Of a stretch of DNA of 38,566 bases, positions 1 through 38,566 are shown in pieces; position 1 is the stretch's first letter, and each line of letters begins with the position of its first letter. Position numbers and translations under genes: made by a program. The stretch is from a virus. The stretch spans positions 1-38,566 of IMG/VR virus record IMGVR_UViG_3300019889_000006, one strand, 5' to 3'. The notes beneath the pieces were generated by a model that had not been told where the DNA came from, searched no databases, and saw nothing but the letters and a program-made list of their open reading frames with translations.

Positions 1-127
1 AGAAGAAGAAATTTGGAAAAGTGAATATAAAAGATCCCCAAGAGAAGTTATAAAAGAAATGATTGATAGAGGATGGATTAATTCTCCTAAACAAGGTTAC
101 TCAACTTTAAAGAAATGGTTGAAGAAA
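1..127. repeat. Terminal direct repeat, left copy (circle overlap)
   Basis: These 127 bases are identical to 38440-38566. A coding sequence reads through the repeat and is only complete when the ends are joined. The simplest reading is an assembly overlap of a circular or circularly permuted molecule. 127 is a common assembler k-mer length, so this is probably not a biological terminal repeat. Confidence 0.95.
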
Positions 128-184
128 GGAATTTATGAATATGGAAGTTGTTTGGATTTAGGATGGAAATGTAAAAGATATTAA
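2..184 (+). CDS. Junction-spanning small protein, C-terminal part
   Basis: This is the C-terminal part of the gene that begins at 38390. It is in frame from base 2 to the TAA at 182-184 and ends with GWKCKRY. The family is unknown. That the frame stays open exactly across the joined ends supports the circular interpretation. Confidence 0.75.
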   Translation, partial: EEEIWKSEYKRSPREVIKEMIDRGWINSPKQGYSTLKKWLKKGIYEYGSCLDLGWKCKRY

Positions 185-215
185 TCTTAAATTTATATTA
201 AACATTATTGCTTAT

Positions 216-269
216 CTTTTATCAAAAAAATCTCCTATTACATTGTGATGATTACGTATATCCGATAAT
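216..269 (+). promoter_or_regulatory. Promoter-like repeat, copy 1
   Basis: This is one of three related segments (216-269, 430-482, 38245-38297) sharing an A-run, a CTATTACATTGTGATGATTA-like core and TATAT. Each can be read as a TTGNGR hexamer, a 17-nt gap and a TAANAN hexamer; here TTGTGA and TAATAT. No gene follows directly. A GC-rich structured stretch (273-410) does. Promoter function is an inference. Confidence 0.45.
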
Positions 270-272
270 ATT

Positions 273-410
273 AAGAAAAGCTCGGATTTCTAATCAGCTT
301 TCTTCGAACCCGCGTGTTAGCGCACGCGGACTCGCTTTCCTTTATCTTCTATATTTGCTCATCTACCATGTGTGGAAGGAGTTTGGGGCCCGTCTAAACA
401 GCGGAGCCCT
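273..410 (+). other. GC-rich structured intergenic segment (candidate small RNA)
   Basis: This stretch lies between promoter-like copies 1 and 2, is clearly richer in GC than its surroundings and has no plausible gene. It holds three potential hairpins: AAGAAAAGCT (273-282) with AGCTTTCTT (296-304); CCGCGTG (310-316) with CACGCGG (323-329) around a 6-nt loop; and GGGC (386-389) with GCCC (406-409). A TTCGAAC box at 303-309 resembles a tRNA T-loop, but no cloverleaf forms. A structured RNA made from copy 1 is possible. Confidence 0.35.
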
Positions 411-429
411 CCATTTCACATTCAATCCA

Positions 430-482
430 CTTTTCAAAAAAATTTACCTATTACATTGCGATGAATATCTATATTGCATAAG
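430..482 (+). promoter_or_regulatory. Promoter-like repeat, copy 2
   Basis: Second copy of the repeat, with TTGCGA, 17 nt, then TAAGTA. Similarity to copy 3 extends upstream to about base 408 (TTTCACATTYAAYYYACTTTTC), so about 75 bp are duplicated. It lies 65 bp before the DUF551-like gene at 547. Confidence 0.5.
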
Positions 483-546
483 TAAAATATCTTTGTTAGA
501 TTTTATAAAAATATTTTTTAGTATATTTTTAAAGAGAGGTAAAATA

Positions 547-828
547 ATGAGCAAATGGATAAGAGTTAAAGATCAACTACCAAAAATATCTAATCATCCT
601 AATGATGATATCTACCAATATTTTCATGTTTTGGCCTTTTGTCCAGAAAGACCAGGTGTTTATTTTGTAGCTTCGCTGATGCAAATGAATGAAGAAGAAA
701 ATTGGACTACTGAGGATTTATATTGGGAAGTATATGCACCTGGAGTAGATAATTATTTAATAGATGTTAATTTTGAAGATGTAACTCATTGGATGGAGTT
801 ACCTGAAAAGCCAAAGGAAAGCATTTAA
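547..828 (+). CDS. DUF551-like small protein
   Basis: 93 residues. It opens with KWIRVKDQLPK and ends with a THWMELPEKPK motif; the W-(I/V)-x-V-x-x-x-LP start and HWM-LP-x-P end are the signature of the DUF551 family of small phage and prophage proteins of unknown function. I chose the ATG at 547 because AGAGAGG lies just upstream and the family normally begins MxKWI. The frame is open further upstream, but that part reads through the promoter-like repeats and is not protein-like. Three relatives occur in this genome (1902, 6759, 28421). Confidence 0.85.
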   Translation: MSKWIRVKDQLPKISNHPNDDIYQYFHVLAFCPERPGVYFVASLMQMNEEENWTTEDLYWEVYAPGVDNYLIDVNFEDVTHWMELPEKPKESI

Positions 829-881
829 ATTTCTATCAAAAAATCTTATGTTATTTTATTTTGAGTATAAAAGGGGATAAC

Positions 882-1106
882 ATGGAATCAATAGAAAGTA
901 AATTATATACAGTAAAAGACTTTTGCGCTAAGCAACCTTCGTGGCCTTCAGAAAGCGCATTGAGAGCCTTGATTATTGGTGCAGCATGGGGAGAAAATAA
1001 ATTCCAATCAGCATTCAAAAGAGTAGGACGCCGCGTTCTAGTTGATGAGGCAGAGTTTTGGCTATGTGTAGAACACATGCAAAGTGAACCAAAAAAAATC
1101 AAATAA
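882..1106 (+). CDS. Excisionase/HTH-like DNA-binding protein
   Basis: 74 residues. The pattern LYTVKDFCAKQPSWPSESAL at the N-terminus followed by AFKRVGRRVLVDEAEFW matches small phage proteins annotated as excisionase-like or helix-turn-helix regulators, in which a winged-helix fold reads DNA and the GRRVLVDE segment forms the wing. The ATG at 882 has a strong ribosome site (AAAGGGGATAAC). A role in recombination directionality with the serine recombinase at 34988 or in transcription control is possible. The sequence does not decide between them. Confidence 0.75.
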   Translation: MESIESKLYTVKDFCAKQPSWPSESALRALIIGAAWGENKFQSAFKRVGRRVLVDEAEFWLCVEHMQSEPKKIK

Positions 1107-1129
1107 ACTATTTAATAGTGGATATATAG

Positions 1130-1309
1130 ATGTATAAAGATTCCGAAGATTTAAAGAACTTTCTTGAGAGTATACGAGATGAAGGCAACGGTTATATAAA
1201 TATTGCTAAGGCGTTTTATATTCTTTGTGAAGAAGTGATTGCCTTGAGAAAAGAAGTGTGTTTATTAAAAGAAAAGGATAGTTCTATTTCGGAAATAGTA
1301 AATGAGTAG
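1130..1309 (+). CDS. Small acidic coiled-coil protein
   Basis: 59 residues, starting MYKDSEDLKNFLESIRDE. The C-terminal half (about 30-55) has heptad-like Leu/Ile/Val spacing with alternating Lys and Glu, suggesting a helix that pairs with itself or a partner. The ribosome site is weak (GTGGA). No family recognised. It follows the excisionase-like gene by 23 bases in the same direction. Confidence 0.6.
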   Translation: MYKDSEDLKNFLESIRDEGNGYINIAKAFYILCEEVIALRKEVCLLKEKDSSISEIVNE

Positions 1310-1431
1310 GGATCTTATTTAATTCATAAATATTTCCTTATGCAGTATTACTCATCTAAAAAGTTTCTTTTTCACTTGTTCGAAAATCCTGGTAAAAATA
1401 TAAAAGTTTATTAAAAAATTTGAGGATTTGT

Positions 1432-1665
1432 ATGGGGTCCGTAGTTAAAGTTTATAAGAATAAAAAACATATAGCTTGGCAAGCAAGGATATGCAGAGTT
1501 GGATTACCCAAATTTACTCTTTGTTTTAATACTTATGAAGAAGCAGCTGATTGGTTAAATGAGAATGAGGAAGTTTATATCTCTAATCCTGAATTTATTT
1601 TACAAAAGGTTAATAGATTAAATAATCTTAGAGATAGGAAGAAGAAAAGAACAGGTAAGATTTAA
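1432..1665 (+). CDS. Small basic AP2/arm-type DNA-binding-like protein
   Basis: 77 residues, basic. The pattern VYKNKKHIAWQARICRVG, then FNTYEEAADWLNE, resembles the three-strand plus helix AP2/integrase-arm DNA-binding fold seen as short stand-alone phage proteins and at the N-termini of phage integrases and HNH nucleases. The ATG at 1432 is preferred over the in-frame TTG at 1420 because GAGG lies six bases before it. The lysine- and arginine-rich tail (NLRDRKKKRTGK) fits nucleic-acid binding. No catalytic domain is attached. Confidence 0.65.
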   Translation: MGSVVKVYKNKKHIAWQARICRVGLPKFTLCFNTYEEAADWLNENEEVYISNPEFILQKVNRLNNLRDRKKKRTGKI

Positions 1666-1777
1666 TAAGCTATGGTAATCAGTTAGTCTTAGTATTGAAT
1701 CAGTGATTGATATCTCCTCTTTTCCCTAGACAAAAGGTTATTCATAAATAAAATATTCAATTCTATAAGGAGGTCAT

Positions 1778-1933
1778 ATGGATAAATGTGAAAGTTATAT
1801 AAAAGAAGCTAGAGTTTTAAGAAAATATTTTAAAAAGATAACGCTACAACTTTCTATAAACCGAATAAAAGAAAACATAAAAAAAATATCAAAAGCTGGT
1901 GATGAAGATGAAGTGGGTAAGTTCAGAAGATAA
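1778..1933 (+). CDS. Small basic hypothetical protein
   Basis: 51 residues, starting MDKCESYIKEARVLRKYF. Strongly basic and helical in appearance. The start is well supported by an AAGGAGG ribosome site seven bases upstream. Its end overlaps the start of the DUF551-like gene at 1902, implying translational coupling. Family unknown. Confidence 0.65.
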   Translation: MDKCESYIKEARVLRKYFKKITLQLSINRIKENIKKISKAGDEDEVGKFRR

Positions 1934-2150
1934 ACCTGAGCCATTAGAACCTGTAATATTTATCTTCAAAGATAAATATGGAATTTATCCACTTATAGGC
2001 TGGTGGGATGAGTTAAATAAAGAATGGGTTTGTTATTCTATAGGTTTTCTAACATCATGTGGATTTGATCATAGTAGTGAGTTAAGGTTTAAGGATAGGT
2101 ATGTGAATTATTGGATGCCAATGCCAGAATTACCAAAGGTTATAATGTGA
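1902..2150 (+). CDS. DUF551-like small protein (second copy)
   Basis: 82 residues. It begins MKMKWVSSEDKPEPLEPVIF and ends NYWMPMPELPK, the DUF551 head and tail signature with an extended middle. Alternative starts are the GTG at 1899 and the ATG at 1908; the latter would give the family-typical MKWVS. It overlaps the upstream 51-residue gene by 32 bases, and its stop overlaps the next GTG start. Function unknown. Confidence 0.8.
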   Translation: MKMKWVSSEDKPEPLEPVIFIFKDKYGIYPLIGWWDELNKEWVCYSIGFLTSCGFDHSSELRFKDRYVNYWMPMPELPKVIM

Positions 2151-2344
2151 GTAAAAAAGAAGAAGATTTTACTAATATTAAAACAAATAAAATCTATGCA
2201 CAAATGTGTGAATGTGGACGTGCATGTAAAGATAGAAGAGACAAAAATGGTAAAACGATGTGTGCGCTTTGTTATACAGGATATTCTGTTGAAGATTTAA
2301 ATAGATTATGGGGTGCCCCTATACAAGGATATCATAAGGAATAA
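2147..2344 (+). CDS. Small four-Cys (zinc-binding-like) protein
   Basis: 65 residues. Start GTG at 2147, overlapping the previous stop as GTGA, with AAAGG upstream. Four main Cys residues are arranged as CECGRAC followed 16-20 residues later by CALC, consistent with a small zinc site. The C-terminus is GAPIQGYHKE. No family recognised. A nucleic-acid or protein adaptor role would be typical of such proteins but is not shown. Confidence 0.65.
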   Translation: MSKKEEDFTNIKTNKIYAQMCECGRACKDRRDKNGKTMCALCYTGYSVEDLNRLWGAPIQGYHKE

Positions 2345-2454
2345 TATTTCTTTGGATTGATAAAAAAAGTTTACTATATTAAAAATTTTATGATATGAAT
2401 ATCTGAAAATATGTTTTCTTAATTATAAGAACGTGTTGATAGGATATTTACATT

Positions 2455-2613
2455 ATGAATACTGTGAAATGGGTTATTAAAGTAAAAGATGTTAGAAAGA
2501 AAATGATTTTTAGAAAATATCCTACCTTAAGTGTTCCTGAAGATATTCCAAGTGTATTAGTGGTAACTTTATTACGGTTAGATAAAATCAATCAATTAAG
2601 AAAATTAGGGTAA
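2455..2613 (+). CDS. Small basic hypothetical protein
   Basis: 52 residues, starting MNTVKWVIKVKDVRKKMIF. The ATG is preceded by TGATAGGATATTTACATT, giving a weak AGGA ribosome site. It lies in an otherwise empty 270-base interval and stops five bases before the next ATG. Family unknown. Confidence 0.5.
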   Translation: MNTVKWVIKVKDVRKKMIFRKYPTLSVPEDIPSVLVVTLLRLDKINQLRKLG

Positions 2614-2617
2614 TAAA

Positions 2618-2848
2618 ATGAAATTAGTAGAAGTAGATGAAGAGTTAAAGACTCTTTTAAAGATATATACTGAAGCTGAAACACATCTGAAAACAAGGGA
2701 ACAGTCTTCTTTAGATACATTAAATTATTATATGAAAAATTATATCGATACTCATGAAGAACGAAAAAGTATTAGTGAAAAATTATCTACTTTAAAGTAT
2801 AAATTATCTCTTGAAGAATCTTGTGAAGATGAGGAAGATGATGACTAA
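2618..2848 (+). CDS. Acidic coiled-coil small protein
   Basis: 76 residues, mostly predicted helix, with Lys/Glu/Leu heptads from about 5 to 66 and a very acidic tail (EESCEDEEDDD). The start follows the previous stop closely, with AGGG upstream. Its end overlaps the next gene. Family unknown. The acidic tail could mimic nucleic acid or serve as a contact surface, which is speculation. Confidence 0.65.
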   Translation: MKLVEVDEELKTLLKIYTEAETHLKTREQSSLDTLNYYMKNYIDTHEERKSISEKLSTLKYKLSLEESCEDEEDDD

Positions 2849-3053
2849 ACAATATTTACTTATATGTGATGATATTGGAAGAGCAATTTTAAGTAGTGCT
2901 TTTAAAGAAAACTCAATACAATTCTTGGAAGTTCAAGGATTTAATTTGAATGGTGAGAATAAGTTTAATCTAATAGCAACACCAATTAATACTGCTGAAA
3001 CTGATGTATTTGAGCCATCACAACCAAATGTTTCTAAGATAGAATCAGAATAA
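2841..3053 (+). CDS. Hypothetical protein
   Basis: 70 residues, starting MTKQYLLICDDIGRAILSSA. The ATG at 2841 is chosen because GAGG at 2831-2834 is correctly spaced. It overlaps the previous gene by eight bases. Beta-rich first half, then a polar tail. Family unknown. Confidence 0.65.
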   Translation: MTKQYLLICDDIGRAILSSAFKENSIQFLEVQGFNLNGENKFNLIATPINTAETDVFEPSQPNVSKIESE

Positions 3054-3067
3054 TTAATGGAAATAAA

Positions 3068-3283
3068 ATGATTGAAGAAGATGAAGTTTTAGTTGGTGAG
3101 AAAATGCAAGATATTACTAATAAAATTGTTGATATGTTGAGAGAAAATGATCTTAGTGGTCAACATAGTTGTTTTATTTTAACAACTATATTAATACAAA
3201 GTTTTTTAAAAAATCATATTGAAAAAGAAGCTTTTTTACATATTATGTCTAACATCTGGGATGCACATAAAATAAATATTTAG
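3068..3283 (+). CDS. Small hypothetical protein, paralogue of the next gene
   Basis: 71 residues. The segment ITNKIVDMLRENDLSGQH, then ILIQSF and IMSNIWDAHK, lines up with the protein from 3295 (LTKMLKKYSPKHGG, ILIETSQLF, DMSDGWDHYAK). The pair is probably a tandem duplication. All-helical appearance. Function unknown. Confidence 0.65.
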   Translation: MIEEDEVLVGEKMQDITNKIVDMLRENDLSGQHSCFILTTILIQSFLKNHIEKEAFLHIMSNIWDAHKINI

Positions 3284-3294
3284 GATTAATTATA

Positions 3295-3567
3295 ATGAGT
3301 AATCTTTCTGAAGAAGATAAGTTTAAGGAAAAACAATATTTTGAAGATCAAAAAATTATAAAAATAATAATTGTAAAACTCACTAAAATGTTAAAAAAAT
3401 ATTCTCCTAAACATGGTGGATCAGCTCTACTAGGTATCTTGATAGAAACTTCACAACTTTTTAATGATTCCAAAGAATTATTTATGCAAGATATGTCTGA
3501 TGGTTGGGATCATTATGCAAAACAAAAAGATGTTATGAATTATTTATCTCAAAAAGGTTTAAAATAG
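3295..3567 (+). CDS. Small hypothetical protein, paralogue of the previous gene
   Basis: 90 residues, resembling the 3068 product in its helical core and W-D-x-(H/Y) ending but with a longer charged N-terminus (MSNLSEEDKFKEKQYFEDQK). It follows directly with an 11-base gap. Function unknown. Confidence 0.65.
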   Translation: MSNLSEEDKFKEKQYFEDQKIIKIIIVKLTKMLKKYSPKHGGSALLGILIETSQLFNDSKELFMQDMSDGWDHYAKQKDVMNYLSQKGLK

Positions 3568-3568
3568 A

Positions 3569-3877
3569 ATGTGTGAATGCTGTGGTGGCGATTGTCGATT
3601 ATGTACAGGACAAGTGAATCAAACATTAAATGAATCGAACCAACTAGAAAATAAGATCATCTCAAGAATTAAAGATCTAGTAAGAGTTCAGGAAAGAATT
3701 AAAGCAATTCTTGATGATGAGATTTTTGATACATTATCTAAGCATAACGCCTACTGGCATTCAGAATTTGATCTAGAATCAGATAAATTAGACGATTTAC
3801 TCAGAAAATTCTCTTGTATGAACGATAATCTATGGGATATCATGGGGATTTTAAGAGATCAGGAAAATGAATACTAA
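3569..3877 (+). CDS. Cys-rich N-terminus plus coiled-coil protein
   Basis: 102 residues. The N-terminus MCECCGGDCRLCTG has five Cys in 11 positions and could hold a metal. It is followed by a long helical, coiled-coil-like region (about 18-100). It starts one base after the previous stop, indicating coupled translation. Family unknown. Confidence 0.65.
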   Translation: MCECCGGDCRLCTGQVNQTLNESNQLENKIISRIKDLVRVQERIKAILDDEIFDTLSKHNAYWHSEFDLESDKLDDLLRKFSCMNDNLWDIMGILRDQENEY

Positions 3878-3919
3878 TTTTGGTCAGACGATTTGGAGTG
3901 TATATTCAAATACGTGACT

Positions 3920-4011
3920 ATGTTTGATAGGGGCTTGGGAAGAAACTATCCGCATATGGTGTTACTGCGTTAAAAGGACACCCATGTATATTAACTTTAG
4001 AAAGTGAATAA
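3920..4011 (+). pseudogene. Possible decayed small gene
   Basis: The ATG at 3920 starts a frame that closes after 17 codons. A second frame carries a protein-like stretch ending YGVTALKGHP...LESE with TAA at 4009-4011, but it has no start codon. A one-base shift near 3938-3945 would join them. This looks like a frameshifted remnant whose stop overlaps the next ATG (TAATG). Weak evidence. Confidence 0.3.
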
Positions 4012-4175
4012 TGTATCAATTTATGAAAAAAAAGATATTCCACAAGATTATGTATGTTTTAGTGAAAATGGGTTTCTGCAATCATATTGTTATGACTGCA
4101 GAAAATGGAGATTGTTGGAGTTCTTATATAGATAAAGATGATGTAGATACACTGTTTGAAAGAGAAAAATATTAA
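4011..4175 (+). CDS. Small hypothetical protein
   Basis: 54 residues, starting MYQFMKKKIFHKIMYVL and ending DKDDVDTLFEREKY. The TAATG overlap with the upstream remnant suggests coupled translation. A second frame beginning at the GTG at 4004 also gives a protein-like reading with a CYDC motif, so a frameshift within this gene is possible. Its end overlaps the convergent gene at 4172 by four bases. Confidence 0.45.
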   Translation: MYQFMKKKIFHKIMYVLVKMGFCNHIVMTAENGDCWSSYIDKDDVDTLFEREKY

Positions 4176-4540
4176 ACTTTTTCTACTTCTGTAACTGTTC
4201 CATTACCTTTATCGGTTTCTTTTTCATAATCATCTTCATAGATTACTTTCTGACATTTCTTACAAATTATTTGTCTGACAATTTCTACAATTTTTTCATT
4301 TCCTTGAACATTATGATTACATTGAACATTCCTAAATGGAAGATTTAGTTTTATCCATGCATTGTCTAAAATTGTTTTCATTTTAGATTTTCCAATATCA
4401 TGTACTTTTGTGCTTACTAAATATAGACTTCCAAAGAAAATTCCCCAGGAAACAAATTTCCCAAAAAAGTTAGGATGGTTTAGTCCTTTATCAACGAAAG
4501 TAAAAACATTCATACTTATTTCTTTGACAGGATTTAACAT
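4172..4540 (-). CDS. Single-TM protein with C-terminal zinc-like site
   Basis: 122 residues. A hydrophobic stretch at about 29-43 (FVSWGIFFGSLYLVS) could span the inner membrane. The C-terminal part has CNHN and CKKC about 20 residues apart, a possible metal site, followed by an acidic tail. Strong ribosome site (AGGAGTAAGAT). It is downstream of the 51-residue gene at 4582 in the same leftward direction. Family unknown. Confidence 0.65.
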   Translation of the reverse strand: MLNPVKEISMNVFTFVDKGLNHPNFFGKFVSWGIFFGSLYLVSTKVHDIGKSKMKTILDNAWIKLNLPFRNVQCNHNVQGNEKIVEIVRQIICKKCQKVIYEDDYEKETDKGNGTVTEVEKV

Positions 4541-4581
4541 ATCTTACTCCTAGATGAAAATATTGATAGACATAAGAAAAA

Positions 4582-4737
4582 CTAATAAGGAACTGATTTT
4601 CCAAATACACCTGCACGTTTTTTATCACCAGATTTAGTTGAATTAGTTTTAGGAGTTAAACTCTTAGGCTTTGGTGCCTTAGTTTGCTTGCTTCCTGTGA
4701 CAAATTTAGCTACTGGATCATTTTTTGTTTTGGCCAT
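4582..4737 (-). CDS. Small basic Lys/Thr/Pro-rich protein
   Basis: 51 residues, starting MAKTKNDPVAKFVTGSK and ending VFGKSVPY, with many Lys, Thr, Ser and Pro. Very good ribosome site (AAGGAGATTATC directly before the ATG). Small basic proteins of this kind often lie among phage virion genes, but I cannot assign a family. It is divergent from the virion-type gene at 4809, and the two share the 71-base region between them. Confidence 0.65.
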   Translation of the reverse strand: MAKTKNDPVAKFVTGSKQTKAPKPKSLTPKTNSTKSGDKKRAGVFGKSVPY

Positions 4738-4782
4738 GATAATCTCCTTGGTTTTTTATCTTTTTCTCATTAAGATGAATTT

Positions 4783-4801
4783 ATGTAAAGAAATTACTTT
4801 A
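4783..4801. promoter_or_regulatory. TGTAAAG-type motif upstream of virion-like gene
   Basis: ATGTAAAG followed by AAATTACTTTA lies just before the start at 4809, between divergent genes. Similar strings occur before other late or structural genes (8218, 20269, 24295). The short motif alone is expected a few times by chance in such AT-rich DNA, so only its position is suggestive. Confidence 0.3.
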
Positions 4802-4808
4802 GGTTGTT

Positions 4809-5267
4809 ATGTCAGAACTCGATCCAATGCCTAATCCTCAAAATCCTAATGATGCTATGTATCAGTTTATTGATACACAACCAGCAAGTGCTTATCCAAA
4901 CAATCCTGATTCATCTTTAAGTCATTTTACTATAAGACAATTTATACCAGAAGGTATTACAGCAGCATTACCTATAGTTGTAACAAAAACAGCGCATGGT
5001 TTTCAGAATGGTCAAGCAATTAGGGCGACTAAATTCATTACTGTTCCATTAAGTCTTGCAACTGGAATGGAACAGCTAAATAATCTATTATTTTATATTA
5101 GACAGGTAACTAATGACACTTTTCAGTTGTGTGATGCTAATACTCAGCCTATTGATGGTAGGAATTTTAGTTCTTATATTCAAGGAGGACAATTCACTTT
5201 AACAGGACCTGATCTTCCTGTGGTGAATCCTTCTCATTTTCCTCCTGATGGCATTCCAGTATTATAA
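4809..5267 (+). CDS. Virion-type protein with FCCH-like beta domain
   Basis: 152 residues. After a Pro/Asn-rich N-terminus, residues about 50-140 follow the pattern of the FCCH-like repeat often found in phage structural proteins: VVTKTAHGFQNGQAI, then QLNNLLFYIRQVTNDTFQLCD, then SSYIQGGQF. The same pattern is present in the products of 14982 and 17521. It is therefore probably a virion or decoration protein although it lies 3.5 kb before the late operon. It ends two bases before the convergent gene at 5270. Confidence 0.65.
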   Translation: MSELDPMPNPQNPNDAMYQFIDTQPASAYPNNPDSSLSHFTIRQFIPEGITAALPIVVTKTAHGFQNGQAIRATKFITVPLSLATGMEQLNNLLFYIRQVTNDTFQLCDANTQPIDGRNFSSYIQGGQFTLTGPDLPVVNPSHFPPDGIPVL

Positions 5268-5269
5268 GA

Positions 5270-5959
5270 CTACCAATATAAGAGATATTCATCGATTTCT
5301 TCCTTAGATGCAGGTGGTCTTTGTTTATCTAACACTTCTGTAATTTCATCAACACAATATTGTAATCCATTAAAAATTAAGAAAGCAGCAATAGAATGTT
5401 TTGCAGGTATATCAAAAGGAATCATCAATATAAACATTCCACATAGAGTGGCTGTTACTCCTACCATTAATCTATAAGTAGGTTTTGGAGCATGAGTTTG
5501 ATTTCCATATTTTACACTTGCTTCAAAAGCATCATATTTTAATCCATAAAGTAAACATTCAGATTTATATTTTTCATGGGATTTTGATTTCTTAATACTT
5601 TTAGTGATATAATCATTAATAAATTCCATTTCTGATTTGTGTAATCCAACTCCTCTTGCATTCAATTGTCTGAAAACATTTTTTAATGCACCTTCTAGAT
5701 CAATTTCAATTTCAGTAAGAAATTCTACATCTGATTTAATTTTATATAGATATTTAAGACATCCTTCTAAATCATTTTTCTTTAAGCATTTTTTTGTTTT
5801 TTCAGCATTTTTTTCAACTATATTTGCTAACATCATATGATTGTAATTATAAGGTACAAACTTAGCTGTTCCGGTATTAGAAGCTATAAGGAAGCTAGAA
5901 TTGAGAGTAATTGCCAATATACATAGAAAAGCAATACACTTATTGAAAAAATTAACCAT
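5270..5959 (-). CDS. Membrane protein with signal-like N-terminus
   Basis: 229 residues. Residues 7-27 are hydrophobic and end in SSFLIAS, as a Sec signal or anchor. A helical, charged domain with several Cys follows, then two hydrophobic segments at about 164-182 and 189-204. No catalytic motif is evident. Weak ribosome site (AAAAGATTATC). Envelope localisation and a role in lysis, superinfection exclusion or host-envelope modification are possible. None is shown. Confidence 0.65.
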   Translation of the reverse strand: MVNFFNKCIAFLCILAITLNSSFLIASNTGTAKFVPYNYNHMMLANIVEKNAEKTKKCLKKNDLEGCLKYLYKIKSDVEFLTEIEIDLEGALKNVFRQLNARGVGLHKSEMEFINDYITKSIKKSKSHEKYKSECLLYGLKYDAFEASVKYGNQTHAPKPTYRLMVGVTATLCGMFILMIPFDIPAKHSIAAFLIFNGLQYCVDEITEVLDKQRPPASKEEIDEYLLYW

Positions 5960-6121
5960 GATAATCTTTTGATTGAATGTTTTTGATAATTTAAAATATA
6001 TGAATTAATTCTATAGGAAGATAAACAAGAAATAGATGCTAAACATGTAAAAGAAAAAAACAATTTAAGATATTTTAATAATATGATTTGTGAGTCTATA
6101 TTCATATATAATTTATTTTTC

Positions 6122-6745
6122 TTATAGGATTATTCGAACAGGTTTGTTTACAGGATTATATTCTTCATCCATAATTGAAGCATTTACACATATAGTCGAT
6201 GCTAGATCCATTTTCTTGCCACCTTGACTATGAATATGACCAAACACATGTAGTTTAGGTTTAATTCTGAAGATTGCCTCACGCAACTCCTCACAACCAC
6301 AGAATTTATCATCTACTTGATCTAGAACACCAAAAGGAGGACCATGAGTAATAAGAATATCAGTGTCATCAGGAATGAGGTTCCATTTTTCTTTAATAGA
6401 AGAACCTCTATCCTTCATAAAATGCCAGTCATAGAATGTAGGTGTCCAGGGAGATCCCCAGATTTTTAAGCCTTCAAACTCACATCCAAAATCTTGAAGG
6501 TATGCAACTTTAGCAGTCCTATCACAACTATCAATATAAAGATCAGATCTTTTCTCTATATAACCATCATGATTTCCAGCTATGAATATGATCTTTTTGT
6601 ACGGAAGATAATATTGCCAGTAACAATATTCTGCATGTTGAATATCAGTATTTCTAGCAGTCAAATCACCAGCAACAATTAATAGATCACCACCTTCTAA
6701 GTCAGGATAAAAACCATGTAAATCTGAAATACAATCAATAATCAT
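6122..6745 (-). CDS. Calcineurin-like metallophosphoesterase
   Basis: 207 residues, the usual length for small phage metallophosphoesterases. All family motifs are present in order: SDLHG (residues 7-11), GDL near 26, GNHD near 58, THGPP near 134 and GHIH near 170. Together they bind two metal ions and hydrolyse phosphomonoester or diester bonds. The substrate cannot be told from sequence; it could be a nucleotide, nucleic acid or protein. It lies directly downstream of the half-PnuC/NadR-like/DUF551 genes in the same leftward run, so a nucleotide substrate is an attractive guess. Confidence 0.9.
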   Translation of the reverse strand: MIIDCISDLHGFYPDLEGGDLLIVAGDLTARNTDIQHAEYCYWQYYLPYKKIIFIAGNHDGYIEKRSDLYIDSCDRTAKVAYLQDFGCEFEGLKIWGSPWTPTFYDWHFMKDRGSSIKEKWNLIPDDTDILITHGPPFGVLDQVDDKFCGCEELREAIFRIKPKLHVFGHIHSQGGKKMDLASTICVNASIMDEEYNPVNKPVRIIL

Positions 6746-6758
6746 TAATAAATTCTAT

Positions 6759-6968
6759 TTAAAATGTTGGTGGATTTGGTTTAACTAAGGGCATCCAATA
6801 ATTTGTCCATACAACATTATTATCAGTAAATGTAAACCAGCCCTCTTCAGGTGATCGAGAATTAATCAATAAAGCTCTATAACCTATAATCACTTCATTA
6901 TCTTTATGAAATATCCATACAGGATGAAAAGGTTTAGGAAGTCTTTGTCTAACACTAATCCATTTCAT
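6759..6968 (-). CDS. DUF551-like small protein (third copy)
   Basis: 69 residues. It starts MKWISVRQRLPKP and ends TNYWMPLVKPNPPTF, both DUF551 hallmarks, with a W near the middle. Start as for the family. It overlaps the end of the upstream half-PnuC-like gene by 14 bases. Function unknown for the family. Confidence 0.85.
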   Translation of the reverse strand: MKWISVRQRLPKPFHPVWIFHKDNEVIIGYRALLINSRSPEEGWFTFTDNNVVWTNYWMPLVKPNPPTF

Positions 6969-7185
6969 GTTTCTTCTTTATTTTCATATTATAAACACCA
7001 TTTGCAGCAATAAATAAATACAAACCAAATAAAAGGCATTGTTGCCATTGTCCAATTATATAGTTGTTAATCATAAAAACAATGTCTGTAGCTATCCAAA
7101 TTGCAAATCCAACCCAATTTCCATTTGAAACTAGAAATGCTCCTGTAAGAGCTGCAATTGTGCTTATAAACAATAATGTTTCCAT
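6955..7185 (-). CDS. Three-TM half-PnuC/SemiSWEET-like membrane protein
   Basis: 76 residues, nearly all hydrophobic, with three predicted membrane spans at about 2-20, 24-43 and 50-67 and a basic tail (MKIKKKH). The phrase GNWVGFAIWIATDIVFM and the ending LYLFIAANGVYNMK resemble half of a PnuC nicotinamide-riboside transporter. Such three-helix units act as dimers in SemiSWEET-type carriers. The coding region overlaps the NadR-like kinase gene by 22 bases, which supports a shared task in NAD-precursor uptake and trapping. Similarity is judged by eye. A generic small membrane protein or holin is the alternative. Confidence 0.55.
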   Translation of the reverse strand: METLLFISTIAALTGAFLVSNGNWVGFAIWIATDIVFMINNYIIGQWQQCLLFGLYLFIAANGVYNMKIKKKHEMD

Positions 7186-7682
7186 ATTTCATCCTCATCA
7201 AATATTTCAGAAGATTTTATCTCTATGTAATCCTGACCCCTTAAGTTATTTTCAAAAACTTGGTCTATGGATATTTGAAATTCTTGATCAATAGATCTTA
7301 TACCATCATCATTAATAGGTAAGTCTGGTCTAACAAAAATAAGTTTGTCATAAAGTTGTAACTGATTTATGGCTAATTTTCTATATCTATTTATTAAATT
7401 ATCTTGTATTTCAAAATATTCTGCATATGCAAAGGAATCATATACTGACCTATCACCTATAACAACTTGATTTTTAATAGCTTCTAATTCCTTTTTTGAA
7501 TGTTCTAAAAATATCCATTTAGCTGCTTCATTAGTCATTTTTTCATTTATAGGAAAAGGGCATGATCTAGCAACTTCTTGAATGATTTTAACACTTCTAC
7601 CAATGCTTTTGTAATATGATGCTAAATGATAAGAAAGAGTAGTCTTACCTGTACCATGAGTTCCAATAATTGCAATTTTCAT
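7164..7682 (-). CDS. NadR/AAA_28-like P-loop kinase or ATPase
   Basis: 172 residues. Walker A is GTHGTGKTT at residues 7-15. QEVARSCPFP and IGDRSVYDSFAYAEYF follow, the arrangement of AAA_28/Ttd14-like and NadR nicotinamide-riboside-kinase-like P-loop proteins, where the DRS segment binds the phosphoryl acceptor. It likely phosphorylates a nucleoside or nucleotide. Coupling with the half-PnuC gene suggests nicotinamide riboside, but deoxynucleotide kinases share parts of this pattern. The start at 7682 is the only Met before the P-loop. Confidence 0.75.
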   Translation of the reverse strand: MKIAIIGTHGTGKTTLSYHLASYYKSIGRSVKIIQEVARSCPFPINEKMTNEAAKWIFLEHSKKELEAIKNQVVIGDRSVYDSFAYAEYFEIQDNLINRYRKLAINQLQLYDKLIFVRPDLPINDDGIRSIDQEFQISIDQVFENNLRGQDYIEIKSSEIFDEDEIWKHYCL

Positions 7683-7696
7683 TTTAATTCCATTAA

Positions 7697-8158
7697 TTAA
7701 TCATTATCATAGAAATCTTCATCAATATGTTCACTTTGTTGATCACTTGGATATTTATGCATTGTAATATCATTATCGAAATAGTATTTAGTTCTTTGAG
7801 GATCAAATTCTAACATAAAATTCTTAAGTGAATCAGTTTGATGATCATAAATCCAGTTATAAATTTCTTGGCAGATTGGTTTAAATTTTGTTCGAAATTC
7901 ATTTTCAATTGCAAATTTTAGATTATCAAGAATACGTAAGAATGTTTTTTCTTTAGCTATGTTAATAAATGAGACTGCTTCATCTTTTGTTTTATTTTCT
8001 TCTAATGACAAATTATTCATATGTTCTTTGCAATTATCTAATAAATTCATAATTTGTTTTTCTGCATAACTAAAACATACATGATTAGGTTCACTAACTG
8101 TAATTTTAAAGACTAAATCACCTTCTGACGTATTTGTCCGATCAACTTTTATCTTCAT
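7697..8158 (-). CDS. Hypothetical protein, first gene of leftward accessory operon
   Basis: 153 residues with a beta-rich start (MKIKVDRTNTSEGDLVFKIT), a helical middle rich in Lys/Glu, and a very acidic tail (HIDEDFYDND). Good ribosome site (AAAGGATAGAA). It is divergent from the terminase gene across 128 AT-rich bases. No family recognised. Confidence 0.65.
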   Translation of the reverse strand: MKIKVDRTNTSEGDLVFKITVSEPNHVCFSYAEKQIMNLLDNCKEHMNNLSLEENKTKDEAVSFINIAKEKTFLRILDNLKFAIENEFRTKFKPICQEIYNWIYDHQTDSLKNFMLEFDPQRTKYYFDNDITMHKYPSDQQSEHIDEDFYDND

Positions 8159-8217
8159 TTCTATCCTTTTATCTGAAAATTATCAAAGTTTTATTTATAT
8201 AACAATAAAAATTTATC

Positions 8218-8254
8218 TGTAAAGTATTTTATTTAAATGTTAAATAAATATAAT
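8218..8254 (+). promoter_or_regulatory. Candidate late promoter upstream of terminase
   Basis: TGTAAAG at 8218-8224 and a consensus TATAAT at 8249-8254 lie in the AT-rich divergent region before the terminase start. A 17-bp string at 8235-8251 recurs at 30500-30516. No convincing -35 hexamer sits 17 bases before TATAAT, so either an activator or an unusual promoter would be needed. Confidence 0.35.
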
Positions 8255-8286
8255 AAATATTTTTTTAACTATGGAACATAAGTTTA

Positions 8287-9777
8287 ATGACAGTAACGCA
8301 TGATGAAGCATTAAAATTATTAGGGGATCAGGATTGGCGTCTTAGGAATCTTTATAAAATCAAAGATAAACAAGGGATGATTGTTGACTTTTCTCCTAAT
8401 TGGGCTCAAATAGAATTAAAAAAACCGCATTATTTAAATATTATTTTAAAGGCTAGACAACTTGGAATTACTACTTATCACGCTATATTATTTCTCGATA
8501 CTTGTCTTTTTAATCACAACGTTAATTGCGCAATAGTAGCTGATAGTAAACCGATTGCTAGAGAGATCTTCATAGACAAGGTTAAATTTGCTTATGACAA
8601 CTTACCTCAATTCGTTAGAGATATGTGTCCAGCGCATAGGGATAACGTTCATGAAATGCGTTTCGGAAATGGTTCCGTATTTCGTGTTGCTACTTCTCTA
8701 AGAGGTGGAACCTTACAGCTTTTACATATTACTGAGTTCGCAAAGATTTGCCAGGAGAATCCATCAAAAGCTAATGAAATTGTCTCAGGTGCGCTTAATG
8801 CCGTACAAGCAGGTCAGTTTGTTTGCATTGAATCAACAGCTAGGGGAAGAGAAGGACACTTCTTTAATTTATGTAAAGAAGCACAAGCATTACAAGATGC
8901 TAGCAAAGAATTAGGTAAGCTGGATTGGAAACTTTGGTTCTTTCCATGGTGGAGACATCCAGATTATGTTATAGATTCAAAAAATGTCTTGATAAGTAAA
9001 GACAATGACAAGTATTTTGTTGAATTAGAAAGTAAAGGAATTATTTTAAATACTGATCAGAAAGCATGGTATCAAAAAAAGTCATTGACTATGGGCGAAT
9101 ATATGAAAAGGGAATTTCCTTCTACGCCTGAAGAAGCTTTCGAATCAGCTAATGAAGGGTTTTATTTTGCGAAACAAATTTCTCAAGCTAGACATGATAA
9201 AAGAATTTGCTACTTACCTTATGACGAACACGCGAAAACTTATAGTAGCTGGGATATTGGTATTGGGGATTCATGCGCTATATGGGTATGGCAGCTGGTT
9301 GGTAAAGAAATTCACTGCATCGATTATTATGAGAATTCCGATGAAGCTTTATCACATTATGTTAGATGGCTTAAGACGAAGCCTTACATTTTTGAAAAAC
9401 ACTTTCTACCGCATGATGCAGCCGCTAGGGAAAAAGGAAGTGGAAAATCCTTCGCCGATATTGCAAGAGAACAAGGACTTAAAGTTGACATCGTTCCAAG
9501 ACAGTCAAATGAAATCTTCGGAATCGAATGTTTAAGAAATATGCTTCCAAGATTCTTCTTTGACTATTCTAAATGCGAAAAAGGAATAAAAGCCATAGAG
9601 AACTTTCGTAAAGAGTGGAATGAGAAGCTTGGTTGCTATCGTGAGAGAAGTTATCACGACTGGGCATCTCATGGTGCTAAAGCTCTTATTTATGGAGCTG
9701 AATCATTACAGCGACTGATTGGTGGTTCAGGAATGTCTGCTGAAGAGTGGAATAGAATGAGAAAAGAATGGTTATAG
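8287..9777 (+). CDS. terL: Terminase large subunit
   Basis: 496 residues, normal length. The ATPase domain shows the terminase-type Walker A KARQLGITT at residues 55-63 and a Walker B/coupling motif HITEF near 152. The C-terminal RNase-H-like nuclease carries WDIG near 325, PHDAAAREKG near 377 and the terminal YHDWASHGAKAL, supplying the metal-binding acidic residues. It packages DNA into proheads through the portal encoded next. The ribosome site is weak. Codon use is richer in GC than in the accessory genes, typical of the late core. Confidence 0.95.
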   Translation: MTVTHDEALKLLGDQDWRLRNLYKIKDKQGMIVDFSPNWAQIELKKPHYLNIILKARQLGITTYHAILFLDTCLFNHNVNCAIVADSKPIAREIFIDKVKFAYDNLPQFVRDMCPAHRDNVHEMRFGNGSVFRVATSLRGGTLQLLHITEFAKICQENPSKANEIVSGALNAVQAGQFVCIESTARGREGHFFNLCKEAQALQDASKELGKLDWKLWFFPWWRHPDYVIDSKNVLISKDNDKYFVELESKGIILNTDQKAWYQKKSLTMGEYMKREFPSTPEEAFESANEGFYFAKQISQARHDKRICYLPYDEHAKTYSSWDIGIGDSCAIWVWQLVGKEIHCIDYYENSDEALSHYVRWLKTKPYIFEKHFLPHDAAAREKGSGKSFADIAREQGLKVDIVPRQSNEIFGIECLRNMLPRFFFDYSKCEKGIKAIENFRKEWNEKLGCYRERSYHDWASHGAKALIYGAESLQRLIGGSGMSAEEWNRMRKEWL

Positions 9778-9796
9778 ATATCTGATTGTTCAAAAA

Positions 9797-9810
9797 ATTT
9801 TGATCAAAAT
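9797..9810. promoter_or_regulatory. 14-bp perfect palindrome between terminase and portal
   Basis: ATTTTGATCAAAAT is a perfect 14-bp palindrome in the 73-base gap between the terminase and portal genes. It could be a weak hairpin or a dimer-protein site. No further support. Confidence 0.25.
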
Positions 9811-9850
9811 GACAAGTAATTTTTATAAATCGATATAGCAGGAAAGCTGA

Positions 9851-11911
9851 ATGTTTGCAGCTCAATATGACGGAAGCAGTGCTTATACATTAGATCACAA
9901 TAATAAAGTGTTTCAATGGCAACAATTTTTCTTTGATGCTTATCGAACATGGGGTGTTTTTTATGCACAAGCTTACAGAGATTTACGTGCATATGCGGGA
10001 GACAATTGGACGAATCTTGAAAAAACCAAACTTGAAAGACAGAATCGCATGGTTCTCGAACTCAACAAAATTAGAAGAGTTGTCAACCTTTATTCAGGCT
10101 ACGAACGTGAGAACAGAACGCAAACAGTCACGGCGCCCGTTGAAGGTTCCGATGAAATTACTGCTGATCTTTTTTCAAACGTTATGTACTACGTATACGA
10201 CAAAGGAAATGCAGACTATATATTCTCAGAAGCCTTTGAACATGCACTTAAAACAGGACTTTCCATTGTAGGAATCTACATGGATTATTCCAAAGACAAA
10301 GTGAATGGAGATATCAAATTCTATTGGAAACCATTCAATGCTCTTATGCTCGATCCTTACTTTACGAAAAGAGATCTTTCAGATTGCGATCAAGCATCTA
10401 CTAGAGATTTACTCTCAAAAGAACAAGTTAAAGCAATGCTCCCATGGATTGATCCAGAAGAGATTGATAGAATCCCCACAGGAATAAGAGATAATAAATA
10501 TCAATATTTAGGTATCTATCGTCAGTATAACTCTACATACATCGCGCATAATTTAGTTACTTATGATCAATATTGGAAACGTATTACTAAAGTTCAGAAG
10601 TATCTAGTTGATGAAGATACAGGTGTTTCAGAAGAGTGGTTTGGAACTCGCGCTGAAGAGAAAGAACTAAAAGAAACATTACAATATACACCACAAGTCA
10701 AATTAATTACTGCACATAAGAGAAGTGTCGAATTGAACATCATTGTTGGTGGTCAACTTTTATACACAGGTCCTGATCCTACCGGATTAGATAATTTTCC
10801 TTTCATGCCAATCATTCTTTATCATGAACCACTAATAGATACATATGAACTTAAGATTCAAGGAATTGTCCGTTCAATCAGGGATGCTCAACGTCAATAC
10901 AATAGAAGACACAGTCAGATTATCGACCTCATGGAGTCAATTATCAATACGGGCTGGATTACTAAGAACGGCGCAGTCCTTGATCCAACTATGCTCATGC
11001 AAGCTGGTCAGGGTAGACAGATTGTGGTCAATGATGGGTATGATGTCAATGCGGACGTTAAAGAGATATCACCACCGAATATCCCACCTGGATATCTTCA
11101 ATATCAGGACATCATCGATAAAAACATTATGGAGATCCCTGGAGCCTCTGATGAGTTACTCGGCTTATCTTCAACAGGCGACAGTCAAGTATCTGGAAAG
11201 TTAGCAGAAGTCAGATCTTCTAATGGACTTAAGGGAAATCGAGGCATATTTGATAATCTGGAGCAGACCAAGAAATATGTTGGAATGCTTGTACTAGAAG
11301 CAATTCAAAAGAATTACCAACCTGGAAAAATTCAAAGAATAACAAATAAAGAACCTACTGAAGAATTCTTTTCAGGTCAATTTGGCGAATATGACTGCGC
11401 GATTAAACAAGCAGTTAAAACCGCAACACAAAGAGAGGCATATTATTATCAACTGCTTCAGTTAGTAGCAATGGGTGCTCCAATTCCATGGGAAGATATT
11501 ATGGAAGCAGCTCCATTACAAGGTAAGACAGAACTCATTGAGAAAATGGCTCAAGCATCAGAACAGCAACAAGCTCAACAACAGAAAATGGATGAAGCTG
11601 AGCAAATTCAAAAAGCTCTTGAAATGTCACAGATTGATCAAAACACTGCATTAGCTGAAGAGCGTAGAGCAAGAGTCTTGGCAGATATTGGCTTGGCTCG
11701 AGAAAGATCTAGCGAAAGCGAGCAAAATTATGCAAAGGCACTTCTTGATAACGCTAAAACAGTTAAAGAAATCCAAGACATGGATCGAAAACGTTTACTT
11801 GATGTTATGGCTTTAGCAGCCGACATTAGTAAAACTCAAGAACAGAAGTTTGAAAGGCAACTTACAACTGATGCTCAGAGAATTGAAAGCCCTATAAATA
11901 CAGGAGTTTAA
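9851..11911 (+). CDS. Portal protein, P22-like
   Basis: 686 residues, close to the P22 portal (about 725). The N-terminal region RMVLELNKIRRVVNLYSGYE, the early acidic patch and the SDSQVSGKL-like core with GASDELLGLSSTGDSQVSG (about 435) fit the P22 portal family. The last 130 residues are a long Gln/Glu/Ala-rich coiled coil matching the portal barrel. Twelve copies form the DNA channel at the head vertex. AGGA upstream supports the start. It is followed after one base by the next gene. Confidence 0.9.
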   Translation: MFAAQYDGSSAYTLDHNNKVFQWQQFFFDAYRTWGVFYAQAYRDLRAYAGDNWTNLEKTKLERQNRMVLELNKIRRVVNLYSGYERENRTQTVTAPVEGSDEITADLFSNVMYYVYDKGNADYIFSEAFEHALKTGLSIVGIYMDYSKDKVNGDIKFYWKPFNALMLDPYFTKRDLSDCDQASTRDLLSKEQVKAMLPWIDPEEIDRIPTGIRDNKYQYLGIYRQYNSTYIAHNLVTYDQYWKRITKVQKYLVDEDTGVSEEWFGTRAEEKELKETLQYTPQVKLITAHKRSVELNIIVGGQLLYTGPDPTGLDNFPFMPIILYHEPLIDTYELKIQGIVRSIRDAQRQYNRRHSQIIDLMESIINTGWITKNGAVLDPTMLMQAGQGRQIVVNDGYDVNADVKEISPPNIPPGYLQYQDIIDKNIMEIPGASDELLGLSSTGDSQVSGKLAEVRSSNGLKGNRGIFDNLEQTKKYVGMLVLEAIQKNYQPGKIQRITNKEPTEEFFSGQFGEYDCAIKQAVKTATQREAYYYQLLQLVAMGAPIPWEDIMEAAPLQGKTELIEKMAQASEQQQAQQQKMDEAEQIQKALEMSQIDQNTALAEERRARVLADIGLARERSSESEQNYAKALLDNAKTVKEIQDMDRKRLLDVMALAADISKTQEQKFERQLTTDAQRIESPINTGV

Positions 11912-11912
11912 T

Positions 11913-12182
11913 ATGGCAAAGATGAAAGGAATTGCATCTTCTAACAAGATGATGCCAAACATGAGTACTTATGGTGGTCAGGAAAATCCTGGTTATAAAC
12001 CACCAACTGGAAATGCAGGACGTGCTGCTAGAGGTGAATATTCTACAAAGACTAATCCATTATCTGTTCCTAAAAAAGGATCTGAAATTGGACCTGGTTA
12101 TGGAAATTCTGATCGAATGAAAGCAATGCGCAGTAAAGATGAGCAAGCTGCAAAAGAAAATCTTAGAGGACAAGCATGCTAA
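11913..12182 (+). CDS. Small Gly/Lys-rich virion-associated protein
   Basis: 89 residues, low complexity, rich in Gly, Lys, Asn and Met (MAKMKGIASSNKMMPN at the start, KENLRGQAC at the end). It lies between the portal and the 12176 gene and overlaps the latter by seven bases. Probably a minor virion component. No known domain. Confidence 0.65.
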   Translation: MAKMKGIASSNKMMPNMSTYGGQENPGYKPPTGNAGRAARGEYSTKTNPLSVPKKGSEIGPGYGNSDRMKAMRSKDEQAAKENLRGQAC

Positions 12183-12535
12183 ACGAAGCCATTAAACAAG
12201 AACCAAGTATTGGAGATATCCATATTTCTGCAAGAAAACGATTAACAGATCGTCACATGAATCTTATGGATAAGATTATGAAAGAAAATAGTCATAAAAA
12301 AAAGTACTGGATTCTTGGAATGGCTCAATATAAGCGTAAAAATGGACGTACATCTATTAGACCTTTTTTAAAGGCTTATGATACGCAACCAGAAGTGCAA
12401 AAAGAAGCTTATCTCTATGAAGTAGATAATATATTAGGTACTAAAGATTTAATTTGGGTCATGCATCCAAATGATAAATTAAGTCTTCCTACTATAAATA
12501 AAACGATTAACGTCTCCGGCGTATCCGGTGAATAA
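12176..12535 (+). CDS. Conserved podovirus protein between portal and scaffold
   Basis: 119 residues. The pattern YWILGMAQYKRKNGRTS, then AYLYEVDNILGTKDLIWVMHPNDKLSLPT, is like a conserved protein often found between portal and scaffold in P22/N4-gp56-type podoviruses. Its job is unknown; it may be a minor capsid or assembly factor. The start is inside the previous gene (ATG overlapping its last codons). Confidence 0.65.
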   Translation: MLNEAIKQEPSIGDIHISARKRLTDRHMNLMDKIMKENSHKKKYWILGMAQYKRKNGRTSIRPFLKAYDTQPEVQKEAYLYEVDNILGTKDLIWVMHPNDKLSLPTINKTINVSGVSGE

Positions 12536-12579
12536 ATCTTGGCACCGAAGTATCAGGTGTAGAAAAACGGGAGTTTTTA

Positions 12580-13215
12580 ATGAGTGATGAAGTTAACGAA
12601 CAAGACGATCTTACTGCTGCCTCCGAGCAAGTAGAAGTTGAGTATCAGGATGAACAACAAGAACAAAAGATGGTTCCTTTAGCAGCTTTACAAGCAGAAA
12701 GAAGGAAACGACAAGATCTTGAAGCTCAAAGACAAGTTTATGAAGAACTTATGCGTTCAAGAGATGTTGATACAGTAAAAGAAGAAGATGATGATCCCAA
12801 TGCTTTAGTTGAGAAACAACATCTTCGAGAAAATACTGCTCACACTAAGAGAGAGATTTTGGAGACTTTGTATCAAGATATGAATCCTGATGCTGTTCAA
12901 AAAATAAATAAATATTTGAAACCAATTTTAGAGAAAAAGCCTTGGTTGGCTAATTCGGTAGACACAGCTCAGAATAGATATGCTCGCGCATATGAGATTG
13001 TTCAAGATTATCTTCATCTGGTAGAAGAAAAACCATCGATAAGACAATCCCAAAATACTGATGGTCAAAGGATAGTTCAGAATGCCCAAAAGCCTAGATC
13101 TCCAGCTGAAGTTGGAAAATCTGCAAGGCCAGAAGGAATGGAATATCTTAAGAGCATTCAAGGTAAAAAGGAGTTTCGTGAATACCGTCAAAAAGTCCTC
13201 CGAGGAGAAACTTAG
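12580..13215 (+). CDS. Scaffolding protein
   Basis: 211 residues, highly charged, with Gln/Glu/Arg-rich helices (QQEQKMVPLAALQAERRKRQ) and no Cys. It lies directly before the major capsid gene. Length, composition and the VPLAALQAERRKRQ phrase are typical of phage scaffolds, which guide coat assembly and then leave. Good ribosome site (GGGAG). Confidence 0.8.
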   Translation: MSDEVNEQDDLTAASEQVEVEYQDEQQEQKMVPLAALQAERRKRQDLEAQRQVYEELMRSRDVDTVKEEDDDPNALVEKQHLRENTAHTKREILETLYQDMNPDAVQKINKYLKPILEKKPWLANSVDTAQNRYARAYEIVQDYLHLVEEKPSIRQSQNTDGQRIVQNAQKPRSPAEVGKSARPEGMEYLKSIQGKKEFREYRQKVLRGET

Positions 13216-13244
13216 AGACAAGACTTAAAAAAATTTTGTCTCTA
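13213..13244 (+). terminator. Hairpin between scaffold and capsid genes
   Basis: TAGAGACAA (13213-13221) pairs with TTGTCTCTA (13236-13244) across a 14-base A-rich loop. The T-run (13255-13260) begins about ten bases later, so this is a partial terminator or an RNA-processing/stability element in front of the highly expressed capsid gene. Confidence 0.45.
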
Positions 13245-13276
13245 GTGTCAAATAATTTTTTGATCAGGAGATTAAA

Positions 13277-13543
13277 ATGGCTAATGGAACAACAACAACA
13301 GTTCAAGTAGACCCAGAAGTCAACTTGTTCTTTGATAATATACTCCTAGATAGGCACCAGCCGTATTACGTGCATGGTTACTTTGCTCAGGAACGTAGAA
13401 TACCTCAGAAGAATAGTAAGACAGCTATCTTCCGTCGTTTTGATAATTTGGCTGATGCATTAACACCTTTAACCGAAGGAGTTACACCAGCATCCGAACA
13501 AGTTACTAAGTTTGATATTACGGCTGTTGTCAGCCAATACGGT
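13277..13543 (+). CDS. Major capsid protein, exon 1
   Basis: First 89 codons of an N4-gp56-type major capsid protein, ending VVSQYG at 13541-13543. The frame continues only nine codons into the intron before a stop, so unspliced RNA gives a truncated 97-residue product. Splicing after 13543 joins it in frame to 14287, restoring the family-typical QYG-K-VVELSDD sequence and a 314-residue protein. Strong ribosome site (CAGGAGATTAAA). Confidence 0.9.
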
Positions 13544-14286
13544 AGCTCAGAATGGCTGTTAGCAGCTTAAACTTTGCCGTATTAAAACTTTTGGTGATTA
13601 CTTGGAAACCCTAAACGTAGTATACTAAAACTGGAAACAACAGTGAGGTAAACTATGCATGGCAACCAGAGGCAAGCGGTTCTATGGGCCTATCTTGCAG
13701 GACTAATAGATGGAGAAGGATCTTTCGTGATACAGAAAACAAGTGTTGAAAAAATAGCTAAGAGCTCTAGGAGTAAAACACCTAAATATCTTGCTTATTT
13801 CTGTATAGGAATGGTTGATAAATCTCCTCTTGATTTGATTCAAGAAACTATTAGTGCAGGAAAAGTCTATGAAGAACGTGTTCCTGATAGACGATCTATA
13901 TGGAGAATAAGATTTGCTGGAAGGCTTAAACTTATACCTTTTGTAGAACAACTTCTTCCTTACTTAATAGTAAAGAAGAGACAAGCTAAATTGATCTTGG
14001 ATTTTTGTAGAAACTGGGAAAAACCTGGTAGAAAAGAACATGGTTATACTGCTTGTGTATCGGAGAAGGAACTACAACGCAGAGAAGAGGCATATCTTAA
14101 GATGCGCAAGTTCAATGCAGTTGGAGCAGCCGCAACGACTGAGTCCAGAAGCTGCCGAGAGGCGGAAGCGACAGTCTGAACTTATAGGAAACTATAAGAG
14201 GGAGATCCGAAGAGTTCCCCCCGCAACTAAAAAATTTTACTATAGTTATCAAGTAAATATTTTAGTTGTCATAAAGTAACAGAGAG
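13544..14286 (+). mobile_element. Group I self-splicing intron with homing endonuclease
   Basis: A 743-base intron interrupts the capsid gene. P1: exon AATACGGT (13536-13543) pairs with guide GCCGTATT (13576-13583), giving the required U-G at the 5' splice site. P10: ACTTT (13571-13575) pairs with AAAGT at the start of exon 2 (14287-14291). The last intron base is G. A P7-like GACT/AGTC pair lies at 14137-14140 and 14173-14176. P9 is CTTATAG-GAAA-CTATAAG (14181-14198). All this fits a group I ribozyme. The endonuclease gene sits inside and runs into the core. Confidence 0.9.
13655..14179 (+). CDS. LAGLIDADG homing endonuclease (intron-encoded)
   Basis: 174 residues with one LAGLIDGEGSF motif (residues 14-24), so it should act as a homodimer. 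The motif packs the dimer interface and its acidic residues cut DNA. The enzyme would cleave intronless capsid genes near the insertion site to spread the intron. The ATG has GAGG six bases upstream. The C-terminal 25 or so codons overlap the ribozyme core (P6-P7), and the TGA stop falls just after the P7 strand. Capsid genes are a classic conserved homing target. Confidence 0.93.
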   Translation: MHGNQRQAVLWAYLAGLIDGEGSFVIQKTSVEKIAKSSRSKTPKYLAYFCIGMVDKSPLDLIQETISAGKVYEERVPDRRSIWRIRFAGRLKLIPFVEQLLPYLIVKKRQAKLILDFCRNWEKPGRKEHGYTACVSEKELQRREEAYLKMRKFNAVGAAATTESRSCREAEATV

Positions 14287-14964
14287 AAAGTAGTTGAATT
14301 AAGCGATGACGTTATCATCACAGTGCAAGATCAGACAGCTAATGAAGTGGCTGATATGTTAGCACAAAACATGGCATCTACTTACGACAAAATCGTTCGT
14401 AACATGCTTGTAGCTACTGCTGCGCAGATTGACTGTCTAAATGGAGTTAATGGAAATGCGATAACAGAAGTAACAACTACTGACTTAGAGTTAGCTGTAG
14501 ATTACTTAGAAGGTAATAATGGTAAGAAGCTTTCTCCTAATCAAGAAGGTACAAATGCATTTGGAACAGCTCCTGTTTGGGCTTCATATTGGATGATCAT
14601 ATCCACAGACCTACGTAGTGACTTTAAGAATCTTTCTAACTTCTTGCCAACAGCTGACTATCCACGTCAACAGTCAGTTCTAGAAGCAGAGTTTGGTTCT
14701 TGTGATGAAGTGCGTTTAGTAAAAACATCAGAAGCATACAAAGACGTTTCTGTGGTACCTGCTGTTTATTATAATCTACTATTTGCTGCTAATGCTTATG
14801 GACGTATTACTATTGATGATCAATCAATGGAAATGATTATTAAGCCACTAGGAGCTGGGCAAGATCCATTAAATCAGCGTCAAACTATGGGTTGGAAGGG
14901 TCGTCTAGGATCTGTAATCCTTGATGATAGCTGGTGCGTAGCATTAAGAAGCACTAAAGGTTAA
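14287..14964 (+). CDS. Major capsid protein, exon 2
   Basis: Codons 90-314 of the N4-gp56-type capsid protein, beginning KVVELSDDVIITVQDQTANE and including the ...STYDKIVRNML segment typical of the family. The first in-frame stop upstream is at 14272, so the exon cannot start on its own from a good site. The GTG at 14323 has no ribosome site and would omit the conserved VVELSDD. It must be joined to 13277-13543. Confidence 0.9.
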   Translation, partial: KVVELSDDVIITVQDQTANEVADMLAQNMASTYDKIVRNMLVATAAQIDCLNGVNGNAITEVTTTDLELAVDYLEGNNGKKLSPNQEGTNAFGTAPVWASYWMIISTDLRSDFKNLSNFLPTADYPRQQSVLEAEFGSCDEVRLVKTSEAYKDVSVVPAVYYNLLFAANAYGRITIDDQSMEMIIKPLGAGQDPLNQRQTMGWKGRLGSVILDDSWCVALRSTKG

Positions 14965-14981
14965 TAAAAGGAGATTATTTT

Positions 14982-15737
14982 ATGACAGCACCATTAGGTA
15001 ATACAGCTAATCGATTCACAGGAATTCGTGAATTCGGACAAGTTACTGATAGTTATGGCGGTTATTTGCAATCAGCGGGTGTCGCTTATACTTTAACACT
15101 TCCATTCCTACCAGATAAGTTTGAATGGTTTAATTACACAAAATTTGCAACCAACGCAAATAATGTTCAAGGAGTTTGGTATAGAGATATGCCAGCTGGA
15201 GATGCATTAATCATTTCTAGAGGTACTACTGATTTAACTTCTACATTAGAAGCTACAAACGGTATTACTGATGCAACTACAGTAGGTGGTTTTTACAATG
15301 AACATTTGGTTATTACAGGTATTACAACTGCAAGTCCAAGTGTTGTAACAACTTCTGTTGCTCATAATCTTTCTGATTATGATCGAGTTGTGCTAACTAA
15401 AATCATTGGTACAGCTTCTGCTCAGTTAAACAATAACACTTATGTAGTTCGAGTTCTTTCGGCTACTACTTTTGCTTTATATGACGTTTATGGGCTTCCT
15501 ATCAACGTTCTAGGAACTTATGGATCAAGTGGACAAGTAACTAAGGTTGGGCCTCTTTTAGGCGATGTAAGTCAGCCTATTAGTCCAGCATATCCGCATA
15601 GAGCAATTATTGATTACCCACCAACAGCACAATTGACATTAGGTACAGCTATCATGGGAGCAGATAATGATATTATCTACTTCACTGCATGGAGATTTAA
15701 TGATTATGTGAATCGTGGTGATGTAGTAGTTGTATAA
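14982..15737 (+). CDS. Head decoration-like protein with FCCH-like domain
   Basis: 251 residues. The N-terminal half (about 1-105) is beta-rich and ends in a variable region. Residues about 108-185 carry the FCCH-like pattern (ITTASPSVVTTSVAHNLSDYD, AQLNNNTYVVRVLSATTFALYD, TYGSSGQV). Directly after the capsid gene, a decoration or vertex protein is likely. Strong ribosome site (AAAAGGAGATTATTTT). It is followed by a strong hairpin. Confidence 0.7.
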   Translation: MTAPLGNTANRFTGIREFGQVTDSYGGYLQSAGVAYTLTLPFLPDKFEWFNYTKFATNANNVQGVWYRDMPAGDALIISRGTTDLTSTLEATNGITDATTVGGFYNEHLVITGITTASPSVVTTSVAHNLSDYDRVVLTKIIGTASAQLNNNTYVVRVLSATTFALYDVYGLPINVLGTYGSSGQVTKVGPLLGDVSQPISPAYPHRAIIDYPPTAQLTLGTAIMGADNDIIYFTAWRFNDYVNRGDVVVV

Positions 15738-15742
15738 AATAA

Positions 15743-15769
15743 AAAGGAGGAACTTTTAGTTCCTCCTTT
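15743..15769 (+). terminator. Strong hairpin after capsid/decoration genes
   Basis: A perfect 11-bp stem, AAAGGAGGAAC (15743-15753) with GTTCCTCCTTT (15759-15769), loop TTTTA. Only three T residues follow, so it is probably a partial terminator or a 3' stabiliser that lets capsid mRNA exceed downstream tail mRNA. The stem also hides an AGGAGG sequence. Confidence 0.6.
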
Positions 15770-15786
15770 CATAACTAAGAGGAAAT

Positions 15787-16251
15787 ATGAGTAGAAAAAT
15801 TGAAACTAAAGCTGAACAAGATGAAATGGCACTTCCATTTGACTTTGACACTTTTGAATTAAATACAATTGAAGATTATGCAATTTGGAATCTTCATGCA
15901 AGAAAAGCATTTAGAGAAGCAAAAAAGACTAATCCACGTTGTGATCCACCAATTCCCGTGAGAGTTCCAGATGAGAGTTTTCATAAGAAAATTAAAGTAA
16001 AATTTCAGCGTTTTGATCAGCCAGAAAATGTTTTAAAAGTAAAATGCCGTAATAAAGATATTGATTGGCAAGGTCAATTAAAACCTGGTTGTAGTTACGA
16101 TTTACCATTACCAGTAGTTAAATTTCTTAATAATCTTTCAGTACCTATTTTCGCAGAAGTTAAATCAGAAAATGGTGGTGATACAAGAACAGAAACAAAA
16201 CAGATTGGTGAAAGAAATCGATTTTCATGTCATTTACTTGAATTGTCATAA
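15787..16251 (+). CDS. Conserved hypothetical protein of head-tail region
   Basis: 154 residues. N-terminal acidic helix (KAEQDEMALPFDFDTFELNT), a basic middle and a beta-rich C-terminal half (IKVKFQRFDQPENVLKVKCR). Placed between decoration and tail-adaptor genes, it may be a minor head or completion protein. No family recognised. AGAGGAAAT upstream supports the start. Confidence 0.65.
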   Translation: MSRKIETKAEQDEMALPFDFDTFELNTIEDYAIWNLHARKAFREAKKTNPRCDPPIPVRVPDESFHKKIKVKFQRFDQPENVLKVKCRNKDIDWQGQLKPGCSYDLPLPVVKFLNNLSVPIFAEVKSENGGDTRTETKQIGERNRFSCHLLELS

Positions 16252-16260
16252 GGGAGATTT

Positions 16261-16917
16261 ATGGCTAAATCTGCGGCTGATCTAATTTTGATTCTTAGAA
16301 ATGTTACAGGAAGAGTTGATGCATCTGATCCTCAATTTACTAACGCAATCATGCTTCAGTATTTACAGGATTTTATTCAGCTTCAATCTACACAAGATAT
16401 AAGAATATTTAAAAATAAAACATGGTGGGAATTTACATTTGGGCCAACTGATCCAAATCCTTATCCAGTTAATTTGCAAAATATTGTTTTGGTAGATGGA
16501 CAAGTTGGAGCATCAACTATAGAACCTCCTGCATATGCTGATGGTTTTTTTGTATTTTGGTATCAGAGTCCACAAGAATTTTATAGACGTTGGCCTGAAA
16601 CACAAATATATCAGCCGCAAAGACCTCAGAATGTTTTGTATTATAATAATGAACTAACGTTTAGAGGTCCTCCTGATAAAGAATATCTTATTAAAATTGC
16701 AGCTTATCAAGTTGAAATTCAAATAACTAATGGTGTTTTAGATCAGGATTACCTCTATCGTTATATTTGTTATGGAGCAGCATTAGATATCTTTTCAGAT
16801 TTTGGTGAGATGGATAAATGGAGAGAAATCTTCCCTGCTTATCAAAGATATAGAGCATTAGTTTATTCAAGAACTTATTCCCAGTATCAAAATCAACGTC
16901 CAGAACCGGAGTTTTAA
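16261..16917 (+). CDS. Head-tail adaptor/connector-like protein
   Basis: 218 residues. The start MAKSAADLILILRNVTGR and the middle RYICYGAALDIFSDFGEMDKW are like P22 gp4/T7-type head-tail connectors and similar podovirus tail accessory proteins that attach below the portal. It stops one base before the next gene. Assigned by position and general pattern, not a firm motif. Confidence 0.6.
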   Translation: MAKSAADLILILRNVTGRVDASDPQFTNAIMLQYLQDFIQLQSTQDIRIFKNKTWWEFTFGPTDPNPYPVNLQNIVLVDGQVGASTIEPPAYADGFFVFWYQSPQEFYRRWPETQIYQPQRPQNVLYYNNELTFRGPPDKEYLIKIAAYQVEIQITNGVLDQDYLYRYICYGAALDIFSDFGEMDKWREIFPAYQRYRALVYSRTYSQYQNQRPEPEF

Positions 16918-16918
16918 T

Positions 16919-17521
16919 ATGACTTTTGATCCAAACATTCCAAATGCTGCTCAATCACCAGGATTATTTCCTCCGCAGAATGCTACAAATTTTACCAGAT
17001 TAAAAACAATTATTAATGTAGATCATGTTTTTAATGATACAGCACAATCAACTGATGGCGTTCATAAACAAATGACTATGATAGCAAGAGCTTTAGCAAC
17101 TCCTGCTGATTTACCTACAGGAACGCAATCTTTAGCCTATTCATGGATTGATTCATTAGGAAGAACGCAATTAAGATTTTATAATGGAATAACAGATGCT
17201 CAATTAACACCTCCTGAAGAATTATATCCTATACGAATTGTTGGATCAGCTTCATTAAATCCTAATCAAACTGCAGTTGCATATGCAAATCCAGGTTTTA
17301 GATGGGCAGGTACAGGATGGTCAATTGCGCAAGGAACTAATATTTTTAGATATTATAACTTACTAAGAAGTGGTGCGAATGACTTACATGAAATCGATAA
17401 TAATAGTAATGGAATCTCTCGTCCTACTCTTGAATTTTCAGGAAATGATGTATTAATTAGAAATCAAGATAGCAGTACAAGAGTTTGTGTTTGGTCATTA
17501 ATCATTAATAGGATTGTGTAA
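16919..17521 (+). CDS. Virion tail-associated protein
   Basis: 200 residues. N-terminus MTFDPNIPNAAQSPGLFPPQ, then LKTIINVDHVFND, a helix and a beta-rich C-terminal domain (LAYSWIDSLGRTQLRFYNG). It belongs to a conserved set seen in P22-like podoviruses next to the stabilisation protein. Probably a tail attachment or fibre component. Its stop overlaps the next ATG (TAATG). Confidence 0.6.
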   Translation: MTFDPNIPNAAQSPGLFPPQNATNFTRLKTIINVDHVFNDTAQSTDGVHKQMTMIARALATPADLPTGTQSLAYSWIDSLGRTQLRFYNGITDAQLTPPEELYPIRIVGSASLNPNQTAVAYANPGFRWAGTGWSIAQGTNIFRYYNLLRSGANDLHEIDNNSNGISRPTLEFSGNDVLIRNQDSSTRVCVWSLIINRIV

Positions 17522-19956
17522 TGACATATTCTCCTTATCTAATAGCTAATTATTCTACAGGTTTAGATAAACGATTACAACCATGGTTAATACCAGATGA
17601 TGCGCAAGAGCAATTATTTGATGGTTTTGTTTATCGTGGAGTAATGTCTAAAAGAGAAGGATATAATTATTTTGCTATTGGTGAAAGAGGTGGAGCTCCA
17701 TATCGGGAATCAAGAATAATGCATACGCCTCCTGCCTCTCCAATGGTTGGAGTTATTGATGGCGTTAATCAAACATTTATTCTTGCAACTGCAAGTCAAA
17801 TTGTCAGAGGAAGTGTTTTAGTAGTTGGTTCTGATCCATCTCAAGTTTTAGTAGATAATGGATTAGGTGGATTTACAGGCCCTGGAACTGGAAGTATAAA
17901 TTATATAACAGGTTTTGTAACTGTGACATTTAATGCACCACCTGTATTAGGTTCATCAGTAACTCTAGGTTATAGTTTAATGCCTGGCAATCCAGTTATG
18001 ATGATTGCTAACTTTGTCACTGCTTCTAATATTAAAGAATTAATTGTTGCAGATACAAGATTTGTTAATAGATATAACCCAACACTTAATATTCTTGAAG
18101 ATATTAGTCCCACTACTCCGTATTCAGGAACTAAATTCGATTTCTTCACATGGGTTAATTATGAAAGTGCAACTAGTGTTCCAAGATTATTATTTTCTAA
18201 TAATGTCGATCCAATACAACAATATGATGGTACAGTCATAACTGATTATGTATATGACATGTTAACTGCTACCCCTATACCTGTAGCAGTTACTACTCTT
18301 ACTTGTTCCTGGATGACGCAAATGAAAGATCGTTTGATTCTTCTTAGAACCAATGAAAATGGAGTGATTTATCCAAAAAGAATTCGAATTTCTGGAACAG
18401 GTGTAAATTGTGATGACTTTAGAACTTCTGCAACAGGTGCTGGTTTTATTGATATTCCAGATGGAACATGGATTCAAGGAGCATCATTTAATAGAGATGA
18501 CTTATTAATATTTACTGAATCTTCAATATGGATATTAAAATATACAGGTAATGATACGACTCCATTTGTTTTAGATAAAATTGATGATACTAGAGGATCA
18601 GACGCTACATTTGGAGTAATTACATATCTCAATAGAACATCTGCCGCTTCCAGACGAGGTTTAATTATTTCTGATGGATATAGAATTGAAAGACAAGATG
18701 AAGCTTTACCTGATTTTTCTTTTAATGAAGTTGATGGTGTAAATTTTCCTCTCTGTTTTGCAGGTTCTGTTGATGCTGATAGAGATCATTATCTAATATA
18801 TCCTCCTGCTGGATCAGATATCTCTAAGAGAATTTTAACTACTAATTATGATGAAGATAATTATTCGATTTATCGATTGCCTCTTTCTTGTATGGGAACC
18901 TATATTACTGCATTTACAATCACATGGAATGATTTGTTAATCTATCCAAATTGGGATTCTTTTGCAGCTGCTTATGGAAATTGGAATTCTTTTTCCTATA
19001 ATTCAGGTGTTCCTTTCAGTTTAGGAGGAGGACATAATGGTGAGATTTGGCGATTATCTGTAACAGAGTCAGAAGATAATCCTGTTAGAATTTATAACAT
19101 TACAGTAATTGATAATGTTACAATTGAAGTCACAACTGATTGGAATAATTATAGTATTAATTCTGATGATCCAACTATGGGTGCTGATTATATCTATCTG
19201 ACTGCAATTGTTGGAATGGATCAAATAAATAATCAACAATTCCCAATAGTTTCTATAATTAATAATAATATATTCAGGTTAGACGTTTCAAGTGCTGTAG
19301 TTCCAGCCAGTAGTTTTACTACATATTCTAGTGGTGGAAGAGCACAAAGAGTTATTCCGTTTACTGCACTATTTAAGAAATTTAATCCTTTTATAGATCA
19401 AGATAGAAAAGTTAGATGTGGTTGGCTTTACATGTATGTTGACTCAACAGGAACATCTTTACAAAGAAATATTCTTATTCAAGATATATCTCAATCTAAC
19501 CCAGGTATCGTAACAACTACTGTAAATCATAACCTTACTACTGAAGATCAAGTTAACTTCTTTGATGTAGGTGGTATGTCTATACTTAATGGAACATTTG
19601 CTTTTGTCACAGTTTTAACTGAAACAACCTTTTCTTTAGATGGTATTGATACTGGTTTATTTCCAGCTTATACATCTGGAGGTTTTATTGGTGTAGATGA
19701 CCCAGCTAAGATGAGTATAGATATCATTACTAATGATGTTGATCATAAAACTCAGTTAAATAATTTATCTCCTGACCCTTATCAAGGAAATATGACTAAT
19801 ATGACTTTTGAAGATGGTAGTAAGAAATGGTATAAAGTTTTCATTAATCAAACAGGTAAATTTGTTCAATTTCGATTGAAAAATGTACAAGCTGGAGCAA
19901 AGATTAATATACAAGCAACAATGCCGGGATTTGCACCTGTTGGGAGATTAATCTAA
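17521..19956 (+). CDS. Tail hub / packaged-DNA stabilisation-like protein
   Basis: 811 residues, the largest product. The start SPYLIANYSTGLDKRLQPWL and a long beta-rich body resemble P22 gp10-type stabilisation proteins but with insertions. One is near 70-160 (PMVGVIDGVNQTFILATASQ, repeated turns). Two FCCH-like domains lie near 510-590 and 645-715 (PGIVTTTVNHNLTTEDQV, ILNGTFAFVTVLTETTFSL). It likely forms the tail hub that closes the portal. The 16919 and 19956 genes overlap its ends by one base. Confidence 0.75.
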   Translation: MTYSPYLIANYSTGLDKRLQPWLIPDDAQEQLFDGFVYRGVMSKREGYNYFAIGERGGAPYRESRIMHTPPASPMVGVIDGVNQTFILATASQIVRGSVLVVGSDPSQVLVDNGLGGFTGPGTGSINYITGFVTVTFNAPPVLGSSVTLGYSLMPGNPVMMIANFVTASNIKELIVADTRFVNRYNPTLNILEDISPTTPYSGTKFDFFTWVNYESATSVPRLLFSNNVDPIQQYDGTVITDYVYDMLTATPIPVAVTTLTCSWMTQMKDRLILLRTNENGVIYPKRIRISGTGVNCDDFRTSATGAGFIDIPDGTWIQGASFNRDDLLIFTESSIWILKYTGNDTTPFVLDKIDDTRGSDATFGVITYLNRTSAASRRGLIISDGYRIERQDEALPDFSFNEVDGVNFPLCFAGSVDADRDHYLIYPPAGSDISKRILTTNYDEDNYSIYRLPLSCMGTYITAFTITWNDLLIYPNWDSFAAAYGNWNSFSYNSGVPFSLGGGHNGEIWRLSVTESEDNPVRIYNITVIDNVTIEVTTDWNNYSINSDDPTMGADYIYLTAIVGMDQINNQQFPIVSIINNNIFRLDVSSAVVPASSFTTYSSGGRAQRVIPFTALFKKFNPFIDQDRKVRCGWLYMYVDSTGTSLQRNILIQDISQSNPGIVTTTVNHNLTTEDQVNFFDVGGMSILNGTFAFVTVLTETTFSLDGIDTGLFPAYTSGGFIGVDDPAKMSIDIITNDVDHKTQLNNLSPDPYQGNMTNMTFEDGSKKWYKVFINQTGKFVQFRLKNVQAGAKINIQATMPGFAPVGRLI

Positions 19957-20249
19957 TGCCATCATTAATCAATAATTTTAACTGGGGTTCATCCCTTAAA
20001 AATAATAATCCTGAATTAACTAGACAACTTTCTGAAGCTTATACTGATACTGCTAATGTAGTTAATACAAAGATATCAAAATATTTTACTAATGGAGTTC
20101 AAAAACCTCATGTAGATCCTCCAGCAAGTAGTGATTTTAATATCAATTTTGAAATTGGAGATGTATTCGTAAGAACTGATACTAATAGTGCTTGGATGAT
20201 GACTAGTAGAACTACTTCAACTGATGTGATATGGACATTAATAACTTAA
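19956..20249 (+). CDS. Small tail-associated protein
   Basis: 97 residues. The pattern TDTANVVNTKISKYFTNG, then IGDVFVRTDTNSAWMMTSRT, is like a conserved small protein in P22-like tail operons, with a helical first half and a beta second half that could trimerise on a fibre. It overlaps the preceding stop. Confidence 0.6.
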   Translation: MPSLINNFNWGSSLKNNNPELTRQLSEAYTDTANVVNTKISKYFTNGVQKPHVDPPASSDFNINFEIGDVFVRTDTNSAWMMTSRTTSTDVIWTLIT

Positions 20250-20267
20250 TTAATACTTATAAAATTC

Positions 20268-20288
20268 AATGTAAAGCGGATTTACATT
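20268..20288 (+). promoter_or_regulatory. 21-bp dyad, copy A, 10 nt before ATG
   Basis: Arms AATGTAAA and TTTACATT around centre GCGGA. The whole 21 bp recur on the opposite strand at 28407-28427. In both places exactly ten bases separate the dyad from the ATG and contain a purine-rich ribosome site. It could be an operator for a dimeric regulator or an RNA hairpin controlling translation. Confidence 0.6.
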
Positions 20289-20298
20289 AGGAGTAAAT

Positions 20299-21000
20299 AT
20301 GGCAGTAAATTTTAGTGCAGGACTTGGAAATGCAGCTTCAGGAGCTATTTCTGGTGCAAGCTTAGGATCAATAATTCCAGGAGTTGGAACAGCAGTTGGA
20401 GCTGGAGTTGGTGGTTTAATAGGGGGAATTGGGGGATTATTTGGCAGTAAGAAGAAAAAAAAGCCAAAAAAAATGAGTACTTTTGATCCTCAACAACAAA
20501 AAGTTTATGATCAACTTATAAGTGGTCTTAGAGGAAAAGGTTCTTCAGCTGATTTATATAATTTTGATGCTCAAGGTTATAATGATATGTTTGATCAAAA
20601 CACTGCAAGACCAGCATATAGAAATTTCCAAGAGAATATTATTCCACAAATTACAGGGCAATTTAGACAAGGTAATCTAATGAATAGCTCATATACTGGA
20701 GAAGCTTTAGCAAGACAGGGTAGAGACGTTCAAGAGAACCTAGATGCACTTAGATCAGCTAATATTTTTCAAGGTCAACAGCAGGCAAATCAGAACCGAT
20801 TAAGCGGTATGCAGAATGCTTTAGGTATGAATACTTTTGATTATAATCAACCTACAGCTCAAACACCTAATGTTATAGATCAAATTTTAGGCTCAGCTGG
20901 GCCAGCAGCAGGACAATGGTTTTCAGATTTCTTAAATAAAAGAAAGACTTCTTCTCCTACATCACCTGAATTCCCAACAGCATCTCTGTTTAACAGATAA
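20299..21000 (+). CDS. Ejection/pilot-like protein with glycine zipper
   Basis: 233 residues. Residues about 5-50 are a Gly/Ala-rich, GxxxG-type membrane-active stretch (IPGVGTAVGAGVGGLIGG) followed by KKKKKPKK. The rest is Gln/Asn-rich and helical. Such proteins are ejected with the DNA and help form the trans-envelope channel, as P22 gp7 or microvirus pilot proteins do. The gene is headed by the 21-bp dyad and an AGGAG site. Confidence 0.7.
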   Translation: MAVNFSAGLGNAASGAISGASLGSIIPGVGTAVGAGVGGLIGGIGGLFGSKKKKKPKKMSTFDPQQQKVYDQLISGLRGKGSSADLYNFDAQGYNDMFDQNTARPAYRNFQENIIPQITGQFRQGNLMNSSYTGEALARQGRDVQENLDALRSANIFQGQQQANQNRLSGMQNALGMNTFDYNQPTAQTPNVIDQILGSAGPAAGQWFSDFLNKRKTSSPTSPEFPTASLFNR

Positions 21001-21009
21001 GGAGTAAAT

Positions 21010-22260
21010 ATGCCAAGCCCAAGAGTTTTAAATCTTAATCCACCTCCTCGTACTGAATATACACCTTTAGAACAAACGCTTAGTAGTTTTTCTAATCGTA
21101 ATAGAGAAAATGAGCTTAATCAAAGAGAAACTGATGCATTAAGAGATATTTATAGCCAGTATCAAAATGATGGCCAGAATATTGAAAATGCGATTATGGC
21201 AGTCCAATCTCGTCCTGATATCTCTCCTACATCAAGAGTTAATACTGTTAATCAACTTTTACAAGTTCAAAAATATAATCATCAACTTCAAAAAGATTCT
21301 GAAAAGAAATTATTATTAAATCAAAGAATTGCAGATACAGAAAATAGAGCACGTTTAGAAAAAGAAGAAAAAGAATCCGAAAGAACTCGTGCTCGTGAAG
21401 CTTTAGAATTAAGTAATGCTACTGAAGAACAAAAAGCTTTATATGAAGCTTCTCCAGTTGGTGGTCAAACTAAAATTGTTGAAGATATTCTTGATAGTAA
21501 TAATAGAAGAAAAGCTCCTCCAGGATTAATTTCTAAAGAATTTGAAGATTATGATACAGGTTTAACACCTAAGGAAAGAGTAAAGCGTCAGGAATCAAGA
21601 TTTACGGTGCAAACTCCTCTAGTAGTTAAAAATTCATTAGATATCAATTCACTTGAAAGTGAAAAACTATCTTTAGATTTATTAGAAGAATTAAATAATT
21701 CAGGAGCTGTGGGACAAGGTTTAAATAATTTAAATATAAATCCTTCAACAGGTTCTTTATTCATACCTAAAAAGGCTACTCCTGAGGAACAATTATTTGT
21801 AAAAACCGTTAATGATTTTACTGTTAAAGCAAAAGATTCTTTTGGAGCTAGAGTCACCAATTTTGAATTAGATAGGTTTATGCAAAGATTACCAACTTTA
21901 GCTAATTCTGAAGATGGAAGAAGATTAATTATGACACAAATGAAAATAGTTAATCAGATTAATGGTTTAGAAAAGAAGGCGCTTCAAAATGTTTTTGATC
22001 AATATGGTGTTAGAAATATTGATTATGTAGATGCTGAAAACATCGCCAGAAATCAAATAAAAGATCAAAAAGAAAGTCTAAGAAAAGAATATTTTAAACT
22101 CGAACAGTTAGCTAAGAAAGAAGATCAAGAACTTGTAAAAAATGTTAAAGAAAATCTTATTCCTGGTTATACAGCTATGAGAAAACCAGATGGAACAATA
22201 AAACAATTCCCCGATAAAAACGTACCTAATCTTGAAGAGAAAGGATATAAGAAACTATGA
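21010..22260 (+). CDS. Ejection-type internal virion protein
   Basis: 416 residues, very rich in Glu, Lys and Gln, with long coiled-coil helices (about 85-140 and 330-385). No Cys or membrane stretch. It lies between the glycine-zipper protein and the 589-residue protein, in the place of the P22 gp20/gp16 ejection set. Overlaps the next gene by four bases (ATGA). Confidence 0.65.
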   Translation: MPSPRVLNLNPPPRTEYTPLEQTLSSFSNRNRENELNQRETDALRDIYSQYQNDGQNIENAIMAVQSRPDISPTSRVNTVNQLLQVQKYNHQLQKDSEKKLLLNQRIADTENRARLEKEEKESERTRAREALELSNATEEQKALYEASPVGGQTKIVEDILDSNNRRKAPPGLISKEFEDYDTGLTPKERVKRQESRFTVQTPLVVKNSLDINSLESEKLSLDLLEELNNSGAVGQGLNNLNINPSTGSLFIPKKATPEEQLFVKTVNDFTVKAKDSFGARVTNFELDRFMQRLPTLANSEDGRRLIMTQMKIVNQINGLEKKALQNVFDQYGVRNIDYVDAENIARNQIKDQKESLRKEYFKLEQLAKKEDQELVKNVKENLIPGYTAMRKPDGTIKQFPDKNVPNLEEKGYKKL

Positions 22261-24026
22261 ACTTGAACTCCCAACAAGCTTTAGAAGATGAAGAATTAGG
22301 TGAAGAAGAACTTGATGAAGATATAGATTATGACGCGTTATATGGCGGAATTGATGTTAACTATGAATCTCAAGAAAAATCTCCTGAAATTAAAAAAGGA
22401 TATAGGGAAATTTTTGGAGATGTGGTTAAACAAGGTACTAAAGAAACTTTGATAGGAATCGGGGGTGCTTGGGGTGATCTAGCTGAATTAGCTGGTTTAA
22501 ATGAAGAAAGTGATAAACGCTATCGTAAGGAATTTGAACAATTAGGAAGATTAGAACAAGGAGAACAACTCTCTCAAGATGAATTAGAAAATCTTGGAGA
22601 AGATCCAAATCTTTCAAGAGAATTTAGATTGCCTACATCTGAAAGCTTAAGAAATGTTAATGAATCTATTGGAGGTCCTGGAGAAGCTGAAACTACACAA
22701 GGTAAATATGCAGGAAGAATAGGGAAAATATATGGACAAGGATTAGCTTTTGGGCAAGTAAATCCTGTACCTGCAGCTGTTGCTGGTGGATTAGGTCAAT
22801 TAGCTGAAGAAGAAGGGTATAATCCATTAATACAAGCCGCAGCAGAAATTGTTGGTTTATTATTAACTCCATCAGGAAGAGGAAAAGCTTTAACCTCTTC
22901 TAAAGAAAAAGTTAGAAATCTTATTAATGAATTAAGAAAAACTGGATATACCGATGAGCAAATCACATTAGCAATTAATTCTGCTAATAAAAATTCTAGA
23001 ACAGCAAAGATTGCTTCGAAAGGTAAAAAAACTGAACAAGCATTTGAAGATTTTGCAGAACATTCTGATGATTTAGTTAATAATATTCTTACAAAAGAAA
23101 TTCCTGGAATTGAAAAGAATATACAAGAAGTTCATGAATTAGCTTCTGATGCATATGGAAAAGTTGCACAAGATGCATCGAATATAATCATAAAAGATTC
23201 CTCGCCATTCACAAAATCAGTTAAATGGATTGAAGATCAGTTAAATAAAAATCTAGGAACTTCAGATGAAGCAAAAGGTTTTATTAAAAGAATAAAAGAA
23301 GCTGCTGATTCTTCAACTAAAAATCCTACAGCTGAAAATATGATGAATTTCTATAAAGAATTAAATAAAGCTGGAAAATGGATGGGACGAAATGAAAAAG
23401 ATCGTCTTTTAACTCATATGAAAGAAGGGGTTAAAGATACTTTTCGCTCTCAAGGAAAAGAAGGTGTTAAATTAGCAGAAAATTTTGAAAAAGCTAATAA
23501 AGGTATTCGAAAAGCCTATCTTGCAGAAGATGTAAATGACATTATAAATAAATCAAAAATTGAAGGAAAAATTGACTATAAAAAGTTGAATAAATCTTTA
23601 AATAATGAAAAGAATACAAAACTTTTTGAAGAAGTTTTAGGTAAAACTGAATCTAAGAATTTAAAGACTATTTCAAATATAGGAAAACAAGTTAAAGATT
23701 TTGATAAATCTTGGAAATCTGCTAATTCATTTTCTAGTGGTACTAAACTCGATACTCTTCAAGGAGGAGCAGCTTTATATTTCATGTATCAAGGAGATTG
23801 GAAGAAATTAGCAGCAGTAACAGGAATGAAAGGCTCAAGTCAAATCGTAAAGAAAATAGCTGAAAAATCTTTAACTGATCCAAAATTTCAAAATTTAATT
23901 ATCAAGGGATTACATGCTATTAAAACTGAATCTCCAAGATTAATGACAACAGCTAATGAAGGTATAAAAAAATATTTAGATGAAGAAGGATTAAGCATCC
24001 CAAATAGTGAAAATAAGAATAACTAG
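22257..24026 (+). CDS. Large ejection-type internal virion protein
   Basis: 589 residues. Acidic N-terminus, a central Gly/Ala-rich segment near 155-215 (GLAFGQVNPVPAAVAGGLGQ and following hydrophobic residues) that could enter a membrane, then long charged helices. Size and place match a P22 gp16-like ejection protein. No lysozyme motif was seen. Start overlaps the upstream stop as ATGA. Confidence 0.65.
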   Translation: MNLNSQQALEDEELGEEELDEDIDYDALYGGIDVNYESQEKSPEIKKGYREIFGDVVKQGTKETLIGIGGAWGDLAELAGLNEESDKRYRKEFEQLGRLEQGEQLSQDELENLGEDPNLSREFRLPTSESLRNVNESIGGPGEAETTQGKYAGRIGKIYGQGLAFGQVNPVPAAVAGGLGQLAEEEGYNPLIQAAAEIVGLLLTPSGRGKALTSSKEKVRNLINELRKTGYTDEQITLAINSANKNSRTAKIASKGKKTEQAFEDFAEHSDDLVNNILTKEIPGIEKNIQEVHELASDAYGKVAQDASNIIIKDSSPFTKSVKWIEDQLNKNLGTSDEAKGFIKRIKEAADSSTKNPTAENMMNFYKELNKAGKWMGRNEKDRLLTHMKEGVKDTFRSQGKEGVKLAENFEKANKGIRKAYLAEDVNDIINKSKIEGKIDYKKLNKSLNNEKNTKLFEEVLGKTESKNLKTISNIGKQVKDFDKSWKSANSFSSGTKLDTLQGGAALYFMYQGDWKKLAAVTGMKGSSQIVKKIAEKSLTDPKFQNLIIKGLHAIKTESPRLMTTANEGIKKYLDEEGLSIPNSENKNN

Positions 24027-24075
24027 AGTTCCTAAAAATATTTTAAATATAAATTCCATAACCCATCTTTTGTTA

Positions 24076-24189
24076 TTAGGTTTTTTTGATATTCTTTTTA
24101 AATTTTCTTGTAAAATACCAAGTAATAATCGTTACACTTAGGATTGTGTGAATGTCAAATTCTTTTAAAAATTCTAATAATTTATCCAT
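24076..24189 (-). CDS. Tiny single-TM protein
   Basis: 37 residues: MDKLLEFLKEFDIHTIL, a hydrophobic helix (SVTIITWYF) and a basic tail (TRKFKKNIKKT). The helix with positive-inside tail is typical of small phage inner-membrane proteins. Weak ribosome site (AAGAAATACTT). The only leftward gene inside the late region. A holin-like role is conceivable but unsupported. Confidence 0.45.
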   Translation of the reverse strand: MDKLLEFLKEFDIHTILSVTIITWYFTRKFKKNIKKT

Positions 24190-24294
24190 AAGTATTTCTT
24201 GTTACCTTGTTTACGCATTCAATATATCACATTAGATAAATAATAGGAATACCATGAATTTTTTTAATGACTTGTAAATAGTTTTAGCGTTAAA

Positions 24295-24314
24295 TGTAAA
24301 GTAATTATTTTAAA
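24295..24314 (+). promoter_or_regulatory. TGTAAAG-type motif upstream of fibre genes
   Basis: ATGTAAAG followed by TAATTATTTTAA, 26 bases before the ATG at 24329. Similar in form to the motif at 4783. Could mark a separate late promoter for the fibre genes. Low information by itself. Confidence 0.3.
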
Positions 24315-24328
24315 TCTCTGGAGGGGTT

Positions 24329-24802
24329 ATGGCGAAATTAAACTTAAGAACACCAAATTCATATGATGGGCAGCCTGGTACACAATATAAAATGGGAGCA
24401 GTTAGATTTGCTACTGATGTAGAAGCAGCTGCTGGTATTATGAATAATGTAGCCGTAACTCCTGCACAATTATCTGCTTCAGGTGCAGCTGATTTTGCTT
24501 CTCCTCCTGTCATTGGTGATGTTGTACCAAATATTGTAAATGCATCTGGTTTACAAGTTGTTGAAGGAGCTAATGCTAAACAAGGTATTGCAACATTAGT
24601 TGCAGGAACTGTTATTGTAGCAAACACATCTATCACAGCTACTTCACGAATTCAACTAACTGCTCAAACACTTGGAACTGTAACAGTGCCATCAGCATTA
24701 GCTGTATCTGCAAGAACTCCTGGAACTAACTTCACTATTCTAGCATCTGATGTTACAGATACATCAACAGTAGCTTATGAAATTTTTGAACCAGCATCTT
24801 AA
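24329..24802 (+). CDS. Tail fibre-type beta-structured protein
   Basis: 157 residues. The N-terminal GAVRFATDVEAAAGI...AVTPAQL resembles fibre attachment repeats. The C-terminal half (GIATLVAGTVIVANTSITATSRIQLT ... FTILASDVTDTSTVAYEIFEPAS, interrupted) is a widespread fibre-tip domain seen in many phage tail proteins. It probably forms trimeric surface fibres. Very strong ribosome site (GGAGGGG). Confidence 0.75.
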   Translation: MAKLNLRTPNSYDGQPGTQYKMGAVRFATDVEAAAGIMNNVAVTPAQLSASGAADFASPPVIGDVVPNIVNASGLQVVEGANAKQGIATLVAGTVIVANTSITATSRIQLTAQTLGTVTVPSALAVSARTPGTNFTILASDVTDTSTVAYEIFEPAS

Positions 24803-24816
24803 TCTAGGAGATACCA

Positions 24817-25158
24817 ATGTCAGTTAAAAAAGTTAATTTTGATACGTTAAGAACGCTTGCATTTGGAGATATTTCTGGAACCTATGCAGCTGTTGGTACA
24901 GCATTAGGTAATAATCCTAGAATTATTTGTATAACTAATGCAACTGATGCTGCAATGATCTTTAGTGATGATGTTACTAATGCAGTGGGAAAATTATATC
25001 TTCCTGCTAATTCATTTAAATTGTTTGATTTTACTGCAAATATTAATCCTGGAAATGATGATAATTTTGTAATGGCTAACATGACAATTATGTATGTTAA
25101 GCAATTAACTGCTCCTACCACAGGGGCTGTATATATTGAATATGTTTATGGAACCTAA
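24817..25158 (+). CDS. Small beta-rich fibre-associated protein
   Basis: 113 residues, beta-rich, Asn/Thr/Ala-rich (NPRIICITNATDAAMIFSDD; VGKLYLPANSFKLFDFTANI). It lies between two fibre/spike genes and probably forms part of the same appendage or a chaperone. Good ribosome site (TAGGAGATACC). No family assigned. Confidence 0.6.
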   Translation: MSVKKVNFDTLRTLAFGDISGTYAAVGTALGNNPRIICITNATDAAMIFSDDVTNAVGKLYLPANSFKLFDFTANINPGNDDNFVMANMTIMYVKQLTAPTTGAVYIEYVYGT

Positions 25159-25186
25159 ATAAAAAATATTATCATTTGGAGGGAGC

Positions 25187-26809
25187 ATGAGTCAGGCTGG
25201 AGCAATTAATGTAACAGGAGGAGGCGGTGGTGGTGATATTACATTTATTACTGACACAGGAACTACTACAGGAACTGAATTTGGTTTACAAGGGCAGCAA
25301 TATAAAGATGTCCCTGTTATGGAAGTTACTAATCAATTAACAGATATGTTTGTTGCCAATAACTCATGGCAAACTCCTTATGTAGTAGATATCTCTACAG
25401 TTGATGGTGAAAAAGGTACATTCGCAACAATTCAAGATGCTATTGATTCGGCTTTTGCAAATTCTGATGCAAGTGGTGGGAAGTTTGCAACAATCATTTT
25501 AAGAAATGCTGCAATAGGTACATATCAAGAAAGTTTAATTTTTCCTGATGGAAATTTTCATATAAAAAGTTTAATTCCAGCAAATATAAAAAACACTCTT
25601 ATAAATTTTCTTTCTGGAACTCATACTGTACCTGAATCATCTGTTGTTATTTTTGAAAACTTAGGATTAATACCAGAATTAACAGGTACTTTTTTAAACT
25701 CTGGTAAAGTAATTATATATAATTGTTTCTGGCAAAGTGCTAATGACAATGTTACTCCTTCAGCAATATTTTATGCTTATGATTCTAACATCATAGCTTT
25801 AGAATTAACTTCAGGAACTTTCGAAGCGTATGGATGTAATATAAGTTCATCAGGAAGTTTAAGTAATGTTTCGTTTGTAATGAAAGATTGTGATCTTCTT
25901 GTTGGAGCTGATTTTGAATTGAATGGAGTTGCAACAGGATTTTTTATAAATTGTAATAATTTAGCGCTTACTGGTGATACAACAGGAAATATTTCCTTAG
26001 ATTCTGTAACAATTTATCATACTGTAGATTTGGTTAATGCAAATATTCTTTATAATAATATTGGATTTTCTCCTACAGGTTCAGGAACAGAAATATTTTC
26101 AACTATTTTCACAAGTCTTTTTAAAAGACCTACTGAAAGTGGTAATGTTTGGAAAAGAAGGGTATCTGATGTAGAAGTAGATTATATCGTAACTATTGAT
26201 CAATATATAGGAGTAATAACCGCTAATAATAGTAGTTTAACTTTTGTAGATTCAGGATTTGTAAAAGAACAAGTTTGGTATGTATTTGATGAATCTGGTA
26301 CTGCTTCTACTAATCCAAGAACTATAATAGCTGATTCTCCAAGAACTATTAATGGACAACCAAATTTAATTATTGATCAAGATTTTGGATGGGCAATCAT
26401 TACATTTGATGGTGATAATTACTTTGCTTTTACACCAAATCCTAGTGCTGCTCCTGCAAATGGTTATGTAACTTCATGGGAAGTAGCAACTACTGCTACA
26501 CCTGTTAGTATGCAAATTAATACAGGTTATATAAATGAATCTGGTGGTAATGTTACTTATACACTTCCATTAACTTCTCCTACAGGTGCGATTATTAGAA
26601 TTACTCAATCATCAGCAACTGGTGATTGGACTATTGCACAAAATGCAGGACAAAGTATCCATTATTTAGGATCTCCAACAACATCAGGTACTGGTGGTTC
26701 AATAAGTTCTTCATTAGAAGGTACTTCATTAGAACTTGTCTGTACAATTGCTGATACTAAATGGGTAGCTATATCTGATGTAAGTTCTAATTCATTTGTA
26801 ATCGTTTAA
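25187..26809 (+). CDS. Tail spike with beta-helix (pectate-lyase-like) fold
   Basis: 540 residues. Residues about 70-290 show the pattern of a right-handed beta-helix: TFATIQDAIDSAF, then FATIILRNAAIGTYQESLIF, then successive short strands ending in Asn or Cys turns. The C-terminal third carries a fibre-tip domain (GGNVTYTLPLTSPTGAIIRI). Such proteins bind and may cut surface polysaccharide. No catalytic residues can be assigned by eye. Strong ribosome site (TGGAGGGAGC). Confidence 0.7.
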   Translation: MSQAGAINVTGGGGGGDITFITDTGTTTGTEFGLQGQQYKDVPVMEVTNQLTDMFVANNSWQTPYVVDISTVDGEKGTFATIQDAIDSAFANSDASGGKFATIILRNAAIGTYQESLIFPDGNFHIKSLIPANIKNTLINFLSGTHTVPESSVVIFENLGLIPELTGTFLNSGKVIIYNCFWQSANDNVTPSAIFYAYDSNIIALELTSGTFEAYGCNISSSGSLSNVSFVMKDCDLLVGADFELNGVATGFFINCNNLALTGDTTGNISLDSVTIYHTVDLVNANILYNNIGFSPTGSGTEIFSTIFTSLFKRPTESGNVWKRRVSDVEVDYIVTIDQYIGVITANNSSLTFVDSGFVKEQVWYVFDESGTASTNPRTIIADSPRTINGQPNLIIDQDFGWAIITFDGDNYFAFTPNPSAAPANGYVTSWEVATTATPVSMQINTGYINESGGNVTYTLPLTSPTGAIIRITQSSATGDWTIAQNAGQSIHYLGSPTTSGTGGSISSSLEGTSLELVCTIADTKWVAISDVSSNSFVIV

Positions 26810-26819
26810 AGGAAATATC

Positions 26820-27794
26820 ATGGCAAGCTCATCATTAACCGGTTATAGTCCTAATAATCCTCGTAGATATCTAGGACCTAATGTAGCAATTACAACCATT
26901 GTTACAAGAAATAGAGAACCTACAGGAGCTGATATTAAACAGCCTAATACAGGTAAATATTACCCTTTTGGGACATTATGGTTAATTGGTGAGAATCCAA
27001 CTACTGGATCAGTTGGAGATTTATGGTACTTATCTCAAATACAAGCAAATGTAGCGTATTGGATTCAATTTGATTCAGGTGATACAGAACTAGAAACTCT
27101 TACAGGAGATTCTGGTGGTGCAATTCCAAGTGATGCAAATCATAATATCGATATTAAATCTGATGCAAATTTTACTGCTTTAGATGGCACAGGTATCATT
27201 ACTGGAGCTGGAAATCAACTAACATTAGATTTAACTCGCGCATTAGCATCTCCCCAACCAATTGGTACTACAGTGCCGAGTAGTGGCAGTTTTACAGGAC
27301 TTGGATTAGGTGTTATTCCTCCAGTTTCTGGTATAGAATTAGCAAATACTAATGGAATTACATACGATACTCCAGCAGCAGGCGCTGGTACAACTCCTAC
27401 ATCTAATACACAATTGATTTATGAAGAAGGAGAATTCACTCCAGTAATGTTTGGAGAAACCACTCCTGGAACTACTATCTATACTGATCAAGTAGGTAGA
27501 TATGTAAGAATTGGTAACTGGGTATGGATACAATATTTCGTTGGAATATCATCAGCAACTGGTACAGGGAATGCTAATTTCTTAATGCCTTTTGTGTGTG
27601 AAAATACAACAATTATTCCTCAATCATTAGGTTCTAAGCAAGCAGTCGCTACTAATGAATTAAATTTAATGCAATCGATTATTAATCCAAATACTTTGAT
27701 TGCTCATTTAAGAGCTGAAGGCGCAACAACTGTATATCAAGTTGAGAATGTAGCAACATTTTATAATGGAAGTTTATTTTATAGAACTGTGTAA
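26820..27794 (+). CDS. Tail fibre protein
   Basis: 324 residues, beta-rich, with repeats of Thr, Gly and Asn. The middle (LGVIPPVSGIELANTNGITYD) and C-terminal domain (FTPVMFGETTPGTTIYTDQV, then GRYVRIGNWVWIQYFV) match common fibre C-terminal domains of phages and prophages. It is the last gene of the late operon and is followed by a strong terminator. Confidence 0.75.
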   Translation: MASSSLTGYSPNNPRRYLGPNVAITTIVTRNREPTGADIKQPNTGKYYPFGTLWLIGENPTTGSVGDLWYLSQIQANVAYWIQFDSGDTELETLTGDSGGAIPSDANHNIDIKSDANFTALDGTGIITGAGNQLTLDLTRALASPQPIGTTVPSSGSFTGLGLGVIPPVSGIELANTNGITYDTPAAGAGTTPTSNTQLIYEEGEFTPVMFGETTPGTTIYTDQVGRYVRIGNWVWIQYFVGISSATGTGNANFLMPFVCENTTIIPQSLGSKQAVATNELNLMQSIINPNTLIAHLRAEGATTVYQVENVATFYNGSLFYRTV

Positions 27795-27796
27795 TA

Positions 27797-27827
27797 AAAA
27801 AAACTGATGTTTTGCATCAGTTTTTAT
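27797..27827. terminator. Bidirectional Rho-independent terminator
   Basis: ACTGATG (27803-27809) pairs with CATCAGT (27815-27821). A-run on the left and T-run on the right. It ends both the rightward late operon (26820-27794) and the leftward operon that finishes at 27843. Confidence 0.9.
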
Positions 27828-27842
27828 AAGAGATAAAGAAAA

Positions 27843-28010
27843 TCAATTAGACTTTTTACCTTTTACAGCCATCTTTTCCATTTTCTCTTTACCATATTTT
27901 GCCATACCAGCTTTTGCAGCTACCGCTGCTGGATTAGCAGCTCCTGACTTTGCAGCAGCTCTTTCTACAGCTTTAAATCTAGCGCCTGATCCTAATTTAG
28001 CTTTTGCCAT
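27843..28010 (-). CDS. Small Ala/Lys-rich conserved phage protein
   Basis: 55 residues. MAKAKLGSGARFKAVERAAA at the start, then NPAAVAAKAGMAKYGKEKM, a pattern of a widespread small protein of phages and prophages found next to other small virion genes. Helical, basic. Clear ribosome site (AGAGGGG). Overlaps the preceding gene by 14 bases. Role unknown; perhaps a virion DNA-binding protein. Confidence 0.75.
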   Translation of the reverse strand: MAKAKLGSGARFKAVERAAAKSGAANPAAVAAKAGMAKYGKEKMEKMAVKGKKSN

Positions 28011-28158
28011 GAATAACCCCTCTTTGTTTTTTAAAATCTTCCATCACTTCTTTAAGAACTTCTTTTTTTTCTACAGCTGTTAGGCTGTTTTTTTGGAATA
28101 TCTTGTTTAACCAAGATACTTTTTTTGCTTTTTCTAACTGTTTCGGGTCGTTTTCCAT
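27997..28158 (-). CDS. Small basic helical protein
   Basis: 53 residues, starting MENDPKQLEKAKKVSWLNKI, strongly charged. Strong ribosome site (TATAGGAGATA). It ends inside the next gene. No family recognised. Confidence 0.65.
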   Translation of the reverse strand: MENDPKQLEKAKKVSWLNKIFQKNSLTAVEKKEVLKEVMEDFKKQRGVIHGKS

Positions 28159-28212
28159 TATCTCCTATAAGTGTAATTTCTTCTTCAGTAAGTAAATTTA
28201 TTACAAAATCTT

Positions 28213-28344
28213 CTATCTCTTCTTGCTCTTTCCTGCTTTGCTGTAGGCTATCGCAGCTGCTTGATTCACTGGTTTCCCTGCGCGAATTTCCGTTGCTATA
28301 TTTTGAGATATCACTTTTTTCGATTTTCCTGTTTTTAGGGGCAT
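28213..28344 (-). CDS. Small conserved phage protein (MPLKxGKSKK type)
   Basis: 43 residues: [20 protein letters not shown], then [20 protein letters not shown]. This is the pattern of a very common small basic phage/plasmid protein of unknown function. Good ribosome site (AAAGGAATT). A longer frame on the same strand (28052-28396) overlaps it but reads as low-complexity Ser/Lys/Arg sequence and is rejected. Confidence 0.8.
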
Positions 28345-28406
28345 AATTCCTTTCCTCATATTTATTCATGTATTTTTGACACTTCTTTGAATGCATAAAT
28401 TTCCTT

Positions 28407-28427
28407 AATGTAAATCCGCTTTACATT
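28407..28427 (-). promoter_or_regulatory. 21-bp dyad, copy B, 10 nt before ATG
   Basis: Identical, on the minus strand, to the dyad at 20268-20288, again followed by ten bases with AAGGA and then an ATG (28396). It lies upstream of the small genes 28344-27843 and overlaps the stop codon of 28421. The frame opened at 28396 is doubtful, so a leader peptide or a shared control point for the small genes is likely. Confidence 0.6.
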
Positions 28428-28666
28428 TGTTTTCTTTTCCAAGATAAAATATTGTCACTTCTTTTAATATTGCATCCATCCCAGTTTTGTCCAGTAGACC
28501 AACCATGACAAATATCTTTACCTTCGATTTTAAGAAACACTAAATCATAATCTTCAGGTAAATATTTACTTGCATCAGCCCATCCTTCTTTATCATAGAT
28601 AACATCTCTATAAAAAAATGATGGTGCATTATTTTTTAATCTTGTTAATCCAACTTTTTTAATCAT
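28421..28666 (-). CDS. DUF551-like small protein (fourth copy, divergent)
   Basis: 81 residues. After an N-terminal extension (MIKKVGLTRLKNNAPSFFYR), the core GWADASKYLPEDYDLVFLKI ... HGWSTGQNWDG ... NILSWKRK follows the DUF551 layout with the usual HWMPLP ending degraded. Start overlaps the lipoprotein stop as ATGA. Function unknown. Confidence 0.65.
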   Translation of the reverse strand: MIKKVGLTRLKNNAPSFFYRDVIYDKEGWADASKYLPEDYDLVFLKIEGKDICHGWSTGQNWDGCNIKRSDNILSWKRKQM

Positions 28667-28833
28667 AAATATGGAATAGATGTTAAAGATGATGGAATAG
28701 TAACATTAGTAGATGGAGTATTTGTTTGTGTTTCATCAACTATATCAGTAGCCATACCTTCCGTATGAACCATTGTTATGGAATAAGTACAGCTAGTTAA
28801 AATGAATATTATAAAGAAGATAATCAGTTTCAT
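28663..28833 (-). CDS. Small lipoprotein
   Basis: 56 residues. A signal peptide MKLIIFFIIFILTSC ends in a lipobox (LTSC, Cys15), so the mature peptide of 42 residues should be lipidated. The mature part is Thr/Ser/Pro-rich (YSITMVHTEGMATDIVDETQ). Small lipoproteins with this HTEG-ATD phrase recur in phages. Rz1-like spanin activity is a possibility, but no Rz partner was found. Coupled to its neighbours by ATGA overlaps on both sides. Ribosome site GGAGG. Confidence 0.75.
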   Translation of the reverse strand: MKLIIFFIIFILTSCTYSITMVHTEGMATDIVDETQTNTPSTNVTIPSSLTSIPYL

Positions 28834-29504
28834 TTTTCCTCCAATTTTTTACTTTTATTTTTCCAAATATTAAATTTTTCAAAGAGTTTTTTCTCATCAG
28901 ATAATAGTTCTTTAATAGTTTGAATAACTGACCAATCAAAGTGTTTTTTAACAATTTTAAGATATTCCATTGCTAAATGTTTATCTTCTTTATCAAACAA
29001 TTTAAAAAATCTTTGAATATATTCATTTTCATTTTCTTTATTTGAATCAATTAATTCAGACTTTTTACTTTTGTTTTGTTGATCGTATTTACCTCTTCCA
29101 ACTGCAGTTTCTCCATCATCATCTTCTGATACTAATCCGAGTAATGTAGATATAGAGTATCTACGCATATAGGTTACTGAAGCACCAAGTCCTTGACTAT
29201 CGGATTTAGGATTTAAAATAGGGAAATAAGATTTAAGCCATTGTCCACTTTCAGGATGAATTAATGTTGACACCATCATTGGCTCCGTGAAGCTACCATT
29301 ACCTGCTTGAACTAGTATTAACCCGTTATTAAGTAGATGTTCTTCTGATGCGTCTATATATGCGTTTAATGATGCATAGTTTGATTTATGGAAAGGGTTT
29401 TTAGAATCTTTTTTTACCGTTCCAATTTCTTGTTTAGCCTTCATTAATTTTTCTAATACAATATCAATTTTAACACTTGTTTCAGGAAACAAATTCATAT
29501 TCAT
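28830..29504 (-). CDS. erf: ERF-family ssDNA annealing protein
   Basis: 224 residues. The segment FHKSNYASLNAYIDASEEHL, then GLGASVTYMRRYSISTLLGL and SEDDDGE, is the ERF domain signature. It anneals complementary single strands during phage recombination, fed by the exonuclease encoded just upstream. The C-terminal 80 residues are charged and helical. Good ribosome site (AAGGAAG). In P22, ERF supports circularisation. Confidence 0.92.
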   Translation of the reverse strand: MNMNLFPETSVKIDIVLEKLMKAKQEIGTVKKDSKNPFHKSNYASLNAYIDASEEHLLNNGLILVQAGNGSFTEPMMVSTLIHPESGQWLKSYFPILNPKSDSQGLGASVTYMRRYSISTLLGLVSEDDDGETAVGRGKYDQQNKSKKSELIDSNKENENEYIQRFFKLFDKEDKHLAMEYLKIVKKHFDWSVIQTIKELLSDEKKLFEKFNIWKNKSKKLEEK

Positions 29505-29506
29505 TT

Positions 29507-30244
29507 TTACTTCCTTGTTTGGCTTTTTTTTGCTTCTTCATTCCAATCTTCAAGAGTCATAGCATCACCATAATCATTTTTTCCATTTCTTCTTGATACT
29601 GGAGTTTCTCTTTCTTTTTTCTCAAGATCTATTGGTTTAGGATTTTTTCTCCATTTATCCAATCTTTCCTGCATTTTTTCTGTGAGATTGTTCATTTTTT
29701 GTTCCTTATGGTAGAAGTGGATATATGTTGTGTAAATAGCAAAAAAAAAATAATCATTAACGTCATATTCATAAATCTTTGGTTCTTTACCTTGTTTATT
29801 TAGATGTAAGAAAAATATCTTCTTGATGTCATAGCCAGATTTTTTAGCTAGATAAGCATATGCACATCCTTGAGCCGACCATGTTTTTGAGGGTTTAGAA
29901 GAAGTTTTAATATCTACAATAGCAAGTCCTTCCTCTGTTCTTATGATAAAGTCTACTTGGCCAGTAAAACAAAGTTGATCGTCCCAGAATCTTTTTTCAA
30001 TTTCTATTATTTTGATATCAGTCTCAAACCACTTTTTAAAGGATTCAACATATCCCCATGTTTCATCATCAGTTCCTATTTCACCAATCCCAGAAGCAAT
30101 TCCTTCACATATCTTATGAACTTTAGTGCCTCTTCTAGCTGCATTTTCTAAAACATCAGGATTTATATGTTGAAGACCAGAGAACGGATACAGAACCTTG
30201 GTAACTCTTAAGTAGTTTTCTCTAGACTTTTCTTTCTTGAACAT
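29507..30244 (-). CDS. PD-(D/E)XK exonuclease (RecB/Cas4-like)
   Basis: 245 residues. RRGTKVHKICEGIA near 38-50, FTGQVDFI (Asp98) and VDIKTSSK (Asp111, Lys113) form the PD-(D/E)XK active site, and QGCAYAYLAKKSG follows as in YqaJ/RecB-type nucleases. It is expected to resect double-stranded ends for ERF. The weak ribosome site and the neighbouring small TM gene upstream leave the start slightly uncertain. Confidence 0.85.
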   Translation of the reverse strand: MFKKEKSRENYLRVTKVLYPFSGLQHINPDVLENAARRGTKVHKICEGIASGIGEIGTDDETWGYVESFKKWFETDIKIIEIEKRFWDDQLCFTGQVDFIIRTEEGLAIVDIKTSSKPSKTWSAQGCAYAYLAKKSGYDIKKIFFLHLNKQGKEPKIYEYDVNDYFFFAIYTTYIHFYHKEQKMNNLTEKMQERLDKWRKNPKPIDLEKKERETPVSRRNGKNDYGDAMTLEDWNEEAKKSQTRK

Positions 30245-30260
30245 GTAAAGTTTCTTCGTT

Positions 30261-30386
30261 CTATGATAAGGAAGAAATGTAGAGAAAACATAAAGTAGCT
30301 ATGAGCAGGAAAAGCCCTACTCTTATTGAGCATTTTATGAATAACGGATCAATGCCATTCAAAATCTCTTTCCAAACTTCTTTCAT
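30261..30386 (-). CDS. Tiny single-TM protein
   Basis: 41 residues, MKEVWKEILNGIDPLFIKCS, then a hydrophobic helix (VGLFLLIATLCFLYI). First gene of the leftward recombination operon. A TATAAT hexamer (minus strand, 30423-30418) lies 32 bases upstream. AGG at moderate distance. Family unknown. Confidence 0.5.
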   Translation of the reverse strand: MKEVWKEILNGIDPLFIKCSIRVGLFLLIATLCFLYISSLS

Positions 30387-30799
30387 ATGATAAAACCTAA
30401 ATTAAAATTTTAATTATATTATAACGTAACAGAATTAGCTCTCTGTAACAAGTTTTTTTTAAAAAAAAACTTTGAATATATGTAGATTTTTTATGAAAAA
30501 AATGTTAAATAAATATTTGATAAAAAATATTTGTTATTCTCAAGAAGAAAAATATTTATTTTTAAGAAAAATCTGGATTTATTTTAAAGAAAGAATTACT
30601 TTGATCAGAAAAAAAATACCCCTCATTAGAGGGGTATAGCATCTGGGCTCTATATAGAAGAGCAGATAGAACAAAAAAGTATAAACAATTCTAATGATAA
30701 CTAATTTCCCGTTACTATCAAAAGAAACAATCTTGAAAGAGATTTATACGAAAAATTCTATCTCACTTCTATCCATTTTGTCCAGAGTAAATTTAATTT
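30387..30799. other. AT-rich divergent control region
   Basis: About 400 bases between the leftward recombination operon and the rightward replication operon. It holds a minus-strand TATAAT (30418-30423), an A/T palindrome around 30451-30472 flanked by AAG and CTT, a 17-bp string (30500-30516) also found at 8235-8251, and a minus-strand terminator (30607-30637). Rightward promoters were not recognised with confidence. Confidence 0.5.
30607..30637 (-). terminator. Rho-independent terminator reading leftward
   Basis: ATACCCCTC and GAGGGGTAT (30616-30637) form a perfect 9-bp stem with loop ATTA. An 8-base A-run lies on its left, which is a T-run on the minus strand. It therefore stops leftward transcripts started to its right, upstream of the leftward operon. 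A short leader or sRNA is implied. Confidence 0.8.
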
Positions 30800-31081
30800 A
30801 TGAGGATTATGGATCTATTCACCATCGTTACACAAGAGATTCTAGAACGTATCTCAAGACACTGCCCCGAGTCACTTTCTGCTTATCTTCAATGCATAAA
30901 TAGGGCCGATTCTAGCGGAAATATTTTTTTCTCAAGACACATGATTGAAGTCGATCTTTCGGAAAATTGGGCACCTTTTAAGAATAAAATAAAGAAACTT
31001 GCTAGAGAAAATCTCCTAGAATGGCAAATAATTAATAATGGAATCTCAATAACTTTGGCGGATATTCATGCAAATGAGTAA
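30800..31081 (+). CDS. Hypothetical protein, first gene of replication operon
   Basis: 93 residues. Core MDLFTIVTQEILERISRHCP, then YLQCINRADSSGNIFFSRHM and IKKLARENLLEWQI, which looks like a helical, winged-helix-type DNA-binding protein. Start at ATG 30800 or 30809 (the latter has GAGG, but too close). Function unknown. Confidence 0.65.
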   Translation: MRIMDLFTIVTQEILERISRHCPESLSAYLQCINRADSSGNIFFSRHMIEVDLSENWAPFKNKIKKLARENLLEWQIINNGISITLADIHANE

Positions 31082-31355
31082 ATATTTCATTTGTTGCGAA
31101 CAATGTTTCGAAACAATTTGTAGAAAAAATACAAGAGCTGGAAAAGTTTGGATGGATATTTGTGCGATGCACATGTCAATTGGTGAAATATTTCTAATTG
31201 AAAATACAGAATCTCAAGAATTAAAATATTTAGAAAATTTAGGTTTTCTTATTTCAACTGATACAAATAATGGAATTTTATTACGCATCAAAGGACATAT
31301 CTTTACCGATGATGGGCAAGATTTCTTTTGTTTAAAGGGTGGAAATCATGTCTAA
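31068..31355 (+). CDS. Cys-rich small protein
   Basis: 95 residues, with ICCEQCFETIC near the N-terminus and CAMH later; a possible zinc site, then a beta-rich domain. GGCGGA lies before the ATG. It overlaps the previous gene by 14 bases. Family unknown. Confidence 0.65.
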   Translation: MQMSKYFICCEQCFETICRKNTRAGKVWMDICAMHMSIGEIFLIENTESQELKYLENLGFLISTDTNNGILLRIKGHIFTDDGQDFFCLKGGNHV

Positions 31356-31725
31356 TTTTAAAATATGCACTAAGTGTCATGAAGCCAAAAAAGCATTAGA
31401 AGAATTCTATCAATGTTTAGGAAAGTATAGAAGTGAATGCAAATCATGTACGATTAAAAGAAATGTGAAATATCAAAGAGAAAATAAAACCTCCAAGAGA
31501 TATGATTATGCCTCTCGAAGGCTTTACATGAGAAAATATTATTATAATAACAAACTCAAATTCGCCCAGTATCGTGCCGAATTTAAGAAGCGTTATCCAA
31601 ACTATTATAAACAATATTTCAAGAAAAACAAGAAAAATAAAAATGAGGAGCAGAAGCCCCTCATTAAAACAAGTTTAACAACATGTATTCAACATAACAA
31701 CAATCAAACTAACCTTAAAAAGTAA
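31348..31725 (+). CDS. Zinc-finger (HNH-type N-terminus) basic protein
   Basis: 125 residues. CTKCHEAKKALEEFYQC, then ECKSC, is the paired-CxxC zinc ribbon often found at the front of phage HNH endonucleases. No HNH catalytic core (HH...N...H) was found in the basic, Tyr/Lys-rich remainder, so it is probably a DNA-binding relic or regulator. ATG 31348 is preferred over GTG 31339 because of GGTGGAAAT. Confidence 0.65.
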   Translation: MSNFKICTKCHEAKKALEEFYQCLGKYRSECKSCTIKRNVKYQRENKTSKRYDYASRRLYMRKYYYNNKLKFAQYRAEFKKRYPNYYKQYFKKNKKNKNEEQKPLIKTSLTTCIQHNNNQTNLKK

Positions 31726-31738
31726 AACTTAAAAATGT

Positions 31739-31798
31739 AATTATAAATTCACATAAGGATAACACAATTATAAATTCACATAAGGATAACACAATTAT
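31739..31798 (+). repeat. 27-bp tandem repeat containing duplicated ribosome site
   Basis: Two exact 27-bp units (31739-31765, 31766-31792) plus six bases of a third. Each unit carries AAGGATAACAC. The second stands correctly before the ATG at 31797; the first would precede ATA instead. A recent duplication of the translation-start region. Confidence 0.85.
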
Positions 31799-32105
31799 GT
31801 CAGGAAAAGAAATTTCAGTCAACGAAGATATTTTCGATACAGTTTCAATTGATATTGAAGATGAATCTTTAAAATATACAATTGTTCCTAATTCTCTAAT
31901 AAGAGATATGGAAATTTCTCCAAATTGTAGATGGTTAATAATTCATCTACTTAGTCTTAAATCAATTCGCATAATTAAATTATGTGAATTATATGAATAT
32001 ACCAAGAAATTTATAGGAAAAGATCATGTAAGAAAAGCTCTAAAAGAAGCTATTCAATCTGGTTATATCGAAAAAACTATTGATGGAGCTTATTATGTCA
32101 GATGA
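31797..32105 (+). CDS. Winged-helix replication-region protein
   Basis: 102 residues. YTIVPNSLIRDMEISPNCRW, then LIIHLLSLKSIRI and VRKALKEAIQSGYIEKT, resemble the N-terminal winged helix of phage replication initiators but without a further domain. It may assist or regulate initiation. Overlaps the next gene by 11 bases. Confidence 0.65.
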   Translation: MSGKEISVNEDIFDTVSIDIEDESLKYTIVPNSLIRDMEISPNCRWLIIHLLSLKSIRIIKLCELYEYTKKFIGKDHVRKALKEAIQSGYIEKTIDGAYYVR

Positions 32106-32352
32106 TATATCAGTCAAGATGAGTTGTGACTTTAAGGGAGTATGGATTCCAAGAGAATTATGGGAAAGCCGAATTCCACTTAAGAATTTAGAAGAAATTG
32201 TTAATTCTTATTATTTTGAATATTCACTTTCAAACAAATCTTGGAGTTTTCTTAAAGATAGAGAATGGTGTGAGAGAAACCCATCTTTAATTCCTTTTTA
32301 TAGATTCTCTAAAAAATTTGAATCTATGATGAAAGGAGGTCACCGTGAGTAA
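32095..32352 (+). CDS. Hypothetical protein of replication operon
   Basis: 85 residues, starting MSDDISVKMSCDFKGVWIPR. Trp- and Phe-rich middle. The ATG at 32095 has GGAG eight bases upstream. Its stop overlaps the GTG start of the initiator. Possibly a small winged-helix protein like its neighbours. Family unknown. Confidence 0.6.
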   Translation: MSDDISVKMSCDFKGVWIPRELWESRIPLKNLEEIVNSYYFEYSLSNKSWSFLKDREWCERNPSLIPFYRFSKKFESMMKGGHRE

Positions 32353-33238
32353 TCCTTCTCCCCGTTTTACTGGTTTATTTATTCCTGTGGAAGTACTTAA
32401 TCATCCTGAATTAACACTTTTAGAGCAAATGCTTTTATCTTGGGTAGATGCTCTTTATTCAGAAGCTAAAGGAGGATGTTATGCAAGTAATGAATATTTT
32501 GCCACTAAGTTAAAGGTAAAAGAAAATACTATTGCTAAAGCATTAACTTCTCTTCGTCAAAAAAAACTTATTGAAGATGTTTCGTTTGATGGAAGACATA
32601 GAATTATTCGAGCAAAAATTGGATCTTATGTAGAAAAATGTCAATCCAACTCTGCATTGGATTTAAATCCAATAGGGGTTGGATTTAAATCCAATGCAGA
32701 GTTGGATGAAAATCCAAAGCCCACATATATAAGAGATCAAAGTATAGATCAAAGTATAGATACTCCTCCTATACCTCCTCAAAAAAATCCCGTTATCCCC
32801 AAAGAAGAAGCTATCGCTTCTGAGGAGATTTTAAATTCTTCTTCAGTTGAAAAGAAAAAACGCATAAAAACTCCTTCTGAATTTTCCTCCAAAGTCAAAG
32901 ATCTCGCCGAAAAAATAGTAAACTCCTTAGTGCGAAAAAAACCAAATTACATTCCACCTCGTAATTTCTCAGATTTTCTAACGCATGTTGACTATCTGCT
33001 TCGATTAGACAATCGAGATCCTCAACTAGTAATAGACGTCTTTAACTGGGCATTAGCAGATTCTTTTTGGGCTGATAAAATGTACAAACCTAATCCAGCT
33101 GAATATCTTCGAAAACAATTCGATCAACTTGAAATGAAAATGAATGCAAAACCTCCCAAAAATACTAATGAAATTGATCGAAGAATGAGACATAAAGATG
33201 GAAGTTTACTCGATGGTTCTAAGGAGTTTGAGTTTTAA
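32345..33238 (+). CDS. Replication initiator, winged-helix with DnaD-like C-terminus
   Basis: 297 residues, GTG start with a perfect AAAGGAGG site. N-terminal HTH_36-like winged helix (about 5-95: GLFIPVEVLNHPELTLLEQM, YASNEYFATKLKVKENTI). A linker (about 98-150) is encoded by DNA with strong repeats, then a C-terminal domain (about 180-280). Followed directly by a DnaC-like loader, the arrangement of lambda O/P-type modules, so it should bind an origin inside its own gene and recruit the loader. Confidence 0.85.
   Translation: MSNPSPRFTGLFIPVEVLNHPELTLLEQMLLSWVDALYSEAKGGCYASNEYFATKLKVKENTIAKALTSLRQKKLIEDVSFDGRHRIIRAKIGSYVEKCQSNSALDLNPIGVGFKSNAELDENPKPTYIRDQSIDQSIDTPPIPPQKNPVIPKEEAIASEEILNSSSVEKKKRIKTPSEFSSKVKDLAEKIVNSLVRKKPNYIPPRNFSDFLTHVDYLLRLDNRDPQLVIDVFNWALADSFWADKMYKPNPAEYLRKQFDQLEMKMNAKPPKNTNEIDRRMRHKDGSLLDGSKEFEF
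32643..32717. other. Putative replication origin: iteron-like inverted repeat
   Basis: Two 29-bp arms (32644-32672, 32679-32707) form a perfect inverted repeat with a 6-base centre. Each arm holds the 16-bp palindrome TTGGATTTAAATCCAA (32657-32672, 32679-32694). Half-sites AATCCAA or TTGGAT flank it (32643-32649, 32702-32707, 32711-32717). It lies inside the initiator gene, as in lambda. AT-rich tandem repeats follow. Confidence 0.7.
32735..32761. repeat. 12-bp tandem repeats next to the putative origin
   Basis: GATCAAAGTATA occurs twice in tandem (32735-32758) followed by GAT, coding for DQSIDQSID. AT-rich and immediately downstream of the iterons, it could be the unwinding element. Confidence 0.6.
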
Positions 33239-33756
33239 TGAAAACAAAAAAGCTATTAAGTCACGAAGTTATTGAAGATTTAAAAGATTTTGTACTCAAT
33301 CCTAAAGGTATTATTTTGCTTGTTGGTGAAAATGGGAGAGGAAAAAGCTATGCAGCTATGAAAATCTATGAACAGCTTACTCCCTTCAAACTTCCTTCTT
33401 ACGATAAAGATTTAGCATGGTTTATTACGCAAGCTGATTTAAATATGCTTTTTACTGAACACAATCAAGAATATGGCCATTCTACTATGCTTCTTCATCA
33501 AAGTTATAAATCTAAACTACTTATACTTGATGATTTAGGTACAAGACCTCCATCACCTGCATTCTTAGATTTCCTTTATGCTGTTATTAATAAGCGATGG
33601 AATAATAGAGATTTTCTAGCAACAATCATCACTTCTAACCTTGATTCCACAAAAATAAAAAGAGATTTTGGAAATGCTATATTTAGCAGAATTGCTTCTG
33701 GAAGAAACTATATTGTTGTTGGACCTGATCATAGATTCACAGAATTGGGCTTCTAA
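33238..33756 (+). CDS. DnaC-like helicase loader ATPase
   Basis: 172 residues. Walker A GENGRGKS (residues 30-37), Walker B LLILDDLG (Asp98/99) and an ITSN sensor segment identify an AAA+ helicase loader of the DnaC/DnaI/IstB type. It would deliver host DnaB to the origin. ATG overlaps the stop of the initiator (TAATG), showing tight coupling. Confidence 0.9.
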   Translation: MKTKKLLSHEVIEDLKDFVLNPKGIILLVGENGRGKSYAAMKIYEQLTPFKLPSYDKDLAWFITQADLNMLFTEHNQEYGHSTMLLHQSYKSKLLILDDLGTRPPSPAFLDFLYAVINKRWNNRDFLATIITSNLDSTKIKRDFGNAIFSRIASGRNYIVVGPDHRFTELGF

Positions 33757-33852
33757 TGCATTATTTTTACTTTTATGAGTCTAAACTCGTTTTTAACCTA
33801 AAAACTCAATGGCGTCCCTTTAAAATGATAAATAACATAAACAAGGAATTAT

Positions 33853-34149
33853 ATGTCTAACTTTAGTTTCGTAAGTTATGAAGAATTTGTAGAAGACCTT
33901 TACACAAAAGAAATTGTATACTTATTATTTGAAAATAAATATCGAGTGGCTTATGTGAGGAAAATAGCTAAAAATGGTGGAATGTTTTGGGATGTAGCTT
34001 CTATTGGAGTTACAAAAGATGGAACTAAGAAATATTTTGAAGCTTTTTTGCAGGATAGCTCGTTCTTAGACAAAGACATTAAGCGTTTTTTAGAAGATAG
34101 ATCATGGGAAGAAAAGAAAATTATAAATGAAGAAGAAATGCCATTTTAA
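33853..34149 (+). CDS. Hypothetical protein with SSB-like acidic tail
   Basis: 98 residues. Beta-rich core (VYLLFENKYRVAYVRKIAKN; MFWDVASIGVTKDG), then helices, then a C-terminal NEEEMPF. This is very like the DDDIPF tail by which single-stranded DNA-binding proteins recruit partners. A ssDNA-binding or replisome-contact role is plausible in this operon, but the core is not a recognised OB fold. 96 bases of mostly AT sequence precede it. Confidence 0.6.
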   Translation: MSNFSFVSYEEFVEDLYTKEIVYLLFENKYRVAYVRKIAKNGGMFWDVASIGVTKDGTKKYFEAFLQDSSFLDKDIKRFLEDRSWEEKKIINEEEMPF

Positions 34150-34158
34150 GGAGCCTTT

Positions 34159-34386
34159 ATGCTTCATGAACATGCAATTACATACAAAGATCGGCTATCA
34201 GTAGTCGATCTAGAATATTTGGCTATTAAAGCAAATAAACTTGGTCAATCTGGTAGAGGGATTATAAGTGTTAATGAAGAAAAAGATTTAAATGGAACTC
34301 ATATTTATTTTGATGTAATAGGACGATATGATGGAGAAAGAGGATGTATGGAAAAAATTCAACAACGCAGTAAATTATTTACATAG
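34159..34386 (+). CDS. Hypothetical protein
   Basis: 75 residues, starting MLHEHAITYKDRLSVVDLEY. Clear AAGGAG site. Mixed alpha/beta. Overlaps the next gene by 56 bases. Family unknown. Confidence 0.6.
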   Translation: MLHEHAITYKDRLSVVDLEYLAIKANKLGQSGRGIISVNEEKDLNGTHIYFDVIGRYDGERGCMEKIQQRSKLFT

Positions 34387-34603
34387 AAATATTCCTCCTG
34401 ATGATATTTATTTATTTGCACAACAAACTTTTGTAAGTGCTCTTTATTTATTACTTAAATTAAAAGAATCAATAAATATTGAAGAAGAATGTGAATCAAA
34501 TGAAACTTTGCAGAAAATAGTAACTAATATTATGTATTTTCATACTCATCAACAAAACGACATTAAAATAGAAATAAATTTAAACCATAATGAAGATGAA
34601 TGA
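34331..34603 (+). CDS. Hypothetical helical protein
   Basis: 90 residues, starting MEKEDVWKKFNNAVNYLHRN, Leu-rich helices in the middle, acidic tail. AGGA lies at good distance from the ATG at 34331; ATG 34328 is also possible. The last bases overlap the RusA start (ATGA). Family unknown. Confidence 0.6.
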   Translation: MEKEDVWKKFNNAVNYLHRNIPPDDIYLFAQQTFVSALYLLLKLKESINIEEECESNETLQKIVTNIMYFHTHQQNDIKIEINLNHNEDE

Positions 34604-35253
34604 AAATAATATTAGATGGTGAACCAGTTTCTCAAATTAGAATGAAATATTCTGGACGTAATGGAATTGGGAGAATTTATGATCCTCGAGAAAAGATAAA
34701 AAAGGAAATCAAAAAGAAAATTGAAAATCAATTTAAACTACATCCAAAGTTTATCCATCCTCGAGTTTCATTTGTTTTTCATATGCCTATTCCTAAATCT
34801 CTACCAAAAAAGACTTTTTCTCTTTATAAATCTGGTTTATTTAAACATGAGAAAAAGCCTGATGTAGATAATTTTATTAAACTTTATCTAGATTGCATGG
34901 ATACTATTTGTTTTGATGGAGATCAAAAAGTTACATTGGGACCTAGTATTAAACTTTATCATTTGAATCCAAAGACTATTATTATAATTAATGAGATGCA
35001 AGAGCTTCTTTCTCCTCTTGAAGTTGATCCTCTGACTTGGGAAGCTCTCTTCGGGAAAGAATGCGGTAAATGCTCATTTTCTGAAATGGTTTCCCTTCCC
35101 GATTCTTACACCCCAAACGATTTAATTCATCTGCGATCTTCTGATAACTTATGCCCGTATCAGAAAGTTGATACATCTTTGATAAAATCTGTTGTTCCTC
35201 ATATAAAGGTATCAGAATCCCTCTCTTTAAAACAACCTCATCACCAACTCTAA
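34600..35253 (+). CDS. rusA: RusA-like Holliday junction resolvase
   Basis: 217 residues; the RusA domain takes about 1-138, close to the usual 120-140. KPDVDNFIKLYLDCMD and FDGDQK provide the catalytic acids (Asp88, Asp90, Asp108). It cuts four-way junctions made in replication and recombination. About 80 further residues are read from sequence antisense to the serine recombinase, so this tail is probably accidental, left by loss of the natural stop or by insertion of the recombinase segment. Confidence 0.9.
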   Translation: MKIILDGEPVSQIRMKYSGRNGIGRIYDPREKIKKEIKKKIENQFKLHPKFIHPRVSFVFHMPIPKSLPKKTFSLYKSGLFKHEKKPDVDNFIKLYLDCMDTICFDGDQKVTLGPSIKLYHLNPKTIIIINEMQELLSPLEVDPLTWEALFGKECGKCSFSEMVSLPDSYTPNDLIHLRSSDNLCPYQKVDTSLIKSVVPHIKVSESLSLKQPHHQL

Positions 35254-35737
35254 TAGGTACCATCTTAGTTTCATGTAACGCTTGGCCATAGGGAAGAAAT
35301 CTAGAATATCTTTCCCCTTTTTCTTTTTTATATTGAAGTTTTTCTTTAACTCTAGATCTTAAAGTTTTTATTTCTTCTTCTGCCATACCAGCATAAATAC
35401 CAAGCATGATCTTATTCTTTATTCCTGGCTGATCAACTAATAGAATTTCTGAACCATTTTTATCTAAAATATCTATTAATTGAAGTGTTTCATATATATT
35501 ACGAGATATACGATCTAATCTAATAGAAATAATAATATCACCTTTTCTTAAACTATCGAATAATTGTTTTCCGCCTTCTCTATCAAATAATTTCTTTTTA
35601 GAAGTCACTTTATCTCTAAATATTTCATATTGAAATTCTCCTTGTTGTTTAGTTTTAATAAAATTCAAACAGTGAGATAATTGAGTTTCTTCATCTTGTT
35701 TATTTGTTGATACTCTTAAGTAAATTAGGTATTTCAT
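34988..35737 (-). CDS. Small serine recombinase (resolvase/invertase family)
   Basis: 249 residues. YLRVSTNKQ places the nucleophile Ser at position 10, and RLDRISRN holds catalytic arginines. The helix E region and a C-terminal HTH (SYQKIADELNRLGCKNREGK) complete a resolvase/invertase enzyme. It lacks the long C-terminal domain of large serine integrases. Roles: dimer resolution of a plasmid-like prophage, inversion, or integration. Its 3' end overlaps RusA by 266 bases. Coupled to the upstream gene by ATGA. Confidence 0.9.
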   Translation of the reverse strand: MKYLIYLRVSTNKQDEETQLSHCLNFIKTKQQGEFQYEIFRDKVTSKKKLFDREGGKQLFDSLRKGDIIISIRLDRISRNIYETLQLIDILDKNGSEILLVDQPGIKNKIMLGIYAGMAEEEIKTLRSRVKEKLQYKKEKGERYSRFLPYGQALHETKMVPIRVGDEVVLKRGILIPLYEEQQILSKMYQLSDTGISYQKIADELNRLGCKNREGKPFQKMSIYRILSRRELPKSEDQLQEEKEALASH

Positions 35738-36060
35738 GAATTCTCTTTAACCTTTTTCTTTCTAGGCAGTTTTATATTTGGCATCATAGCTTTTAAACTT
35801 TGTATGATTTGATCCTGATTCAATTCAGTTCTATCAAGAACATTCTCTATTTGTGTTTTATATAGGGCTATAAGTCGTTGAATCTCCCAACATATAGTTT
35901 TACCTGTCTCAGCTTCATCTTCATCTAATAAACCTTTATTGAAGGCTGCAATATGAAAGCTTTCTAATGTCTTTAATGAGATTAACGAACTAAGTAGTGC
36001 AGCCCCATATTCCTCTAAATTACTCAATTCTTCTGCATTTACAAACTTAATATCTTTCAT
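35734..36060 (-). CDS. Hypothetical protein upstream of recombinase
   Basis: 108 residues, helical, starting MKDIKFVNAEELSNLEEYGA and ending in a basic KLPRKKKVKENS tail. Stop overlaps the recombinase start. May be a partner of the recombinase. No family recognised. Confidence 0.65.
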   Translation of the reverse strand: MKDIKFVNAEELSNLEEYGAALLSSLISLKTLESFHIAAFNKGLLDEDEAETGKTICWEIQRLIALYKTQIENVLDRTELNQDQIIQSLKAMMPNIKLPRKKKVKENS

Positions 36061-36068
36061 TTTATAAC

Positions 36069-36287
36069 CTATAATGCTGTTGTGAATCTAAAACATATTT
36101 GTGATAAGTCGATTGAACCTTTGTCATAAATTACATGCTTCCCACGAAAAACCACTAGAATATCTATATATTTTCTTTTTGGTTTGACCGGAATTATGCT
36201 TATTACAACATCCATATCTGTATCGTTTGTAAATACGGTAACATCTCCACTTTGTGTAATATTGAAATCTAATAATTCTTTATTCAT
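36069..36287 (-). CDS. Hypothetical beta-rich small protein
   Basis: 72 residues, beta-rich (DVTVFTNDTDMDVVISIIPV). Its start overlaps the end of the XRE gene by eight bases. Family unknown. Confidence 0.6.
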   Translation of the reverse strand: MNKELLDFNITQSGDVTVFTNDTDMDVVISIIPVKPKRKYIDILVVFRGKHVIYDKGSIDLSQICFRFTTAL

Positions 36288-36465
36288 TATTATCTTTTGA
36301 TTTATGTTTTAGATTCTCTAATTTCTCTTGAGAAAGATATCCAGGTTTACTTATTCCATTTTCCCATCTATTAACACTTAAGTATGTAACCCCTAATAAC
36401 TTACCAAAACCCTTTTGAGATAAGTTTAAAGACTTTCTTAACTTTCTAATTTCTATTTCATTCAT
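36280..36465 (-). CDS. XRE-family HTH regulator
   Basis: 61 residues, almost only the DNA-binding domain: IRKLRKSLNLSQKGFGKLLG, then VTYLSVNRWENGISKP. It could act as the Cro- or repressor-like switch of this leftward operon. Too short for a dimerisation or cleavage domain. Confidence 0.88.
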   Translation of the reverse strand: MNEIEIRKLRKSLNLSQKGFGKLLGVTYLSVNRWENGISKPGYLSQEKLENLKHKSKDNNE

Positions 36466-36472
36466 GTAATGC

Positions 36473-36787
36473 CTATTTATTTAATATTCTTAACAATTCA
36501 TCTGCTTTTCTAGGTCTATATTCATAATCTATCTCCACTCTTTCTCCGTGTTGATTAAATAAACATTTGATAGCGCTTAGATACCATCTTTCAACAGTGG
36601 CTTTCTGATTTCTAGAAACCTTAACAATGCATTCAATTTCATCATTATCTTCTGGATTAAGTGCATAGATATAGCATTCCCAGGAAGAGAGAGGGTCGTA
36701 AACCCTCACCTCTGCAAAACAATCCATTGAATCAGATTTATCACCCCAATTAGAGGTTAACCTTTCAATTTGATTATTATTTAACAT
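36473..36787 (-). CDS. DUF2958-like protein
   Basis: 104 residues starting MLNNNQIERLTSNWGDKSDS. The line AEVRVYDPLSSWECYIYALN, then PEDNDEIECIV, resembles DUF2958-type proteins of plasmids and phages (similarity by eye). The ATG at 36787 is chosen because the family begins this way; the frame opens further upstream at 36844 but overlaps the previous gene. Function unknown. Confidence 0.6.
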   Translation of the reverse strand: MLNNNQIERLTSNWGDKSDSMDCFAEVRVYDPLSSWECYIYALNPEDNDEIECIVKVSRNQKATVERWYLSAIKCLFNQHGERVEIDYEYRPRKADELLRILNK

Positions 36788-37022
36788 TTCTCGATTCTTC
36801 AATTTTACAAATTCTGTTTTTAAATTCTTGGTCTTGCAAAGCAAGTTTTATATGAAAGTCTTTAACTTCCTCATGAATAGCTTTAACAATTTGTGTTGTT
36901 TCTTTTCTGTTTTCTTCAAGCTTTCTATCAAGATGTAAGAAATCTGTTCGAGCTTGTCTTGTACTCCAGAGGATCATACCAATATTTCCCCCTAGAATTG
37001 TTAAAACTTGTGGCCAATCCAT
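36777..37022 (-). CDS. Single-TM plus coiled-coil protein
   Basis: 81 residues: MDWPQVLTILGGNIGMILWS forms a short membrane helix, followed by a charged coiled coil (ARTDFLHLDRKLEENRKETT). A recurrent type in phages. Exclusion, holin-accessory or membrane anchoring roles are possible. No direct evidence for any. Confidence 0.65.
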   Translation of the reverse strand: MDWPQVLTILGGNIGMILWSTRQARTDFLHLDRKLEENRKETTQIVKAIHEEVKDFHIKLALQDQEFKNRICKIEESRNVK

Positions 37023-37025
37023 CTC

Positions 37026-37250
37026 TTATTCTCCATGTTCTATTAATAGATTATTCAATTGATTTAAATATTGCTCATGAGTACGACTTAGTACAGGATC
37101 ATATCTGTATTTCATTGCATTATCCCATGCATTATCTCTTAGTGTTTGCAATATCTGAATTGATATGATATTCTTAAGATTAGTATTGTTTTTCTCAGCA
37201 GTACTTCTTGTGGGGATGTTGGTCGCATCCCTCTTTTCTATATTGTGCAT
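37026..37250 (-). CDS. Hypothetical protein, first gene of leftward operon
   Basis: 74 residues, starting MHNIEKRDATNIPTRSTAEK. ATG 37250 is preferred over GTG 37256 because AAAGAG is well placed. Helical C-terminal half. Family unknown. Stops three bases before the next start. Confidence 0.6.
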   Translation of the reverse strand: MHNIEKRDATNIPTRSTAEKNNTNLKNIISIQILQTLRDNAWDNAMKYRYDPVLSRTHEQYLNQLNNLLIEHGE

Positions 37251-37256
37251 ATTCAC

Positions 37257-37550
37257 TCTTTCCTCTTTTTAAGTTTACTCTCTATCACGGTTGGTAAAGC
37301 TTTCCCATCTAGCTCATATACTATTTTGTATAGTTTCATCTATTAACTTGTATCTTTTGTAGTATGTAAACACTATATATTATGATGTATATAATATGTA
37401 TCTTTTTCTCTTGTTTCACTAAATTAAAATAAAGTATTGACATAAATATATAGGTAAATGTTATGGTGATTAGTATAATCAGTCTTGAACACAGCCAGGC
37501 CACGGCTATAGTGGCATATATAATATCTAAATAATCTATGTGTGTATATT
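37257..37550. other. Divergent control region between leftward operon and terminase-small-like gene
   Basis: About 290 AT-rich bases with many TATA-like strings at 37370-37400, a TTGACA (37437-37442) with TGTTAT 16 bases later, a consensus TATAAT (37474-37479), and a hairpin GCCAC/GTGGC just before the rightward gene. Likely the operator region for the XRE regulator. Confidence 0.55.
37437..37479 (+). promoter_or_regulatory. Candidate rightward promoter(s)
   Basis: TTGACA (37437-37442) matches the -35 consensus fully. TGTTAT lies after a 16-base spacer, and a second TATAAT stands at 37474-37479. They point to the gene at 37551. Confidence 0.55.
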
Positions 37551-37973
37551 ATGGCATATCCATCTCTTAAGAAAGGTAATAAACTAGGCGAAAAGGCTAA
37601 GCATCCTCGTCCTGGTATTCCATTGAAGAAGGAGCAAGTTGAACCTCTTATACCTCGTTTGAATGGTAACCTAAGCAGGATTGCTGATAGTTTAGGTACT
37701 ACAAGAGGATGTGTTAGAAGGTTGATTGATAAGCATGATGACCTAAAGCAAGCTCTAGAAGACTCAAGGGAGAGGGTGCTTGATGAGTTAGAAGATGCAA
37801 CTTGGCAAGATGCAATAGAGAATAGAGATCCTGCTATGCGCTGCTTCTTACTTAAGACACGTGGACGTCATAGAGGATATGACCAAGATGATAATAAGAA
37901 CATGGCTAAAGATATAGCTACCGCAGCATTTGACTTCATAGTCAACAAGTCTAAGAACCCAGCTGAATCATAA
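37551..37973 (+). CDS. Terminase small subunit-like DNA-binding protein
   Basis: 140 residues. An N-terminal basic segment (KGNKLGEKAKHPRPGIPLKK), an HTH (about 40-62: LNGNLSRIADSLGTTRGCVR) and a helical oligomerisation part (LEDSRERVLDELEDATWQDA) followed by FLLKTRGRHRGYDQDD. This is the usual plan of phage small terminases. ATG 37551 fits better than GTG 37542. It is remote from the large subunit and has a higher GC content than its neighbours. A regulator with the same fold is the alternative. Confidence 0.7.
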   Translation: MAYPSLKKGNKLGEKAKHPRPGIPLKKEQVEPLIPRLNGNLSRIADSLGTTRGCVRRLIDKHDDLKQALEDSRERVLDELEDATWQDAIENRDPAMRCFLLKTRGRHRGYDQDDNKNMAKDIATAAFDFIVNKSKNPAES

Positions 37974-38389
37974 CATAGACCATTATGCGTACATGCGCAA
38001 TATGGTTTCATAGTACACTAATCATAATACACACTCACACATGTATGTAGATCATTAGTAGCAAGAGCATATAACTCTACATAGTGTAATACAACCAGCT
38101 GGATGGTTACGTAACTCTTGGTTACTATAGTCTTAGGGTCCCATCTAAACAATTCCAAACGAAAAAGAAGAAGAGGGGTAGTGACCTTAAGTAGTACCGG
38201 TACTATGTTCTTATTTATCCCTGCTCCGTTTCACATTTAACTTACTTTTCTAAAAAATTTACATATTATATTGTGGTGATTATGTATATGGGATAACACA
38301 TAGAATTTTATAACTTACTATGAAATATATAACTTAAACCCCCAACTATGCTAACTCATCTTTTATAAAAAAATTTACTAGTAATAAAA
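37974..38389. other. Intergenic region after terminase-small-like gene
   Basis: About 415 bases without a convincing gene. It contains a TGCG/CGCA hairpin near 37984, a 14-bp palindrome TAGTACCGGTACTA (38192-38205), a GGGTCCCATCTAAACA string (38136-38151) like 386-400, and promoter-like repeat copy 3. A packaging site near the small terminase gene is possible. Confidence 0.5.
38245..38297 (+). promoter_or_regulatory. Promoter-like repeat, copy 3
   Basis: Third copy, with TTGTGG, 17 nt, TAACAC. Similarity to copy 2 extends upstream to about 38222. It lies about 95 bases before the junction-spanning gene at 38390. Confidence 0.5.
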
Positions 38390-38566
38390 ATGAATAAAAT
38401 TCTTGAAGATTATCTTTGGTCAGAAATATCAAATCCTTCAGAAGAAGAAATTTGGAAAAGTGAATATAAAAGATCCCCAAGAGAAGTTATAAAAGAAATG
38501 ATTGATAGAGGATGGATTAATTCTCCTAAACAAGGTTACTCAACTTTAAAGAAATGGTTGAAGAAA
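38390..38566 (+). CDS. Junction-spanning small protein, N-terminal part
   Basis: The ATG at 38390 opens a frame that runs off the window end and continues at base 2 to the TAA at 182-184. The joined protein is 77 residues, starts MNKILEDYLWSE and is rich in Lys and Trp. A possible motif is SPKQGYSTLKKWLKKG at about residues 45-60. It has no Cys cluster or membrane segment, and I do not recognise the family. It is the first gene downstream of the third promoter-like repeat (38245-38297), so it is probably an early gene. Confidence 0.75.
   Translation, partial: MNKILEDYLWSEISNPSEEEIWKSEYKRSPREVIKEMIDRGWINSPKQGYSTLKKWLKK
38440..38566. repeat. Terminal direct repeat, right copy (circle overlap)
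   Basis: Exact copy of bases 1-127. It shows that the genome is complete. The unique length is about 38,439 bases. Confidence 0.95.

Follow-up and report, generated by a model that had tools for sequence, protein, structure and literature searches.

The window, the whole 38,566-nucleotide stretch of DNA analysed here, is a 38.6-kb phage genome with 32% GC, which encodes a large terminase (terL, 8287–9777, + strand), a P22-type portal protein (9851–11911, + strand), an interrupted major head gene, Erf, an exonuclease, an O-like initiator, a DnaC-like loader, RusA and a serine recombinase. Neither Rfam families nor tRNAs were found in the window, and no named phage matched the region at the DNA level. 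The portal, which defines the phage clade and provides the host link, is at most about 23% identical to those of named phages, whereas relatives encoded in 9 of 192 Chlamydiota genomes reach 36–37% at best. Since the portal relatives are closer in Chlamydiota genomes than in named phages, and since the site described below is present, the sequence points to Chlamydiota as the likely host phylum, with an uncultured chlamydia as the probable host.

Two copies of a 21-base dyad, AATGTAAAGCGGATTTACATT, lie on opposite strands of this genome. Copy 1 (20268–20288, + strand) is located between the stop codon of a small 97-a.a. gene (19956–20249, + strand), a neighbour kept in relatives, and the ribosome site of a 233-a.a. 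gene (20299–21000, + strand), the first of the presumed ejection-protein genes. Copy 2, with the same 21 bases (28407–28427, − strand), precedes a 114-a.a. ORF of no known family (28052–28396, − strand), and its ATGTAA forms the stop codon (…CAA ATG TAA) of the 81-a.a. ORF ahead of it (28421–28666, − strand), which thus terminates inside the dyad. The ATGs at 20299 (+) and 28396 (−) begin ten bases past copies 1 and 2, respectively, exactly as the earlier note had described, and the stretch common to both copies is 22 bp. A chance origin of the repeat had been judged unlikely, and the shuffled window bears this out, yielding 0.01 matches at ≤3 mismatches as compared with four in the real window (both sites on both strands). 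No third copy was detected in the window within three mismatches of the family consensus, and the window's own terL lacks the dyad. The symmetry exceeds the 8-bp arms, as the C and G within the centre are paired too, and the full family reads ATGTAAAGCNGCTTTACAT. The proposal that copy 1 heads the ejection-protein genes is reasonable from its position, but no family search gives these genes that identity; the proposal that copy 2 heads a cluster of tiny genes is true for ORF 28396–28052 but overlooks the stop codon that the dyad supplies to the preceding ORF.

Several other features were observed in the window. Its ends are identical over 127 bases (1–127 and 38440–38566), a common assembler k-mer length, and therefore the genome is probably circular or permuted rather than bounded by true terminal repeats. 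Three 45-base repeats, 78–80% related, lie near the joined ends (224–268, 437–481 and 38252–38296). The major head gene is apparently interrupted, with its first part at 13277–13570, a LAGLIDADG-like ORF at 13655–14179 and the main match at 14323–14964; the interruption is likely an intron or homing insertion, and no Rfam match at the gathering threshold was found within 13277–14964. A perfect 29-base inverted repeat with a 6-base loop (32644–32707), within the O-like replication gene, is possibly a replication origin, and 27 bases are perfectly duplicated in tandem at 31739–31792, ahead of ORF 31797.

A site family on Chlamydiota chromosomes and phages

A short-sequence search returned only chance-level matches. 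Among 84,980 bacterial and archaeal genomes, the exact 19-mer ATGTAAAGCGGATTTACAT occurred in 14 stretches, 13 of which are from Chlamydiota. We read the general form of the palindrome from whole chlamydial genomes, and the pattern TGTAAAGCNGCTTTACA at ≤1 mismatch occurred in 116 of 141 Chlamydiota genomes, with a median of two copies and a maximum of 57; a reversed-pattern control was near 0. In the Bacteroidota control, 15 of 138 genomes had the site, each with a mismatch and none exact. One base matrix is common to the host and phage sites. The dyad in the window is therefore a copy of a Chlamydiota chromosomal palindrome and is not phage-specific: the earlier idea of a protein-site-like element holds in that the element is real and under selection, but it is not the phage's own. 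In the open-access literature, we found no published description of the site, nor any parS for chlamydiae or tailed phages of Chlamydiota that bear such a site.

In IMG/VR, the exact 21-mer, the 19-mer and the host-type palindrome were found in 27, 77 and 115 stretches, respectively, largely 34–42 kb contigs or fragments, and most site-bearing contigs examined encode proteins homologous to the portal, head or terminase of the window. In 80 phage loci (957 kb) picked by portal similarity, independently of the site, there were 19 copies at ≤2 mismatches versus 0 for the reversed pattern. The site is thus carried by a large clade of 34–42 kb P22-portal-type phages that includes the window, some of them with a single copy only. 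The earlier note had suggested looking for the dyad before the same genes in related phages. Among relatives with portals 70–93% identical, 12 phages including the window had a readable junction between the homologue of ORF 19956 and the gene after it, and the site was present in eight (seven relatives and the window), with nearly fixed arms and the centres GCGGA, GCAGC or GCCGC. In the other four, the stop codon runs directly into the ribosome site, indicating that the ten-base spacing to the ATG reflects packing against the ribosome site. The place at 28407 fared differently, as no copy was seen beside homologues of its neighbours in other phages. Overall, 20 of 72 phage copies lie ahead of a start codon, which mostly comes 9–14 bases after the 19-mer core.

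On the chromosomes, the site clusters around the origin. In the complete genome G028, cumulative GC skew places the origin at about 1.14–1.17 Mb and the terminus at 0.64 Mb, and a scan at ≤2 mismatches, covering 1.15 of 1.17 Mb, found only four sites, at 1,108,515, 1,146,277, 10,648 and 23,064. These sites span 88 kb and lie at −65, −27, +11 and +23 kb relative to the skew-defined origin, a spacing that is repeated in related genomes. G022 has 24 copies and G151 has 57, and their densest contigs (G022:C31 and G151:C30, respectively) show homology to the origin region of G028. In several genomes, a site copy touches the 3′ end of parA. Nine of 30 sampled loci of UPF0137 (the CT583/Pgp6 family) had a copy within about 130 bp upstream of UPF0137, with just one copy elsewhere in 111 kb, and the Chlamydiaceae-type genome examined has the site 3.9 kb away from UPF0137, not adjacent to it.

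Selection on the DNA of the site within terL

In another phage subclade, the exact dyad lies within terL as codons for NVKRIYI (contigs L002, L006, L007, L009, L011, L015, L018 and L025). Our first reading of these copies, as chance coding matches, was overturned by a peptide-level scan. A scan that allowed any codon spelling of the terminase peptide NVKRIYIDP identified 26 contigs, 10 with the exact 21-mer and 16 differing from it by 3–7 bases; none of the 26 was at 1–2 mismatches. The flanks of the exact copies are 62–74% identical, and two pairs are duplicates. Under independent codon choice, the probability of 8 exact copies among 21 distinct cases is about 2e-10, with codon frequencies that include the exact ones and with shared ancestry ignored, an effect that is reduced, though not abolished, by the divergence of the flanks. 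The DNA sequence of the site itself is thus under selection, spelled by synonymous codons in the middle of a gene, which speaks against both a leader hairpin and an operator at a promoter.

Candidate reader proteins

ParB, our first choice as the binder, is missing from the motif-rich genomes: it is encoded in 60 of 141 Chlamydiota genomes, none of which has at least seven sites. Four genomes with 24–57 palindrome copies (G022, G125, G151 and G157) lack a chlamydial-type chromosomal ParB. This distribution makes UPF0137 a better candidate than ParB. UPF0137 was found in 135 of 141 Chlamydiota genomes and in 0 of 14 control genomes, and being nearly universal, its presence has little power as evidence; 21 genomes have UPF0137 and no site, and one (G138) has 24 sites and no UPF0137 match. 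Pgp6, the plasmid relative of UPF0137, is essential for plasmid maintenance with its function unknown, and the chlamydial plasmids have ParA (Pgp5) and no ParB (PMC7846284). From the distributions of the two proteins, the maintenance role of Pgp6 and the plasmids with ParA and without ParB, UPF0137 is probably the site-binding partner of ParA and is our best candidate.

No homology of UPF0137 to any DNA-binding family was detected. A ParB-like helix-turn-helix suspected by eye was unsupported by profile comparison or by a structure-database sequence search, and an AlphaFold model built from two sequences was poor (pLDDT 56). In the phage contigs, ParA, ParB and UPF0137 were not detectable, nor were UPF0137 relatives found in viral contigs; accordingly, the host would supply the binder.

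A proposed centromere-like role and its alternatives

The site resembles the parS of chromosomal ParABS in its arrangement: both are short palindromes, free in position and orientation, with few copies clustered near the origin and one in or near the par locus, on the parA side here. It differs in sequence and in having an odd centre, and ParB is missing from the motif-rich genomes, which speaks against ParB as the reader. The canonical 16-bp parS, TGTTTCACGTGAAACA, had no exact match in the 141 Chlamydiota genomes and single 1-mismatch matches in six. Given the sequence and the adverse ParB distribution, we do not class the site as a canonical parS. Noc binding sites (NBS), matS and SlmA sites are likewise short palindromes that occur across part of a chromosome, but their sequences are different, and the Chlamydiota site is origin-clustered and occurs on phages too. 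Plasmid prophages such as P1, N15 and those of mycobacteriophages carry centromere-like sites plus their own par genes. The clade of the window also has a phage-borne site, but here par genes were not found and the site is that of the host. The chlamydial plasmid pair Pgp5 (ParA)/Pgp6 belongs to the same two families as chromosomal CT582/CT583, but the plasmid-sized contigs with UPF0137 in the genomes listed showed no copy of the chromosomal palindrome.

We consider it somewhat probable that the dyad is an origin-proximal, centromere-like Chlamydiota site, probably served by ParA and UPF0137, which is carried by phages without par genes. This reading is based on the observed family membership, origin clustering, parA/UPF0137 neighbourhood, selection on DNA and presence in a phage clade; the identity of the binder and a gain for the phage through segregation are what we infer. 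In the host, a DNA-binding protein, probably UPF0137 encoded beside ParA (CT582), would bind the palindrome, and ParA would move the bound origin region. The same host protein would bind phage DNA bearing one to several copies of the site and could position, compact or partition the circular genome, either as a plasmid-like prophage or during infection, such that the segregation or origin-organising machinery of the host may act on it. As the dyad copies a host site beside a chromosome-sorting gene, the phage probably borrows the DNA-handling machinery of the host, and we favour segregation as the purpose over compaction, SMC loading, replication control or a self mark.

More tentatively, UPF0137 might represent a Chlamydiota-specific class of centromere-binding proteins that replaces ParB alongside ParA, with the palindrome as its centromere, and the tailed phage clade might hijack segregation via this host centromere, even where it is written synonymously into terL. 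A candidate centromere is thereby named for a phylum in which we found no canonical parS, and UPF0137/Pgp6, known as a plasmid-maintenance protein, gains a candidate role. The short DNA mark ties a tailed phage clade to Chlamydiota hosts, and if the centromere reading is true, these viruses exploit a host segregation site without partition genes.

Among the alternatives, the palindrome might serve as parS for chlamydial chromosomal ParB (CT688), whose specificity would have changed. A low copy number and a grouping around the origin are usual for parS, and chlamydial ParB deviates from the ParB/Noc consensus at the DNA-contact positions 172, where K replaces S, and 204, where K replaces R, and has Y at 179; we regard this reading as doubtful, however, given the distribution of ParB and the odd 17-bp spacing as compared with the 16 bp of parS. 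Somewhat more doubtful is another chromosome-organisation or self-recognition site, for SMC loading, replication control or as a self mark sparing the phage from defence. Phages mimic host marks, and clustering around the origin and as many as 57 copies would suit such a site, but the recurrent copy at the parA–UPF0137 junction is left unexplained.

Changes in one arm of the site are hardly ever matched in the other (48 one-sided versus 1 two-sided) and the pre-start copies occur in both orientations (sense strand GCGGA in 12, TCCGC in eight), which fits recognition of a DNA site by a host protein and fits neither an RNA hairpin nor an operator at a promoter for a phage protein. The earlier note had proposed that an operator might link the two gene sets of the window. 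This is disfavoured, because many junction copies leave no promoter room between the stop codon and the ribosome site, the positions differ between phage lineages, and the place at 28407 is unmatched elsewhere; moreover, a phage-repressor operator would be phage-restricted and located at phage promoters, and the site is host-wide with copies inside terL. An operator of a host regulator, perhaps for self-regulation of UPF0137, whose phage copies put phage genes under host control, would accord with the copies just ahead of UPF0137 and with the phage copies preceding start codons. It is improbable in view of the clustering around the origin, the terL copies and the tight in-operon junctions. The published consensus sequences of Waddlia Euo, HrcA and PhoB (PMC4989314) did not match the site.

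The other earlier proposal, an RNA leader hairpin bound by a phage or host protein to control translation, is very improbable: both window copies are placed ahead of ribosome sites and each folds into an 8-bp hairpin (−6.5 and −5.4 kcal/mol), but the uncompensated arms, the two orientations, the terL copies and the chromosomal copies at places unrelated to starts all stand against it. In some phages, the dyads occur as closely spaced or overlapping pairs (L061, 4848–4900; L079, 243–277).
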